The notes beneath the pieces are model-generated. The model was not told where the DNA came from. It did no database searches and saw only the letters and a list, made by a program, of their open reading frames with translations. A stretch of 64,000 nucleotides of DNA, from assembly GCF_018613835.1 (NCBI RefSeq), contig NZ_JAGGPM010000035.1:186001-250000 (forward strand). The letters run 5' to 3'. Numbering within the stretch: the first letter of the stretch is position 1; each line of letters opens with the position of its first letter. The position numbers and the translations under genes are program-made. This DNA comes from Arthrobacter sp. ISL-5 (GTDB taxonomy: Bacteria; Actinomycetota; Actinomycetes; Actinomycetales; Micrococcaceae). Positions 1-64,000 of this stretch are shown in pieces.

Positions 1-68
1 GCACCGGTAGCGGGGGTCCCTGTGGGGCTTGTCGCGGTGCCCGCTCCGGGGCTGGCTTCGTTGCTCAT
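1..68 (-). CDS. N-terminus of an unidentified protein (partial, runs off the window)
   Basis: Only the first 22 codons are in the window. An ATG at 68-66 is preceded by a purine-rich site (GGAAAGGACC) at good spacing, and the frame stays open to base 1. The visible peptide starts MSNEASPGAG and is rich in Ala, Gly, Pro, Ser and Thr, so it is probably a disordered N-terminal tail. No domain can be recognised. It lies downstream of, and in the same direction as, the siroheme and nitrite genes, so a nitrogen or siroheme role is possible but not shown. Confidence 0.5.
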   Translation of the reverse strand, partial: MSNEASPGAGTATSPTGTPATG

Positions 69-177
69 GCTGGTCCTTTCCGTTGGCCTCGTGGGCCGCA
101 GACGCCGCGGTGGTCGCGGTACTTGCGTGACCATCTTGCCACAGCGCCGGGGGACAGTGCCGGGCTTCCGCCGCGGG

Positions 178-1065
178 TTAGGCGGCAGCGGGCAGCCTCC
201 CGGCGGGGACCGCCGCCATGAGCTGCGCAGCGCAGACTCCGGCCGCGGAACCGGAGGCCACCAGCAGCCCCAGCCGCACGCCGTCGAACGACGCCGCGTC
301 ACCGATGGCCCAGATGCCCGGCACGGACGAACGGAAGTCCCGGCCGACGACGACACCGCCGGATTCGGCGGTCCTGACCCCCGCGCTGGCGGCCAGGCTG
401 TCCCGCGGGACCCTGTCCTCGGCGAGGACCACGAGGTCGCCGTTCATCCGGCTGCCGTCCTCGAATACGACGCCGGCAGCCGGCAGCACGGAGCCGGCCA
501 GGGTGGGCACCACCGCTGCGGGACGGGCGGTGGTGCGCACGGGGCGGACGCCCCGCGCGCGCAGCACGGCCTCGGCCTGGCCGGCGGCTGGGCCGGTGCC
601 AACAAGGATTCCCAAGGGCCGACGTCCGAGGACCCGGGTGACCTCCTTGACGGCGTGGCCGATCTTCGCGGCGTCATCAATCGTGGAATAGCTCAGGCAG
701 CGGCTGGAGCCGTCAACCGGTGCGTGGACGGGAGCGGAGCCGGTGGCGATGACCAGCTGGTCGTAGCTGAACTCCATGCCGTCGGCCGTGACCACCACGC
801 GGGCGGCGGCGTCGACATGGCTGGCAGGCTGGCCGAAGCGCACGGAGACAAAGGGCAGCGCGGCGAGTTCGAGCAGTTCCTCCGAGGCGTCGTCCCGGCC
901 GCTCAGGACGGTGACGGTTCCGGCAAACCGCGAGGCGGCGAGCTGGCTGACCAGGGCCTGGGCGGCGGGGCCCGCCCCGGCGATGAGGATTTTCGCTGTT
1001 GCCTCCGGTGCCGGTTCGGAGGTGCTTGCGGTGGCGACGACGGGAAACTGTGCCGGAGCGGACAT
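178..1065 (-). CDS. NirB-like FAD/NAD-binding oxidoreductase (stand-alone flavin domain)
   Basis: A 295-residue pyridine-nucleotide-disulphide oxidoreductase-type protein. After about 20 low-complexity residues there is a dinucleotide-binding start (KILIAGAGPAA), then the ATGS segment (VIATGSAP), a weak second Rossmann motif (GILVGTGPAAG) and the FAD-closing motif IWAIGDAA near the C-terminus. It matches the flavin module of NirB and NasB elsewhere in this window but lacks the [2Fe-2S] and siroheme parts, and it is shorter than typical members (about 400 residues). The ATG has a good ribosome site (GAAGGGG, 7-base spacer). A strong hairpin at 1226-1285 separates it from hemD, so it has its own promoter region, which contains GlnR-like half-sites. 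It may pass electrons to nitrite or nitrate reductase; the substrate is unknown. Confidence 0.75.
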   Translation of the reverse strand: MSAPAQFPVVATASTSEPAPEATAKILIAGAGPAAQALVSQLAASRFAGTVTVLSGRDDASEELLELAALPFVSVRFGQPASHVDAAARVVVTADGMEFSYDQLVIATGSAPVHAPVDGSSRCLSYSTIDDAAKIGHAVKEVTRVLGRRPLGILVGTGPAAGQAEAVLRARGVRPVRTTARPAAVVPTLAGSVLPAAGVVFEDGSRMNGDLVVLAEDRVPRDSLAASAGVRTAESGGVVVGRDFRSSVPGIWAIGDAASFDGVRLGLLVASGSAAGVCAAQLMAAVPAGRLPAAA

Positions 1066-1148
1066 GTGCGGGCCCCTTCAAAATGCTGCACCAGGCGGGC
1101 CGGATCTCGGGCCCTGTTGTGCTGATGGGACCACTGTAGGCGGGCGGC

Positions 1149-1186
1149 TTTTCGCTCTTGTTTCCCGTCTGTTGCGGAATTGTCCG
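1149..1186 (-). promoter_or_regulatory. Candidate GlnR-type half-site array upstream of the FAD oxidoreductase
   Basis: Read on the minus strand there are four five-base half-sites, each separated by six bases: CGGAC (1186-1182), GCAAC (1175-1171), GAAAC (1164-1160) and GAAAA (1153-1149). The actinobacterial GlnR consensus is gTnAC-n6-GaAAc repeated. Two half-sites fit well and two poorly, so this is the weakest of three such arrays in the window. Confidence 0.35.
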
Positions 1187-1225
1187 TGCCTGTTCGCCAG
1201 TTTTTACCGGCCGGTAATACAAGCA

Positions 1226-1285
1226 AACGCGGGGTCCTTCCGCGCCCGTCCATCAGATGGACTGGGCGCGGAAAGACCCCGCGTT
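1226..1285 (-). terminator. Long stem-loop terminator after hemD
   Basis: A 60-base inverted repeat with arms AACGCGGGGTC...GTCCAT and ATGGAC...GACCCCGCGTT, a three-base loop and small bulges. It begins about 20 bases past the hemD stop on the minus strand and is followed there by a T-rich stretch (TTTGCTTGTATT). It should end the nirB-cobA-hemD transcript and isolate the FAD oxidoreductase gene. Confidence 0.8.
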
Positions 1286-1304
1286 CCGGTCAAAAACCGA
1301 TTCG

Positions 1305-2528
1305 CTAGACGCGGATCCGGTAACCGCGCTTGACCACGGTCTCGACCAGGCTGCCGTCCGGCAGGGACGACCGCAGGCGGCTCACTGTCATGTCCAGCGC
1401 GTGCACGGAGCCGCGCAGTTCAAGGAGTTCGGAGAGCGACTCACGGGAGAGCACCGCCCCGCCGGCGCCCAGGAGCGCGCGCAGGAGCAGCAGGGGCGCC
1501 GGAGCCACCTCCACGAGCTCACCGTCGATCCGCAGCGAGCGGCCGCGCAGCTCCACACTGCCGGAACGGGTGTCCAGGCGGCGGACGTGGTTGAGGGCGA
1601 GGTGTTCGCACACGAGCCGGATCAGCGCGCCCATCCGGAACCGCTCCGGAACCAGGGGATGTATCCCGGCGTCCAGCAGCGGCTGCGCGGTCACGGGGCC
1701 CACGACGGCGGTGGTGACGGTGGTCTTCAGGCTCTCCACGAGCTGCTTGTACAGTCCCATCTCGTGGGCCGTGCTCCACATGGCGTCCACTGCCGGCGCG
1801 CTCGTAAATGTCAGGACGTCCAGGTTGCCGCTGCACGCGGCCTCGATCAGCCGCGGAAGCCGGTCGGCGCCGTCGGGCTTGACCCAGCGGTACGGGGTGA
1901 CCGTCAGGACGGTGGCGCCGGACATCCGGAGCCGCTCGAGCTGGCGGACGTCCGTGTAGCCGTGCAGCTGGACCGCGACGGTCTTGCCGCGCACGCCCTC
2001 GGCCAGCAGCATGTCCACCAGTGTCGCGGTGGTTTCGTCGCTGCTGATGCCGACGTCGGCAAGGCCGGCCGCGCGGACCGCGCCGCGGGCCTTGGGCCCG
2101 CGGACGAACATCCGGCAGGCACCCAGCGTTTCCAGCAGCTCCTCGCCGATGCCGGAGGCGTCCGCGGCCTCGCACCAGCGGCGCATGCCGTACGCCGTGG
2201 TGGCGATGCACAGATCAGGCTTCGCGGCGATGATCGCCTTGGTGTCCTCAATGAGGCTGATGTCCTCGTTCACCGGCGCGATCTTCAGCGCCGGCGCGTG
2301 CAGCACTTCGGCGCCGCGGCGTTCCAGTGCCTCGATGAGGTCGCGGGAACGGCGGTGCGACGTCACGCCGATCCGGAATCCTTCAAGGGGAGCTTCGGCA
2401 GTTTCCGGGGCGGCTGCCACCTGCGGCTCCGAGCCGGCGGATCCCGGCGCTGCGGATGACGGGCGGGCGGGTCCGGCCGGAGGTCCGGCCGCCGGGGCAA
2501 GGGCGTTCAGTGCGCTCATGTCGATCAC
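1305..2528 (-). CDS. hemD: Uroporphyrinogen-III synthase with C-terminal winged-helix DNA-binding domain
   Basis: A 407-residue two-part protein. Residues about 45-300 form a HemD fold (starting GFRIGVTSHRRSRDLIEAL), which would convert hydroxymethylbilane to uroporphyrinogen III, the precursor of haem and siroheme. Residues about 310-407 resemble the OmpR/PhoB-type winged helix (LSELLELRGSVHALDMTVSR, ending VVKRGYRIRV). The same fusion is known from actinobacteria such as Mycobacterium Rv0260c. The GTG start overlaps the cobA stop by four bases (GTGA), indicating translational coupling; an ATG three codons later (2519) is an equally possible start. It is the last gene of nirB-cobA-hemD, followed by a strong terminator. 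Whether the helix binds DNA cannot be told from sequence. Confidence 0.88.
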   Translation of the reverse strand: MIDMSALNALAPAAGPPAGPARPSSAAPGSAGSEPQVAAAPETAEAPLEGFRIGVTSHRRSRDLIEALERRGAEVLHAPALKIAPVNEDISLIEDTKAIIAAKPDLCIATTAYGMRRWCEAADASGIGEELLETLGACRMFVRGPKARGAVRAAGLADVGISSDETTATLVDMLLAEGVRGKTVAVQLHGYTDVRQLERLRMSGATVLTVTPYRWVKPDGADRLPRLIEAACSGNLDVLTFTSAPAVDAMWSTAHEMGLYKQLVESLKTTVTTAVVGPVTAQPLLDAGIHPLVPERFRMGALIRLVCEHLALNHVRRLDTRSGSVELRGRSLRIDGELVEVAPAPLLLLRALLGAGGAVLSRESLSELLELRGSVHALDMTVSRLRSSLPDGSLVETVVKRGYRIRV

Positions 2529-3559
2529 GAACCCAACAGCGAGGCCGCCAGGCGGTCAAGATCCGCGGCAGCCTCGGCATGCCCGCGGTTGGCCTCAGCC
2601 ACGCGCACCACCTCGCCGATCACCAGGACGGCAGGGTTGCTGCAGCCGGCGGCGGCGCTGGCAATGGTGCCCAGCTCCGCGATGGTGGTCCGCTGCCCGG
2701 GCCGGTAGCCCCGCTCGACCACGGCCATGGGCATGTCGGCGCGCATGCCGGCACGGCGCAGGCCTGCGGCCAGGTGGTGCAGCGTTCCGATTCCCATGAG
2801 GACCACGATAGTGCCGCCCAGACCTGCCAGGTGGGTGAGTTCCTTCTCGGTCAGCGGGGCATGGCCGGAAACAACCGTGAACATGTGGCTGACTTCGCGG
2901 TGCGTAACTGGGATTCCGGCGGCTGCCGGAACGGAGATGGCGCTGGTGACGCCGGAGATCACGCGGACGGGCACGCCGGCCGCGACGCAGGAGGCAACTT
3001 CCTCGCCGCCGCGGCCGAAGACGTACGGGTCGCCGCCCTTGAGGCGGACCACGTTGTTTCCGGCGAGGGCGCTCTCCACCATGAGCTTCTCGATGTCGCC
3101 CTGGCTGACTTTGTGGTGCCCGGGCTTCTTGCCCACATCCACCAGTTCGGCCGAGGTCAGGGAGGGCAGCTCCTGGTAGGGGGCCAGGCGGTCGTAGAAC
3201 ACGACGTCGGCGTCACGCAGGGCCTTGACGGCCGCCACGGTGAGCAGCTCAGTGGTGCCGGGGCCGCCGCCGACGAGCGTGACGTGGCCGACCGGGCCGG
3301 CTGCCGGTTCGGCTGCCACCGGAATGCCGGTGGCGCGGCACCTGTCCAGCAGGGCCTCCCAGCCGGGCTGGCCGTCGTCGACTGCTGCGACGAGGAACGG
3401 GCGTTCGGGCAGCGGGCCGTCGTGCCCAGCACCCTGCGGGGTGCTGAGGCGGTAGACGACGGCGCCGGCGGCTTCGAAGCGGCGGACGGCCTGGCGGGCG
3501 GCGTGGTCCGAGCCGGTGACCAGGACTTCGCGGCCGGTGAGATCAATGCTGAGCTGCAT
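2525..3559 (-). CDS. cobA: Uroporphyrinogen-III C-methyltransferase (SUMT) with reduced CysG-type N-terminus
   Basis: A 344-residue protein. Residues about 95-330 are a complete SUMT: VGGGPGTTELLT at the start, then GDPYVFGRGGEE and PVTHREVSH. SUMT uses S-adenosylmethionine to methylate uroporphyrinogen III twice, giving precorrin-2 on the way to siroheme. The first 90 or so residues (MQLSIDLTGREVLVTGSDHA) look like the start of the CysG/Met8 NAD-binding domain but are less than half its normal length, so the oxidation and iron-insertion steps probably lie elsewhere. The chosen ATG is separated from the nirB stop by one base, with GAGG six bases upstream; a start six codons earlier would run into nirB. 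The gene supplies siroheme to the adjacent NirB. Confidence 0.92.
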   Translation of the reverse strand: MQLSIDLTGREVLVTGSDHAARQAVRRFEAAGAVVYRLSTPQGAGHDGPLPERPFLVAAVDDGQPGWEALLDRCRATGIPVAAEPAAGPVGHVTLVGGGPGTTELLTVAAVKALRDADVVFYDRLAPYQELPSLTSAELVDVGKKPGHHKVSQGDIEKLMVESALAGNNVVRLKGGDPYVFGRGGEEVASCVAAGVPVRVISGVTSAISVPAAAGIPVTHREVSHMFTVVSGHAPLTEKELTHLAGLGGTIVVLMGIGTLHHLAAGLRRAGMRADMPMAVVERGYRPGQRTTIAELGTIASAAAGCSNPAVLVIGEVVRVAEANRGHAEAAADLDRLAASLLGS

Positions 3560-3560
3560 G

Positions 3561-6191
3561 CTATACCTCGTTCTCATCGCGGGGCCTCATGGGGATGGAA
3601 GCCCCGATCAGGACCTTTCCCTTTTCTTCTGCCGTGGCCGGACGCATCTGGCCGCGCTCGTCGGGGACGAAGGTGATGGAGTCGTCCTTCTGGTCGGGAG
3701 CGTTGACGAAGGACCGGAACCGGCGCAGGCGCTCGGGATCCTTCAGGGTGTCTGCCCACTCGTCGACGTACGTGTCAACATGCTTGGCCATGGCCGCTTC
3801 GAGTTCCGCGGCAATGCCCAGGGTGTCGTTGACCACCACGTCCTCGACGTGCTTGATGCCGCCGTCGAGCTCCTCCTGCCACCGTGCGGTACGCTGCAGC
3901 CGGTCGGCGGTGCGGATGTAGTACATGAAGTAGCGGTCGATGTACTTGATCAGCGTTTCGTCGTCGAGGTCCTTGGCCAGCAGTTGGGCGTGGGCCGGGG
4001 TGGCGCCGCCGTTGCCGCCGACGTACAGGTTCCAGCCGTCGGCAGTGGCGATCACGCCGACGTCCTTGCCGCGGGCCTCGGCGCATTCGCGGGCACAGCC
4101 GGAGACGCCCATTTTGAGCTTGTGCGGGCTGCGGAGGCCGCGGTAGCGCAGTTCCAGCTGGATGGCCATGGCCACCGAGTCCTGGACGCCGAAGCGGCAC
4201 CAGGTGGAACCGACGCAGGACTTCACTGTGCGCAGGCTCTTGCCGTAGGCCTGGCCGGACTCGAATCCGGCGTCCACGAGTTCCTTCCAGATTTCCGGGA
4301 GCTCCTCCAGCCGGGCACCGAACATGTCGATCCGCTGGCCGCCGGTGATCTTGGTGTACAGGCCGTACTTCTCGGCCACGGCGGCGATGACGCCGAGCTT
4401 CTTCGGCGTGATTTCACCGCCGGCGATGCGGGGAACTACCGAGTAGGTGCCGTCCTTCTGCATGTTGGCCAGCGCGCGGTCGTTGGTGTCCTGCAGGGTT
4501 CCGCGGCCGGCGTCCAGGACGTAGGCGCTGTTCTGGCTGGCGAGGATGTTGGCGATGGTCGGCTTGCAGATGTCGCAGCCTGCGCCGGTGCCGTACTTGG
4601 CCATGATCTCTTCGAAGGACGTCAGTTCCAGGACGCGGATCGCGTCGAACAGTTCCTGGCGGGACAGCTCGATGTGCTCGCAGAGCGCCTTCGAAACTTC
4701 GACGCCGGACTTGGTCAGTTCGGTTTCCAGCAGCTTCTTGAGCATCGGCACGCAGGAACCGCAGCTGGTTCCGGCGCGGGTGCAGCCCTTCAGCTCGCCC
4801 AGTTCCTGGACGGGGGCGTTGCCGTCGCAGGCGCCGCAGCCGTTGACGGTGTCGCGGATGGTTCCCGCGGACACGTTGTTGCAGGAGCACAGGATGGCGT
4901 CGTCCGGGAGTTCGGTGTCCGGGGCGTCGCCGCCGCCCGCCGCCGAGAGGTACGCGCCGGGCTCGGCACTGAGTTCGCGGCCCAGGAGCGGACGCAGGCT
5001 GGTGTAGGGGGTGGCGTCGCCCACGAAGATGCCGCCCAGGAGGGTCTTGGCATCGTCGGTGGTGACAATCTTCTGGTAGACGCCGCGGGCCGGGTCGGCG
5101 TAGACGATTTCAAGGGCGTGCTCGGTCTTGGCGAATGCGTCACCGAAGCTGGCGACATCCACACCGGACAGCTTGAGCTTGGTGGCGGTGTCGAACCCCG
5201 GGAAGGTGGCCTCTCCGCCGTGCAGGCGGTCAGCGACGATCTCGGCCATGGTGTTGGCAGGGGCGACCAGGCCCAGGCACATGCCGCCGAAGTTGGCCAC
5301 TTCACCGATGGCCCAGATTCCGTCGATCTCGGTAGCGCAGTAGTCGTTGATGACCACGCCGCCGCGCTGGCCCAGCGAGAAGATCTGCTCCTCGCCTTCG
5401 GCTGCGCGGAAGAGTTCGTCGCGCGGCCGGACGCCGATCGCGACGATCACAAGGTCAGCATCGATGATGCGGCCGTCAGCCATGAGGACACCGGTGACCT
5501 GGCCGTCGTCGTCGGACAATACTTCCGAAGGGAAGACGCCGCCGTGGACTTCGAAGCCCTTGCCCTTGATGAGCCGGCCCATTGCCTGGCCCGCGCCTTC
5601 ATCCAGCTGTGTAGCCATCAGCCACTGCGAACCGTCGATGACGATCGGGTTGGCGCCCAGCTGCTCCGTGCCGGCTGCAGACTCGAGCCCGAGGAGGCCG
5701 CCGCCGATGGTGACGGCGTTAACATTGCGGCCGAGCTTTTCGGTGAGTTCGGCAATGGCCTTGTTGATGGCCCAGACGTCCTCAAGCGTGCGGTAGACGT
5801 GGGTGTGCTCGGCGCCGGGGATCGGCAGGCGGGCGGCATTCGAACCCGTGGCAACCACGAGGTCGTCGTATTCAAAGACGTTGCCGGCCGCGGTCTCCAC
5901 GGACTTGGCTTCGTGGTTGATTTTGACGACGCGCTCGCCGGTCTTCAGGGACATGGCCTCGTGGTCCCACATGCTCGCCTCGCCGAGGGTGAGGTCGTAG
6001 TCCATTTCCGTCAGGGCCTTGCTGAGCGCCACGCGGTCGTAGGGGAGGTGGGCTTCCTCAGTGAGGACCGTGACATGCCAGCCTTCGAGGCCGCGGGCAT
6101 GCATTGCGTCCGCAAAACGGTGGGCCGCCGGGCCGCCGCCGGCGACGACGATGCGGCGCGGAGTCTCTGTGCTTGAAGTCTGTTCGGTCAC
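3561..6191 (-). CDS. nirB: Assimilatory NADH-nitrite reductase, large (siroheme) subunit
   Basis: An 876-residue NirB that reduces nitrite to ammonium in the cytoplasm with NAD(P)H. In order: FAD/NAD domain (RRIVVAGGGPAAHRFADAM, then VVATGS and GIWAIGEVANF), two BFD-type [2Fe-2S] regions (ILCSCNNVSAGTI...CGSC and GTGAGCDICKP), a ferredoxin-like half domain, and the siroheme/[4Fe-4S] site with paired cysteines in SCVGSTWCRFG and GVSGCARECAEARG. GTG at 6191 is chosen because it follows GAAAGG at a normal distance and gives a family-typical length; an upstream in-frame start at 6311 would add 40 unlike residues. It faces nirD across 291 bases and leads the cobA-hemD operon. A GlnR-like array lies 65-105 bases upstream. 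Confidence 0.95.
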   Translation of the reverse strand: MTEQTSSTETPRRIVVAGGGPAAHRFADAMHARGLEGWHVTVLTEEAHLPYDRVALSKALTEMDYDLTLGEASMWDHEAMSLKTGERVVKINHEAKSVETAAGNVFEYDDLVVATGSNAARLPIPGAEHTHVYRTLEDVWAINKAIAELTEKLGRNVNAVTIGGGLLGLESAAGTEQLGANPIVIDGSQWLMATQLDEGAGQAMGRLIKGKGFEVHGGVFPSEVLSDDDGQVTGVLMADGRIIDADLVIVAIGVRPRDELFRAAEGEEQIFSLGQRGGVVINDYCATEIDGIWAIGEVANFGGMCLGLVAPANTMAEIVADRLHGGEATFPGFDTATKLKLSGVDVASFGDAFAKTEHALEIVYADPARGVYQKIVTTDDAKTLLGGIFVGDATPYTSLRPLLGRELSAEPGAYLSAAGGGDAPDTELPDDAILCSCNNVSAGTIRDTVNGCGACDGNAPVQELGELKGCTRAGTSCGSCVPMLKKLLETELTKSGVEVSKALCEHIELSRQELFDAIRVLELTSFEEIMAKYGTGAGCDICKPTIANILASQNSAYVLDAGRGTLQDTNDRALANMQKDGTYSVVPRIAGGEITPKKLGVIAAVAEKYGLYTKITGGQRIDMFGARLEELPEIWKELVDAGFESGQAYGKSLRTVKSCVGSTWCRFGVQDSVAMAIQLELRYRGLRSPHKLKMGVSGCARECAEARGKDVGVIATADGWNLYVGGNGGATPAHAQLLAKDLDDETLIKYIDRYFMYYIRTADRLQRTARWQEELDGGIKHVEDVVVNDTLGIAAELEAAMAKHVDTYVDEWADTLKDPERLRRFRSFVNAPDQKDDSITFVPDERGQMRPATAEEKGKVLIGASIPMRPRDENEV

Positions 6192-6256
6192 TGTGGGCCT
6201 TTCGCTGGGCCGCAGACGGTGCTCTGCAGCTTGTCCATCCAGACTAGGCAAGGGGA

Positions 6257-6294
6257 ATTTCGCTTCAGTTTCCCTTTTGTTTCGTGAACTTAAC
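6257..6294 (-). promoter_or_regulatory. Candidate GlnR-type operator in the nirB-nirD intergenic region
   Basis: Minus-strand half-sites GTTAA (6294-6290), GAAAC (6283-6279), GAAAC (6272-6268) and GAAAT (6261-6257) are spaced exactly 11 bases apart. This fits the periodicity of GlnR boxes (gTnAC-n6-GaAAc), and nitrite reductase is a classic GlnR target in actinobacteria. An overlapping dyad, TTCGTGA (6281-6287) with TCACGAA (6302-6308), is also present. Confidence 0.55.
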
Positions 6295-6365
6295 TTCTGC
6301 ATCACGAACACATTTCCGGACAGGTGAGGTGTCTTTTACGTTCCGGACACATTGACTGCACGCCT

Positions 6366-6395
6366 TTGAAACACCTGCCCCCTAGCTTGGATATA
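6366..6395 (+). promoter_or_regulatory. Possible nirD promoter
   Basis: TTGAAA at 6366-6371 and GATATA at 6390-6395 are separated by 18 bases, leaving an untranslated leader of about 85 bases before nirD. A direct repeat TTCCGGACA at 6314-6322 and 6341-6349 lies just upstream and could bind an activator. Confidence 0.4.
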
Positions 6396-6482
6396 CGGCC
6401 GCATTGGCGGCTGAAGCAGGCGGAATACGCCTCGCGGGAACCGGCCTACCGCCGGGAAGCAGGCAAAGGGAGAGGAGCCGAC

Positions 6483-6848
6483 ATGACGGCAACACTGGAA
6501 CTTGAGGATCTGGCCACCGGGTACGCCACTGGCTGGCACCGGGTTTGCGCCGTGGAGGATCTGGAGATCGCCTGGGGCGAAGCGGCACTCATTGCCGGCC
6601 TTCAGGTGGCGCTTTTCCGCACCGCCCCCGGTGAGGTTTTCGCCGTGGCACAGGAGGACCCGGCCACGGGCTCCTTCGTAATGGCACGCGGCATACTCGG
6701 ATCACGCGGCACGCGCCCCACCATCGCGTCGCCGCTGCACAAGGAGGTCTACGACCTCGAGACCGGCGAGTGCTTCGGCAACCCCGAGCTGCGGCTGGCC
6801 ACGTTCAACACGCGCGTCGCAGACGGCGTCCTCGAGGTTGAGCTGTAG
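6483..6848 (+). CDS. nirD: Assimilatory nitrite reductase small subunit, Rieske-like fold
   Basis: A 121-residue NirD. The pattern WHRVCAVEDLEIAWGEAALI, then VALFRT, then ASPLHKEVYDLETGECFGNP is that of the small subunit that pairs with NirB. Like other NirD proteins it has a Rieske fold without the Cys-His iron-sulphur ligands, so its role is structural or supportive. The ATG at 6483 follows GGAGAGGAG; an open frame further upstream lacks NirD-like residues. It is divergent from nirB instead of being directly downstream as in many bacteria, so both promoters share one control region. Confidence 0.9.
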   Translation: MTATLELEDLATGYATGWHRVCAVEDLEIAWGEAALIAGLQVALFRTAPGEVFAVAQEDPATGSFVMARGILGSRGTRPTIASPLHKEVYDLETGECFGNPELRLATFNTRVADGVLEVEL

Positions 6849-6879
6849 AAACTGCAGTTGTGCCGTAGGACTGCCCTGA

Positions 6880-8619
6880 TTACAGGCCCAAAGCCTCGCG
6901 GACGTCGCCCAGCACCTGGTCCAGGGCCGTCCGCGCGGCCAGCCGGGCCTCGGGTAGTTCGGCAGCCGACCCCACGCTTCGGATGACTTCGAGGTAGCAC
7001 TTGAGCTTCGGCTCGGTGCCGCTGGGCCGGATGATCACCCGGCTGAGATCGCGGGTCAGGTAGAGCAGCCCGTCCGTCGGCGGCAGCTGTTCGCTTCCCT
7101 CGGCCAGGTCAATGAACGTTTCGACGGCGGAGCCGCCGAATGATTCGGGCGGACTGACGCGCAGACGGTTCATCATGGCATCCAGCAGGCCCAGGTCCGC
7201 GACGCGGATGTTCAGCTGGTCGCTCGCGTGCAGCCCATGGACCAGATAAAGCTCGTCCAGGGTGTCGAAGATGGTTTTGCCGTCGGCCTTGGCCGTGGCG
7301 GCGAGTTCCGCGATCAGCACGGCAGCGGAGATGCCGTCCTTGTCCCGGACCAGGTCCGGGGCCACGCAGTAGCCCAGCGCTTCCTCGTAGCCGTACAGCA
7401 GGCCCGGCACCCGGGAGATCCACTTGAATCCCGTCAGGGTTTCCTCGTGCGCATAGCCGGCCGCGGCTGCGATGCGTGCGAGCAGCCGCGAGGAAACGAT
7501 CGAATTGGCGAACACGCCGTCGGGCCTTTCCTCGCCGGTAGCGGACAGCCGCGCCACCACATGCGCCCCCAGCAGCGCGCCCACTTCATCGCCCCGCAGC
7601 ATCCGCCACGCGCCCGTATCCGGGTCCTTCGCGGCCACTGCGGCGCGGTCGGCGTCGGGGTCGTTGGCCACGACGATGTCGGCATCGGCCTGCATGGCGG
7701 CCCCGAGCGCGAGGTCCAGGGCCCCGGGCTCCTCGGGGTTGGGGAAACTGACAGTGGGGAAGTCCGGGTCCGGTTCGGCCTGCTCGCTGACCACCGTGAC
7801 GTCAGTGAAGCCGGCAGCGTTGAGGACGGAGACGGCGGTTTCGCCGCCCACGCCGTGCATCGGCGTCAGCACGATCTTGAGGTCGCGGGCCGGAAAGAGT
7901 TCGCGGTCGGCGAGGGCCGCGGTGGCGGACTCGTAGTCCCGGGCGATGCCGGCGTCCAGCACCGTCCAGCCGTCGGCGGCCAGCGGGATGGAATCCAGGG
8001 AGCCCACTTTGGCGATCTCCGCGGCGATGAGGGCGTCATACGGGGCCACGATCTGCGCGCCGCGGCCGCTGTCCTCGACCGCATGGCGGCCCAGGTAGAC
8101 CTTGTAGCCGTTGTCCTGCGGCGGGTTATGGCTGGCCGTGACCATCACGCCGCCGTCGCATTCCAGCGCCCGCACGGCGTATGCCAGCAGCGGGGTGGGC
8201 AGCGCGCCCGGCATCAGGAAGGTGTCGAACCCGGCCGCGGTGAAGATCGCGGCCGTCTCCTCGGCGAAGATGTCGGAGTTGTAGCGGGCGTCATAACCGA
8301 CGACGGCGCGCGGCCGGGTGCCGGGGGAGGCCTGGGCCACGGCTCCGGCCAGGAAGCTTGCGAAGCCCGCCGCTGCGCGGCGGACCACTACGCGGTTCAT
8401 CCGGTTGGGCCCGGGGCCCAGGGCGGCCCGGAGGCCTGCGGTGCCGAACTCCAGCGTTCCGTTGAAACTGTCCGCGAGCTCCTGGCGCGCCGACGGCGTG
8501 CCGGCCTCGGTGAGCTTGACGAGCTCCGTCAGCGTGGTGGCGGTCACGGGATCCGGATCCTGCGCGGCCCAGGCACGGGCGTCGTTGAGCAGCTGGAAAT
8601 CGGCATCGGAGGACGTCAT
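6880..8619 (-). CDS. Phosphoglucomutase/phosphomannomutase family protein
   Basis: A 579-residue alpha-D-phosphohexomutase that interconverts hexose 1- and 6-phosphates (glucose and/or mannose) for glycogen, cell-wall and glycan precursors. Family signatures are all visible: the phosphoserine loop VMVTASHNPPQDNGYK, the metal loop VANDPDADRAAV, the sugar-binding GFKWI-type segment and the C-terminal phosphate loop RPSGTEPKLKCY. The length fits the larger PGM2-like group. The ATG at 8619 is preferred over a TTG at 8664 because the hexamer TAGTTT lies seven bases before it. It ends 31 bases past nirD, convergent to it. Confidence 0.92.
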   Translation of the reverse strand: MTSSDADFQLLNDARAWAAQDPDPVTATTLTELVKLTEAGTPSARQELADSFNGTLEFGTAGLRAALGPGPNRMNRVVVRRAAAGFASFLAGAVAQASPGTRPRAVVGYDARYNSDIFAEETAAIFTAAGFDTFLMPGALPTPLLAYAVRALECDGGVMVTASHNPPQDNGYKVYLGRHAVEDSGRGAQIVAPYDALIAAEIAKVGSLDSIPLAADGWTVLDAGIARDYESATAALADRELFPARDLKIVLTPMHGVGGETAVSVLNAAGFTDVTVVSEQAEPDPDFPTVSFPNPEEPGALDLALGAAMQADADIVVANDPDADRAAVAAKDPDTGAWRMLRGDEVGALLGAHVVARLSATGEERPDGVFANSIVSSRLLARIAAAAGYAHEETLTGFKWISRVPGLLYGYEEALGYCVAPDLVRDKDGISAAVLIAELAATAKADGKTIFDTLDELYLVHGLHASDQLNIRVADLGLLDAMMNRLRVSPPESFGGSAVETFIDLAEGSEQLPPTDGLLYLTRDLSRVIIRPSGTEPKLKCYLEVIRSVGSAAELPEARLAARTALDQVLGDVREALGL

Positions 8620-8626
8620 AGGAACC

Positions 8627-8632
8627 AAACTA
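8627..8632 (-). promoter_or_regulatory. -10 element of a likely leaderless promoter, phosphohexomutase gene
   Basis: TAGTTT on the minus strand, seven bases before the ATG, with no ribosome site between. This is one base longer than the six-base spacing seen at most other leaderless genes in the window. Confidence 0.5.
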
Positions 8633-8700
8633 TCGTCAAAGCGGCGGGGAGCGGTGCCGGACAAGCCATCGGTCCGGTCACAACTTCGCAGGCCCCCGAT

Positions 8701-8740
8701 CCTTGACGGTAGGAATTGCCGTTCCTTGACAGTGAAAATT
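8701..8740 (+). repeat. Imperfect direct repeat upstream of the Rrf2 regulator
   Basis: Two 17-base copies, CCTTGACGGTAGGAATT (8701-8717) and CCTTGACAGTGAAAATT (8724-8740), start 23 bases apart, about two helical turns. The second copy contains the -35 box of the regulator gene, so this is a reasonable place for autoregulation. Confidence 0.5.
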
Positions 8741-8755
8741 CAGGACACGTACGGT
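8726..8755 (+). promoter_or_regulatory. Promoter of the Rrf2 regulator, probably leaderless
   Basis: A perfect TTGACA (8726-8731), an 18-base spacer and TACGGT (8750-8755). The start codon ATG begins seven bases after the hexamer, where transcription should begin, and there is no ribosome site. Confidence 0.75.
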
Positions 8756-8761
8756 CGCGGA

Positions 8762-9253
8762 ATGAAGATGAACCAGGGCGTGGAGTGGGCGCTGCACTGC
8801 TGCGTGAACATGGCCTGGTTGCCCGGCGATGAGCCAATCAGCAGCGCGCGGCTGGCGGAGCTGTACAAGCTGCCGCCGGCCTACCTGAACAAGCAGCTCC
8901 AGGCGCTGGTGCGGGCAGGAGTCCTGGTCTCGGTTTCCGGGCCCAAGGGCGGATTCCAGCTGGCGCGCAGGCCGGACAGGATCACCGTGCTGGACGTCGT
9001 GGTGGCCATCGAAGGCAGGGAGATGGCCTTCCGCTGCGACGGCATCCTGAAGAACGGGCCGGGAGGGGAAATGGAAGAGGACTACGCCCGGAGCTGCCTG
9101 ATCTCCCAGTCCATGCGCCACGCCGAGCTGGCCTGGCGGACCGAACTGGCCCGGCAGACCGTGGCGGGCATCGCGCAGTCCATCGAGCGAAGGTTCCCTG
9201 AGGCGCGCCCCAACACCGTCGCCCACCTCCTGGGAACGGACAACGCGGGGTAA
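8762..9253 (+). CDS. Rrf2-family [2Fe-2S] redox regulator, RsrR-like
   Basis: A 163-residue Rrf2-type transcription factor: an N-terminal winged helix (ARLAELYKLPPAYLNKQLQA, wing SGPKGGFQLARRP) and a long dimerisation helix. The usual three clustered cysteines of IscR/NsrR are absent. The only conserved-looking ligands are Glu8 and His12 in GVEWALHCC, Cys92 and Cys112. This corresponds to the unusual Glu8/His12/Cys/Cys [2Fe-2S] ligand set described for Streptomyces RsrR, with the same 20-residue gap between the cysteines. This also supports the ATG at 8762. The gene appears leaderless and is divergent from the phosphohexomutase gene; the target genes cannot be named. Identity as an RsrR homologue is inferred from ligand positions. 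Confidence 0.82.
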   Translation: MKMNQGVEWALHCCVNMAWLPGDEPISSARLAELYKLPPAYLNKQLQALVRAGVLVSVSGPKGGFQLARRPDRITVLDVVVAIEGREMAFRCDGILKNGPGGEMEEDYARSCLISQSMRHAELAWRTELARQTVAGIAQSIERRFPEARPNTVAHLLGTDNAG

Positions 9254-9263
9254 TCTGCCGCGG

Positions 9264-10082
9264 TTAGAGCCTGGCGATAATCTCCGCGAGGAGCTTGGAG
9301 ATCCGCGGGCCGGCAGCCTGGCCGGATTCGATAACTTCCTGGTGGCTCAGCGGTACCGGGCTGATGCCGGCGGCGAGGTTGGTGACCAGCGAAATGCCGA
9401 ACACCTCCATGCCCGCATGCCGCGCGGCGATGGCCTCCAGCGCCGTGGACATGCCGACGAGGTCGGCGCCAATCCGCTTGGCGTACTGCACTTCGGCCGG
9501 CGTTTCGTAGTGGGGTCCGGTGAACTGGGCGTACACGCCCTCGTCCAGGGAGGGATCGACCTCACGGGCCAGGCCGCGGATCCGTGATGAGTAAAGATCT
9601 GTCAGATCCACGAAGGTGGCGCCCTCGAGCGGTGATGCCGCGGTGAGGTTGATGTGATCTTTGATGAGCACGGGCGTGCCCGGCGCCCAGTTTTCGTTGA
9701 GCCCGCCGCAGCCGTTGGTGACCACGAGGGTCTTGCAGCCGGCGGCGGCCGCCGTGCGCACCCCGTGGACAACCGCGCGGACGCCTTTGCCCTCGTAGTA
9801 ATGGGTGCGGGCGCCGAGCACCAGCGCACGCTTGCCTTCCCGCGTCAGGACCGAGCGGATGGTGCCCACATGGCCCTCCACCGCCGGTGCGGAAAAGCCC
9901 GGCACTTCCGAGGCCATGAGGGTGGCCGTGGTCTCACCGATGAGTTCCGAGGCTTCGCCCCAGCCGGAGCCCAGGACCAGGGCGATGTCGTGCGACTCCA
10001 CGCCGGTCTCGGTTGCGATGTAGTCGGCGGCGGTGCGGGCTGCCTCGAAGGGGTCAGTGTTCAGGAATTCTGTATTACTCAC
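9264..10082 (-). CDS. punA: Purine nucleoside phosphorylase
   Basis: A 272-residue trimeric-type PNP that splits inosine and guanosine (and deoxy forms) to base and (deoxy)ribose 1-phosphate for purine salvage. Supporting motifs: LVLGSGWGEASE near the N-terminus, GARTHYYEGKGV, VVTNGCGGLNE, the purine-site region YAQFTGPHYETPAEV and GADLVGMSTALEAI. The start is GTG at 10082 with TAGCTT six bases upstream, a leaderless arrangement. It ends 10 bases from the convergent Rrf2 gene. The pentose phosphate product could feed the neighbouring sugar-phosphate mutase. Confidence 0.93.
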   Translation of the reverse strand: MSNTEFLNTDPFEAARTAADYIATETGVESHDIALVLGSGWGEASELIGETTATLMASEVPGFSAPAVEGHVGTIRSVLTREGKRALVLGARTHYYEGKGVRAVVHGVRTAAAAGCKTLVVTNGCGGLNENWAPGTPVLIKDHINLTAASPLEGATFVDLTDLYSSRIRGLAREVDPSLDEGVYAQFTGPHYETPAEVQYAKRIGADLVGMSTALEAIAARHAGMEVFGISLVTNLAAGISPVPLSHQEVIESGQAAGPRISKLLAEIIARL

Positions 10083-10088
10083 TGGTAC

Positions 10089-10094
10089 AAGCTA
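10089..10094 (-). promoter_or_regulatory. -10 element of a leaderless promoter, punA
   Basis: TAGCTT on the minus strand, followed by six bases and then the GTG start; no ribosome site is present. Confidence 0.6.
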
Positions 10095-10210
10095 TCGTGC
10101 AGGCGCCGGTGTGCCCAGCGGAAATCGACCGTAAAGGGCACGTTGCCCGGGTGCGGGAGCAGACCGTGTCTGTTGGTGGTGCGGCAAGGGATGCGCGAGA
10201 ATGGTTGATT

Positions 10211-11626
10211 GTGACTATGCATCCTGATTTCAGTGCCCCCCGCATCGCAATTCTCGGCGGAGGCCCGGGCGGTTACGAAGCCGCCATGGTGGCAGCCTCC
10301 CTCGGGGCGCAAGTCACCATCATCGAGCGCGCCGGCCTCGGCGGGTCCGCCGTGCTGACCGACGTCGTGCCTTCCAAAACGCTGATCGCGACGGCGGATC
10401 TGATGACCCGCGTCGGTGAGGCGGGGGAACTGGGAGTCAAGTTCGACGTCGACGGCGGGGACTTCGCCCCGGTCATGCGCGCGGACCTGAAGCACATCAA
10501 CGACCGACTGCTGGGCCTCGCGCGGCAGCAGTCGAGGGATATCACGGCGGGCCTGGAGCACCAGAACGTCCGCATCCTGATCGGTTCCGGCAAGCTGGTG
10601 GACAACCACACCATCGAGGTCCTGACGGCCGACGGCACCGAAACCGTTGAGGCCGACGCCATCCTGCTGACCGTGGGCGCCCACCCGCGGGAACTGCCCA
10701 CGGCCCGGCCCGACGGCCAGCGGATCCTGAACTGGGCCCAGATCTACAACCTGGACGAGCTGCCCGAGGAACTGATCGTGGTGGGCTCCGGCGTCACCGG
10801 TGCCGAGTTCGCTTCCGCCTACAACGGCCTGGGTTCCAAGGTCACCTTGATCTCCAGCCGCGACCGCGTTCTTCCCGGCTCGGACACCGACGCTGCGGAG
10901 GTGCTGGAGGAAGTCTTCGAACGCCGCGGCGTCACGGTGCTTTCCCGCTCCCGTGCCGAGACCGTGGAGCGCACCGACGACGGCGTCGTGGTCACCCTTG
11001 GCGACGGCTCCCAGGTGACCGGCAGCCACTGCCTGGTCTGCGTGGGCTCCATCCCCAACACCGCCGGGATCGGACTCGAGGAAGCGGGCGTTGCGCTGAC
11101 CGAGAGCGGCCACATCAAGGTCGACGGCGTCTCCCGCACCACTGCCCCCAACATCTACGCCGCCGGCGACTGCACCGGCGTTCTCGCGCTCGCGTCCGTT
11201 GCGGCCATGCAGGGCAGGATCGCCATTGCGCACTTCCTCGGTGACGGCGTGACCCCCATCAAGCTGCACCAGGTGGCGTCCAACATCTTCACGTCGCCGG
11301 AAATCGCGTCCGTGGGCGTGTCCGAGGCCGAGATCGACTCCGGCAAGTACCAGGGCGACATCGTGAAGCTCTCCCTAAAGAGCAACGCCCGCGCCAAGAT
11401 GCGCAACCACAAGGACGGCTTCGTCAAGATCTTCGCCCGCAAGGGATCGGGCACCGTGATCGGCGGCGTCGTGGTGGGACCGAACGCGTCAGAGCTGATT
11501 TTCGCCATTTCCATCGCGGTGACCCAGAAGCTTCACGTCGACGACGTCGCCAGCACCTTTACCGTGTACCCGTCCCTGAGCGGCTCCATCTCCGAAGCAG
11601 CCAGGCGCCTGCACGTCCACATGTAG
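10211..11626 (+). CDS. lpdA: LpdA-type NAD(P)H-quinone dehydrogenase (flavoprotein disulfide reductase family)
   Basis: A 471-residue member of the dihydrolipoyl dehydrogenase superfamily. It has the FAD site (RIAILGGGPGGYEAA), NAD site (LIVVGSGVTGAEFASA), the second FAD motif (PNIYAAGDCTGVLALASVA) and the C-terminal dimer domain ending SISEAARRLH. The redox-active CxxxxC is missing: the equivalent segment is GLGGSAVLTDVVPSK. It therefore cannot act as a lipoamide dehydrogenase and matches the LpdA/Rv3303c group, which reduces quinones. The start is probably GTG at 10211 (MTMHPDF); ATG at 10217 is an alternative. No clear ribosome site precedes it. Confidence 0.85.
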   Translation: MTMHPDFSAPRIAILGGGPGGYEAAMVAASLGAQVTIIERAGLGGSAVLTDVVPSKTLIATADLMTRVGEAGELGVKFDVDGGDFAPVMRADLKHINDRLLGLARQQSRDITAGLEHQNVRILIGSGKLVDNHTIEVLTADGTETVEADAILLTVGAHPRELPTARPDGQRILNWAQIYNLDELPEELIVVGSGVTGAEFASAYNGLGSKVTLISSRDRVLPGSDTDAAEVLEEVFERRGVTVLSRSRAETVERTDDGVVVTLGDGSQVTGSHCLVCVGSIPNTAGIGLEEAGVALTESGHIKVDGVSRTTAPNIYAAGDCTGVLALASVAAMQGRIAIAHFLGDGVTPIKLHQVASNIFTSPEIASVGVSEAEIDSGKYQGDIVKLSLKSNARAKMRNHKDGFVKIFARKGSGTVIGGVVVGPNASELIFAISIAVTQKLHVDDVASTFTVYPSLSGSISEAARRLHVHM

Positions 11627-11634
11627 CGTTATTC

Positions 11635-11682
11635 GCTGGTCGAGCGGGGAGCGAGACCCGGATTTCGACGGGCTCAACCAGC
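11635..11682. repeat. REP-like hairpin between convergent lpdA and nasB
   Basis: Arms GCTGGTCGAGC (11635-11645) and GCTCAACCAGC (11672-11682) pair with one mismatch around a GC-rich middle. The sequence resembles the short REP-type palindromes common in actinobacterial genomes between convergent genes. It could end transcription in both directions. Confidence 0.55.
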
Positions 11683-11718
11683 AGGCCAGGCTCAACCAGC
11701 AGGCCAGGCTCAATCAGC
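11673..11718. repeat. 18-bp tandem repeat, two and a half copies
   Basis: CTCAACCAGCAGGCCAGG occurs at 11673-11690 and 11691-11708, followed by a partial third copy (CTCAATCAGC) to 11718. The repeat duplicates the right arm of the REP-like hairpin, which suggests slippage of that element. Confidence 0.8.
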
Positions 11719-11733
11719 GGTTGCCTTCAGGTT

Positions 11734-13299
11734 TCAGGCGGCTGGAGCCGCCTGGAAGTGTTTTTCGATGAGTCCCTTGATGTCCTCGTGGCAGCCGCCG
11801 CAGCCGGTGCCGGCGCGGGTAGCTGAGGAGACCTCGGCTACGGTCGAGCAGCCGCCCGTCACAGCCTCCGTGATCTTGCCGCCGCTGACACCGGCACACC
11901 GGCACACGGTGCTTTCGGGGTCGTTGGAGGCGCCGGACGGGGCCAGCTGGTCGGGTCCGTCCAGGCGCAGGAGCAGGGAACGGTCCGCGGGCAGTTCTCC
12001 GCCGCGTTCGAAGAGCTGCACCAGCTCGCCGGCGGTGCGGGGCATGCCCACGCTGACCAGGCCCTCGAGCACGCCGCCGCGAGTGGTCATCTTCACGTAG
12101 CGGCCGTGCTCCGGATCGGCCCACTGGGCGATCTGGAGGCGGGGCCGGCCGTTGACGGCTCCGGCGGTCAGGACGTCCTCGTCCCAGGGCTCCGCCGCGT
12201 TGTCCCCGGCCACGGCCATGTTCAGGCCGCGGGCCTTGAGCACAATCACGCCGGGCTTCTCCTGGGGGAGCGCGGGCAGCGAATCCGCGTCCTCCTGGGA
12301 GCCCTCGTTCAGCAGCAGCAGGTACTCGGCGAGCCATTCGGCCTGCCGCCAGCCCGGGCCCACCAGGCCGGACGGTCCCCGCGCCGTGCGGCACTCGATG
12401 CAGTCCGGTTCCGGGCAACGGACTTCCGCGCAGTCGCCAATGGCGAAGATGTGCGGTTCGTGGTGCGCGCGCAGCCGGTGGTCCACGAGGATGCCCGTCG
12501 CCGTGGACAGCCCGCAGCCTTCGGCCAGTTCGGTCCGCGGCCGGACGCCGCACGAGAGGACCAGGAGGTCGCCGTCGATCGCAGAGCCGTCGTCAAGCAG
12601 CAGGGCCGAGAACCCGCCGTCGGGGGCGTTGTGTTCCACGCCCGTGGAGCGGGCGTTGCCGGCCATCCGGACGCCGCAGTTGCGCAGGCTGGCGGCGAGC
12701 ACCGCTCCGCCCCCGCGGTCGATGTTCCGGCCCAGCGGGTGGGGTCCGTTGTGCACCACGGTGACGGTGGCACCTTCCTCGGCGGCGGCCAGGGCCGTCT
12801 CCAGCCCCAGCACGCCGCCGCCGAGCACCACCACGCGCTTGCGGCCGGCCACGGCCTTGCGGAGGACCTCTGCGTCGCGAAGGTCGCGCAGCGCGGTGAC
12901 GCCTGCGGGCAGGACGGGTGCCGCGGGGTCCGGGTTGATCCCCGCGAGGTTGGGGATGACAGGACGGGAGCCGGTGGCGAAGACCAGCCGGTCGTAGTGG
13001 GCCGAAGTGCCGTCGGCGAGAAGGACCTGCTGCCGGGCCCGGTCCACGCGCTTGACCTTGACGCCCAGCCGGACGTCAACGCCTTCCGCAATGAGGGCGG
13101 CGGCATCAGCCAGGGCGAGGGCCTCGGCGGTGGTCCGGCCGACGCCCAGATCGGCGACCAGCACCCGGTTATAGGCGGCGTCGGCTTCCTGGCCGATGAC
13201 CGTCAGCCGCACCTGCCCGCCGCGAACCGCCGGGAGCAGTTCGTCGACCAGCCGCGCCGCCACCGGACCAAATCCGACAATTACAATCTGCTCGCTCAT
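11734..13299 (-). CDS. nasB: Nitrate reductase electron-transfer flavoprotein with C-terminal [2Fe-2S] domain
   Basis: A 521-residue NirB-like flavoprotein likely to feed electrons from NAD(P)H to the catalytic subunit NasA. It begins QIVIVGFGPVAARLV (FAD), continues with VFATGSRPV, the NAD site VVVLGGGVLGLETA and HIFAIGDCAEV. It ends in a BFD-like [2Fe-2S] domain with cysteines in VCRCAGVSGG and GTGCGGCHEDI. It has no siroheme domain, which separates it from NirB. ATG at 13299 overlaps the nasA stop by four bases (ATGA) behind GGAGGCCTC, so the two are translationally coupled. It is the last gene of narK-nasA-nasB. Confidence 0.88.
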   Translation of the reverse strand: MSEQIVIVGFGPVAARLVDELLPAVRGGQVRLTVIGQEADAAYNRVLVADLGVGRTTAEALALADAAALIAEGVDVRLGVKVKRVDRARQQVLLADGTSAHYDRLVFATGSRPVIPNLAGINPDPAAPVLPAGVTALRDLRDAEVLRKAVAGRKRVVVLGGGVLGLETALAAAEEGATVTVVHNGPHPLGRNIDRGGGAVLAASLRNCGVRMAGNARSTGVEHNAPDGGFSALLLDDGSAIDGDLLVLSCGVRPRTELAEGCGLSTATGILVDHRLRAHHEPHIFAIGDCAEVRCPEPDCIECRTARGPSGLVGPGWRQAEWLAEYLLLLNEGSQEDADSLPALPQEKPGVIVLKARGLNMAVAGDNAAEPWDEDVLTAGAVNGRPRLQIAQWADPEHGRYVKMTTRGGVLEGLVSVGMPRTAGELVQLFERGGELPADRSLLLRLDGPDQLAPSGASNDPESTVCRCAGVSGGKITEAVTGGCSTVAEVSSATRAGTGCGGCHEDIKGLIEKHFQAAPAA

Positions 13300-15482
13300 G
13301 AGGCCTCCGAGGTCTGAAGAACACTGTTGCTTAGTACGTTCGCGGCCAGCCGGACCCATACCTGGTTGAATTTGAATTCGGGCATCCCCGAGATGGGGTC
13401 CGTGGCGGCTTCCGTCAGACGGTTCGCGCTTTCCAGCTCCGGGAAGTGGAAGGGCAGGAACACGGTCTCCGGGCGGATGGCCGTGCTGAGCTCCGCCCGG
13501 CAGACCACCTCGCCGCGCTCATTCGCCACCGATACCTGTGCACCGTCCGTGATGCCCATGGCGGCCGCGGCTGCGGGGTGGATCTGCAGCTTGGCTTCGG
13601 GCTGGGACGCGAGGAGCTCGGACACGCGCCGCGTCTGGGCTCCGGACTGGTAGTGCTCCAGCAGGCGGCCGGTGATGAGGGTCATCGGTTTCGCGGCCGG
13701 GTCCGGGTTCGCCATGGGGGTACGACGACGGCGGGGCGTCACCGGGGTCATGACGGCCTTGCCGTCGGCGTGCGCAAACGCGTCCAGGAACATCCGCGGC
13801 GTGCCGGTGCTGCCTGCGGGGTACGGCCAGTAGGCGGCTTCGCCGCGGTCCAGCATGGCGTAGTCGATGCCGGAGTAGTCCGCTGCACCGCCGGCGGATG
13901 CCAGGCGAAGCTCCTCGAAAACCGTCTCGGGGTCATCGCTGTACGTGGACGGCGCTTCGAGTGCTTCGGCCAGCCTGGCCATGATCCACAGTTCGCTGCG
14001 GGCCCCGGCGGGCGGCTGGATAGCCTTGCGGCGGCGCAGGACGCGGCCTTCGAGGTTCGTCAGGGTGCCCTCCTCCTCGGCCCACTGCAGGACCGGCAGG
14101 ACGAGGTCGGCCTCGGCGGCAGTTTCGGACATGAAGAAGTCGCAGACCACGAGGAAATCCAGGCTGCGGAGCCCGGCGATGACGGAGTTCGCGTCGGGGG
14201 ACGCCACGGCGATATTGGAGGCGTGCACGAAGAGGCAGCGGACGCCGTCGGGCTGTCCGAGCGATTTGAGCATCTGGACGGCCGGCAGGCCGGGCCCGGG
14301 GATCAGCGACTCGGGCACATCCCAGACCTTGGCCATGTGGGCGCGCGCCGCGGGATCGGTGATCTTGCGGTAGCCCGGCAGCTGGTCGGCCTTCTGGCCG
14401 TGTTCGCGCCCGCCCTGGCCGTTGCCCTGGCCGGTGAGTGTGCCGTAGCCGCTGCGGGCGGAGCCGGGCAGGCCCAGCAGGAGGCTGAGGTTGATGGCGG
14501 CCGTGGCGGTGTCGGTCCCGTCGATGTGCTGTTCGACGCCGCGGCCGGTCAGGATGTAGCTGCCGCCCTTGCGTGCGCCGTCGGCCAGCCTGCGGGCTGT
14601 CTCGCGGATGAGCTCGGCGGGTACGCCGGTGAGCGACTGGACGCGTTCCGGCCAGAAGGCGTTGACGCTGCGGACCAGGGCGTCGTAGCCGGTGGTGCGC
14701 TCCTGGACGTATCCGGCGTCGACGAGTCCTTCGTGGATGACCACGTGCGACAGGCCGAGCAGGAGGGCGAGGTCGGTGCCCGGCAGGGGCTGGAGGTGGA
14801 GGCCGCCGCCGTCGGCAGTGAAGGCCGCCGTGGCCGAACGGCGGGGGTCAACCACGATGAGGCCGCCGGCCGCGCGGACACCCTGCAGGTGCTGGACGAA
14901 GGGCGGCATGGTCTCGGCGACGTTGGAGCCGAGCATCAGGATGGTGCTGGCACTGTCAAGTGCCTCAAGCGGGAACGGCAGGCCGCGGTCCAGGCCGAAG
15001 GCCCGCATGCCCGCGGCCGCAGCGGATGACATGCAGAACCGGCCGTTGTAGTCGATGCGGGAGGTACCCAGCGCGAGGCGGGCGAACTTTCCCAGCTGGT
15101 AGGCCTTCTCGTTGGTGAGGCCGCCACCGCCGAAAACGCCGACGCCGTCGGCTCCGTGCTTCGCGCGGGTGTCTTTGACCGCGGTGGTGATGCGGGCCAG
15201 CGCCTCGTCCCAGGTGATGGGGCGGTGGACGCCGTCGGGCCCCTTCAGCAGGGGTTCGGTGACGCGGCCGGGGTGCTGCAGGAGCGAGGCCGAGGTCCAC
15301 CCCTTGCGGCAGAGGCCGCCGCGGTTCGTGGGGAAGTCGCGGCCGCTGACCTCCAGGGCCGGCGCGGCCGGCACGGGGTCTGACCCCGGCTGGACAGCCG
15401 GGGTCAGAGCCGCTGGGGACTTGAGCGTCATGGCGCACTGCAAGGCGCAGTAAGGGCAGTGCGTGTCGGCGCTTTTGGTCAT
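13296..15482 (-). CDS. nasA: Assimilatory nitrate reductase, molybdopterin catalytic subunit
   Basis: A 728-residue bis-MGD molybdenum enzyme that reduces nitrate to nitrite in the cytoplasm. The N-terminus carries the [4Fe-4S] cysteines (HCPYCALQC ... GGLCRKGW). The Mo-ligating cysteine lies in [13 protein letters not shown], and cofactor-binding segments include [28 protein letters not shown] and [19 protein letters not shown] at 15482 begins one base past the narK stop and gives the iron-sulphur motif directly at the N-terminus; a start seven codons earlier would overlap narK. Central gene of a three-gene nitrate operon whose product, nitrite, is used by NirBD about 7 kb away. Confidence 0.94.
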
Positions 15483-15483
15483 G

Positions 15484-16938
15484 TTAGACGTGTCCCATCG
15501 CATTTCGGTTGGCGTTGCGGATGTAGAAGAACCAGCAGACTGCCAGCATCACAACATAGGCTCCGACGAAGCCGTAGAACGCCGGGGTGTAGGAGCCGCT
15601 GGCGGAGTTGGAGGCGTTCAGCACCTGCGGGATCACAAACCCGCCGTAGGCGCCGATCGCCGAGATCAGGCCGAGGGCCGAGGAGGCCAGGCGCTGGGTT
15701 GTCACCGAGCTGGCACCCGAGCGGGCGGCCCGGCTGGAGATTGCGAAGATCACCGGGATCATCCGGTAGGTGGCGCCGTTTCCGAAGCCGCTGGCCGTGA
15801 AGAGCATCAGGAAGAGGGCCAGGAAGAGCCAGAAGTTCTTCAGCGGCAGGGTCCAGATCATGGTCAGCGTGATCACAGCCATCGAGGCGAAGGCTGCCAC
15901 GGTCATCCGGGCGCCGCCGAGGCGGTCAGCCATCCGTCCGCCGTACGGGCGGGCCAGCGAGCCGACCAGCGGGCCGAGGAAGGCGAGCGAGAGGGCCACC
16001 GTGCCGACTCCGATGGAGGAGAAGGCGGGGAAGTAGTCCTTGATGAGCTTGGGGAAGACGCCGGCGAAGCCGATGAAGGAGCCGAACGTGCCGATGTACA
16101 GCAGGGCCATGATCCACAGGTGCGGTTCCTTGAGCGCTGCCAGCGATCCGGCCACGTCACCCTTGGCGCTGGTGAGGTTGTCCATGTACTTCCAGGCGCC
16201 GAAGGCGGCGAGGAGGATCAGCGGTACCCACATGAGGCCGGCCATGGGGAGGTTGACGGCGCCGGCGGCCAAAAGCGTGATGGCGATCGGAACGGCGAGC
16301 TGTGCGACGGCGGCACCGAGGTTTCCGCCGGCGGCGTTCAGTCCGAGCGCCCAGCCCTTTTCGCGGGCCGGGTAGAAGAAGGTGATGTTCGCCATCGAGC
16401 TGGCGAAGTTGCCGCCGCCGAAGCCTGCCAGGGCGGCCACGAACAGCATGACGCCGAACGGTGTTTCCGGGTTGGAGACGCACATGGCCAGTCCGACCGA
16501 CGGAATCAGGAGGAGCATCGCGGAAACGATGGTCCAGTTCCGGCCGCCGAAGCGCGGGACCATGAACGTGTAGGGGATCCGGAGGGTGGCGCCTACCAGG
16601 CTCGGCATGGAGATGAGCCAGAAAATCTCCGAGGTGCTGAAGGTAAAGCCGGCGGCGGGCAGCTGGACCACCACGATGGACCAAAGCTGCCAGACGACGA
16701 AACCGAGGAACTCGGCGAAGATGGACCAGTTGAGGTTCCGGCGCGCAATCGTGCGGCCCTGTGTTTCCCACTGGTGCTTGTTCTCGGCGTCCCAGTTGGC
16801 GATCCAGCGGCCAGGACGGACTTCAAGGGCAGGTGCGTCGGTAGTGGTCACGGAAGCGGAGCCGCTTCCGTGCCTCGGCTCGGCGGCAAGATCGAGGGAA
16901 TTGCCGGTGCCGGTTTCTGCGGGGCGGTCAGCAGTCAC
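15484..16938 (-). CDS. narK: Nitrate/nitrite transporter, MFS NarK family
   Basis: A 484-residue major facilitator protein with 12 predicted hydrophobic segments after a roughly 60-residue polar N-terminus. NarK-type features are the WxxENKHQWETQG-style lead-in, ARRNLNWSIFAEFLGFVVW, two glycine-rich nitrate-signature segments (FGGGNFASSMANITFFYP and ASGFGNGATYRMIPVIF) and LGLNAAGGNLGAAVAQ. It should import nitrate for NasA. GTG at 16938 is chosen because a strong AAGGAGGT lies seven bases before it. It is the first gene of narK-nasA-nasB, with a GlnR-like array 48-85 bases upstream. Confidence 0.92.
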   Translation of the reverse strand: MTADRPAETGTGNSLDLAAEPRHGSGSASVTTTDAPALEVRPGRWIANWDAENKHQWETQGRTIARRNLNWSIFAEFLGFVVWQLWSIVVVQLPAAGFTFSTSEIFWLISMPSLVGATLRIPYTFMVPRFGGRNWTIVSAMLLLIPSVGLAMCVSNPETPFGVMLFVAALAGFGGGNFASSMANITFFYPAREKGWALGLNAAGGNLGAAVAQLAVPIAITLLAAGAVNLPMAGLMWVPLILLAAFGAWKYMDNLTSAKGDVAGSLAALKEPHLWIMALLYIGTFGSFIGFAGVFPKLIKDYFPAFSSIGVGTVALSLAFLGPLVGSLARPYGGRMADRLGGARMTVAAFASMAVITLTMIWTLPLKNFWLFLALFLMLFTASGFGNGATYRMIPVIFAISSRAARSGASSVTTQRLASSALGLISAIGAYGGFVIPQVLNASNSASGSYTPAFYGFVGAYVVMLAVCWFFYIRNANRNAMGHV

Positions 16939-16985
16939 GGTGTACCTCCTTGGGGGATGTTGTCCTTCCAAGGTAGGGAACCCGC

Positions 16986-17023
16986 GTTTCATGGACGGTC
17001 GCCGTTTGTTAACGTGCTGTGAC
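16986..17023 (-). promoter_or_regulatory. Candidate GlnR-type operator upstream of narK
   Basis: On the minus strand GTCAC (17023-17019), TTAAC (17012-17008), CGACC (17001-16997) and GAAAC (16990-16986) keep the 11-base spacing of GlnR boxes. The outer two are perfect half-sites and the inner two poor. A possible -10 TACCTT follows shortly downstream. Confidence 0.45.
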
Positions 17024-17102
17024 ATTTGCCTATCAGCCCGCTTCCGGCGGCGTTAGGCTATGCGAACGCGCTCATTTTGAGACGGCAGAAAAAGTCCGCA
17101 TT

Positions 17103-17143
17103 CTGGACCTTTTGTCCAGTGAGTGGAATTCGCTAAGTAGTAT
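17103..17143 (+). promoter_or_regulatory. Dyad and possible promoter upstream of the MHS transporter
   Basis: A perfect inverted repeat CTGGAC-CTTTT-GTCCAG (17103-17119) overlaps a possible -35 box TTGTCC (17112-17117). Candidate -10 hexamers TAAGTA (17134-17139) or TAGTAT (17138-17143) follow. The layout suits a repressor site, but the protein is unknown. Confidence 0.4.
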
Positions 17144-17215
17144 TGAGGTCTCTGTATCCTTCTGCCGGGCAGCCTTTTGGGGGCACCGGCCCGGTTCTCA
17201 CGAAAGCGTTACTAC

Positions 17216-18628
17216 ATGTCATCCACTGCCACAACACCGCAGCCGGGGTCAGCCGAGCAGGTGAACTCGCGCGGGCGCGTGATCGTCGCCAGCCTGATCG
17301 GCACCACTGTTGAGTTCTACGACTTCTACGTCTACGCCACGGCTGCGGTACTCGTTTTCCCCCGGCTCTTCTTCCCCGGCCAGAACGAAACCACCCAGCT
17401 GCTGAGTTCCTTCGCAGTCTTCGGCGTCGCTTTCATCGCCCGGCCGCTTGGGTCCATCGTCTTTGGCCACTTCGGGGACAAGTTCGGCCGCAAGGGCACC
17501 CTGGTGGCGTCGCTGCTGACCATGGGTATTGCCACCTTCCTCATCGGCTGCCTGCCCACGGCCCTCGTCCCGGGCTGGGAATTCTGGGCCCCGGCAATGC
17601 TGGTGGTCATGCGGTTCGCCCAGGGCCTTGCCCTCGGCGGCGAATGGAGCGGTGCGGCCCTGCTGGCCACCGAGAACGCTCCGGCGAACAAGCGCGCCAT
17701 CTACGGTACGTTCCCGCAGCTGGGAGCGCCGATCGGTTTCATCATCGCCAACGTGATCTTCCTCGTGGCCAGCTACGTACTTTCCCCGGCCGCCTTCGAA
17801 GCCTGGGGCTGGCGCGTGCCGTTCCTGCTCAGCGCAGTGATGGTCATCATCGGCCTCTACGTCCGCCTCAAGCTGATCGAAACGCCCGCGTTCACCAAAG
17901 TGCTCGAATCCAACGAGGTGGCCAAGCTGCCGCTCGCCCGGGTCTTCAAGACCAGCTGGCGCCCGCTGATCCTCGGCACCTTCATCATGCTCGCCACCTA
18001 CGTGCTCTTCTACCTGATGACCACGTTCACGCTGACCTACGGCACCCGGGCCTCCAGCCTGGATGTGGCCAAGGCCGCAGCCGAAAAGGCCGGCAAGCCG
18101 ATGACCGAGGCCGCTGCAGCCGCGTTTGTGCCGGGCCTGGGATACACCCGCAACGACTTCCTCTGGATGCTGATCGCCGGCGTCGTGTTCTTCGGCATCT
18201 TCACCCTCGTCTCCGGCCCGCTGGCCGAGAAGTGGGGCCGCCGCAAGATGCTGATCGCCGTGACGGCAGGCATCTTCGTCTTCGGCCTGCTGTTCGTCCC
18301 GCTCTTCAGCGGCGGCTTCGTCGGCACCATGGCGCTGCTGGTCATCGGCTTCTCGCTGATGGGCCTGACCTTCGGGCCGATGGGCGCCCTGCTGCCGGAA
18401 CTGTTCCCGACGAACGTCCGGTACACCGGATCGGCCGTCAGCTACAACGTCTCCAGCATCCTGGGTGCAGCAGTGGCACCGTTCATCGCCGTCTGGCTCT
18501 GGGAAACGGCGAAGGGCAGCCCCGTGCTGGTCGGCGTCTACCTCACCGTCATGTCGGTGCTGACGCTGATCGCGCTGTTCCTGAGCAAGGAAACCCGCGA
18601 CCTGGACTACGAAAACAACGTGGCCTAG
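17216..18628 (+). CDS. MFS metabolite:H+ symporter (MHS family)
   Basis: A 470-residue 12-helix transporter. The start of helix 1 (ASLIGTTVEFYDFYVYATAA), the loop GHFGDKFGRKGTLV and RFAQGLALGGEWSGAALL are diagnostic of the metabolite:H+ symporter family (ProP, ShiA, KgtP, YhjE relatives). The second-half loop GPLAEKWGRRKML and the GPMGALLPELFPTNVRYTG segment also fit. The substrate cannot be read from the sequence; organic acids, shikimate-like compounds or compatible solutes are the usual range. ATG at 17216 is the first plausible start, with only a weak ribosome site. It is divergent from narK and ends at a strong bidirectional terminator. Confidence 0.85.
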   Translation: MSSTATTPQPGSAEQVNSRGRVIVASLIGTTVEFYDFYVYATAAVLVFPRLFFPGQNETTQLLSSFAVFGVAFIARPLGSIVFGHFGDKFGRKGTLVASLLTMGIATFLIGCLPTALVPGWEFWAPAMLVVMRFAQGLALGGEWSGAALLATENAPANKRAIYGTFPQLGAPIGFIIANVIFLVASYVLSPAAFEAWGWRVPFLLSAVMVIIGLYVRLKLIETPAFTKVLESNEVAKLPLARVFKTSWRPLILGTFIMLATYVLFYLMTTFTLTYGTRASSLDVAKAAAEKAGKPMTEAAAAAFVPGLGYTRNDFLWMLIAGVVFFGIFTLVSGPLAEKWGRRKMLIAVTAGIFVFGLLFVPLFSGGFVGTMALLVIGFSLMGLTFGPMGALLPELFPTNVRYTGSAVSYNVSSILGAAVAPFIAVWLWETAKGSPVLVGVYLTVMSVLTLIALFLSKETRDLDYENNVA

Positions 18629-18660
18629 TCCTTGGCGCTTCCGGACCGCTGGTCCGGCGC

Positions 18661-18700
18661 ATGAAAATGCCCGGTGTGATTCACACCGGGCATTTTTCAT
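18661..18700. terminator. Bidirectional intrinsic terminator
   Basis: Arms ATGAAAATGCCCGGTGTGA and TCACACCGGGCATTTTTCAT form a near-perfect 19-bp stem with A/T-rich feet on both sides. It lies between the convergent MHS transporter and accBC and should serve both. Confidence 0.9.
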
Positions 18701-18738
18701 GCGTTCTTAGGCCTCGACCGTGTTAGGCCTCGATCGCC

Positions 18739-20553
<1,815 letters not shown>

Positions 20554-20577
20554 GGCGTCTCCTTCTTTCCTTCAGGG

Positions 20578-20583
20578 AGCCTA
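20578..20583 (-). promoter_or_regulatory. Possible -10 element of accBC
   Basis: TAGGCT on the minus strand, 24 bases before the TTG start, leaving room for the ribosome site. The -35 region would fall on the inverted repeat at 20596-20624. Confidence 0.45.
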
Positions 20584-20595
20584 GCTTGATTTTGA

Positions 20596-20624
20596 GGATT
20601 CCGCCGATATTACTGGCGGAATCC
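20596..20624. repeat. Inverted repeat at the accBC promoter
   Basis: Perfect 10-bp arms GGATTCCGCC (20596-20605) and GGCGGAATCC (20615-20624) with a nine-base spacer. It covers the predicted -35 region of accBC and could be an operator, or a hairpin that ends maf transcripts. Confidence 0.6.
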
Positions 20625-20644
20625 GCGCGTAGGATGCCTCTGCT

Positions 20645-20661
20645 TTGTAGGGTTGCTACAA
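20645..20661. promoter_or_regulatory. TGTAG-N5-CTACA dyad upstream of accBC
   Basis: TTGTAG-GGTTG-CTACAA, a perfect dyad about 95 bases before the accBC start. Nearly the same dyad (TGTAG-GGATC-CTACA) lies before accD5 at 34221-34235, so a shared regulator of the carboxylase subunits is plausible. Confidence 0.5.
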
Positions 20662-20677
20662 GATGCTGCCAACGGGC

Positions 20678-21352
20678 TCATTCGGCCCGGACCTCGGCGG
20701 GATCGACGGCGCCGCCCGTCCAAAGCTCGGTGACGTCCACCTTGGCCTGGCCCAGCAGGCCGCGGAGGGTGGAGATGGAGAGCCCGACGACGGTGTGGGG
20801 GTCGCCGTCGACCTTGCGGATGAAGGCCCCGCCGTAGCCGTCGATCGTGAAGGATCCGGCGCACTGGAGCGGCTCGCCGGTGGCGATGTACGTGTCGATC
20901 TCAGCTTCGCTCATGTCCATGAAGTGGACTTCCGCGGAGGACACGGAACCGAGGGTCGCGCCGGAGCCGGCGCGGCCGCCGTCGGAGTCGTCGGTGTCCC
21001 GGCAGTCCACCAGCCAGTGGCCGGTGTGCAGGACACCCATGCTGCCGCTCATCCGGAGCATCCGTTCCTTGGCCACCTCTGCGGTGTACGGCTTGCCGTG
21101 GGCCTCGCCGTCGAACTCGAAGACCGAATCGCAGCCGATCACCAGGGCGCCGTCGGCCTCGGGCAGGGAAGCCACGGCCTCGGCCTTCGCGCGCGCCAGC
21201 AGGAGGGCGGTGTCGTGCGGATCGGTCACGCCGTAGCGGGCCTGGACGGCGTCCTCGTCCACATCGGAAACGAGGACCTCGTGGGCGATGCCGGCGTTGC
21301 TGAGCAGTTTGGTGCGGGCGGGGGACTGGGAGGCAAGAATGAGGCGGGTCAC
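20678..21352 (-). CDS. maf: Maf-family nucleotide pyrophosphatase
   Basis: A 224-residue Maf/YhdE/YceF-type protein that hydrolyses canonical or modified nucleoside triphosphates to monophosphates. It begins RLILASQSPARTKLL (the conserved LASxSPxR phosphate loop), has the catalytic Asp in GCDSVFEFDG, GKPYTAEVAKERML and the ending IDGYGGAFIRKVDGDPHTVVG. A longer insertion (about residues 115-135, CRDTDDSDGGRAG) is a variation seen in actinobacteria. The start is GTG at 21352 with TAGGCT six bases upstream. It precedes accBC by 124 bases in the same direction. Confidence 0.93.
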   Translation of the reverse strand: MTRLILASQSPARTKLLSNAGIAHEVLVSDVDEDAVQARYGVTDPHDTALLLARAKAEAVASLPEADGALVIGCDSVFEFDGEAHGKPYTAEVAKERMLRMSGSMGVLHTGHWLVDCRDTDDSDGGRAGSGATLGSVSSAEVHFMDMSEAEIDTYIATGEPLQCAGSFTIDGYGGAFIRKVDGDPHTVVGLSISTLRGLLGQAKVDVTELWTGGAVDPAEVRAE

Positions 21353-21358
21353 CGCTCC

Positions 21359-21364
21359 AGCCTA
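21359..21364 (-). promoter_or_regulatory. -10 element of a leaderless promoter, maf
   Basis: TAGGCT on the minus strand, six bases before the GTG start. The intervening GGAGCG is too close to the start to act as a normal ribosome site. Confidence 0.5.
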
Positions 21365-21420
21365 GTTGTTTATACATCTAGCCGCGGAAGCCGTTTCGGG
21401 TCCTCTGCAAAGGCCCAGCT

Positions 21421-21464
21421 TTAAATGTCACAGCCCACAGGGACACTTGCATCATCGACGGAAT
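21421..21464 (+). repeat. DUF222 leader repeat, copy A (no start codon)
   Basis: About 44 bases matching copy B at 21763-21806. It shares the blocks AATGTCA, AGCCCAC, GGGACACTTG and GACGG. Where copy B has the ATG of the HNH gene, this copy has ATC. It may be the remnant of an earlier gene of the same family, or a duplicated promoter. Confidence 0.7.
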
Positions 21465-21488
21465 CAGGGACCGGAAGGGGCCTCAGCA

Positions 21489-21791
21489 ATGGCCGGACGC
21501 GATGATTACGACCTCCGTGGCTTGCTCACGATCGGCAACCGCGCGCTTCGGGAAATGACTTTGCCCGAGGATTATGCCGCGCCGATCGAACACTGCCGGG
21601 GGCTGGACGAGCTGAGCTCTGCACTGAGCACTGTTAGGACGCGTCTTGAAGGGGCGGTTGTCCTCAGCCGCGTGCCGGTGGCTACGTCCGGGATGGGGAC
21701 CTCCCCGATGGCAGCCGAAGCGGTTGACCGGCTTCGGCGGGCCCCCATTAACGTGATCGCCCTTAATGTCAGAGCCCACCGGGACACTTGA
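21489..21791 (+). CDS. Small hypothetical protein between the two leader repeats
   Basis: An open frame of 100 residues starting MAGRDDYDLRGLL, with a purine-rich GGAAGGGG about 10 bases before the ATG. Its sequence is mainly helical and matches nothing I recognise. The final 11 residues (ALNVRAHRDT plus stop) are encoded by leader copy B, which argues that the frame's end is accidental. It could be a decayed piece of a DUF222-type gene or a real small gene; no function is proposed. The stretch 21353-21488 otherwise holds only the maf promoter and leader copy A. Confidence 0.35.
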   Translation: MAGRDDYDLRGLLTIGNRALREMTLPEDYAAPIEHCRGLDELSSALSTVRTRLEGAVVLSRVPVATSGMGTSPMAAEAVDRLRRAPINVIALNVRAHRDT

Positions 21792-21806
21792 GCTATGGAC
21801 GGTAAT
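21763..21806 (+). repeat. DUF222 leader repeat, copy B, carrying the HNH gene promoter
   Basis: The second copy of the leader described at 21421. It contains GACACT at 21783-21788, six bases before the ATG at 21795, matching the leaderless spacing seen elsewhere in this window. The repeat therefore probably is the promoter of the HNH gene. Confidence 0.65.
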
Positions 21807-23312
21807 TGGGGGTCCGACCCGGCTCCGGCTGCAGCCGGGTGCGGTTGCGGCTGCAGCTGCAGCTGCGGTCAGGGGGCGGCCACGGACGATGCAGCCTTAG
21901 CCCTGAGCGGAGGCACGGCCGAGCAGGACGGTGCCCGCCTGATTGATGAGATCCGGACACTGGAAGACAGAAAGTCTGCCTTGGCTGCCCGTCAGGCCCG
22001 GCTGTCCGTCGCATTTGACCGGCTGCAGCGCCGGCAGCAGTCCGACGCCGGCATCCCCGCTGACCGGCTCGGGGAAGGCATTGGAGCACAGATTGCCCTC
22101 GCGCGTCGCGAATCCCCGGCCAAGGGAAACCGGTTGTTGGGCCTGGCCAAGGCCTTGGTGATGGAGATGCCGCACACGCTCGCTGCCTTGGAGGCGGGGC
22201 AGCTGAACGAGTGGCGGGCCACGTTGCTGGTGCGCGAAACGGCGTGCCTGTCCGCCGCGGACCGGTGCAGCGTCGATGAGGAACTCGCGCCCGACGCAGG
22301 AACGCTGACCGGTGTAGGAGACCGGGCACTGGTGGCCGCCGCCCGTACCGCCGCCTATCGCCGCGACCCGCGCTCCGTCACGCAGCGCGCCGCCCACGCC
22401 GCCACCGAACGGCACGTCAGTCTCCGTCCCGCTCCGGACACCATGTGCTACCTGACCGCCCTATTGCCCGTCTCGGCCGGAGTGGCCGTGCACGCAGCGC
22501 TCAGCCGCCACGCGGACTCCCTCCGCTCCGACGGGGATGAACGGTCCCGGGGCCAGATCATGGCCGACGCCCTGGTCGAACGGACCACCGGCACCCCCGG
22601 CGGCATCACGGGGATCGAGATCCAGCTCATCATGACCGACCGCACGCTGTTCCAGGGCGACTCCGAGCCTGCCCGGCTCCCCGGTTACGGTGTCGTTCCT
22701 GCGGGCTGGGCCAGGGGTGCCGTCGGGGGAGCCGCTGCAATCGAAGGCGGGACCGCCGCTTCCCACGACGTTGCCGCCTCCGGCGGTGCCTTCGCGGAGG
22801 CTGCTTCGGGGAATGCCGCCGTGGATGCGTGGCTGCGACGGCTCTACACCTCACCTGGCGCCGGAGAGCTCGTCGCGATGGACTCCCGCGCCAGGCTCTT
22901 CCCGTCGGGGCTGCGCCGCTTCATCCAAGCCCGCGACGACACCTGCCGCACCCCGTACTGCGACGCTCCAGTCCGCCACTTCGACCACATCATCCCTTGG
23001 CACCGCGGCGGCACCACCACCGACGGGAACGGTGCCGGGCTCTGCGAAGCGTGCAACCGCACCAAGGAAAGCCCCGGCTGGACGGTGAAGCCTCTTGGGC
23101 CCGGTGGCGCCGGCCGGCTGAGGCATACTCTCGAGATCCGGACCCCGACAGGCCACAGCTACCGCTCCACTGCACCCCCTCTGCCTGGAACGCTGAGCGA
23201 CGCTTCGAACGCGGAAGCCTGCCGGCACAGGCGTGAACTCCGGCGCCATGCGAAGGTTCGTATGCGGGCAAGGGGTGGTGTGCTCGCGGCAGAAGCTCCT
23301 CGAGCGGCCTGA
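21795..23312 (+). CDS. DUF222/13E12-type HNH endonuclease-domain protein
   Basis: A 505-residue protein of the DUF222 plus HNH family, known as the 13E12 repeat family in mycobacteria and present in many copies in actinobacteria. An odd cysteine-rich start ([13 protein letters not shown]) is followed by the helical DUF222 region (about 45-330) and a C-terminal HNH domain: [38 protein letters not shown]. The paired cysteines would bind zinc and the His-Asn-His set the catalytic metal. The biological role is not established; these genes behave like dispersed or mobile elements. It is not in an operon and its leader is duplicated upstream. Confidence 0.88.
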
Positions 23313-23346
23313 GTTGGCAGCGAGCGGCCTGCCGGGTCATGCAGCC

Positions 23347-23373
23347 GTGCACCTTTATTCGTGCACCTTTATT
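23347..23373. repeat. 14-bp tandem duplication at the ASCH gene 3' end
   Basis: GTGCACCTTTATT occurs at 23347-23359 and again at 23361-23373, one base apart. The second copy holds the stop codon of the ASCH gene on the minus strand. It is most likely a slippage product. Confidence 0.7.
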
Positions 23374-23896
23374 GTTGCGGCGCGTGCGTGTCCGCGTGCT
23401 CGGGTGGCCAGACCACTTGGAAGCGTTCAAAGACGATCTCGTCGTCCTCTGACCATTCACGGCCGGCGGCGGCGGAGACACGCGTCCAGTAGCGGCGGTG
23501 TTCACGCTGCCAACTTTCCAGGGTTAAGTCGTCTTCGCCCTCATCACGAGCGAAGGCCGTATCAGCGCTCGTGAAGGGGCCGATACGGAGCTCTGTGCTG
23601 CGGATGATGATGCGGGGCAGCCCCTCACCGTCGCAAGCTATCCAATGGGATCCGATGCGGGGCACCTGGTCGCCGCGGGCGATGAAGTCAGCGACGAGTT
23701 CCGCTGTCGCGCGCTTTCTTCCGCTGAGGACAACGCCGAGGAGTTCGTTGGCGAGCGGTTTCGAATCACCGAAGTGTTCGACCGTGAAGTCGGGCGATGC
23801 GGCGACGGCCTCGGGATGCGCGGCGGCGTAGGCGTCCCACATTCGATCAGCTGCTTGGACATCAGGTGGGGCGACTGGATGAGAATGCACCTCCAT
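23369..23896 (-). CDS. ASCH domain-containing protein
   Basis: A 175-residue protein with an ASCH fold, a PUA-related beta-barrel expected to bind RNA or modified nucleosides. Characteristic segments are LLGVVLSGRKRATAELVADF, GSHWIACDGEGLPRIIIRS, and the charged end with WQREHRRYWTRV. Some ASCH proteins are N4-acetylcytidine amidohydrolases, but activity is not shown for this longer type. ATG at 23896 is chosen because upstream in-frame residues do not look like protein; the ribosome site is weak, so the start is uncertain. It lies 46 bases downstream of the mmpL pseudogene in the same direction. Confidence 0.8.
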   Translation of the reverse strand: MEVHSHPVAPPDVQAADRMWDAYAAAHPEAVAASPDFTVEHFGDSKPLANELLGVVLSGRKRATAELVADFIARGDQVPRIGSHWIACDGEGLPRIIIRSTELRIGPFTSADTAFARDEGEDDLTLESWQREHRRYWTRVSAAAGREWSEDDEIVFERFQVVWPPEHADTHAPQQ

Positions 23897-23942
23897 ATCG
23901 TCGCAGGCGCGGAGCGAAAGCTGCCAGCAGCCGCAGAAGAGA

Positions 23943-26485
23943 TCAGCCAGCCGCAACCTCGGCGGGTTCGGGCGCAGAGGCGCTGGCCGCCGTCGTGCTT
24001 GGCTTGCGGAGTCTCGCCCCTTCCACATCCACGTCGGGCAGGATGCGGTCCAGCCAGCGCGGCAGCCACCAGGCCTTGTTGCCGAGCAGGTACATCACGG
24101 CCGGGACAATCGTCATGCGCACCACGAACGCGTCCACCAGCACGCCGAACGCCATCGCGAAGCCCAGCGGCCGGACCATGTTCAGGTGGGAGAAGATGAA
24201 GCCCGAGAACACGCTGACCATGATGATGGCGGCGGCGGTGACCACGGCGGCGGCGTGGCTGAAGCCCGAGCGCACCGCGTGCCTCGCCGACTCGCCGTGC
24301 ATGAAGGATTCGCGCATGCCCGAGGCAATGAACACCTGGTAGTCCATGGCCAAGCCGAACAGCACGCCGATCAGGATGATGGGCAGGAAGCTCAGCACGG
24401 CACCGGGGTTATCGACGCCGAAGACTGTCCCCGGCCAGCCCCACTGGTAGACCGCCACAACGGCGCCGAAGGCGGCGGCCAGCGAGAGCAGGAAGCCGCC
24501 CGTGGCCAGCAGCGGCACCACGATCGAGCGGAACACCAGCAGCAGCAGGATCAGCGAGAGTCCCACCACGATCGCCAGGTAGGGCGGCAGGGCGTCGCCG
24601 AGCTTCGTGGAGACATCGATGTTGCCGGCGGTCTGGCCGGTGAGGCCGATGCTCACGCCGGTGGATTCCTCGATTGCGGCTTTCTCGGCGCGGATCTGGG
24701 AGACCACCTCAACGGTGCTGGCGCTGGCCGGTCCCTCCTTGGGGATGACCTGGAACACCGCGGTACGGCGGTCCTCGCTCAGGGCTACCGGGATGGCGGC
24801 CGTCACGTTCTCGGTGCTGCGGAGGACGTCCGCGACGTCGAGCTGCCTGGCCTGGACCTCGGCCTCGTTGAGGCCTTCGGGGAGGTCGCCGACGACGACG
24901 ATCGGGCCGGTTGTGCCTTCGCCGAAGCTGCGGCTGGTCACGTCGTAGGCCTTGAAGGCCTGGGAATCGACGGGCTCAGAACCGCCGTCCGGCAGGGCGA
25001 GCCTCAACTGGCTTGCCGGCAAGGCGACGATGCCGAGCAGCAGGACGCCGGCCAGCGTGGCCATCACCGGGTGCTTGGTGACGAGTCCGCCCCAGCCGTG
25101 GCTGCTGCGGTGTTCGTCCTTGGCGCGGTCCGCGGCCTCATGGTCCGGGTCGGCATTGTGCTCCTCGGCCTTGGCCCAGGCCCGCTTCGAGATCAGCTTC
25201 CTGCCGACGAGCGAGAGCACCGCGGGCGTCAGCGTCAGGGCGACGACGACGGCGACGGCCACCGTGGCGGCGGCAGACAGGCCCATCACGGCCAGGAACG
25301 GCAGCCCCGGAACGACGAGGGCCGCCAGGGCGATGATGACCGTCAGGCCCGCGAACAGCACCGCGTTGCCGGAGGTTCCGGTGGCGAGGGCCACGGATTC
25401 TTCGCCGTCCGTGCCGGCCAGCAGCTGGCTGCGGTGGCGGTTGACGATGAACAGGCAGTAGTCGATGCCGACGGCGAGGCCGAGCATGAGCGCCAGCATC
25501 GGGGAGATGGAGCTCATGTCGACAACCCCGCTCAGGGCAAAGGAGCCGCCAACGCCGGGTCCACGCCCAGCAGTGCCATGAGGAGGGGCAGGCTGGCGGC
25601 GACCAGGGTGCCGAGCATGAGGATCAGGACGAGGGCCGCGACGGCGATGCCGACGATCTCGGCAACGCCAAAGATCTCGGAGACGTCCTCGGTGATTTCC
25701 TTGCTGGGCAGGGCCGTTACCCCGGCAGAGGAGACCTCGTTGGCGATGTCCTGGACTTCCTGCCGCACCTCCGGGTCCACGCCGTTGATTGACGTTTTGA
25801 ACTGGACCTGGGCGATCGCGGCCTTGCCGTCCTCGGAGACGAAGCGCATGCCCCGGGAGGCCTCCAGCTGGCGCTTGCCGAGGGCGAGCTTTTCATTGCC
25901 GGCCTCGAGTTCCTTGGTTCCGGCGCCGAGCTTTTCCTGGCCTGCGGCGAGGGCGGCTTTCTGCTGGCCGAGCTGGGCCGCGATGGCTTCCGGCGGAAGT
26001 CCCGCGGCGGCCATCTGCTGTTCGGCAGCCTCCAGCTGGGCGTTGCCGGCGGCGAGTTCGGCGGCGGCCTTGTCCAGCTGGGCCTTGCCTGCGGCCGCCT
26101 TCTGTTCGCCGGCGGCGACCTCCTCGGCTGCCTTGTCCAGCTGCGCCTGCGTGGCGAACGGGTCCACCGTCCCCTGAACGTCGGGGAGGCTTGAGAGCTT
26201 TGTCAGTGCGGCGGACACGGCGTCCCTGCCGGCCTGGCTGAACCGGGCGTCATTGGCTTCGAAGACGATCCCGGCGGAGCCGCCCGAGGCTGAGGGCAGT
26301 TCCCTCTTGAGCTTGTCCGCCATCTGCTGGGTCTCTGTGCCAGGGATCTGGAAATTGTTGGACATGGTTCCGTGGAACGCAGCTGCGGAACCGCCGACGG
26401 CCACGAGGACCACCAGCCAGAGCGAGATGACGAGCCACCGGTGGCGGTAGGAAAACTTGCCGAGGCGGTAGAGGAGAAGTGCCAT
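23943..26485 (-). pseudogene. MmpL/RND-type membrane exporter, broken by a single-base frameshift
   Basis: The N-terminal frame (26485 to 25532) encodes helix 1 (HRWLVISLWLVVLVAVGGS), a long Ala/Glu/Lys/Leu coiled coil (about residues 115-225) and helices from EIVGIAVAALVLILML to LLMALLGV, then meets a stop. The rest (25517 to 23943) continues with LALMLGLAVGIDYCLFIVNR, the second helix bundle and a C-terminal tail. Around 25557-25563 the reading must move by one base; restoring one G there gives a typical join, LLGVGPGVGGSFALSGVVDM. This may be a real mutation or an assembly error. Intact members use the proton gradient to export lipids or drugs. The start lies one base past the stop of the TetR gene, so the pair forms an operon. 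Confidence 0.8.
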
Positions 26486-26486
26486 G

Positions 26487-27179
26487 TCAGGACCGTTCTG
26501 GTGAGTGCGGGGATGAGGTGTGTGCTTGGGCGGCGAAGCCGGATCCCAGCAGGCCCATCGAATCGATCAGCAGCTGCCGGAGGATGGACAGTGATTCCGC
26601 TGAGAGATCGGTGCCGCAGCGGCTGAACCACACTTCCATGGCGGCCTTGCCGCAGGAGATGACAGAGCCGGCAAGGGCGCGGAGGTAGAGCTCGTCCATC
26701 TCCGCGGCGGGGTTCTGGGCGGCGCGTTCGCGGGCGGCGGCGATGATCTGCTCGGTGCAGTGGTCCCAGGCCTCGAGCTCGGAGCGGGCCAGCAGGGGAC
26801 TGGCCTGGGTCAGGCTGAAGAGCTCGGCCATGGGTGCGACGGTCATGGGGTCGGCCAGCTCAACCAGGGCAGCACGGGCCGACTCCAGGATGGGTTCGTC
26901 CGCCGGCCGCAGGCGGAACTGCTCCAGGGCGGTGTCCAGGAAGCCGTGCGTGACTGACGCGATGGCGGCCTCTGTGCTGCTGAAGTAGTTGAAGAAGGTG
27001 CGTCGCGAGATGCCCGCCGATTCTGCGATGTCCTCCACTGTGAAGTTGCCCGGCCCCTGGCTGCGCAGAAGTTCCAGGGTGGAGTCCGAGATGGCCTGCC
27101 GAGTTGCGGCTTTATTGAGTTCACGCCGGGACGGAGGATCGGCAGATGGGACGGCCGCGGGAGAACTGGAAGTAGGCAC
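26487..27179 (-). CDS. TetR-family transcriptional regulator
   Basis: A 230-residue TetR regulator. Residues about 20-70 form the helix-turn-helix (RQAISDSTLELL, FTVEDIAESAGISRRTFFNYF); the rest is the ligand-binding and dimer domain with no recognisable ligand signature. The start is GTG at 27179 with TAGTGT six bases upstream. It is co-transcribed with the MmpL exporter, whose start is one base away, so it most likely represses its own operon and responds to an exported compound. A fitting dyad lies just upstream of the -10 box. Confidence 0.92.
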   Translation of the reverse strand: MPTSSSPAAVPSADPPSRRELNKAATRQAISDSTLELLRSQGPGNFTVEDIAESAGISRRTFFNYFSSTEAAIASVTHGFLDTALEQFRLRPADEPILESARAALVELADPMTVAPMAELFSLTQASPLLARSELEAWDHCTEQIIAAARERAAQNPAAEMDELYLRALAGSVISCGKAAMEVWFSRCGTDLSAESLSILRQLLIDSMGLLGSGFAAQAHTSSPHSPERS

Positions 27180-27185
27180 GCAATT

Positions 27186-27206
27186 ACACTACGTGCATGT
27201 TTGCAC
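27186..27206 (-). promoter_or_regulatory. tetR promoter with operator dyad
   Basis: On the minus strand TAGTGT (27191-27186) stands six bases before the GTG start. Directly upstream is the 14-bp dyad GTGCA-TGTT-TGCAC (27193-27206), in the -35/-10 spacer, a common position for TetR autoregulation. Confidence 0.55.
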
Positions 27207-27229
27207 TCTGCGCAAGAATATTCGGATCA

Positions 27230-27295
27230 CCCAACTAGCTCGCAGTTAACGTCGTTTTGAGCCCCCAAAACGACGTTAACTGCGAGTCAGTTGGG
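27230..27295. repeat. 66-bp near-perfect palindrome (REP-like)
   Basis: Arms of 30 bases (27230-27259 and 27266-27295) with only two mismatched positions surround a six-base loop (AGCCCC). The arm core is GCAGTTAACGTCGTTTTG. It lies between the divergent tetR and secreted-protein genes and is more A/T-rich than its surroundings. It resembles a dispersed intergenic palindrome, a REP or miniature transposable-type element. It could also fold into a strong hairpin in RNA. Confidence 0.85.
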
Positions 27296-27443
27296 AGACG
27301 CTCACAGGTTGGGCGGAGGATTCACATGTAGTTCACAGCCCCTTCATAGGCCCGGTTTATGTCCGCAGTGCAAGCTGGTCCCATGGCCGGCACGGCCAGC
27401 GAGGACGGCGCCGTCACCGTGCGGCAGATCCAGGAGAAAGATC

Positions 27444-27998
27444 ATGAAGCGTTCGAAGAAACTGGCACTCAGCCTCAGCGCGGCGGCCGTGGCGCTCGGT
27501 GCCGGATTCGGCGTGACGGGGATGGCAGCGGCAACGACGGCCACCCCGACCCCCATACCCAGTTCCAGCAGCCCGTCCGGCAATCCAGCGCCCGACGGGC
27601 ATCTGCCGGGCGGCCGGCATGGGCACGGCCACGGTGATCGCGGCGCGCAGGCCGCGGCGCTCGCGACCAAGCTGGGCGTCGACGAAGCCAAGGTGGCGGA
27701 CTCGCTGAGGGCGTTCCGCGATGCCAACCGGCCCACCGGGCCCCGTACGGACGGACAAAAGCCGGACCGCGCGGCGAGGGAGGCGGCGCTGGCCGCGTCC
27801 CTGGCAAAGTCCCTCGGAATTGACGAGGCCAAGGTGAAGACCGCCCTGGAAGAACTGCGCACCGAGGCGCAAAAGAGCCGGGCGACAGCGCTGAAGCCGC
27901 GCCTCGATCAGGCAGTAAAGGATGGCACCCTGACGCAGGCTGAGGCGGACGCAGTGGCCAAGGCGGCGGAAAAGGGCGTCATTGGCGGCGGGCACTGA
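27444..27998 (+). CDS. Small secreted protein with repeated helical motif
   Basis: A 184-residue protein with a clear signal peptide (MKRSKKLALSLSAAAVALGA to about residue 32). Then come a Thr/Pro/Ser linker and a His/Gly-rich patch (GGRHGHGHGDRG) that could bind metal. After that are two copies of a helical unit: LATKLGVDEAKVADSLRAF and LAKSLGIDEAKVKTALEEL, and a shorter third segment (LTQAEADAVAKAAEKG). No cysteine follows the signal, so it is not a lipoprotein. A ribosome site (GGAG) lies at normal distance. It ends four bases from the convergent hydrolase gene. Function unknown. Confidence 0.8.
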   Translation: MKRSKKLALSLSAAAVALGAGFGVTGMAAATTATPTPIPSSSSPSGNPAPDGHLPGGRHGHGHGDRGAQAAALATKLGVDEAKVADSLRAFRDANRPTGPRTDGQKPDRAAREAALAASLAKSLGIDEAKVKTALEELRTEAQKSRATALKPRLDQAVKDGTLTQAEADAVAKAAEKGVIGGGH

Positions 27999-28002
27999 CT
28001 GT

Positions 28003-28707
28003 TCAGGCTGTGCGGTCCACCGCGGCGAGGATGGCGGCGCCGAGCTCGGCCGGCTTGGTGAACTGCGGCCAGTGCCCGGTGGGCAGGTCCACGAATTCGA
28101 CGTCGTTGATGCGCGCCAGTTCCGCCACGTACGGATGGCCGGCATCGATCCATTCCGTGAGCAGGGAGGACGGGAACTCGCACGCGATGACCGTGGCCGG
28201 GACGTCGTAACGGCGCGTGTCATGCAGGTGCTGTTGGTCGGCGGCCACGCCCCGCGGCTGCGGGATGGCACGTGCGCGGAACGCGGCACGCAGCTCGTCA
28301 TCGAGGTCCACCAGGTCGGCATCCTCGAAGCCGTCCCACGGCGGCAGCGGCACGTCATCTCCCTCGACCGGCAGTTCGTCGTTGATCACTCCGCCTTCGC
28401 CGAGCGGGCCGCTGTCCACATACACGGCGCGGGCCACGCGGTCCGGGCGCGAATCGACGACACCGTGGATGATGGCGCCTCCGCCGGAATGGCCGACAAG
28501 GACCACTTGGCCGTCGATGGCGTCGACCGCCTCCACGACTGTGTCAATGTGGGTGCGCAGTCCGATCCCCGCCCGCGGTGCATCGACGGATTCCAGCCCC
28601 GGCAGCGTGAGCGGGTGAACGCGGTGTCCTGCCGCAACCAGCGGCGGCGTGACCTCCGACCATGACGACGCATCCAGCCAAAACCCGGGAACCAGAATGA
28701 TGTCCAT
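28003..28707 (-). CDS. Alpha/beta-fold hydrolase
   Basis: A 234-residue alpha/beta hydrolase of the short esterase-like type. It starts MDIILVPGFWLDASSWSEV with the oxyanion region, has the nucleophile elbow VLVGHSGGGAIIHG and the catalytic His near the end in LPTGHWPQF; the acid residue is probably an Asp or Glu before it. No signal peptide, so it acts in the cytoplasm. The substrate is unknown; enol-lactone hydrolases, esterases and epoxide hydrolases share this layout. It has its own leaderless-type promoter (TAGGGT, six bases, ATG). Confidence 0.85.
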   Translation of the reverse strand: MDIILVPGFWLDASSWSEVTPPLVAAGHRVHPLTLPGLESVDAPRAGIGLRTHIDTVVEAVDAIDGQVVLVGHSGGGAIIHGVVDSRPDRVARAVYVDSGPLGEGGVINDELPVEGDDVPLPPWDGFEDADLVDLDDELRAAFRARAIPQPRGVAADQQHLHDTRRYDVPATVIACEFPSSLLTEWIDAGHPYVAELARINDVEFVDLPTGHWPQFTKPAELGAAILAAVDRTA

Positions 28708-28713
28708 GGCGGT

Positions 28714-28719
28714 ACCCTA
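28714..28719 (-). promoter_or_regulatory. -10 element of a leaderless promoter, hydrolase gene
   Basis: TAGGGT on the minus strand, exactly six bases before the ATG; no ribosome site lies in between. Confidence 0.6.
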
Positions 28720-28762
28720 CCCCGCCCCGCCGACGATTTGGGGACGACGATTTGGGTTTAAC

Positions 28763-28798
28763 GAACTGTTCCCCCGGGAAATCCCGGGGGAACAGTTC
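28763..28798 (-). terminator. Terminator downstream of the symporter gene
   Basis: Perfect 16-bp arms GAACTGTTCCCCCGGG (28763-28778) and its complement (28783-28798) with a four-base loop. It lies 64 bases past the symporter stop. There is no long T-run after it, which is usual for actinobacterial terminators. Confidence 0.85.
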
Positions 28799-28861
28799 TC
28801 AGTGAGGGCCGCCGTCGCTTGCTCCCGGACGGAACCGGCGGAAGCTGCTGGCTATCCGCGC

Positions 28862-30331
28862 CTAGGCTTTGGACGCGGCCAGCTCACGGCCTTCCGGCCC
28901 GGACTCTGAGCGTGCAGTCTCTGAGCGTGCGGCCTCCGAGGATTCGGCCGCGGGGGCAGCCGCGGTGGAGTCGTCCGCGAACGGGTCGCCGGTGCGGGGC
29001 GCGTTGTAGAGCGCCTCGTCGAGGATCCCCTGGCGCTTGGCCACGATGGTGGGGACCAGCGCCTGCCCGGCCACGTTGACCGCCGTGCGGCCCATGTCCA
29101 GGATGGGGTCGATCGCCAGCAGGAGTCCGACGCCGGCCAGGGGCAGTCCCAGCGTGGACAGCGTCAGGGTCAGCATGACTACGGCGCCGGTGGTTCCGGC
29201 CGTGGCCGCCGATCCGAGGACCGACACGAGGGCGATGAGGAGGTACTGGCTGAGGTCCAGTTGGATGCCGAAGAACTGGGCCACGAAGATGGCGGCGATG
29301 GCCGGGTAGATCGCTGCGCAGCCGTCCATCTTGGTGGTGGCGCCCAGCGGAACGGCGAATGAGGCGTAAGCGCGGGGAACGCCGAGGTTCCGTTCAGTAA
29401 CGCGCTGGGTCAGCGGCAGCGTTCCGATGGAAGAGCGGGACACAAACGCGAGCTGCACGGCCGGCCACACGCCGGAGAAGTACTGCTTCACGGACAACCC
29501 GTGGGAGCGCACCAGTGCGGGGTACACACCGAAGATCACCAGGGCCAGGCCGATGTAGATCGCAACGGTGAACTTGCCCAGGGAACCGATGGTGTCCCAG
29601 CCGTACACGGTAACCGCGTTGCCGATCAGGCCAACGGTGCCCAGGGGAGCGATGCGGATGATCCACCACAGCACCTTCTGGATGACGGCCAGCGCCGAAG
29701 TGTTGAGTGCCAGGAACGGTTCGGCCTGCTTGCCCACCTTTAGGGCGGCAACGCCGACGGCGATCGCGATCACCAGGATCTGGAGCACGCTGAAGCTGAC
29801 CGCCGTGGCCACGGCGCCCGATTCGGCAACCGTGGTGTTCGCGCCGAGGCCCAGGAAGTTCTTCGGGAAAAGGCCGGTCAGGAACGCCCACCAGTCGCCC
29901 GACTTGCCGGCATACTCCTCGCCGTCGCCAGAAATGCCGGTATTGGCGCCGGGCTGCAGCAGCACGCCGAGTCCGATGCCGACCAGCACGGAGACCAGCG
30001 CGGTGATGGCAAACCACAGCAGGGTGTTCCAGGCCAGCCGCGCCGCGTTCGAAACTTCACGGAGGTTGGAGATGGAGCTGACCACGGCGGTGAAGATCAG
30101 GGGTACGACGGCGGTCTGCAGCAGCGAGACGTAGCTCGATCCGATGGTCTGCAGCGTGGCGCCGAGCCCGTTCGGGCTGGCCTTCGTGCTGCCGGTGTAC
30201 TTGGCCAGAAGTCCAAGCCCAAGCCCGACAATCAGGGCGGCAACGATCTGGAAGCCGAAGGAGCCCGCCCACCGGGGCAGCTGGAAGCCGGTCTGTCCGG
30301 CCGAGGAAGAGGTGCTGGTTTGATTGCTCAC
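28862..30331 (-). CDS. Dicarboxylate/amino acid:cation symporter (DAACS family)
   Basis: A 489-residue transporter of the GltP/DctA/GltT fold. The hairpin-1 serine motif appears as SRSSIGTLPLT, the helix-7 motif as FAVPLGATTKMDGCAAIYP, and the helix-8 substrate site as AIDPILDMGRTAVNVAGQ. About 60 residues at the C-terminus are Ala/Glu/Ser-rich and disordered. The motif variants (SRSS in place of SSSS, TKMDG in place of INMDG) make exact substrate assignment unsafe; C4-dicarboxylates, glutamate or cystine are possible. The start is GTG at 30331, six bases after TAGGTT. It is monocistronic and ends at a strong terminator. Confidence 0.88.
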   Translation of the reverse strand: MSNQTSTSSSAGQTGFQLPRWAGSFGFQIVAALIVGLGLGLLAKYTGSTKASPNGLGATLQTIGSSYVSLLQTAVVPLIFTAVVSSISNLREVSNAARLAWNTLLWFAITALVSVLVGIGLGVLLQPGANTGISGDGEEYAGKSGDWWAFLTGLFPKNFLGLGANTTVAESGAVATAVSFSVLQILVIAIAVGVAALKVGKQAEPFLALNTSALAVIQKVLWWIIRIAPLGTVGLIGNAVTVYGWDTIGSLGKFTVAIYIGLALVIFGVYPALVRSHGLSVKQYFSGVWPAVQLAFVSRSSIGTLPLTQRVTERNLGVPRAYASFAVPLGATTKMDGCAAIYPAIAAIFVAQFFGIQLDLSQYLLIALVSVLGSAATAGTTGAVVMLTLTLSTLGLPLAGVGLLLAIDPILDMGRTAVNVAGQALVPTIVAKRQGILDEALYNAPRTGDPFADDSTAAAPAAESSEAARSETARSESGPEGRELAASKA

Positions 30332-30337
30332 CGGAAC

Positions 30338-30343
30338 AACCTA
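30338..30343 (-). promoter_or_regulatory. -10 element of a leaderless promoter, symporter gene
   Basis: TAGGTT on the minus strand, six bases before the GTG start, with no ribosome site. Confidence 0.6.
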
Positions 30344-30399
30344 GGCCGCACAAAATACAGCTTCCACCCGACATTGAGAAATATGACGCGCCCCCGCGG

Positions 30400-30422
30400 C
30401 CGGGCATGGCCCGGATGCCCGG
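30400..30422 (-). terminator. Possible terminator downstream of the DUF885 gene
   Basis: Arms CCGGGCAT (30400-30407) and ATGCCCGG (30415-30422) with a seven-base loop. It lies about 75 bases beyond the DUF885 stop, before the symporter start. Confidence 0.55.
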
Positions 30423-30497
30423 AAAATCGACGCCAGACCAACCTTTTGTGAAGTTATTCCCGGGAGGAGTGTGGCAAACGTCTCCCGGCGGAGAGGC

Positions 30498-32183
30498 CTA
30501 CCCCAGCATCGCGCGCTTGAGGGTGTCGAGCCCCACGGAGCCGATGTTCAGCGCCTTGGTGTGGAACGCCTTGAGGTCGAAGTTAGGGCGGGCCTCGAGT
30601 TCGGTGCGGATCTGCTCCCAGAGCCGCTGGCCCACCTTGTAGGACGGCGCCTGGCCCGGCCAGCCAAGGTAGCGAGCGAATTCGAACTGGAGCTGACCTT
30701 CGCTGATGTCCAGGTTGGCCTTGAGGAAGTCGAGACCCTTTTCCGGCGTCCAGGCGCCCGACCCCCAGCGCCGCGGCACCTCGAGTTCGAGGTGGACGCC
30801 GATGTCGAACACCACGCGGGCTGCCCGCATCCGCTGCATGTCCAGCATCCCCATGTGGTCGCCCGGATCCTTGAGGTAGCCGAGCTCCTCCATGAGCTTC
30901 TCGGCGTACAGCGCCCAGCCCTCGCCGTGACCGGAGGTCCAGCAGACGTTGCGCCGCCAGCTGTTGAGGAGCTCGCGGCGGTAGACGGCGGTGGCGATCT
31001 GGAGGTGGTGCCCGGGCACGCCCTCGTGGAACACCGTGGTGGTCTCGGCCCAGGTGGTGAACGTGTCCTCGCCGGCGGGCACGGACCACCACATCCGCCC
31101 CGGCCGGCTGAAGTCGTCCGACGGGCCGGTGTAGTAGATGCCGCCGTCGTCCGTGGGGGCAATGCGGCATTCGAGGGTTTTCATGACGTCCGGGATCTCA
31201 AAGTGGACGCCGGCCAGCTCCGCCACGGCACGGTCTGAAAGCCCCTGCATCCAGGCCGTCAGGGCGTCGGTGCCCTTGAGCTGGCGTGAGGCGTCGTTGT
31301 TCAGGATTTCCTTCGCCTCCGCAACGGTGGCGCCGGGCCGGATTTCCCCGGCCACGGCTTCCTGCGCGGCAATGATCCGATCGAGTTCGCCCACGCCCCA
31401 CGCGTACGTTTCCTCCAGGTCCACCGTGGCTCCGAGGAAGGACCGCGACGCGAGGGCGTACCGGTCCCGCCCCACGGCGTCCCTGTCCGGCGCCACCGGC
31501 AGCAGTTCATCCCGGAGGAACGCGGCAAACCCGGCGTAGGCTGCCCGGGCGGCGGCAGCGCCGCCGTCGAGGTTTTTCTGCAGTGCCTCCGGCAGCGGGC
31601 CGTCCGTGGTCCGGGCGCCGGCTGCCAGCTTCGCGAAGAAGCCGTCCTCCGCGGCGTACCTGGTGGTCTGCTCGATCACGATGCCCACCTGGCGCGAGGC
31701 GGAGACCCGGCCCGCAGCCTTGGCCGCGCGGAGGGACTCGATGTAGCCGCTGAGTGCGCCGGGAACGTTGTGCGCACGGCCGGCGATGTGTTCCCAGTGC
31801 TCCTGGGTGTCCGTCGGCATGAGGTCAAAGATGGAGCGGATGTTCTGCGCCGGGGATTCGATGTTGTTCAGCTCGGCGGCGTCCCAGCCTGTTTCGTGGA
31901 TTTCCAGCTGGAGCCCGAGGCGCTCGCGCATGGCGTCAAGCGTGACGGCATCCACGTCGTCGGCAGGAGCCAGCCCCGCCAGCGCGTCGAGGGTTCCGCG
32001 CGCCGCCGCAGCGAATTCCGCGATCCCGGCAGGGGAGAAGTCCTGGAATTCCGTGTCGTGGCCCGGCACGCCCAAAATCGTGGCGAAGCTCGGATTGAGC
32101 CGGATAAGGGTGTCCGTGTAGGCGTCGGCGACGGCGTCAACGGGGGTCTTGGGGCGCGCGGAGGCTGAGGTTTCATGAGTCAC
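30498..32183 (-). CDS. DUF885 family protein, metallopeptidase-like
   Basis: A 561-residue, probably cytoplasmic DUF885 protein. The family carries a peptidase-like metal site, seen here as FHEGVPGHHLQIA with a second motif SGHGEGWALYAEKLMEELG, in the order expected for a gluzincin-like fold. It has no signal peptide. The substrate is unknown; peptides or carboxypeptidase-type substrates are inferred from the fold. The start is GTG at 32183, six bases after TAGTCT. It is monocistronic, with about 80 bases to accE upstream in the same direction. Confidence 0.85.
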   Translation of the reverse strand: MTHETSASARPKTPVDAVADAYTDTLIRLNPSFATILGVPGHDTEFQDFSPAGIAEFAAAARGTLDALAGLAPADDVDAVTLDAMRERLGLQLEIHETGWDAAELNNIESPAQNIRSIFDLMPTDTQEHWEHIAGRAHNVPGALSGYIESLRAAKAAGRVSASRQVGIVIEQTTRYAAEDGFFAKLAAGARTTDGPLPEALQKNLDGGAAAARAAYAGFAAFLRDELLPVAPDRDAVGRDRYALASRSFLGATVDLEETYAWGVGELDRIIAAQEAVAGEIRPGATVAEAKEILNNDASRQLKGTDALTAWMQGLSDRAVAELAGVHFEIPDVMKTLECRIAPTDDGGIYYTGPSDDFSRPGRMWWSVPAGEDTFTTWAETTTVFHEGVPGHHLQIATAVYRRELLNSWRRNVCWTSGHGEGWALYAEKLMEELGYLKDPGDHMGMLDMQRMRAARVVFDIGVHLELEVPRRWGSGAWTPEKGLDFLKANLDISEGQLQFEFARYLGWPGQAPSYKVGQRLWEQIRTELEARPNFDLKAFHTKALNIGSVGLDTLKRAMLG

Positions 32184-32189
32184 CCCATG

Positions 32190-32195
32190 AGACTA
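32190..32195 (-). promoter_or_regulatory. -10 element of a leaderless promoter, DUF885 gene
   Basis: TAGTCT on the minus strand, six bases before the GTG start; no ribosome site in between. Confidence 0.6.
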
Positions 32196-32262
32196 ACGGC
32201 GCCAGCCCAGTTATGAAAGACTTACTGAACTTTTGCGGATTCCTTGCGGCGCCAGCCGGATT

Positions 32263-32508
32263 TCAGCCGCGGCTGCGCTTCCAGGCGCCGGGACCGGGCG
32301 TCGGGCCGAGCCGAAGCTGCTGACGCCGGACCCAGTGGCGGACGCTGGGCTTCTCAAGGTCAGCCGCTTCGGCTGACTCCAGGGAAAGGACGACGGCGGT
32401 CAGCGCCGCCAGCTCCTCGGGCGTCGGTTCTCCTTTGACGACCGAGAAGAGCGGGGTTTCGGCAGGCTCAACCGTCGGGGCGTCGACCAGCGGATCTTTC
32501 GGGCTCAT
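32263..32508 (-). CDS. accE: Acyl-CoA carboxylase epsilon subunit
   Basis: An 81-residue protein with the epsilon-subunit signature [21 protein letters not shown] followed by a basic C-terminal tail ([14 protein letters not shown]). Epsilon subunits are found only in actinobacteria and tighten the association of alpha (AccBC) and beta (AccD5) subunits. The ATG overlaps the accD5 stop by four bases (ATGA), so the two are translationally coupled. This small gene identifies the carboxylase as the actinobacterial propionyl/acyl-CoA type. Confidence 0.9.
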
Positions 32509-34088
32509 AGCGGGATGTTTCCGTGCTTCTTGGTGGGGAGGCTGGCACGCTTGTCGCGGAGCGCCCGGAGTCCCTTGATGATCTGCAGCCTCGTGTCCGA
32601 GGGGGCGATGACGGCGTCCACATAGCCGAGCTCCGCAGCCTGGTAGGGGTTCAGCAACTCCTCCTCGTACTGGCGGATGACGTCGGCGCGCTTGGCCTCG
32701 ATGTCGCCGCCGGCCTCTGCCACGGCAGCCAGGTCGCGGCGGTAGAGGATGTTGACGGCGCCCTGCGCGCCCATGACGCCGATCTGCGCCGTGGGCCAGG
32801 CGAGGTTCAGGTCGGCGCCGAGCTTCTTGGAGCCCATGACGATGTAGGCGCCGCCGTAGGCCTTCCGCGTGATCACGGTCAGCTTGGGCACGGTGGCCTC
32901 CGCGTAGGCGTACAGGAGCTTGGCGCCGCGACGGATGATGCCCTGGAACTCCTGGTCCTTGCCCGGCAGGAAGCCCGGAACATCCACCAGCGTGATGATG
33001 GGAACGTTGAAGGCATCGCAGTGGCGCACGAACCGGGCCGCCTTCTCGGAGGCCGAGATGTCCAGGGTGCCGGCAAACTGCATGGGCTGGTTGGCCACGA
33101 TGCCCACCGTGTGGCCCTCGACCCGGCCGTAGCCGATGATCACGTTCGGGGCGTACAGCGACTGCATCTCCAGGAAGTGGGCATCGTCGACGACCTGCTC
33201 GATGACCTTGCGTATGTCGTACGGCTGGTTGGCGGAGTCCGGGATCAGCGTGTCCAGGGCGAGGTCGTCTTCGTCGACCTCCAGCTCCTGCTGGTGCTCC
33301 AGGACCGGCGCCTCGGAAAGGTTGTTGGAGGGGAGGAAGTCCAGCAGTTCCCGCACAAACTCGATCGCATCGGCTTCATCCGACGCCAGGTACGTGGACG
33401 TACCGGTGGTCGCATTGTGCTGCCGGGCACCGCCCAGGGTCTCCATGTCCACGTCCTCGCCCGTGACGGTCTTGATGACGTCCGGGCCGGTGATGAACAT
33501 GTGGGAGGTCTTGTCCACCATCACCACGTAGTCGGTCAGGGCGGGGGAGTAGGCTGCGCCGCCGGCGCAGGGGCCCATGATGAGGGAGATCTGCGGGACG
33601 ACGCCGGAGGCGTGGACGTTGTTGCGGAAGATATCCGCAAACATGGCCAGCGACGCCACGCCTTCCTGGATACGGGCGCCGCCGCCGTCGTTGATGCCCA
33701 CCACCGGGCAGCCGTTTCGCAGCGCGAATTCCTGGACCTTGACGATCTTTTCGCCGTTGACCTGGCTCAGCGAACCGCCGTAGACGCTGAAGTCCTGGCT
33801 GTAGAGCGCCACGAGCCGTCCGTCCACCGTGCCGTAGCCGGACACCACGCCGTCGCCAAGCGGCTTCTTCTTCTCCATGCCGAACGCCGTGGAGCGGTGC
33901 ACCGCCAGGGCGTCGAACTCCACGAAGGATCCTTCGTCCACGAGGAGGTCGATGCGCTCGCGGGCCGTGTTCTTGCCGCGGGCATGCTGCTTCTCGATCG
34001 CTTCCGGGCCGGAGGGCTGCTCTGCACTGGCCTGGCGGTCGCGGAAATCGGCAATCTTTCCCGCCGTCGTGGTCAGATCGTGGCTCAT
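32505..34088 (-). CDS. accD5: Acyl-CoA (propionyl-CoA) carboxylase beta subunit
   Basis: A 527-residue carboxyltransferase that moves CO2 from biotin on AccBC to acyl-CoA, giving methylmalonyl- or malonyl-CoA. Typical parts: [20 protein letters not shown], the oxyanion-hole glycines in [18 protein letters not shown], and the second crotonase half with [20 protein letters not shown] and [16 protein letters not shown] at 34088 follows GGAGA; an earlier in-frame start would add about 66 unlike residues. It forms an operon with accE. The subunit pair is 11 kb from accBC. A dyad shared with accBC lies about 135 bases upstream. Confidence 0.95.
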
Positions 34089-34220
34089 GAATGTCTCCGG
34101 CTCTGTAGCTGATCGGTGCTGTAGCAGCGTAACGCGGGGCGCCTGGCGCAGGCTTAAGTAGCTTCTGCACAAATCCAAGGCCCCGATGGTTAGTCTAGTG
34201 ACGCTTATTCCCCGCACCGC

Positions 34221-34235
34221 TGTAGGGATCCTACA
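34221..34235. promoter_or_regulatory. TGTAG-N5-CTACA dyad between accD5 and the SDR gene
   Basis: TGTAGG-GAT-CCTACA, a perfect 15-bp dyad that repeats the motif before accBC (20645-20661). A possible accD5 -10 box, TAGACT on the minus strand, lies closer to the gene. Confidence 0.5.
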
Positions 34236-34268
34236 ATTTTCGCCCGCGGCGTCGGCCAGATGACCGAG

Positions 34269-34300
34269 GTTACTCACCAGTAACATAAAGCGGCTAGAGT
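34269..34300 (+). promoter_or_regulatory. SDR gene promoter with operator dyad
   Basis: The dyad GTTACT-CACC-AGTAAC (34269-34284) is a perfect 16-bp inverted repeat of a shape often bound by TetR-type repressors. It overlaps the -35 region of a leaderless promoter whose -10, TAGAGT (34295-34300), is six bases from the ATG at 34307. Confidence 0.6.
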
Positions 34301-34306
34301 GTCCCT

Positions 34307-35197
34307 ATGACTTCAAGCGACGATGCTTTCCACGCCTCAGCAACGCCCTACCGTGCCGCCGGTTCCCTTCAGGGCCGCACCATCCTGATGTCCGGCGGCA
34401 GCCGCGGGATCGGCCTCGCCATCGCCCTGCGCGCCGCGCGCGACGGCGCCAACGTGGTCCTGCTCGCCAAGACGGGACAGCCCCATGCCAAACTCCAGGG
34501 CACGGTCTTCAGCGCCGCCGAAGCACTGGAGGCCGCCGGCGGCAGGGCGCTGCCGCTCGTCGGGGACGTCCGCAATGACGAGGACGTCGCGCACGCCGTG
34601 GCGGCCGCCGTCGAGCACTTCGGCGGGATCGACATCGTCATCAACAACGCATCGGCGATAGACCTGTCGACGACGGACGCGGTGGACATGAAGCGGTACG
34701 ACCTCATGCAGGACATCAATGTCCGCGGCACCTTCCTGCTGTCCAAGCTGGCCTTGCCCGCCCTGCGGAAATCCGACGGCGGGCACATCCTCACGCTCTC
34801 GCCGCCGCTGAACCTTGATCCAAAATGGGCGGGCAAGCACCTGGCGTACACGATGGCCAAGTACGGCATGAGCCTGACCACGCTGGGCCTCGCGGAGGAG
34901 CTCAGGGCCGACGGCATCCGCGTCAACTCGCTCTGGCCCTGCACCCTGATCGATACCGCGGCCATCAGGAACATGCCGGGAGGGGACGCCATTGTCCGGG
35001 CAGCCCGCGGACCGGAAATCATGGCCGACGCGGCGCATGCGGTGCTCACCGGCAGCAACCTCGCGGAGGGGGCGGGCAGCCCCACCGGAAACTTCTACAC
35101 GGACGAACAGGTGCTGTCCGCGGCCGGAGTGGCCGACTTCCGGCCCTACAGCCTGGGCGCGGACGAGGACCGCCTCGTCCCTGACATCTTCCTCTGA
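34307..35197 (+). CDS. Short-chain dehydrogenase/reductase (HSDL2-like)
   Basis: A 296-residue SDR. The cofactor motif is MSGGSRGIGLAIALRAARDG, with NNAS (VINNASAIDL) after it and the active-site YTMAKYG for Tyr and Lys. The catalytic Ser position (HILTLSPPLNLDP) and the 40-residue C-terminal extension match the N-terminal part of HSDL2-type proteins, which act on fatty-acyl or sterol-like substrates. NADP(H) use is likely from GGSRGIG but not certain. It is divergent from accD5, with a regulated leaderless promoter, so a lipid-related role is inferred. Confidence 0.88.
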   Translation: MTSSDDAFHASATPYRAAGSLQGRTILMSGGSRGIGLAIALRAARDGANVVLLAKTGQPHAKLQGTVFSAAEALEAAGGRALPLVGDVRNDEDVAHAVAAAVEHFGGIDIVINNASAIDLSTTDAVDMKRYDLMQDINVRGTFLLSKLALPALRKSDGGHILTLSPPLNLDPKWAGKHLAYTMAKYGMSLTTLGLAEELRADGIRVNSLWPCTLIDTAAIRNMPGGDAIVRAARGPEIMADAAHAVLTGSNLAEGAGSPTGNFYTDEQVLSAAGVADFRPYSLGADEDRLVPDIFL

Positions 35198-35245
35198 ATC
35201 CCCTGACCGCCTTCCGGATCAGGCCGCTCCTGCCCGGCAACTCGA

Positions 35246-35251
35246 TAGGAT
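35246..35251 (+). promoter_or_regulatory. -10 element of a leaderless promoter, birA
   Basis: TAGGAT, followed by six bases and the ATG at 35258. No ribosome site is visible. Confidence 0.6.
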
Positions 35252-35257
35252 TCAACT

Positions 35258-36217
35258 ATGGAAGCCGCACGCCCTGACGATAGCCGTGAACCGCAGGAGA
35301 ACCTGGCCGGAGACAAGGGGCTGCCCGAGCGGCCCACACTGGACCGGGACGCACTGTCCAATGCAGAATTCCTGTCCGCCAACGGGATCCCGCAGCTGAC
35401 GGTCGTGGACACCACGGGTTCCACCAACGCCGACCTCCTGCGTGCGGTCACCGTGGAACCGAAGGCCTGGCCGGACCTGGCCGTCCTGACCGCCGAGCAC
35501 CAGACGGCTGCCCGCGGACGGCTGGACCGGTCGTGGGAGGCGCCCGCCCGCAGCTCGGTCCTGGTCTCCGTGGTGCTGCGCCCCGTCAACGCCGACGGCC
35601 GGCCGCTGCCCACCCAGACCTACTCGTGGCTCTCACTCCTGGGCGCGCTGGCACTCCGCGACGCACTGCTGGATACGGCGGGAATCCCTGCCGAGCTCAA
35701 GTGGCCGAACGACGTCCTGGTCCGTGGCAGGAAGGTCGCCGGCATCCTGGCCCAGCTGGGGCCGATGGGGGACGGCACCGTGCCGCCGGTCATACTTGGC
35801 ACGGGCCTGAACGTCACGCTCACGGACGCTGAGCTTCCCGTTCCCACCGCCACGTCCGTACAGCTTGAAGGTGCCGGGACCGTGGACCGCACCGTGCTCC
35901 TGAAGAGCTACCTGTCCCGCTTCTGCACGCTCTACCGCAGCTTCTGCAACGCCGACGGCGACCCCACCGCAGGGCTGGCCGGCGGACCGTCGCTCCACAA
36001 GCGCGTGGAAGCCGTCATGGTGACACTGGGCAAGCAGGTCCGTGCCCAGCTGCCGGGCGACCATGAAATCATCGGCCATGCCACCCGGCTTGATGATGCG
36101 GGCGCACTGCTGGTGGTGGATGCCGCATCCCACGAGCACGTTGTGACGGCCGGAGATGTGGTCCACCTGCGTCCCTGGACCCCGCCGGGGCAGTCCCCCG
36201 AAAGCGGCTATGCGTAA
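35258..36217 (+). CDS. birA: Biotin-[acetyl-CoA-carboxylase] ligase
   Basis: A 319-residue biotin protein ligase that activates biotin with ATP and attaches it to the carrier Lys of AccBC. The biotin/AMP loop reads TAEHQTAARGRLDRSW (consensus GRGRxxRxW), followed by ELKWPNDVLV and GILAQLG. The first 35 residues are a disordered extension, and the DNA-binding helix-turn-helix of E. coli BirA is absent, so it does not act as a repressor. The C-terminal SH3-like domain is present. Placed close to accD5-accE, it serves the carboxylase. It starts a plus-strand run with the PH-domain and cyclase genes. Confidence 0.93.
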   Translation: MEAARPDDSREPQENLAGDKGLPERPTLDRDALSNAEFLSANGIPQLTVVDTTGSTNADLLRAVTVEPKAWPDLAVLTAEHQTAARGRLDRSWEAPARSSVLVSVVLRPVNADGRPLPTQTYSWLSLLGALALRDALLDTAGIPAELKWPNDVLVRGRKVAGILAQLGPMGDGTVPPVILGTGLNVTLTDAELPVPTATSVQLEGAGTVDRTVLLKSYLSRFCTLYRSFCNADGDPTAGLAGGPSLHKRVEAVMVTLGKQVRAQLPGDHEIIGHATRLDDAGALLVVDAASHEHVVTAGDVVHLRPWTPPGQSPESGYA

Positions 36218-36809
36218 AGAACTCCTGCCGGGGGAGCAGGTCATTGTGATGACCCGCCCGCAGCCAAGGATGCTGTTTGTCCCGGCGGTGGTGTTCGTTC
36301 TGACACCGGCCCTTGCCGCCTTTGCCAGCGCCTGGATTATCCGGGGCGGATTGTCCGGGCTGGTTCCGGCCGTTTCCGGCGAATGGACGTTCTGGCTGGT
36401 TGCGGCCTGTGTTCTGACGGTCGTGTGGGTCCTGTGCGGCTACTGCCTGCCGAGGCTGTTGCGGTGGCACGCCACCCGCTACTTCCTGACCAGCCAGAGG
36501 ATACTCGCCCGCTATGGCGTGCTCCGGCGCCGGGACCAGCAGGTGTTCCTGGCCTCAGTGCGTAATGTCACGGTCAGCCAGACGATGCTCCAGCGGATGT
36601 TGCGCTCCGGGAATATATCCTTGGATGCCGGGCATCAATTCGGCGCCGTGCTGCGGGACGTGCCGGAAGTGGCCACGTTCCACAGGTTCTTGCTGGATGC
36701 TATTGATGAGCTCCCGGACGAAGAAAATTTTGGATTTGGTCAGGCGCCGGAGGATTCCGACGCCGGTTTTCCGCGGGACATGAGAGAAGGTGGAAGAGAT
36801 GAACGATGA
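36210..36809 (+). CDS. PH-domain (bPH2/DUF304-type) membrane protein
   Basis: A 199-residue protein with two transmembrane helices (about 20-45 and 60-80) and a cytoplasmic bacterial PH domain (RYFLTSQRILARYGVLRRRD, then QVFLASVRNVTVSQ, ISLDAGHQFG). The C-terminal 40 residues are acidic and unstructured. The role of such proteins is not established; membrane-anchored scaffolding is inferred. The ATG overlaps the birA stop by eight bases, and the frame runs 11 bases into the next gene, so birA, this gene and the cyclase form one unit. Confidence 0.85.
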   Translation: MRKELLPGEQVIVMTRPQPRMLFVPAVVFVLTPALAAFASAWIIRGGLSGLVPAVSGEWTFWLVAACVLTVVWVLCGYCLPRLLRWHATRYFLTSQRILARYGVLRRRDQQVFLASVRNVTVSQTMLQRMLRSGNISLDAGHQFGAVLRDVPEVATFHRFLLDAIDELPDEENFGFGQAPEDSDAGFPRDMREGGRDER

Positions 36810-37929
36810 TGATCCGCGCAGCAGCCAGGAAGCGGGCGCCGGGGAGGTGACCGACGCCGTCGTCGAAGCTCCGCACACCGGAACCCTCTCCGCGGAACGA
36901 ATCGCGGCAAAATCCCTTGAGGCGCGTCTCCTGGGCGGTGAGCGCAAGCTGCGGCGCCGCGAAGTGGCCGCCGGCGCCGGACTCTCGCTGCTGTCCGCCC
37001 GGAAGCTGTGGCGCGCCCTGGGCTTCCCCAACCTCGGCGACGACGACGTCGCCTTCACTGAGCGCGACCTGGCCGCCCTGAACACCGTGGTGGACCAGGT
37101 CCGGTCAGGAAAACTCACCGAAGACGCCGCCATCTCGGTCACGCGGGCCATCGGCCAGATGACGGACCGCATGGTGGTCTGGCAGATCGAGGCCCTTGTC
37201 GAGGACATGGTCCATGAGCAGGGCCTCACGGATGCCCAGGCCCGCAAGCGCCTGGTGCACGAACTTCCCTCGCTCGTGGATCCCCTCGAACAGATGCTTG
37301 TCTACTCGTGGCGGCGCCAGCTCAACGCCGGTGTCCAACGGCTGGCCGTCCGGGCCGAAGCCGGGCTGCAGGCCAGCGAGGAAGGCCGCGAAGGCGACGA
37401 GGACGACGCCCCGCTGCCCCTGGCGCGGGCCGTGGGCTTCGCCGACCTGGTGTCCTACACGAGCCTCTCCCGGCGCATGAACGAAAAAACCCTGGCCAAG
37501 CTGGTGCAGCGGTTCGAAAACAAATGCGCCGAGATCATCTCCGTGGGCGGCGGACGACTCGTGAAGACGGTGGGCGACGAGGTCCTCTATATCGCCGAGA
37601 CACCGGCTGCGGGCGCCGAGATTTCCCTGGCGCTGGCCGAGGCCTTCACCAGGGACGAAATCCTCCCCGAGGCCCGGGTGGCCATGGTGTGGGGGCGGAT
37701 CCTGTCCCGCCTGGGCGACATTTACGGGCCAACCGTCAACCTTGCCGCCCGGCTCACCACGCTGGCTGATCCGGGAAGCGTGCTGGTGGATTCGATGACC
37801 GCGGCGGCCCTGGACCAGGACGAGCGGTTCGTGCTGATCCCGCAGGAAGTGGAGAACGTCCGCGGCTTCGGCGAGATCCAGCCGGTGGTGCTGGCCCGGG
37901 GCCAGGGCAAGGGCCTGGTCCTGGACTGA
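36799..37929 (+). CDS. Class III adenylate cyclase
   Basis: A 376-residue cyclase that makes cAMP from ATP. The C-terminal catalytic domain (about 205-376) has both metal aspartates (Asp216 in VGFADLVSYT and Asp260 in TVGDEV), the adenine-selecting pair (Lys256 and Asp307), and the transition-state residues Asn314 and Arg318 in GPTVNLAARL. The first 200 residues are helical and resemble the regulatory domain of mycobacterial cyclases such as Rv1264 and Rv2212. ATG at 36799 is used because AGAAGGTGG lies at good distance; a GTG at 36790 is possible. It overlaps the PH-domain gene by 11 bases. cAMP effectors are not in the window. Confidence 0.9.
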   Translation: MNDDDPRSSQEAGAGEVTDAVVEAPHTGTLSAERIAAKSLEARLLGGERKLRRREVAAGAGLSLLSARKLWRALGFPNLGDDDVAFTERDLAALNTVVDQVRSGKLTEDAAISVTRAIGQMTDRMVVWQIEALVEDMVHEQGLTDAQARKRLVHELPSLVDPLEQMLVYSWRRQLNAGVQRLAVRAEAGLQASEEGREGDEDDAPLPLARAVGFADLVSYTSLSRRMNEKTLAKLVQRFENKCAEIISVGGGRLVKTVGDEVLYIAETPAAGAEISLALAEAFTRDEILPEARVAMVWGRILSRLGDIYGPTVNLAARLTTLADPGSVLVDSMTAAALDQDERFVLIPQEVENVRGFGEIQPVVLARGQGKGLVLD

Positions 37930-37980
37930 TCAGGCTCGACTGAACAGGCCTGGACTGAACAGGCCCGGACTGATTCTGCC
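37921..37980 (+). repeat. 15-bp tandem repeat across the cyclase stop codon
   Basis: Four 15-base units (starting at 37921, 37936, 37951 and 37966) share the pattern nnGACTGAncAGGCC, with decay at the ends. The first contains the cyclase stop. It is probably slippage; the effect on the message is unknown. Confidence 0.75.
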
Positions 37981-38060
37981 GGGGGAGTCCTCCCCATCGC
38001 GGATCACGGCGCCCATGGGTAGGCTTGCCGGGTAACGGAGAGTCCCGCACCGGGTTCTCC

Positions 38061-38090
38061 TTGGACAACCCGCCAGCGCCCATGTAATAG
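38061..38090 (+). promoter_or_regulatory. Possible promoter of the FHA/kinase/EccC cluster
   Basis: TTGGAC (38061-38066), an 18-base spacer and TAATAG (38085-38090), or TGTAAT with a 16-base spacer. It gives a leader of roughly 115 bases before the first gene. No other good promoter is seen within the following 22 kb, where nearly all genes overlap. Confidence 0.5.
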
Positions 38091-38119
38091 TCGAAACTCA
38101 GAATTGTTCCGGCGTCTCT

Positions 38120-38190
38120 ATGGGGGAGTGGCGGAATGTCACGGCTCCTGATGAATATCAGGGGCCACCAAGCCGCGCTCAGGCGGCTGT
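38120..38190 (+). promoter_or_regulatory. Structured 5' leader of the FHA/kinase/EccC cluster
   Basis: The leader can fold into two stems. The first is CCTGAT-GAAT-ATCAGG (38147-38162), extended by GGC/GCC and enclosed by GTGGC (38128-38132) with GCCAC (38164-38168). The second is AGCCGC (38171-38176) with GCGGCT (38183-38188), followed by GTGATTTTC and then the ribosome site. The second stem could act as a terminator or block the ribosome. No known riboswitch class is recognised. Confidence 0.45.
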
Positions 38191-38213
38191 GATTTTCAGG
38201 GGAATAATACGCT

Positions 38214-41200
38214 GTGTCAACTTTGTTCGGCAGGCTGGGGCTCAGGAACCGCCGCAACAAGCTCATCACCGGTACTGCGTTTTCTGCGGCAGCAGTAGCG
38301 CTCGTCGCCGGCGCCGTGATCTACCCGGGGTTCAAGACCGCCGAGGTGGACTTGAACGACGGCGGCGTGTGGGTGGTCAGCAAGGCACGCAACGCTGTCG
38401 GCCGGCTGAACTACCCCTCACGGGTCCTCGATGGAGCGGTAACCCCGGCAAGCACCACCTTTGACGTCCTGCAGAACGCAGGCAAGGTGTTTGTCGATGA
38501 TGAGTCCGGCTCCACCCTGAACCAGGTGTCGGCCGCCAACATGAGGCTCGGCGGGGACAAACAGCTCCCGGGCTCGGCACAGGTCAGCTTCGGCAGCGAG
38601 GTCATTTCCGTCACGGACCCCGGCGCCGGCAAGATGTGGGCGATGTCGCCCTCTACGGTCAACGCTTTCGACGAGGAATCCAGCGAGCCGGCGGTGGCAG
38701 GCTCGCAGGGGCTGGTGTCGGCAGTTGGCTCCGATGACCGGATCTATTCGGCGGATCCGAAAACGGGGCAGGTGACCGTCACCGCCGTGGACGCCAACGG
38801 CCAGCCCACCGAGACGGAGTCCAGCACGTGGGAAGGCCTGAAGGGCGCGGGCGACCTCCAGCTGACCGTGGTGGGGGACCAGCCGGTTGTCCTGGATGCC
38901 GCTGCCGGCCGGCTGTTCCTCCCGGGCGGCCGCGAGCTGGCGCTGGCGGACGCGGGGGAGGCAAAGCTCCAGCAGCCGGGCCCGGCGTCGGACTCTGTGG
39001 CCTTGGCCACGCCCAAGGCGCTCCTGAAGCAGCCACTGAACGGCTCGGCGGCGAAGACCGTCACGGCCGGCGGCGAGGGCGTGCCGGCGGCACCCGTGCA
39101 GCTGGGCGGCTGCGTTCACGCCGCGTGGTCCGGCGTGAACAAGTACGTCCGGGACTGCGCCAACGACGCGGACGACAAGAACGTCGCTGTACCCAAGGCC
39201 AGTGCCTCGCCGAGCTACGTGTTCCGCGTCAACCGGGACATCGTGGTGCTGAACGACGTGAATTCGGGGAACGTGTGGCTGGTCAACCAGAACATGCAGC
39301 TGGTCAATAACTGGGACGACGTTGTTCCGCCGAAGAACCAGGCCGATGACCAGGACGAGGAATCAGCCGACAACAACACCATCAACGTCCTGCCGGACCG
39401 CACCAAACCGAACCGCCCGCCGGAAACCAAGCCCGACGTCGTCGGGGTCCGGCCCGGCCGAACGACGGTCCTGAGCGTCCTGGACAACGACTCGGACCCC
39501 GACGGCGACGTCCTCACCGCTTCGGTGGGGAGCGAGGGCCCTGAGGCGGGCAGCCTTGAGAGCATTTACGGCGGATCGGCATTCCAGATCACCGTCCCCG
39601 CGGACGCCGCGCCCGGAACCGAGACGTTCGACTACAGCGCCGCTGACGGCCGCGGCCTGTCCGCCGGCGGCAAGGTGACCCTGAACGTGGTGGGTCCCGA
39701 CGAGAACAGGCCACCCGCGTTCAAGCGGAGCGATCCCACCACCCTGCTCGTGGAGCAGGGGAAGACGGTCAGCCAGAATATCCTGACGGATTGGGCAGAT
39801 CCCGACGGCGACGACCTCGTCCTCATGTCCGCCACCGCCGACAACGAACAGGACCAGGTGAAGGTCCGGCGGGACGGGCTGCTCACCTACCAGGACTCAG
39901 GCGCCTCGGCCGGCAAGAAAAGCGTCACGGTGTCCGTCTGGGACGGACAGGCCACTTCCACCGGAAAGGTGGTGGTGAACGTGCAGCCGCCGGGCGCGCT
40001 GGCTCCGGTGGTCAACGCCGACCACGTGACCGCCGTCGTCGGCCAGGACCTGGTCATCGCGCCGCTGAAGAACGACGTCGACCCCAACGGGGGCGCCCTG
40101 CGCCTCGCCCAGGTGGAAGCCGGCGGGCCCGCCGAGCTTGGTCCGGTCACCGACGGCGGCACGTTCACCTTCCGGAGCCGGACGCCCGGGCCCGTTTACC
40201 TGACGTACATTGCGAGCAACGGTCCCCAGAGCAGCCAGGGCCTCATCCGGGTGGATGTCGAATCCGGCAAGGACACGGGAAAGCCTGTTGCAGTCCATGA
40301 CGTGGCCCTGCTGCCCGTGGGTGGCAGCGTGCTCCTGGACCCGCTGGCCAACGATTCCGACCCGTCGGGCGGCGTCCTGGTGCTCCAGTCCGTCTCGCTG
40401 CCGGCAAATGCCACTGCCTCGGTCAGCGTCATTGACCACAGTGTCCTGCGGATCACGGACATCGCCGGCACCAAGGACCCCTTCGTGTTCCGCTACACCA
40501 TGTCCAACGGCAGGGATTCAGCCACCGGGAGCGTGTCCGTGGTGCCGGTCCCCGCCCCCGCGGTGGTGGAGGCTCCCCAGCCCAAACCCGATGAAGTCAA
40601 CGTCCGGGTCAATGACGTGGTGACCATCCCCGTTCTGGACAACGACACCCACCCGCAGGGCGAGAAGCTGAGCGTTGACCCGGTCCTCCCGCAGGCCGTG
40701 CCCGCGGAGGACGGCAAGAGCTTCGTTTCGGAAAACAGCCTCCGGTTCATCGCGGGCAGCCACCCGAAGACCGTCCGCGCAATCTACAACGCCGTCGACC
40801 CGCAGGGCCAGAAGAGCGCGGCCGCCGTCACGATCCACATCCTGCCGCTGGAGGGCGCCGAGAACTCGCGCCCGCAGCCCAGGAACCTCACGGCCAGGGT
40901 TGTTGCGGCCGGCACGGTCCGGATCCCGGTGCCCCTGGACGGCATTGACCCCGACGGCGACTCCGTCCAGCTGACCGGAATCGACAGCACGCCCGCCATG
41001 GGCACCGCGACGGCCGGAAGCAACTTCATCGACTTTGTCGCGGCCGGTGACGGAGCCGGAACCGATTCCTTCCGGTACAAGGTGGTGGACCGGCAGGGGG
41101 CCATGAACACCGGTACGGTGACCGTGGGCATCGCGCCCCGCGGCGACACGAACCAGAAGCCCACGCCCGTGGATGACCAGGTCAAGGTGCGCCCCGGACG

Positions 41201-44200
41201 GCAGATCGCCGTCGACGCGACCGGAAACGACACCGACCCCGACGGCGACCTGATCCGGATCCTCAGCGACGGCATCGAAGCGGACGCCGCGCTGAAGGCG
41301 GAGGTCAGCAACCAAAGCGGGCGCATCATCCTGCAGGCCCCGGCTGCCGAAGGCACCGTGAACGTCCGGTACACCGTCGCCGACGAGCGGGGCGCCTCTG
41401 CGCAGGCGGCCATCCGGATGGTGGTGGACAGCACGGTCCCGCTGCAGGGGCCCATCGCCCGGGATGACCGCGTGACCTCGGCCCAGACGCTGGGCAAGAC
41501 CGCCGTCGACGTTCCCGTCCTGAAGAACGACGAGGATCCTGACGGCGTGGGCGAGAACCTGAAGGTGACCACCGGAGCCGAAACGGCCCGCCCGGGGCCG
41601 GACGGCAACATGATCGTCGAACTGACTGAGCAGCCGCAGCTGGTGCCCTACACCGTCGAGGACGTGGACGGCCAGACGTCCACGGCCATCATCTGGGTGC
41701 CGGGCGTCGGGCAGCAGCTGCCGACCCTCGCCAAGGATGATGTGCTCGAGGTCGTTGCGGGCCAGTCCGTCGCCGCCGACCTGGCCGAGTGGGTGAAAGT
41801 GCGCGAAGGCCGCTCGCCCCGCCTGACCCAGACTGACCGGATCAAGCTGATCGGAGCGGACGGCGCCGATCCGGTGGCGAACGGCGGCACCGCCATCAAG
41901 TACACCGCAGGCAAGGACTACGTGGGTCCGGGGTCCATCAGCTTTGAAGTGACGGACGGCTCCGGACCCGATGACCCTGCCGGGCTCAAGTCCACCCTGA
42001 GCATCCGCACCAAGGTCCTGCCCGATCCCAGCCGGAACAATCCGCCCACGCTGCTGGGCGGCGCGGTGGACGTGCCGCTGGGAGACTCAGCGGCAACCGA
42101 CCTGGCAAAGCTGACATCCGACCCCGACGCCGACGACGTCCGGAACATGAAGTACGAGGTGGTCGGCGCAGTTCCGCAGGGTTTCAACGCGGACATTGAC
42201 GGCGCATCCCTCAGGGTCTCGGCGAAAGACGGCGTGCGTCCCGGCGAGGGCGGCGCTGTGCAGGTCAAGGCGAAGGACCCGCGCGGCCTGGAATCCGTCG
42301 CCACCTTCCGCCTCGCAGTGACTGCCTCCAACCGTGCCAAGGCCGTGGCCAACGACGACGTCGAGGCCGACGCCGCAGCCGGCAAGCCCGTGACGGTCAA
42401 GGTGCTGGCGAACGACTCCAACCCCTTCCCGGACGTGCCGCTCAAGATCGTCGGCGTGGCGACGGAAACGGGCCAGGGCTCGGCCGCCATCTCAGGGGAT
42501 TCGGTGACGGTCACGCCGTCGGCCGGTTTTTCCGGAACGCTCATAGTGTCCTACACCGTGGCGGACAAGACCGACGAAGCCTCGCGCTACGCCACGGCCC
42601 GGATCCGGCTGACGGTCAAGGACAAGCCGCTGGCGCCCACCACCCCGCAGGCCCAGAGCGTCGGCGACCAGACAGCCCTGCTGAACTGGACCGCGCCCGC
42701 GGACCGCGGCTCACCCATCACCAAGTACACGGTCTACGGCGAGGGCGGCTACCGGCAGGACTGCCCGGCCAACTCGTGCACCCTGAACAACCTGGTGAAC
42801 AACACCAAATACCATTTCCAGGTGACGGCCACGAACGACATCGACGAGTCCGAACGTTCGCCGGTTTCGGCTGAGGTCCGCCCCGACGTCAAGCCCGACA
42901 CTCCGCTTGCTCCGGCGATGAAGTTCGGCGACAAGCAGCTCAGCGTTACGTGGACGGCACCGGCCAGCAAGGGCTCGCCGGTCAAGTCCTACGATCTTGA
43001 GATCTCGCCGGCGCCCAGCGGGCAGAACGCGCAGATCCAGAACCTCACGGCCGCCAGCTACGTCTGGAAGGGCCTTGAAAACGGCGTTGCCTACAAGGTG
43101 CGCGTCCTGGCCCGGAACGACGCCAGGGAACCCTCCGAATGGAGCCGCTACTCCGCTGCGGAAACTCCGGCCGGAGTTCCCGTGACACCCGCCGCGCCGA
43201 CAGTTTCCGGCGCGGGCTCCGTGGGCAACCAAAGCCAGCTGCAGGTGAACTGGACCGCACCAAACAACAACGGCGACGCCGTCTCCGCCTACACGCTGAC
43301 AACGCTGCGCGGAGGGACCGCCGTCAAGAGCCAGCAGGTGGCCTCCGGAACGTCCCTGAACGTGACGGTGGCGAACTCCGAAACCGACTACACCTTCACC
43401 GTGTCGGCCACCAACAAGGCCGGAACCTCCGGGACGAGCGCCCAGTCGGCGGCCATCCGTGCTGCCGGGAAGCCGGGGACGGTGAACAGCGGTACTGTGC
43501 GCGCGACGGGCAACAGCGGAGAGCTGGACGTGACATTCACGCCGCTGACCGAAGCCCAGCGCAACGGGTCACAGCCCGACGAAATCCGCTACCGCTGGTC
43601 CACCGCGTACGGTTCGGGCCCGATCAATGCCGGCGGGGGATCCATCACGAACCAGCCCAACGGCAGGGATGTGACGGTCAACATCATCGCCACATCGATC
43701 AAGAACAACGTCTCCGGTGACGCCAAAGCCATCGGCTCCGGCAACCCCTACGCGCCTCCCAGCGCACCCAACGTCAACGGCGGCAAGTCGTCGCCAGGCG
43801 ACCCCCAAGTGCACTGGAACTGGAGCCCGCCCGCGACCAACGGGCGGCCCCTGGACCACTACGAGGTCAGCCTCGACGGCGGCGGCTGGACCGGCGTGGG
43901 CAAGGCCACCAGGTTCGACGCGTCCGGCGGAGGCTGGAACCAGACCCGCCAGCTCCGGGTGCGCGCCGTGACGATCGTTGCCGGAGCCATCGGGGCGGCG
44001 TCGGCGACGTCCGGCAATGATCCCACGCCTCCGCTGACAGAAGTCAGGGTCAAGCAGAGCGATAACAACAGCTGCCCCGGCAAGCCCGGTGTCCCGGACC
44101 GGTACAACGCGGCGACGCGCAGCTGCGGTGGCAGCGACGCCAACTGGGTGTCCTATTCGGACGGCTGGATCCCCACGCCGTGCTGGGCGGACATCTATAA

Positions 44201-44303
44201 CAACAACGGCCGCTGGTACCTGATGAACGGCGGGCCGCACCAGGGCTGGTACGTCAAGGCCGCCACGGTGGACGTCAGGGGTCCTGGCGTGGGTCAGTGC
44301 TGA
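38214..44303 (+). CDS. Giant membrane-anchored surface protein with tandem Ig-like and FN3 domains
   Basis: A 2029-residue protein. A short basic N-terminus and one hydrophobic segment (residues about 17-40) anchor it facing outward. Residues about 45-390 are beta-rich and may form a propeller-like module. Around ten Ig/cadherin-like repeats follow, marked by calcium-binding-type motifs such as LDNDSDPDGD, GNDTDPDGD and KNDEDPDG. About four FN3-like domains cover residues 1460-1850. The C-terminal 100 residues hold six cysteines (NSCPGKPG, PTPCWADIY, VGQC). GTG at 38214 has a moderate ribosome site. It heads the cluster with MoxR, kinase and EccC-like genes and is the likely outer partner or cargo of that machine. 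Confidence 0.85.
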   Translation: MSTLFGRLGLRNRRNKLITGTAFSAAAVALVAGAVIYPGFKTAEVDLNDGGVWVVSKARNAVGRLNYPSRVLDGAVTPASTTFDVLQNAGKVFVDDESGSTLNQVSAANMRLGGDKQLPGSAQVSFGSEVISVTDPGAGKMWAMSPSTVNAFDEESSEPAVAGSQGLVSAVGSDDRIYSADPKTGQVTVTAVDANGQPTETESSTWEGLKGAGDLQLTVVGDQPVVLDAAAGRLFLPGGRELALADAGEAKLQQPGPASDSVALATPKALLKQPLNGSAAKTVTAGGEGVPAAPVQLGGCVHAAWSGVNKYVRDCANDADDKNVAVPKASASPSYVFRVNRDIVVLNDVNSGNVWLVNQNMQLVNNWDDVVPPKNQADDQDEESADNNTINVLPDRTKPNRPPETKPDVVGVRPGRTTVLSVLDNDSDPDGDVLTASVGSEGPEAGSLESIYGGSAFQITVPADAAPGTETFDYSAADGRGLSAGGKVTLNVVGPDENRPPAFKRSDPTTLLVEQGKTVSQNILTDWADPDGDDLVLMSATADNEQDQVKVRRDGLLTYQDSGASAGKKSVTVSVWDGQATSTGKVVVNVQPPGALAPVVNADHVTAVVGQDLVIAPLKNDVDPNGGALRLAQVEAGGPAELGPVTDGGTFTFRSRTPGPVYLTYIASNGPQSSQGLIRVDVESGKDTGKPVAVHDVALLPVGGSVLLDPLANDSDPSGGVLVLQSVSLPANATASVSVIDHSVLRITDIAGTKDPFVFRYTMSNGRDSATGSVSVVPVPAPAVVEAPQPKPDEVNVRVNDVVTIPVLDNDTHPQGEKLSVDPVLPQAVPAEDGKSFVSENSLRFIAGSHPKTVRAIYNAVDPQGQKSAAAVTIHILPLEGAENSRPQPRNLTARVVAAGTVRIPVPLDGIDPDGDSVQLTGIDSTPAMGTATAGSNFIDFVAAGDGAGTDSFRYKVVDRQGAMNTGTVTVGIAPRGDTNQKPTPVDDQVKVRPGRQIAVDATGNDTDPDGDLIRILSDGIEADAALKAEVSNQSGRIILQAPAAEGTVNVRYTVADERGASAQAAIRMVVDSTVPLQGPIARDDRVTSAQTLGKTAVDVPVLKNDEDPDGVGENLKVTTGAETARPGPDGNMIVELTEQPQLVPYTVEDVDGQTSTAIIWVPGVGQQLPTLAKDDVLEVVAGQSVAADLAEWVKVREGRSPRLTQTDRIKLIGADGADPVANGGTAIKYTAGKDYVGPGSISFEVTDGSGPDDPAGLKSTLSIRTKVLPDPSRNNPPTLLGGAVDVPLGDSAATDLAKLTSDPDADDVRNMKYEVVGAVPQGFNADIDGASLRVSAKDGVRPGEGGAVQVKAKDPRGLESVATFRLAVTASNRAKAVANDDVEADAAAGKPVTVKVLANDSNPFPDVPLKIVGVATETGQGSAAISGDSVTVTPSAGFSGTLIVSYTVADKTDEASRYATARIRLTVKDKPLAPTTPQAQSVGDQTALLNWTAPADRGSPITKYTVYGEGGYRQDCPANSCTLNNLVNNTKYHFQVTATNDIDESERSPVSAEVRPDVKPDTPLAPAMKFGDKQLSVTWTAPASKGSPVKSYDLEISPAPSGQNAQIQNLTAASYVWKGLENGVAYKVRVLARNDAREPSEWSRYSAAETPAGVPVTPAAPTVSGAGSVGNQSQLQVNWTAPNNNGDAVSAYTLTTLRGGTAVKSQQVASGTSLNVTVANSETDYTFTVSATNKAGTSGTSAQSAAIRAAGKPGTVNSGTVRATGNSGELDVTFTPLTEAQRNGSQPDEIRYRWSTAYGSGPINAGGGSITNQPNGRDVTVNIIATSIKNNVSGDAKAIGSGNPYAPPSAPNVNGGKSSPGDPQVHWNWSPPATNGRPLDHYEVSLDGGGWTGVGKATRFDASGGGWNQTRQLRVRAVTIVAGAIGAASATSGNDPTPPLTEVRVKQSDNNSCPGKPGVPDRYNAATRSCGGSDANWVSYSDGWIPTPCWADIYNNNGRWYLMNGGPHQGWYVKAATVDVRGPGVGQC

Positions 44304-44387
44304 ACCTGGACAGCCATCCCATGACGAACGAATGAATCGCTCCGGAATTGCCGGAAATAATGTGCCACACAGAAGAGGAACCATCTC

Positions 44388-45359
44388 ATGACCATGACAA
44401 CCGAGCAGGCCGACTGGTTTGCAGGCACGTTCGAAAAGCTCGTCGCCAATGTGGGCCAGGCCGTCCTGGGCAAGGCACACGTCATCCGCCTGACGTTCAC
44501 CGCCATGCTGGCCGAAGGCCACGTGCTGTTCGAAGACGCACCCGGGACCGGCAAGACATCGCTGGCGCGCGCGCTGGCCGCCACCGTCCGGGGATCCAAC
44601 AACCGCATCCAGTTCACGCCGGACCTGCTGCCCTCCGACGTCACCGGCGTGACCATCTATGACCAGAAGACCCAGAAGTTCGAATTCCACAAGGGCCCGA
44701 TCTTCAACAACATCGTTCTCGCCGACGAAATCAACCGCGCCTCGCCCAAGACGCAGTCGGCGCTCTTGGAGGTCATGGAGGAATCCCGCGTCACAGTGGA
44801 CGGCACCACCTACGAGGCGGGGCGCCCCTTCATGGTGATGGCCACCCAGAACCCGATCGAACAGGCCGGTACGTACCGGCTGCCCGAAGCGCAGCTGGAC
44901 CGGTTCCTGATCAAGACGTCCATCGGTTACCCGGACCACGCCTCCACCGTCCAGTTGCTCGGCGGCACAAACCTGAAGGACCGGTCCCAGGGCCTGCAGC
45001 CTGTCATCACCACGCAGGCCGTAGCGGACATGGCCGACCTCGCGGCCACCACGCACGTGGACACCGCGGTGCTCGAGTACATCTCCCGGCTCTGCGAGGA
45101 GACGCGAAACGCCCCGGAGACGCGGCTGGGCGTGTCCGTCCGCGGCGCCCTCGCCATGGTCCGGGCGGCCAAGGTCTGGGCAGCCAGCCAGGGGCGCAAT
45201 TTCGTCCTGCCGGATGACATCAAGGACCTCGCGGGGGTTGTCTGGACCCACCGCTTCGTGATGGATCCCGAAGCCGAGTTCTCCGGTGCCACGGCTGAGG
45301 CCGTGCTTTCCCGGGTGCTGGCGGACGTCGCCGCCCCGCAGCAGCGCGCGGCCGTCTGA
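44388..45359 (+). CDS. MoxR-family AAA+ ATPase
   Basis: A 323-residue MoxR chaperone-type ATPase. Walker A is EDAPGTGKTSLARAL, Walker B NNIVLADEINRASP, sensor 1 MVMATQNPIEQAG and the arginine-containing LPEAQLDRFL follows. MoxR proteins use ATP to remodel or mature partner proteins and are nearly always next to DUF58 and transglutaminase-like genes, as here. The ribosome site GAGGA lies nine bases before the ATG. It lies 84 bases after the giant surface protein gene, which it may help to mature. Confidence 0.93.
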   Translation: MTMTTEQADWFAGTFEKLVANVGQAVLGKAHVIRLTFTAMLAEGHVLFEDAPGTGKTSLARALAATVRGSNNRIQFTPDLLPSDVTGVTIYDQKTQKFEFHKGPIFNNIVLADEINRASPKTQSALLEVMEESRVTVDGTTYEAGRPFMVMATQNPIEQAGTYRLPEAQLDRFLIKTSIGYPDHASTVQLLGGTNLKDRSQGLQPVITTQAVADMADLAATTHVDTAVLEYISRLCEETRNAPETRLGVSVRGALAMVRAAKVWAASQGRNFVLPDDIKDLAGVVWTHRFVMDPEAEFSGATAEAVLSRVLADVAAPQQRAAV

Positions 45360-45426
45360 TACACGGGTTCCGGCCCGCCCCTACCGATCCCATACCCACC
45401 GAAGCATCGCTAACAAAGGTTCCAAC

Positions 45427-46770
45427 ATGTCCACCGGCACTCCGCTCACCAGGCTTGCGGGCCGCTTCCGGCCGCCCTTCCGCAGGGACGGCATGGCCTC
45501 ACCCAAAAGCAGCCGTCTCCGCCGCCCGGCCGTGTGGCGCGAGGCCGGCAGGACCGCCGGCCAGGCGCTGGCACCGGCCTGGGAGTCCGTCCGCGGCGTG
45601 TGGGTCCGCCGCGTCCGGCCTGTGCTGTCCGTGGTGAGCGTCCTGGGCTGGTCCGTGCTGGGGGCGTCGGCCTTCCTCTGGATTGCGGGACAGGCCTACG
45701 GCTGGCAGGAAGCCAAAGCCGCGGCGGTCGCAGCGCTGGTGCTCTTCCTCATCGCGGTCGGGTTCATCCTCGGGCGGTCCTCGTACGGCGTCCTGCTGGA
45801 CCTGGCCCGGACCAGGGTGGCGGTGGGCGACAGCGCCGTGGGAAGCATCGCCGTCTCCAACACCTCCGCACGGCCGCTGCTGCCCGCCGACCTGGAGCTG
45901 CCTGTGGGCGGAGCGACGGCCATCTTCCATCTGCCGCGCATGAAGCCGCAACAGGTGCACGAGGACCTTTTCACGATTCCCACTGCGCGCCGAGCCGTCA
46001 TTACGGTGGGACCTGTGCGTTCCGTCCGGGCCGATCCGCTGCACCTCCTGCGCCGCCAGGTGCTCTGGACCGAGCCGGAGGACCTCTACGTCCACCCCCG
46101 GACGGTGGCCCTGGCAGGTTCCGCCGCCGGATTCATCCGCGATCTGGAGGGCATGCCCACCACCGATCTTTCCAGTGCGGACGTGTCCTTCCACGCCCTG
46201 CGCGACTACGTGCCGGGTGATGACCGCCGGCACATCCACTGGAAAACCACGGCCCGGACCAACAAGCTCATGGTGCGCCAGTTCGAAGAAACACGCCGGG
46301 CCCACCTGGCCATTTCGCTGTCCATCAACACCGACGAATACGCCTCGGAGCACGAGTTCGAGCTGGCCATCTCCGCCGCCGCCTCCATCGGCCGCCAGGC
46401 GATCCGCGAGCAGCGCGAACTGGACGTCCTGACCCAGGCGGGTCCGCTCCGCTGCGAAACCGGCCGCAACATGCTCGATGGCATGACCCGGATCGTGGGC
46501 GCCCCGCTGCGGAAGACCGCCGTCGACCTTGCCCGGACGCTTGCCGACACCGTCCCCAACGCCTCCGTCGTCTTTTTCGTGGTGGGCAGCCACGTGACGC
46601 CCGCCCAGCTCCGTTCGGCCGCGGCCTCGGTGCCGCCCGGCGTGCGCAGCATCGCCGTGCGGCTCGACGCCGGCGCGGCGCCGGCGCGCGCCAACATCGC
46701 CGACCTCACGGTACTGACCCTCGGCGAGCTCTCCGACCTTCCCGCCGTCCTCCGAAAGGCTGCCGCATGA
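45427..46770 (+). CDS. DUF58 membrane protein
   Basis: A 447-residue protein with a basic N-terminal tail, two membrane helices (about 72-95 and 98-118) and a cytoplasmic C-terminal half. The DUF58 signature is plain: LRDYVPGDDRRHIHWKTTAR followed by LMVRQFEE. DUF58 proteins are adaptor-like partners of MoxR ATPases, often with a von Willebrand-type fold; no enzymatic activity is known. Its stop overlaps the next ATG by four bases (ATGA). Confidence 0.9.
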   Translation: MSTGTPLTRLAGRFRPPFRRDGMASPKSSRLRRPAVWREAGRTAGQALAPAWESVRGVWVRRVRPVLSVVSVLGWSVLGASAFLWIAGQAYGWQEAKAAAVAALVLFLIAVGFILGRSSYGVLLDLARTRVAVGDSAVGSIAVSNTSARPLLPADLELPVGGATAIFHLPRMKPQQVHEDLFTIPTARRAVITVGPVRSVRADPLHLLRRQVLWTEPEDLYVHPRTVALAGSAAGFIRDLEGMPTTDLSSADVSFHALRDYVPGDDRRHIHWKTTARTNKLMVRQFEETRRAHLAISLSINTDEYASEHEFELAISAAASIGRQAIREQRELDVLTQAGPLRCETGRNMLDGMTRIVGAPLRKTAVDLARTLADTVPNASVVFFVVGSHVTPAQLRSAAASVPPGVRSIAVRLDAGAAPARANIADLTVLTLGELSDLPAVLRKAAA

Positions 46771-49256
46771 GCCAGGCACCCGGCCTCCGCCCGCGGCGGC
46801 AGGCTCCGTCCGCGCCGCCGTCCGCCTTCGCCACCGGCCAGCCGCGGTGGCATTTCCTGCTCGACGGCGGCGCACTCACCGTCCTGCTGGGGCTGGGCGT
46901 CCTCGGGTTCAGCCTCAGCTTCGGCGGCGACCCGTACTACCTGGTGGCGGGGCTCGGCGGGATCATCCTCGGCCTGGCCATCGCCGCCTGCAACGCGCAT
47001 TTCCGGCTTGGCCTCCTGATCACCACGGCCGTGGCCCTCGGTGCCTACCTGGTCCTGGGCACCGCCCTGGCCGTGCCCGGCGCCGCCATCGCGGGCGTCA
47101 TCCCGAGCCTGGAATCCCTGCGCACACTCCTCCTCGGCGTGGTGTTCTCCTGGAAGGACATGCTCACCGTCGGGGTCCCCGTGGGAACAGCCGGCGGGGT
47201 GCTGATCGTCCCCTTCCTGAGTTCGCTCATCGCCGCGGTGGTTGCCGGCGTGCTGACCTGGCGGTTCAGGAGCCCCTACTGGCCCCTCCTTCCGGTGCTG
47301 GCCCTGTTCGTCACCGGCATCGCCTTTAGCACCAACGCGGGGTTCCTCACCGTGGAACGTGGCATCGCCCTCACGGTCGTGGGCATTGCGTGGGCCACGT
47401 TCCGCCGGGACTGCCTGCGCCGCACGGACACGCGCAAGGTTTCAGTCAACCGTCCCCAGCACGACGCCGATACGGCCAGCCGGGCGCGAATGCGGCGCCT
47501 GACGGCGGGGGCCGCCGTGATTGCCGCGACAGTGGGCATCACGGCGGTCGTGTCGCCACTGTTCGCCGCCGGCGACGAACGCAAGGTCCTGCGGAACGTC
47601 GTCGTGCCGCCGTTTGATCCCAAGGATTACGTCACGCCGCTGGCGAGCTTCCGCAACTTCGTCAAGGACAAGAAGGACGACACCCTGTTCGCCGTCAAGG
47701 GGCTCCCCAAGGACGCCCGGGTGAGGCTGGGCGCGCTGGACGCCTTCAACGGCACCAACTACACCATGGACCCCAACGGCTCCGGCAATTTCAGCAAAGT
47801 GGGCGACGCGAAGTCGATCAATACCCTCGCCGATTCCGCGGCATCAGTGCCCACAAATGACTACACGCTGGACATCACGGTCGAGGACTACCAGGGGTAC
47901 TTCGTCCCGGGCGGCCGGAAAACCACCGGCCTCAGCTTCGCCCAGGGCTCGTCCAACGCGGCCTCGGGACTGTACTTCAATTCCGGCACCGACACAGCCG
48001 TCACCACCAAGGGCCTGGCGCAGGGGGATTCGTACAGCGTCCAGGTCTCGGACCCGGTGAAACTGGAGCACGGCCAGCTGACGCAGTACGACTTTGCCAA
48101 GCTCACGCTCCCGGACACGGCCGAGGTCCCGCCGGTGGTGGGCGCCCAGGCCAACGACCTCTCGGCCGACGCACCCACCGCCATTGACCGGGTCCGGCAG
48201 ATCGAAGCCCATTTCCAGAAGAAGGGCGCGTTCAGCAACGGGCTCATCGCCGACGGTCAGCTCCCCAGCGTGTCCGGGCACGGCGCGGCGCGCATCCGGG
48301 ACCTGCTGACCGCCAAGCAGATGCTCGGCGACGACGAACAGTATGCCGTGGCCATGTCCCTGATGCTGCGCCACCTGGGCATCCCCTCCCGCGTGGTGAT
48401 GGGCTTCTACCCGGACCCGAAGAGCCCGGAGAACGGCGCAGGAGAAATCAAGATCCTGGGCAAGGACGTCCACGCGTGGGTCGAGGTGGCCTTCGACCGG
48501 GTCGGCTGGGTCACGTTCGATCCCACGCCGCCCAAGGACAACATCCCCATTCCGCCGGACCCCGAAAGCAAGTCCAAGCCCAAGCCCCAGGTCCTGCAGC
48601 CGCCGCCTCCGCCGCAGGAACCGGCCGACCTCCCGCCGGACTCCTCTCCCGACGCGCTCGATGCGGACGAGAAGAAGAACAATCCCTGGCTCTTCTGGGG
48701 TCCCATCCTCAGCGCCATCGGCATCGCCATGATTCCAATCGGAATTCTTGCCCTGCCGCTGCTGCTCATAGCCCTGCTCAAATCACGGCGGAGGAAGTCA
48801 CGGTTCGCTGACGGGCATCCGGCCCAGCGGGTCGGCGGTGGATGGAATGAAGTCCTCAGCCTGGCCACCGACATGGGCGCCGCTGTTGACGGCCGCGCCA
48901 CACGGCGGGAGACCGCCGCCGTGGTGGCCGAGGCGTTTCCGGCCACCGGTGCCACAACCACGCTGCTGGCACACCGGGCGGACGCCTCGATCTTCGGGGC
49001 GGGCCAGCCAAGCGAGGACGACGTCCGGGAGTACTGGGAGATCGTGGACGGGTCGCTCAAGGAAATGACCGGCACGGTCGGGTTCTGTCGGCGTCAGCAG
49101 GCACGGTTCTCGCCGCGGTCGTTGCTGGCCGATGCCCGGGCGGCGCTGACTTCCCGCGGCGCCCTGAATGCACGGAGTGCCCTGAACGCACGGGCCGCGC
49201 TACGGGAACGCTTCCAAGGCCGGAACGCTCCCAAGGACGGAACCGGCCATGAGTGA
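46767..49256 (+). CDS. Transglutaminase-fold membrane protein (TgpA-like) lacking the catalytic Cys
   Basis: An 829-residue protein: five or six N-terminal membrane helices, a large outer domain (about 265-650) with a transglutaminase core, one more helix (about 652-675) and a cytoplasmic tail. The core is recognisable from LMLRHLGIPSRVVMGFYP, DVHAWVEVAFD (His569) and VTFDPTPP (Asp585). In place of the usual GxCxxFA the sequence is LGDDEQYAVAM, so Asp523 stands where the nucleophilic Cys should be. It is therefore probably a binding or scaffold domain, not a protease or cross-linking enzyme. A proline-rich linker (PPPPPQEPADLPPDS) precedes the last helix. It overlaps its neighbours by 4 and 8 bases. 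Confidence 0.88.
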   Translation: MSQAPGLRPRRQAPSAPPSAFATGQPRWHFLLDGGALTVLLGLGVLGFSLSFGGDPYYLVAGLGGIILGLAIAACNAHFRLGLLITTAVALGAYLVLGTALAVPGAAIAGVIPSLESLRTLLLGVVFSWKDMLTVGVPVGTAGGVLIVPFLSSLIAAVVAGVLTWRFRSPYWPLLPVLALFVTGIAFSTNAGFLTVERGIALTVVGIAWATFRRDCLRRTDTRKVSVNRPQHDADTASRARMRRLTAGAAVIAATVGITAVVSPLFAAGDERKVLRNVVVPPFDPKDYVTPLASFRNFVKDKKDDTLFAVKGLPKDARVRLGALDAFNGTNYTMDPNGSGNFSKVGDAKSINTLADSAASVPTNDYTLDITVEDYQGYFVPGGRKTTGLSFAQGSSNAASGLYFNSGTDTAVTTKGLAQGDSYSVQVSDPVKLEHGQLTQYDFAKLTLPDTAEVPPVVGAQANDLSADAPTAIDRVRQIEAHFQKKGAFSNGLIADGQLPSVSGHGAARIRDLLTAKQMLGDDEQYAVAMSLMLRHLGIPSRVVMGFYPDPKSPENGAGEIKILGKDVHAWVEVAFDRVGWVTFDPTPPKDNIPIPPDPESKSKPKPQVLQPPPPPQEPADLPPDSSPDALDADEKKNNPWLFWGPILSAIGIAMIPIGILALPLLLIALLKSRRRKSRFADGHPAQRVGGGWNEVLSLATDMGAAVDGRATRRETAAVVAEAFPATGATTTLLAHRADASIFGAGQPSEDDVREYWEIVDGSLKEMTGTVGFCRRQQARFSPRSLLADARAALTSRGALNARSALNARAALRERFQGRNAPKDGTGHE

Positions 49257-50610
49257 CAGGGCGGAGCGGTGCGTGCACTGCCGCCAGCCCGTCCGTCCCG
49301 GGGCAACCTTCTGCGGTGCATGCGGGGCGCCCTTGGCCAACCGGGCGGCCCGGTCCAACCGCTCGGGCCGGTCCAGCCTGGCGGGCGGTGTCGCAGGGAG
49401 CAGAGGCTCGGCGAGCGGAGGCGCCGAAACGCGGGGCGCGCCGCACGCGGGCCCGATCCCCGGTAGCATCCCTGTAGGGCCGGGGGAAGGAACAGGAATG
49501 GGAGGCACTCTCGCGCTGGTGCCGGCTGCGCCGGGCAAGCGTCTCGGCGCCGCCGTCCTTGACTGGCTGGCGCCGGCAGTGGTCCTGGTGGTCCTTCTCT
49601 CCCTCGGATTTGCGAGCGTCACCAGCACCCGCAGCTCGGGCTTCATCGTGTACGACACCGGTATGCTGGTCCTCCTTGGGAGCATTGCTGTCGGACTGAC
49701 CCTCATCTACGCGCTGGTCATCGCCGGAATCGAGGGCCGCTCCGGCAGCACCATCGGCAACCGCCTGATGGGCATCCGCAGTGCAGACAATGACGGCTAC
49801 GCACCCGGCACCGGTGCCGTGTTCCTGCGCGGAATCGTCACCGGAGCCGGAATGCTCCTGGCAGTTCTCGCCACCGCACTCGTGGCCATCATCAAGTGGT
49901 TCGACGCTGCGCTGTGGATCCTCGCGCCCGTCGTGATCCTCGGGATTGCATGGGCCTTCGTTGTGGTTCTGTCCAGTACCTGGGACAGGAACGGCGGCCT
50001 CCGGGGATGGAATGACTTGGCCGCCAAGACCCTCGTGTTCGATGTCAGCGCCGGCCGCAATCCGGTGACCACCGGCGGCATCCAGGGTCCGTACAGCTTC
50101 GCTCCGCTGGACCTTCCGCCGGTCCAGCCGGTGGCCTCGCCGGTCGCCTCGCCTGTCGGTCCGCCGGCTGTCCCGCCGGTTGTCTCGCCGGCGACCGCGG
50201 CCAGCAGCGCCGGCAGCCACCCCGACGACGGCCTGGACCGCACCCAGTTGCGCGGCGACGCCGGCCAGGACGCCCCGGTGGCGGTACTGCGGATACAGCT
50301 CGACGACGGCCGCGACTTCCGGCTGGACCGGAACGTGCTCATCGGGCGGAATCCCGCCGCCAACGCGGGCGAGTCGCAGGCCCAGCTGCTGGCGGTCCCG
50401 GACCCCGCGCGGACCATTTCCAAGACCCACCTTCACCTGCTCACGGACGGTGCGGGCGTGTGGGTGACGGACCGCAACTCCACGAACGGCAGCGCCGTCA
50501 CCACACCGGACGGCGTCCGCACGGCGCTGCAGCCCGGCGTGCCATCATTTGTCAGCCCCGGAACCACGGTTCATTTCGGGGACCGCACTTTTACCGTAGG
50601 ACAGGCATGA
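49249..50610 (+). CDS. Zinc-ribbon / RDD membrane / FHA three-part protein
   Basis: A 453-residue fusion. Residues 1-30 are a zinc ribbon (CVHCRQPVRPGATFCGACG). Residues about 95-270 are an RDD-type bundle of four helices (GKRLGAAVLDWLAPAV, then IGNRLMGIRSADNDG). A proline-rich linker leads to a C-terminal FHA domain (about 345-453: FRLDRNVLIGRNP, ISKTHLHLL, DRNSTNGSAV). FHA domains bind phosphothreonine, so the protein can be recruited by the kinase encoded downstream. A possible acceptor, Thr332 in GLDRTQLRGD, precedes the FHA domain. The ATG lies in an eight-base overlap with the previous gene. Confidence 0.88.
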   Translation: MSDRAERCVHCRQPVRPGATFCGACGAPLANRAARSNRSGRSSLAGGVAGSRGSASGGAETRGAPHAGPIPGSIPVGPGEGTGMGGTLALVPAAPGKRLGAAVLDWLAPAVVLVVLLSLGFASVTSTRSSGFIVYDTGMLVLLGSIAVGLTLIYALVIAGIEGRSGSTIGNRLMGIRSADNDGYAPGTGAVFLRGIVTGAGMLLAVLATALVAIIKWFDAALWILAPVVILGIAWAFVVVLSSTWDRNGGLRGWNDLAAKTLVFDVSAGRNPVTTGGIQGPYSFAPLDLPPVQPVASPVASPVGPPAVPPVVSPATAASSAGSHPDDGLDRTQLRGDAGQDAPVAVLRIQLDDGRDFRLDRNVLIGRNPAANAGESQAQLLAVPDPARTISKTHLHLLTDGAGVWVTDRNSTNGSAVTTPDGVRTALQPGVPSFVSPGTTVHFGDRTFTVGQA

Positions 50611-51482
50611 ACTCACAGCAGGCGGCCCGCACTCCCAAGGCCGGCCGCAAGCCGGGCCTCAGCCTGAGCTACGGCTACGGCACAGACCGCGGCCTCCGCC
50701 GCGAGCTCAACGAGGACTCGTTCATTGCCTCCGATCCCGTCTTCGCCGTTGCGGACGGCATGGGCGGCCACGAAGCCGGCGAAGTTGCGAGCGGCATGTG
50801 CGTCCGTGCGCTGGCGGGAATGCCGCAGCTGGCCACGGGGGAGCGGACAGCCACGGCTTCCGTGGTGCAGCATTTCCTGGCCTCCGCGGATGATTCCATC
50901 CGCGCCGCCACCGGATCCCGTGCGGGCACCACGCTGAGCGGCGTGGTGGTGGTCGAGCAAATGGGTGTTCCCTACTGGCTGGTGATGAACATCGGCGACT
51001 CCCGGACGTACCGGCTCAGCCAGGGCCAGTTCGCGCAGGTCAGCGTGGACCACTCCGAAGTCCAGGAGCTTGTGGACACCGGAGAAATCACGGCCGAGCA
51101 GGCTACGGTCCACCCCCGCCGGCACGTCGTAACCCGTGCACTGGGCACGGGCGACGACACGGAAGCCGACTACTGGCTGCTCCCGATCGAGGAGGGCGAC
51201 CGCGTCATGGTCTGCTCGGACGGGCTCAACGGGGAGTTGACAGACGACCGGATGCTCAGCATCCTGAGCGCGGTGGAAGACCCGCAGGAGGCTGTGGATG
51301 CGCTCATCCAGGCAGCACTGAGAAGCGGCGGCAGGGACAACATCACGGTGATCGTCGTCGACGCCAGGAACGTCCTGAATGATGCGGGCATGGCCACCAC
51401 TGCACCGAGGACTGCCTCCGCCGCCGAGGATGAAGACACCCTGCCGCGTGCAGCCGCGAGCGAGGAAACCGCCCATGACTGA
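50607..51482 (+). CDS. PP2C-family Ser/Thr protein phosphatase
   Basis: A 291-residue PPM/PP2C phosphatase with all core motifs: RRELNEDSFIAS, VFAVADGMGGHEAGEVA (metal Asp), MNIGDSRTYRL, MVCSDGLNGELTD and SGGRDNITVIVVD. It is soluble, with no membrane helix, unlike PstP next to pknB in mycobacteria. It should reverse phosphorylation by the kinase encoded two genes downstream. The last 35 residues are acidic and disordered. ATG at 50607 overlaps the previous stop by four bases; earlier in-frame codons lie inside the upstream gene. Confidence 0.93.
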   Translation: MNSQQAARTPKAGRKPGLSLSYGYGTDRGLRRELNEDSFIASDPVFAVADGMGGHEAGEVASGMCVRALAGMPQLATGERTATASVVQHFLASADDSIRAATGSRAGTTLSGVVVVEQMGVPYWLVMNIGDSRTYRLSQGQFAQVSVDHSEVQELVDTGEITAEQATVHPRRHVVTRALGTGDDTEADYWLLPIEEGDRVMVCSDGLNGELTDDRMLSILSAVEDPQEAVDALIQAALRSGGRDNITVIVVDARNVLNDAGMATTAPRTASAAEDEDTLPRAAASEETAHD

Positions 51483-53139
51483 AGCTAGCTACGTTCCGGG
51501 CGGCTGGGTGGGGATGGTCCGGTCCGGAACAGCGGTCATCCTTGGCCCCGATACGCCGGCGCCGCTGGTCAACACCGTGTGGCGCCTGTTGGGCGACGGG
51601 CCCGAAGTCCATGACGTCCTCCACGCCGTGACGAGCGGGTTCGGTGTGCCACTGTCCCGTGCACCCTGGTTTGGCATCATTGGTTTCCGGGAGTCGCTGA
51701 GGGTGTTCCTCCGCGGAGACCTCGACCTGACCGTTCAGCTACCGGGCGGCCCGGTGGAGCTCGACGGCCGGAATGTCACCACCTGGACCGAGCGGTGGCT
51801 GGACGCGCCGGAGTGGTTCAGCCTGACGGTTCCGGGCCAGTCCTCGGCCTTGGAGCTGCCGGTGACGGAAGGCGCCGTACTCCTAAAAACCCTCCGCGTG
51901 GATGTCACGGGAGCCGGCAGTCCGGCAGTGAAAGGCCAAGACGCCGACTTCGCGATGCAGGCGTCCGCCGCGGCCGCGCCGGAAGCCGCCGTAGAACCCT
52001 CGGCGGAAGCCTCGGCCGAGACCGTGGCGGGGATGCCTGAGGAAGCTCCGGATGAAGGCGGGCTTGAAGAGACGCGCCTGCCCGAGCCGGGCCCAACCGT
52101 CACCGCAGCCGCTGACCCGGCGGACCGGCACGACAACGGGCAGCAGGTGCCCGCGCCGGCGACCGAACTCACCGGATCGTACGACCACCTCTGGGACAAG
52201 ACCGTGATGCGCAGCATCGAGGACGCGGCCGTCCGTGACGACCACGACGACGACGGCGCCCCGCCCGCCGCCAGCCAGGAGCCCGGCGCAAGCCTGGCCA
52301 CGGCCGGCCCTGAGGCTGGAGACCAGGAATCAGCTGGCCGCGCCACACCCGGCCCGGACGCTCACGGCCCCGCCACGCCGAGCTTTGAGGATGAGCCTGC
52401 CGAGCCCGGGTCCGGCGGACTGATTGATTCGGTGCCGTGGGCCACCGGCGGTGACCGTGCCCCGCGCCCCCAGGCCCCGCCGTCATTCATTTCCCTGCCG
52501 GACGCCTGCCCGGTCGCGGAGCAGTTGCCGGAACAGGAGCAGCTTCCGGAACAGGAGCTGCCCGAACCGGAACCGCTCGCGGACGGCGACCACGACGGGC
52601 AGACCATTCTCAAGAGCGACCTGTCGGCGGCACCGGCCCAGCCTGCCTCAGCCCCTGCCTCCGGCCCGGTGCCGGGCGCCGGTCCGCTGGTCCTGGCCCG
52701 CGTGTGCGCACGGGGCCACGCCAACCCGCCCACCAGCGCGCTGTGCCCCGCCTGCGGATCCCCGCTCCCGGACGTCGCCGTGCAGGTGCCGCGCCCCCGG
52801 CTCGGCCGGCTGCGGCTGTCCACGGGAGAGCTGATCGACCTCGATGAGTCGCTGGTCATCGGACGGCAGCCGTCGGTGTCGCGCGTCCAGGGCGGCGTCA
52901 TGCCGCGGCTGGTGCAGGTGGCGAGCCCCGGAGGCGACATTTCGCGGTCCCACGTCGAGGTCCGGCTCGAGGGCTGGCATGTGATGCTGTGCGACCTAAA
53001 GGCCACCAACGGCACCGTGCTGGTTCGTGAGGGCCAGCCGCCGCGGCGGCTGGCCCAGAACGAGATGGCCATTGTCCTCGACGGCGACATCGCCGAACTT
53101 GGCGACGACGTTTCCTTGCGCTTTGAGGAGATCCTGTGA
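51475..53139 (+). CDS. FHA-domain protein with long acidic linker and zinc ribbon
   Basis: A 554-residue cytoplasmic protein. Residues 1-130 form a small conserved domain (GGWVGMVRSGTAVILGPD, WFGIIGFRESLRVFL) of unknown type. Residues about 150-415 are a disordered Ala/Pro/Glu-rich linker holding three short Thr motifs: LEETRLPE (Thr200), WDKTVMRS (Thr243) and GQTILKSD (Thr377). A zinc ribbon (ARGHANPPTSALCPACGSPL) precedes the C-terminal FHA domain (LDESLVIGRQPS, ISRSHVEVRLEGW, DLKATNGT). It resembles a signalling hub: Thr motifs to be phosphorylated and an FHA domain to bind phosphothreonine. ATG at 51475 lies in an eight-base overlap. Confidence 0.85.
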   Translation: MTEASYVPGGWVGMVRSGTAVILGPDTPAPLVNTVWRLLGDGPEVHDVLHAVTSGFGVPLSRAPWFGIIGFRESLRVFLRGDLDLTVQLPGGPVELDGRNVTTWTERWLDAPEWFSLTVPGQSSALELPVTEGAVLLKTLRVDVTGAGSPAVKGQDADFAMQASAAAAPEAAVEPSAEASAETVAGMPEEAPDEGGLEETRLPEPGPTVTAAADPADRHDNGQQVPAPATELTGSYDHLWDKTVMRSIEDAAVRDDHDDDGAPPAASQEPGASLATAGPEAGDQESAGRATPGPDAHGPATPSFEDEPAEPGSGGLIDSVPWATGGDRAPRPQAPPSFISLPDACPVAEQLPEQEQLPEQELPEPEPLADGDHDGQTILKSDLSAAPAQPASAPASGPVPGAGPLVLARVCARGHANPPTSALCPACGSPLPDVAVQVPRPRLGRLRLSTGELIDLDESLVIGRQPSVSRVQGGVMPRLVQVASPGGDISRSHVEVRLEGWHVMLCDLKATNGTVLVREGQPPRRLAQNEMAIVLDGDIAELGDDVSLRFEEIL

Positions 53140-54827
53140 GTTCCAAGCGGCCAGTAGCTCCGCCGCCACGCATTCCCGGCTTCACGTACGTCAGCCTGCT
53201 CGGATCGGGCGGATTCTCCGACGTCTACCTCTATGAGCAGGACCGCCCGCGCCGCAAGGTGGCCGTGAAGGTGCTCCTCTCGGGGCTGAAAACGGAGGGC
53301 GCGCGGCGCCGGTTTGAGTCAGAGGCCAACCTCATGGCCCAGCTGTCGTCGCATCCGTTCATCGTCACCATCTTCGAGGCGGAGGTCACGGAGGACGGGC
53401 ACTCCTACCTGGCCATGGAATACTGCTCCCGGCCCAGCCTGGACGTCCGGTACCGGCGGCAGCGCTTCAGCGTGGACGAGGTCCTGGCCGTGGGCATCCA
53501 GGTGGCCTCCGCCGTCGAAACTGCCCACCGGGCCGGCATCGCGCACCGTGACATCAAACCGGCCAACATCCTGGTCACGGACTACAACCGGCCGGCGCTG
53601 ACCGACTTCGGCATCTCCGGCACGCTCGGCGGCGATGCCGATGAAGACGCCGGAATGTCCATCCCGTGGTCCCCGCCGGAACAGTTCCGGGAAGGAAAGG
53701 TCGACGGCGTCATGGTGGACGTGTGGGCACTCGGCGCCACGCTGTACACCCTGCTCGCCGGACGCTCGCCATTCGTCCTGCCGGGGGCGGACAACTCCCA
53801 GCGGGAACTGATCTCCCGCATCACCGGCGCGCCCGTCCCGCGGCTCGGCAGGGCCGACGTCCCCGAATCGCTGGAACTGGCGCTGGCAACGGCCATGGCC
53901 AAGTCCCCGTCCTCCCGCTATTCATCGGCTCACGCCTTCGCGCTGGCACTTCAGCGCATCCAGGCCGAGCTCAACCTGTCGGTCACGCCCTTCGAGGTCC
54001 TGGAGGAGCGCCACCAGGAGGACGTCAACCCGGACGACGGGTTCGAGGAAACCCGCGTACGCAACATCGCAATCGTCGACCCCGACAGAACGGGCAGCGC
54101 ACCGACCTTCCCTGCGCGTACCTGGCCGCTGGACCGCGGACCGTATTCTCCTTCGCCGGCTCCTACGTCAGGGGCGCACGCTGCGCCGCAGCCGCCCGCG
54201 TCTGCAACAGCGTCTGCAACAGCGTCTGCAACAGCTCCCGCAGCAGTTCCCGCCGCCGGCCCGGCGGCGGCGCCCGGACCGCCGTCGGGAGTACCGGCCG
54301 CCGGCGGCGAAGCCGCCGCTGATGACTGGGCCCAGGCAACGGTTCTCCGGAGCAGTCAGCCCAAGGCCCCGGACCAGCCCGCATCCGACGCGCTGCCCGC
54401 GGACCACGGGAAGCGCAACCTCTGGCTGGCCATCTCCGGCGGAACGCTCCTGGCTCTCGCCGTCACCGTGGGGATCGTGGTGGCGTCATCGGCGCCGCAG
54501 CCCCGGGTGCAGGCCAGCGAACAGGTCAGCAAGCCGCCGGCAGATGCCCTGGACGACGGATCCGTGCCGGACGTCGCGAAGCTGGCGGGCACGGCGGGAG
54601 CCGCCGGGAAGGTCCGGTTCACGTGGACCAATCCGCAGCCGAAGCCGGGAGACACCTACAAGTGGCGGATCAAGACCGTCAAGGGCGGCGGGGGCTACCT
54701 CTCAACGTCCGCGGCGCGCGTGGATGTGACCGCCAACCCCACCGAATCCACCTGCGTGCAGGTGATCATCGTCCGCAGCGACGGCTCCGCGTCCCCGGCG
54801 GGCGAGGACTCCATCGCGTGCGTCTGA
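53136..54827 (+). CDS. Transmembrane Ser/Thr protein kinase with FN3-like outer domain
   Basis: A 563-residue Hanks-type kinase. The kinase domain (about 15-275) has the glycine loop LLGSGGFSDVYLYE, Lys45 in VAVK, Asp139 in AHRDIKPANIL and Asp157 in TDFGIS. The activation loop is odd: GGDADEDAGMSIPWSPPEQ is acidic and has PPE in place of APE, with few sites to phosphorylate. A juxtamembrane linker holds Thr306 (FEETRVRN) and Thr402 (AQATVLRS) and a Ser-Ala-Thr repeat. One helix (about 430-450) is followed by an outer domain (KVRFTWTNPQPKPGDTYKW) unlike PASTA. GTG at 53136 overlaps the previous stop (GTGA). Confidence 0.92.
   Translation: MSSKRPVAPPPRIPGFTYVSLLGSGGFSDVYLYEQDRPRRKVAVKVLLSGLKTEGARRRFESEANLMAQLSSHPFIVTIFEAEVTEDGHSYLAMEYCSRPSLDVRYRRQRFSVDEVLAVGIQVASAVETAHRAGIAHRDIKPANILVTDYNRPALTDFGISGTLGGDADEDAGMSIPWSPPEQFREGKVDGVMVDVWALGATLYTLLAGRSPFVLPGADNSQRELISRITGAPVPRLGRADVPESLELALATAMAKSPSSRYSSAHAFALALQRIQAELNLSVTPFEVLEERHQEDVNPDDGFEETRVRNIAIVDPDRTGSAPTFPARTWPLDRGPYSPSPAPTSGAHAAPQPPASATASATASATAPAAVPAAGPAAAPGPPSGVPAAGGEAAADDWAQATVLRSSQPKAPDQPASDALPADHGKRNLWLAISGGTLLALAVTVGIVVASSAPQPRVQASEQVSKPPADALDDGSVPDVAKLAGTAGAAGKVRFTWTNPQPKPGDTYKWRIKTVKGGGGYLSTSAARVDVTANPTESTCVQVIIVRSDGSASPAGEDSIACV
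54195..54237 (+). repeat. 12-bp in-frame repeat in the kinase linker
   Basis: About three copies of GCAACAGCGTCT encode Ala-Thr-Ala-Ser units in the disordered linker before the kinase membrane helix. The copy number may vary between strains without breaking the frame. Confidence 0.7.
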
Positions 54828-54856
54828 CAAAACGGCCCAACGAGGAGACACTGAAA

Positions 54857-55561
54857 ATGGGAGACCTGGCCATAGATTTCTGCGGCGAATGGTATGAGCC
54901 GACGGACGAGGACATCTTCAGCATCGGCCGCGAGGGCGACCTGGAGGTGGATGACAACCCGTACCTGCACCGGCGCTTCCTGCAGATTGCCAGGTACGAC
55001 GGCATCTGGTGGCTCAGCAACGTGGGCAGCATGCTCTCGGCAACCGTGGCCGACGGCTCCGGCGGAATGCAGGCCTGGCTGTCCCCGGGCGCCCGCCTGC
55101 CGCTGGTCTTCAGCCACACCACCATCATCTTCACGGCCGGGCCCACCACCTACGAATTCGCCGTCCACCTGAAGACGCCGTCGTTCCGGCAGGAGGCTCC
55201 CGGCGATTCGAGTGCCGGAGACACCACCATCGGGCCCGTGGTCTTCACGGACTCCCAAAAGGCACTGATCGTGGCGCTGGCCGAGCCAATGCTCCGGCGG
55301 GAGGGAACAGGATTCAGTGCGATTCCGTCCTCCGCGGCCGCCGCCAAGACCCTCGGCTGGGCGCTCACCCGGTTCAACCGGAAGCTGGACAACGTGTGCG
55401 ACAAGCTGGACCGGGTCGGCGTGGCCGGCCTCCGGGGAGGCGGGGGAAAGCTTGCCACCAACCGGCGCGCCCGGCTCGTGGAGCATGCCGTCACGTCCCA
55501 CCTCGTGACCGCCGATGACCTGTACCTGATTGAAAAAATGAGAGGGACCGACGAAGGATGA
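54857..55561 (+). CDS. FHA-like domain protein of the EccC cluster
   Basis: A 234-residue protein. The first 100 or so residues look like an FHA or beta-sandwich domain (DEDIFSIGREGDLEVDD, NPYLHRRFLQIARYDG, WWLSNVGS), though the usual SxxH and N residues are changed to YLHRR and SN. The C-terminal half (about 130-234) is helical, with a possible winged-helix shape (ALIVALAEPMLRREG, KTLGWALTRFNRKLDNVCDK). The ATG follows GAGGAG after a 29-base gap, the only real gap in this part of the cluster. The stop overlaps the next ATG by four bases, suggesting it is made in step with the ATPase. Confidence 0.75.
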   Translation: MGDLAIDFCGEWYEPTDEDIFSIGREGDLEVDDNPYLHRRFLQIARYDGIWWLSNVGSMLSATVADGSGGMQAWLSPGARLPLVFSHTTIIFTAGPTTYEFAVHLKTPSFRQEAPGDSSAGDTTIGPVVFTDSQKALIVALAEPMLRREGTGFSAIPSSAAAAKTLGWALTRFNRKLDNVCDKLDRVGVAGLRGGGGKLATNRRARLVEHAVTSHLVTADDLYLIEKMRGTDEG

Positions 55562-58500
55562 GAATCCGACTGACGCTTCGCCGGGACCCCGCGGACGCCA
55601 AAGACCTCGCAGTCACCGTGGACGGGCTCGCCACCGTGGCGGACATCGCCACGGAACTCTGGACCGCAGACCCCGGCCGGCGGGATGAGCCCGCCCCGCC
55701 GAACCTCTCGCTCCGGATCGACGAGGCGTTCGTGGCCGGCGGGATGCGCGGCATCGTCCTCGACCGCGCCGACAACCTCCTGGAATCGGGCCTGCGGCCG
55801 GGATCGGTTGTTTCGCTGACCCAGGTCAGCGAGCAGTTCGGAGTTCCCGGAGCAGGCGGCGGTCCGGCCCCCGGACGCGGACCCGCAGCCGCCACCCTCC
55901 GTATACTTTCCGGGCCCGACGTCGGCCGGGAGTTTTCGCTGCCGTCCGGCACCAGCTACATCGGCCGGGACCGGGACGTCGACGTCAGGCTCACCGACCC
56001 CCTGACGTCAAAGCGGCACGCACGCATCACCGTGGGGGAGAGCGTCGAGATCGTCGACACCAACTCGGCCAACGGCCTCCAGATGGACGGGCTGCCCGTC
56101 ACCCGGGCCACGCTGAATTCTTCGGACACCGTGACGTTGGGCGACACAGAGCTCACCGTGGTGCCGCTGGCCCGCAGCGGCGCGGCCGCTCCGACGTCGC
56201 CCCTTGTTGACTTCAACCGTTCCCCGCGCGTGGTTCCCCGGTTCAACCCGTCAAAGCGGGTGCCGCCCGCGGGGCCAAAACGGCAGGACCACCACCCCTT
56301 CCCGTACATCATGCTGGTAGCCCCGCTGATGATGGGGGCCGTCCTCTTCGCCGTCACGCAAAGCCTGATTTCCATGCTTTTCATGCTGATGATGCCGCTG
56401 TTCATCGTGGGGCACTACGTGGACCAGAAACTGCAGGCCAAACGGGAACGCAAGGAACAGCTCAAGCAGTTCCGGGAATCGATGGCCGCGTTCCGGCTGG
56501 ACGTCACCGAGCTGCAGCGGGTGGAACGGGCCGTCCGGTTGCAGGAGGCGCCGTCGGTCAGCGACACCGTCGATTCGATCTACAAGCTTGGCCCCCTGCT
56601 CTGGACCCACCGGCCCGAGCACCAGGGGTTCCTGGGGCTCCGGTTCGGACTCGGCACGGTGCCGTCGCGGGTGCCGCTCGAGGAGCCGAACTTCAGCGAA
56701 ACCGAAACGGAGTACCGGCGCGAAATCGAGGACTGCCTGGACCAGTTCCGCGAGATTGAAGGCGTACCGGTGGTCTCCCAGCTGCGGTCATCCGGCTCGT
56801 TCGGCCTCGCGGGCTCCCGCGGGCTCGTCGACGACGTGGCCAGGGGCATGGTGCTGCAGCTCGTCGGCCTGCACTCGCCGGCCGAGGTCGCGGTGGCGGC
56901 CATCACCTCCGCCCGGTCGAGGGAACGCTGGAACTGGCTGCAGTGGCTGCCGCACGTCGGGTCGAGCCACAGCCCGCTGACCGGCGACCACCTCGCGGCC
57001 GGCTCTGCCAGCGGTGCCAGCCTCCTGGCCCGGCTGGAGGACCTCCTGGAACTCCGCGAAGCCGCCCTGCAGTCGGCCGGCCCCGTCCACCGGCCCGGCA
57101 TCCATGAGGAAACCGGGGATGTCCCCGCCCCGGTGCTGCCCTCGGTGCTGGTCATCATTGAGGACGACGCCCCGGTGGACCGGGGGAGGCTCACCCGCCT
57201 CGTGGAGCGCGGGCCCGACTCCGGGGTGCACGTTCTGTGGGTGGCCACCGGAGTGGAGGCCCTCCCGGCCGCGTGCCGCGACTTCATGGCGGTCGACGGC
57301 GAACACGGCACCACCACCGGGCAGGTGAGGCTGGGGCGCCACACCTACCCCGTGAGCTGCGAAAGCCTCGACGCCGGACTCGCCGGCCAGCTGGCGCGCA
57401 TGCTGTCGCCGGTGGTGGACGCCGGAAAGCCCCTGGAAGACGACTCGAACCTGCCCCGCGCCGTCTCCTACGCGGCGCTCATCGGCAAGGACTTCCTGGA
57501 CAATCCGCAGGCCGTCGCGGAACGGTGGCAGGAAAACAACTCGGTCCGCACCATCGCCGTAGCGAACCGCAAGGACAACGGGTCCCTGCGGGCGCTGGTG
57601 GGGTCCAAGGGCGTCGAGCCGCTGTACCTGGACCTCAAGAATGAGGGCCCCCACGCGCTCGTGGGCGGCACCACAGGCGCCGGCAAGTCCGAGTTCCTGC
57701 AGTCCTGGGTCATGGGCATGGCCACCGCCTACAGCCCGGACCGGGTCAGCTTCCTCTTCGTCGACTACAAGGGCGGCGCCGCGTTTGCCGACTGCCTGCA
57801 CCTGCCGCACACCGTGGGGCTCGTCACGGACCTCTCGCCGCACCTCGTGCGCCGCGCGCTGACCTCGCTGCGCGCCGAACTCCACTACCGGGAGCGGCTG
57901 CTGAACCGGAAGAAGGCCAAGGACCTGCTGGCCCTGCAGCGTGAGGCGGACCCCGACGCGCCCCCGTACCTGGTGATCGTGGTGGACGAGTTCGCCGCCC
58001 TCGCCACCGAGGTGCCCGAATTCGTGGACGGCGTGGTTGACGTCGCCGCCCGCGGCCGGTCCCTCGGGCTCCACCTGATCCTCGCCACCCAGCGCCCCGC
58101 CGGCGTCATCAAGGAGAGCCTGCGCGCCAACACCAACCTCCGCGTGGCGCTGCGCATGGCCGACGAGGACGACGCGACCGACATCCTCGGCGTGCCGGAT
58201 GCCGCCTACTTCGACCCCTCCATTCCGGGCCGGGGCGCCGCAAAAACCGGGCCGGGCCGCATTCAGGGCTTCCAGACCGGGTACGCCGGCGGCTGGACCA
58301 CCGAACGGCCGCAGCGCCCGCAGATCGACATTGTGGAAATGGCGTTCGGTTCCGGCCCCGCCTGGGCGACGCCGGCTCCGGAGTCCCCGGTCAAGGAGGA
58401 GCCGTCCGGTCCGAACGACATCGCCCGGATGACGGCCAACGTCATCCGTGCGGCGGACCTGCTGGCCATCCGGCCGCCCCGCAAGCCGTGGCTGAACGAA

Positions 58501-60021
58501 CTGGCCATGACCTACGATTTCTCCCTGCTGCCCAACCCGCGCACGGACGAGCGGCTTCTGCTCGGCGTTGCCGACGATCCCGCCCGCCAGGACCAGCCCA
58601 CGGTCTTCTACGAGCCGGACAAGGACGGCAACATGGCCATCTACGGCACGGGAGGCTCGGGCAAGTCCGCCGCGCTCCGCGGGATCGCCATTGCTGCCGC
58701 TGTCACCCCGCGCGGCGGCCCGGTGCACGTCTACGGGATCGACTGCGGTTCCGCCGGGCTGAAAATGCTCGAAGAGCTGCCGCATGTCGGCGAGATCATC
58801 GACGGCGACGACGTCGAGCGGGTAGGCCGGCTCCTGCGCTGGCTTCGCGACCTGGCGGAGGACCGGTCAGCCCGCTTCGCCGAGGTCCGGGCGTCCACCA
58901 TCGTGGAGTACCGGAAACTCGCCGGCATGCCCGACGAGAAACGCATCTTCGTGCTCGTGGACGGCATGTCAGCCTTCCGCGAGACGTACGAATACAGCCG
59001 CCTGTCTGCCTTGTGGGACCTCTTCCTGCAGCTGGCAACCGACGGCCGTCCCCTTGGGATCCACCTCGTCGTCACCGGTGACCGCCCCAACTCCGTGCCG
59101 CCGTCGTTGCTTGCGTCCATCCAGCGCCGGCTGGTGCTGCGCCTGTCGTCCGAGGACGACTACATGACGATGGACGTCCCGAAGGACGTCCTGGGCAAGG
59201 CCTCGCCTCCCGGGCGCGGCCTGCTGGGTAGCCATGAGGTGCAGCTCGCCGTCCTGGGCGGCAACTCCAACTTGGCGCTGCAGGCGCGGGAGGTCCACAA
59301 GCTCAGCGAGGCCATGCTGCGCCAGGGCGTCGAGAAGGCCCCGCAGATCGAGCGGCTGCCGGAGCAGGTGGACCTGGACATCCTTCCGGCCGGCCGGCCG
59401 GACCTGCCCGTGATCGGCGTCGACGACGAAACGCTCCAGCCTGCCGCGATCATGGCCAAGGGCCCGCTCCTGCTGGCCGGTCCGCCGGGCGCGGGCCGGA
59501 CCGTGGCCCTGGTGACCCTCGCCTACGCGCTGCGCCGGTCCAACCCCGGGACGGAGCTCGTCTACATCGCGTCGCGGAAGTCGGCTGTGGCCTCGCTGCC
59601 GGTCTGGGACCGTTCGCTCGTGGGTCCGGACGACGTCGAGGAAGCGGTCGAGGCACTGACCGACCATTCCTCGGCCAACCCCGGGAAACTTGCCATCTTC
59701 ATCGAGGGCCTCACTGAATTCACGGGGACCCTTGCGGAGTCGGGCGTGGAGCGGCTGGTGGCGGCCTCCATCAAGGCCGACCAGTGGGTGGTCGGGGAGT
59801 CCGAGACGTCCACGTGGTCCTCGGCCTGGTCGCTGGCCCAGCCCTTCAAGTCCGGCAGGCGGGGCCTGCTGATCAATCCGGGCGATATCGAGGGAGACAG
59901 CCTGCTCAATACCTCGCTTGGACGGGTCAGCACCGACTTCATTCCGGGCCGGGGCTACATCGTGGGGAGGGGCAAAGTGCGCAAACTCCAGATTGCTCTG
60001 CCTCCGGAGAGCCGGACGTAA
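55558..60021 (+). CDS. EccC/EssC-like FtsK/SpoIIIE ATPase with ubiquitin-like and FHA domains
   Basis: A 1487-residue motor of the type VII secretion ATPase class. In order: a ubiquitin-like domain (about 1-95, ending LLESGLRPGSVVSL), an FHA domain (about 108-205, TSYIGRDRDVDVRL, KRHARI, TNSANG), two membrane helices (about 248-290) and three FtsK/SpoIIIE modules. Module 1 has GGTTGAGKSE (Lys710) and VIVVDEFAAL; module 2 has YGTGGSGKSA (Lys1036); module 3 has GPPGAGRT, where Arg1314 replaces the Walker Lys. EssC of Firmicutes also has an N-terminal FHA region, but the ubiquitin-like part recalls EccD/YukD. No WXG100, EccB, EccD or mycosin gene is nearby, so the cargo is unknown. Confidence 0.93.
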   Translation: MRIRLTLRRDPADAKDLAVTVDGLATVADIATELWTADPGRRDEPAPPNLSLRIDEAFVAGGMRGIVLDRADNLLESGLRPGSVVSLTQVSEQFGVPGAGGGPAPGRGPAAATLRILSGPDVGREFSLPSGTSYIGRDRDVDVRLTDPLTSKRHARITVGESVEIVDTNSANGLQMDGLPVTRATLNSSDTVTLGDTELTVVPLARSGAAAPTSPLVDFNRSPRVVPRFNPSKRVPPAGPKRQDHHPFPYIMLVAPLMMGAVLFAVTQSLISMLFMLMMPLFIVGHYVDQKLQAKRERKEQLKQFRESMAAFRLDVTELQRVERAVRLQEAPSVSDTVDSIYKLGPLLWTHRPEHQGFLGLRFGLGTVPSRVPLEEPNFSETETEYRREIEDCLDQFREIEGVPVVSQLRSSGSFGLAGSRGLVDDVARGMVLQLVGLHSPAEVAVAAITSARSRERWNWLQWLPHVGSSHSPLTGDHLAAGSASGASLLARLEDLLELREAALQSAGPVHRPGIHEETGDVPAPVLPSVLVIIEDDAPVDRGRLTRLVERGPDSGVHVLWVATGVEALPAACRDFMAVDGEHGTTTGQVRLGRHTYPVSCESLDAGLAGQLARMLSPVVDAGKPLEDDSNLPRAVSYAALIGKDFLDNPQAVAERWQENNSVRTIAVANRKDNGSLRALVGSKGVEPLYLDLKNEGPHALVGGTTGAGKSEFLQSWVMGMATAYSPDRVSFLFVDYKGGAAFADCLHLPHTVGLVTDLSPHLVRRALTSLRAELHYRERLLNRKKAKDLLALQREADPDAPPYLVIVVDEFAALATEVPEFVDGVVDVAARGRSLGLHLILATQRPAGVIKESLRANTNLRVALRMADEDDATDILGVPDAAYFDPSIPGRGAAKTGPGRIQGFQTGYAGGWTTERPQRPQIDIVEMAFGSGPAWATPAPESPVKEEPSGPNDIARMTANVIRAADLLAIRPPRKPWLNELAMTYDFSLLPNPRTDERLLLGVADDPARQDQPTVFYEPDKDGNMAIYGTGGSGKSAALRGIAIAAAVTPRGGPVHVYGIDCGSAGLKMLEELPHVGEIIDGDDVERVGRLLRWLRDLAEDRSARFAEVRASTIVEYRKLAGMPDEKRIFVLVDGMSAFRETYEYSRLSALWDLFLQLATDGRPLGIHLVVTGDRPNSVPPSLLASIQRRLVLRLSSEDDYMTMDVPKDVLGKASPPGRGLLGSHEVQLAVLGGNSNLALQAREVHKLSEAMLRQGVEKAPQIERLPEQVDLDILPAGRPDLPVIGVDDETLQPAAIMAKGPLLLAGPPGAGRTVALVTLAYALRRSNPGTELVYIASRKSAVASLPVWDRSLVGPDDVEEAVEALTDHSSANPGKLAIFIEGLTEFTGTLAESGVERLVAASIKADQWVVGESETSTWSSAWSLAQPFKSGRRGLLINPGDIEGDSLLNTSLGRVSTDFIPGRGYIVGRGKVRKLQIALPPESRT

Positions 60022-60057
60022 GGGATTTGCTACCCCCGCCGCCCTGTAGGAAGATAC

Positions 60058-60073
60058 CCGAGACAAGACTCGG
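60058..60073 (+). terminator. Small hairpin after the EccC-like gene
   Basis: CCGAG (60058-60062) and CTCGG (60069-60073) with a six-base loop, 36 bases past the stop codon. It is short and has no T-run, so it may only weaken read-through into the next gene. Confidence 0.3.
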
Positions 60074-60109
60074 TGCGTGGACTGTCCTGCGCAGCTGCAA
60101 AGGAAACCA

Positions 60110-63773
<3,664 letters not shown>

Positions 63774-63784
63774 GACACTGCTCA

Positions 63785-63803
63785 CCCGGCCTGCCAGGCC
63801 GGG
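63785..63803. terminator. Terminator between convergent genes
   Basis: CCCGGCCT (63785-63792) and AGGCCGGG (63796-63803) with a three-base loop, 12 bases after the phosphatase stop and 11 bases after the stop of the convergent partial gene. It could serve both. Confidence 0.75.
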
Positions 63804-63813
63804 CCTGACAACG

Positions 63814-64000
63814 TCAGCCCGGGGGCGGGGTCAGGTTGTAGCGCGAAATGATGTCCGGCAGCCAGGGTGCTTCGGCGAAGTGCAGCCCGTAGTCGGACGC
63901 CAGTTTTTCGATGACCGCGGGGTCCGGCAGGCCTGCCTCAATTTGGTCCGCGACGCCCCAGAAGAAGTGCTCAAACCCGGCGGGGCTGATCACTTCGATC
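63814..64000 (-). CDS. C-terminus of a probable cupin-domain protein (partial)
   Basis: The last 62 codons of a minus-strand gene that runs past the window. The visible peptide includes EVISPAGFEHFFWGVADQ, then IEKLASDYGLHFAEAPWLP and the end ISRYNLTPPPG. The phrase ISPAGFEHFF followed by a helical tail is typical of the C-terminus of small cupin-type proteins, where it closes the barrel. Identification rests on this short piece only, and no metal ligands are in view. Confidence 0.55.
   Translation of the reverse strand, partial: IEVISPAGFEHFFWGVADQIEAGLPDPAVIEKLASDYGLHFAEAPWLPDIISRYNLTPPPG

Follow-up and report, generated by a model that had tools for sequence, protein, structure and literature searches.

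The gene at positions 8762 to 9253 (+) of a 64,000-nucleotide stretch of the Arthrobacter sp. ISL-5 genome (hereafter the window, meaning that whole stretch) probably encodes an Rrf2 transcription factor of the RsrR type, a dimer that would repress its own gene from an 11-3-11 operator under redox control. Comparison of sequences provides two new elements: the window protein belongs, in our phylogeny, to a branch of Actinomycetota proteins that lies apart from RsrR of Streptomyces venezuelae, and the predicted operator of this branch combines the GGAYA core of the RsrR operator with other outer bases. RsrR itself, the ligands of its iron-sulfur cluster and its standing as a cluster within the Rrf2 family have already been described (PMC5015018, PMC9218516); a search of the open-licence literature brought up nothing on this branch, on its operator or on the genes beside it. 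The assignments of family, ligand positions, predicted fold, predicted operator and neighbouring genes set out below are supported by sequence.

An RsrR-type regulator and its relatives

The frame of the regulator gene is intact from ATG 8762 to TAA 9253 and specifies a product of 163 amino acids. The host genome comprises 5.35 Mb in 70 contigs, with the window at C29:186001-250000, and the nearest named relatives with identical gene order are Arthrobacter and Pseudarthrobacter. The window protein scores above the cut-offs of the Rrf2 profiles PF02082 (103.1 bits; cut-off 30) and TIGR00738 (88.3 bits; cut-off 73.3), and far under that of the NCBIfam IscR profile (40.3 bits; cut-off 207.55). 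RsrR (6hsd) was its top sequence match in the PDB, with an E-value of 3.9e-35 over residues 1-156 of the window protein, whereas the second-best family reached only 3.6e-9; the window protein and RsrR are identical at 69 of 154 aligned residues. An AlphaFold monomer model, for which the input alignment consisted of 23 window and locus sequences, had a mean pLDDT of 92.2. The 11 top Foldseek matches of this model were all RsrR chains (best E-value 4.2e-15), with CymR next at 4.1e-8, and VIA-align against RsrR gave a Z score of 20.4 and an rmsd of 2.0 with 155 aligned positions, as compared with Z scores of 15.9 for CymR, 15.2 for IscR (4hf1) and 13.6 for NsrR of Streptomyces coelicolor (7b0c). 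Judged by the model, the closest fold is that of RsrR (Sven6563; PDB 6hsd, 6hse, 6hsm, 6y42, 6y45), which is alike over its whole length, rather than those of IscR, NsrR or CymR, which share the Rrf2 fold in general.

The predicted cluster ligands are encoded on the + strand at 8783-8785 (Glu8) and 8795-8797 (His12), which by analogy with RsrR would act from the partner subunit, and at 9035-9037 (Cys92) and 9095-9097 (Cys112), which align with RsrR Cys90 and Cys110. The intervening Trp9 (8786-8788, +) is, from its conservation and the RsrR literature, the counterpart of the tryptophan described as the switch residue of RsrR (PMC9218516, PMC11138216). The earlier note, made from the sequence alone, had called an RsrR-like Rrf2 regulator with these four residues at the positions of the RsrR ligands, a 20-residue gap between the cysteines and no three-Cys cluster. 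Its call of the family and of the ligand positions is borne out, while the one-electron redox sensor that it predicted stays a prediction: sequence, fold and tree all group the protein with RsrR, away from IscR, NsrR and CymR; codons and alignment agree on the ligand positions; the gap equals that between C90 and C110 of RsrR; and inspection of the whole window protein found no three-Cys motif of the IscR/NsrR kind, its cysteines being residues 13, 14, 92 and 112 and no others. Besides the four ligands with their spacing, the window protein has W9 and C14 in common with RsrR, while the extra Cys106 of RsrR is absent from it. In NsrR, Asp8 and three cysteines hold a [4Fe-4S] cluster (PMC5411485, PMC9218516), whereas the window protein has Glu8, His12 and two cysteines, and there is no flavohaemoglobin gene among its identified neighbours; IscR differs in its three-Cys motif, and no isc or suf genes were found among the neighbours identified. 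A profile search of the host genome retrieved one other Rrf2 protein above the Pfam cut-off (L002, on contig C11), an NsrR-like paralogue having Asp8, three cysteines and an adjoining gene named by eye as flavohaemoglobin-like; NsrR is therefore a separate gene in this genome.

The earlier note had named a lack of conservation of Glu8 or His12 among close homologues as one outcome that would speak against its reading; the alignments did not show it. Of 103 homologous loci, 101 carry E8, W9, H12, C14, C92 and C112; the relatives kept were the best 80 of 239, and the loci are not independent (102 usable sequences, own-genome copy included, collapse to 95 distinct ones). In the two exceptions, L023 and L056, the 5' part of the frame is broken and these positions cannot be aligned. 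Glycines 60, 63 and 64 of the wing do not vary among the 101 loci that could be aligned. All four ligands also occur in 23 of 23 rows of a more diverse alignment that included six loci at 33-55% identity, and in each of seven distant loci from the phylum (L111-L117; 33-54% identity), six of which retain W9, with His replacing it in L117. This constancy is not a general property of the family. Among 30 other actinobacterial Rrf2 proteins, which were among the best-scoring matches and not a random draw, the pair of Glu8 and His12 occurs in none: position 12 is Arg or Lys in all 30, and position 8 is Glu in 11, Asp in five, Arg in 13 and Thr in one. Since the pair is absent from every control, the E/H/C/C ligand set marks the RsrR kind and not Rrf2 at large.

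Two side observations concern these alignments. Cys14 (codon 8801-8803), which is no ligand in RsrR, is as conserved as the ligands. The truncated regulator copies L023 (genome G030) and L056 (Arthrobacter sp. Hiyo4) can be aligned only from residue 23-24 onward, and they probably represent one genome in two collections.

In a quickly built tree of 76 rows, for which the program gave long-branch warnings, one branch (SH-aLRT 97) unites 44 of the 45 rows having E8 and H12, the window protein and RsrR included; the distant L117 falls outside, giving two changes of the E8/H12 label on the tree. Within this branch, RsrR of S. venezuelae pairs with an Arthrobacter homologue (G055/L029; support 99) and the window protein lies elsewhere, in a separate set of 38 rows (support 97), so that both RsrR types occur in Arthrobacter. 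By record title, the hosts of the relatives kept include Arthrobacter, Pseudarthrobacter, Nonomuraea, Kribbella, Actinomadura, Micromonospora, Streptomyces, Agromyces, Phytoactinopolyspora and Streptosporangium. That the family occurs outside Streptomyces, as the earlier note suggested, is no discovery in itself: among the genomes covered here the type is not confined to Streptomyces, and a similarity network of the Rrf2 family has already been described in which RsrRs form one cluster with E8, H12, C90 and C110 conserved (PMC9218516).

Predicted operators and neighbouring genes

A palindrome stands upstream of the start codon in nearly all homologues. In the 47 loci from outside the Micrococcaceae (43 distinct sites) it reads roughly ATTCTGGAYAT-NTA-RTATCCAGAAT, an 11-3-11 inverted repeat that ends 0-2 bases before the start codon in every case; in the Micrococcaceae it is about TTCCGGACA-NGTAN-YGTCTGGAA and, in 51 of 53 loci (23 distinct sites), stops 0-1 bases short of that codon, all sites having been picked with a pattern that favours the consensus. 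The Micrococcaceae operators are lopsided, with a strongly kept left half-site and a right half of low information. The two exceptions to the placement are the window and L036, for which the placement script preferred other positions. The predicted autoregulatory operator of the window, TTCAGGACA-CGTAC-GGTCGCGGA (8739-8761, +; TTCAGGACACGTACGGTCGCGGA in full), which abuts ATG 8762, is therefore placed by comparison with relatives. An 11-3-11 inverted repeat at the regulator's own promoter is found for the branch as a whole; the window's copy is weak, departing from the symmetric pattern at three of its 16 fixed bases. An operator at its own promoter is common to RsrR and the branch. The RsrR operator oligonucleotides described in PMC5015018 contain ACTCGGATAGTCTGTGTCCGAGT, with the same 11-3-11 spacing and the same GGAYA core as the branch palindrome; the outer bases differ, being TTCTGGA or TTCCGGA in the branch and CTCGGA in RsrR.

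By eye, a -35-like TTGACA (8726-8731, +), kept in many Micrococcaceae relatives, can be paired with a poor -10-like TACGGT (8750-8755, +) that falls within the operator, some 7 bases ahead of the ATG. Its counterparts in relatives, likewise inside the palindrome, include TAATGT, TAACGT and TAGCGT, and are TARTRT or TAATGT-like in form. A consensus scan of window positions 8600-9320 for sigma-70-type promoters and terminators found none. With the -10-like element inside the palindrome, a bound dimer would cover the promoter, and the mRNA of the regulator gene, as read from these positions, is likely to be leaderless.

Outside the Micrococcaceae, further copies of the operator occur close to the regulator. 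The 47 loci were searched with a symmetric matrix derived from their own sites, ignoring the central five positions and excluding the auto-sites; this gave 20 secondary operators in 578,843 bases, versus none in the reversed sequences. All 20 are near the regulator: 15 follow it immediately, one (L101) comes a gene later, and four stand between the regulator and a divergent cupin gene in Micromonospora loci (L100, L106, L107, L110). The gene behind the site is a cupin gene in seven cases, CMD/AhpD-like in four, of the MFS kind in four and an oxidase gene of the FAD/berberine type in two. In L081 it encodes an ankyrin/DUF6461 protein, in L108 a mis-called frame is followed by a cupin gene, and in L096 the site precedes an NAD(P)-binding gene that follows the regulator and scores just below the NmrA cut-off (26.4 bits; cut-off 27), an arrangement that recalls the nmrA-rsrR pair of S. 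venezuelae. With or without such a site, the next gene is of the cupin, CMD/AhpD, MFS or FAD-oxidase kind in 35 of the 47 loci (34 by clustering, and L068 by Pfam); four more have a divergent cupin gene, and the remaining eight have other, uncalled or mis-called neighbours. These counts derive from genes that were called by a crude GC3 script and named by clustering, some of them mis-called (a called frame overlaps the regulator in L066, L071 and L108), with Pfam run on one or two members per neighbour kind plus L068, L081 and L096. The arrangement suggests that the regulators may control adjoining efflux and detoxification genes in many relatives. Repression of the neighbours is a prediction without direct precedent, and so is the kind of inducing compound.

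In the Micrococcaceae the setting is different and uniform: the regulator follows a divergent pgm gene in 33 of 33 named loci, and deoD is next in 32 of these. In the window these neighbours are a phosphosugar mutase gene, pgm (6880-8619, -; named by eye, with the start at ATG 8619 assumed), and a deoD-like purine-nucleoside phosphorylase gene that is convergent and downstream (9264-10082, -; also named by eye); the divergent neighbour of RsrR is instead nmrA, its main target. Unlike in the rest of the branch, an adjacent effector gene was not found beside the regulator in Arthrobacter. Matches occur in 23 of 61 genomes of the genus, 22 of which have the window type (one of them truncated), while the other, G055, has the S. 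venezuelae type alone. In the phylum as a whole, a match at E <= 1e-15 was obtained in 9 of 296 genomes, own genome included. The 38 genus genomes without the window type, which include G055 with its S. venezuelae type elsewhere, show a spacing between pgm and deoD of about 60-110 bases in 24 and of 1.8-3.9 kb in eight, and six have no deoD in the stretch fetched. In seven genomes that lack the regulator (L210, L211, L216, L217, L219, L223 and L224), the slot between pgm and deoD spans about 3.9 kb.

A proposed redox switch and its alternatives

The mechanism that we propose takes its cluster type, the sharing of ligands between subunits, the redox state that binds DNA and the motion of Trp9 from RsrR, and these are what we infer by analogy. 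At each site, Cys92 and Cys112 of one subunit would join Glu8 and His12 of its partner in holding a [2Fe-2S] cluster. The oxidised protein would bind the 11-3-11 palindrome over the core promoter, abutting the start codon, where the bound regulator would block its own leaderless transcript; one-electron reduction would turn Trp9, upon which the DNA would be released. In other Actinomycetota of the branch the same operator would also act before the neighbour gene, mostly one for a cupin, CMD/AhpD, MFS efflux or FAD oxidase protein, in a SoxR-like logic whereby local efflux or detoxification is turned on when the redox state of the cluster changes. In Arthrobacter, with the neighbour apparently gone, autoregulation alone would be predictable, and the protein may regulate itself together with further targets, or itself only. 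SoxR, a MerR-family protein with a fold unrelated to Rrf2 and all-Cys ligation of its cluster, is alike in its working only, through cluster-redox regulation, and is not a member of this group. The comparison with SoxR for reversible [2Fe-2S] oxidation was drawn by the authors of RsrR (PMC5015018).

The branch departs from RsrR at a residue that may belong to the proposed switching step. Tyr35 (8864-8866, +) aligns with RsrR His33, and in the 101 aligned homologues this position is Tyr in 95, His in four (the S. venezuelae-type copies L029 and L030, and also L008 and L032) and Phe in two; in the seven distant loci it is Phe in five, Tyr in one and Gln in one. The residue protonated in RsrR is reportedly His33. 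A crystal structure of the RsrR variant H33A is available (PDB 6y45). In PMC12594620 the reduction of RsrR is described as one in which 'a histidine' is protonated and a tryptophan turns, and PMC11138216 gives the protonated residue as the histidine ligand. As His33 of RsrR is Tyr35 in the window protein, the switching step may differ. A second replacement, of RsrR Ala41 by Asn43 (Asn in 99 of 101 homologues), affects a position that the model would put in the recognition helix. We tentatively entertain a wider possibility, to which we give somewhat less than even weight: that the branch is a second, undescribed RsrR-type system, one that works with Tyr instead of His33, uses an operator of its own and controls an adjacent efflux or oxidoreductase gene in many Actinomycetota. 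This would make it the actinobacterial equivalent of SoxR in responding to aromatic or redox-active compounds, the Micrococcaceae member being an autoregulated stand-alone sensor.

The same change from His to Tyr, in 95 of 101 homologues, would fit a protein that binds a cluster at the E/H/C/C site but senses something other than redox balance, such as NO, iron or cluster supply, with the site kept for stability and not for reversible one-electron cycling. Other Rrf2 proteins are described as sensing NO, iron or cluster status (PMC5015018), and genes for nitrite and nitrate reductase are found within some 7 kb of the regulator; the nitrite link is unspecific, however, because nirB and nirD adjoin pgm in 38 of 38 genus genomes without the window type. 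We consider such non-redox sensing unlikely, given that Trp9 is retained together with all four ligands in 101 of 103 loci, that the branch neighbours are mostly efflux and oxidoreductase-type genes and that the host genome already has the NsrR-like protein beside its flavohaemoglobin-like gene (named by eye).

It is less probable again that the regulator in Arthrobacter is a decaying, nearly functionless remnant, in which the protein is kept, the effector has been lost and the operator is being lost. Such decay would account for the patchy presence in the genus (23 of 61 genomes, G055 with the S. venezuelae type only), the want of an adjacent effector, the lopsided Micrococcaceae operators with a weak one in the window, and the two truncated copies L023 and L056; yet the ligands and wing glycines are invariant in the 101 alignable loci, the slot after pgm is the same in all 33 named Micrococcaceae loci with deoD next in 32, and the left operator half-site is strongly kept. 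We give hardly any credence to a clusterless thiol sensor using disulfides of Cys92/Cys112 or Cys13/Cys14, in the manner of HypR or SaiR, which are described as two-Cys Rrf2 redox sensors (PMC9218516). Cys14 is indeed as conserved as the ligands, but Glu8 and His12, then coincidental, would persist to 33% identity without reason while the pair is found in none of 30 other Rrf2 proteins, and the match to the HypR profile is weak (14.4 bits; cut-off 180).

The preferred reading, a redox-switched repressor of the RsrR type, bears on questions raised by RsrR itself. In S. venezuelae only one ChIP target is reported as clearly changed upon loss of RsrR (PMC5015018), and the in vivo signal of RsrR is described as little known (PMC12594620). 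The branch offers many compact test cases, each with one regulator, one operator and one adjacent gene of the efflux or oxidoreductase type, so that signal and regulon would be testable with simple reporters; it yields a testable regulon prediction, and its His-to-Tyr change asks whether RsrR-type switching depends on the proposed proton step.

Searches for second targets and further observations

With up to two mismatches allowed, the symmetric pattern retrieved the auto-site in 18 of 21 genus carriers, and in these 21 it disclosed no convincing recurring second target. Nor did an Arthrobacter-type pattern applied to six carriers: in the own genome it matches exactly at the auto-site alone, and built-in controls give one-mismatch matches about as often in some genomes. 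Other single operator-like matches were inside genes or did not recur where examined; further single matches are at G059:C1:852732, G010:C1:909017 and G018:C1:1185172. A palindrome-like sequence, TTCCGGACA-N5-TGTACANAA, before a gene for an XRE-type regulator was present in four of the 21 carriers and in none of the 38 non-carriers. We rejected this site as a second target: the XRE gene occurs in 60 of 60 genomes and the site is at its ribosome-binding region, and among the 30 of 60 promoters compared the site decays in two carriers (G020, G059) and half of it is present in three non-carriers (G037, G021, G040). This rejection is a judgement, as the 4-to-0 count alone favours a link.

Several observations were made in passing. 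A small gene for a secreted-looking peptide with (I)GNWPDPM repeats (L157:5038-5223, +; also in G000:C66 around 18420) is divergent from a gene for an XRE/TPR-type regulator (3645-4907, - in L157), with a kept near-palindrome, CATTGTAAAAT, between the two. The XRE/TPR regulator was present in 60 of 60 genus genomes searched and the peptide was called in three of four loci inspected; together they resemble a peptide-signalling pair. In G055, the locus L168 (G055:C2:91000-103000) contains two oppositely oriented rsrR copies of the S. venezuelae type (L029, L030) with ACTCGGATA-type operators, and a divergent frame upstream of rsrR begins, by eye, like an nmrA gene.

In the window, genes for nitrite reductase and a molybdopterin oxidoreductase (nitrate reductase-like) flank the regulator (3561-6311, -; 6324-6848, +; 13296-15503, -), the NirB-like and NirD-like (Rieske_2) genes being divergent and not one operon. 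A link of the regulator to nitrite assimilation was rejected, since nirB, nirD and pgm adjoin in 38 of 38 genomes without the window type too. A gene for uroporphyrinogen-III synthase (HEM4; 1305-2528, -) has a C-terminal OmpR-type Trans_reg_C domain (31.2 bits; cut-off 26.2) and is near a tetrapyrrole methylase gene and the nitrite reductase gene.
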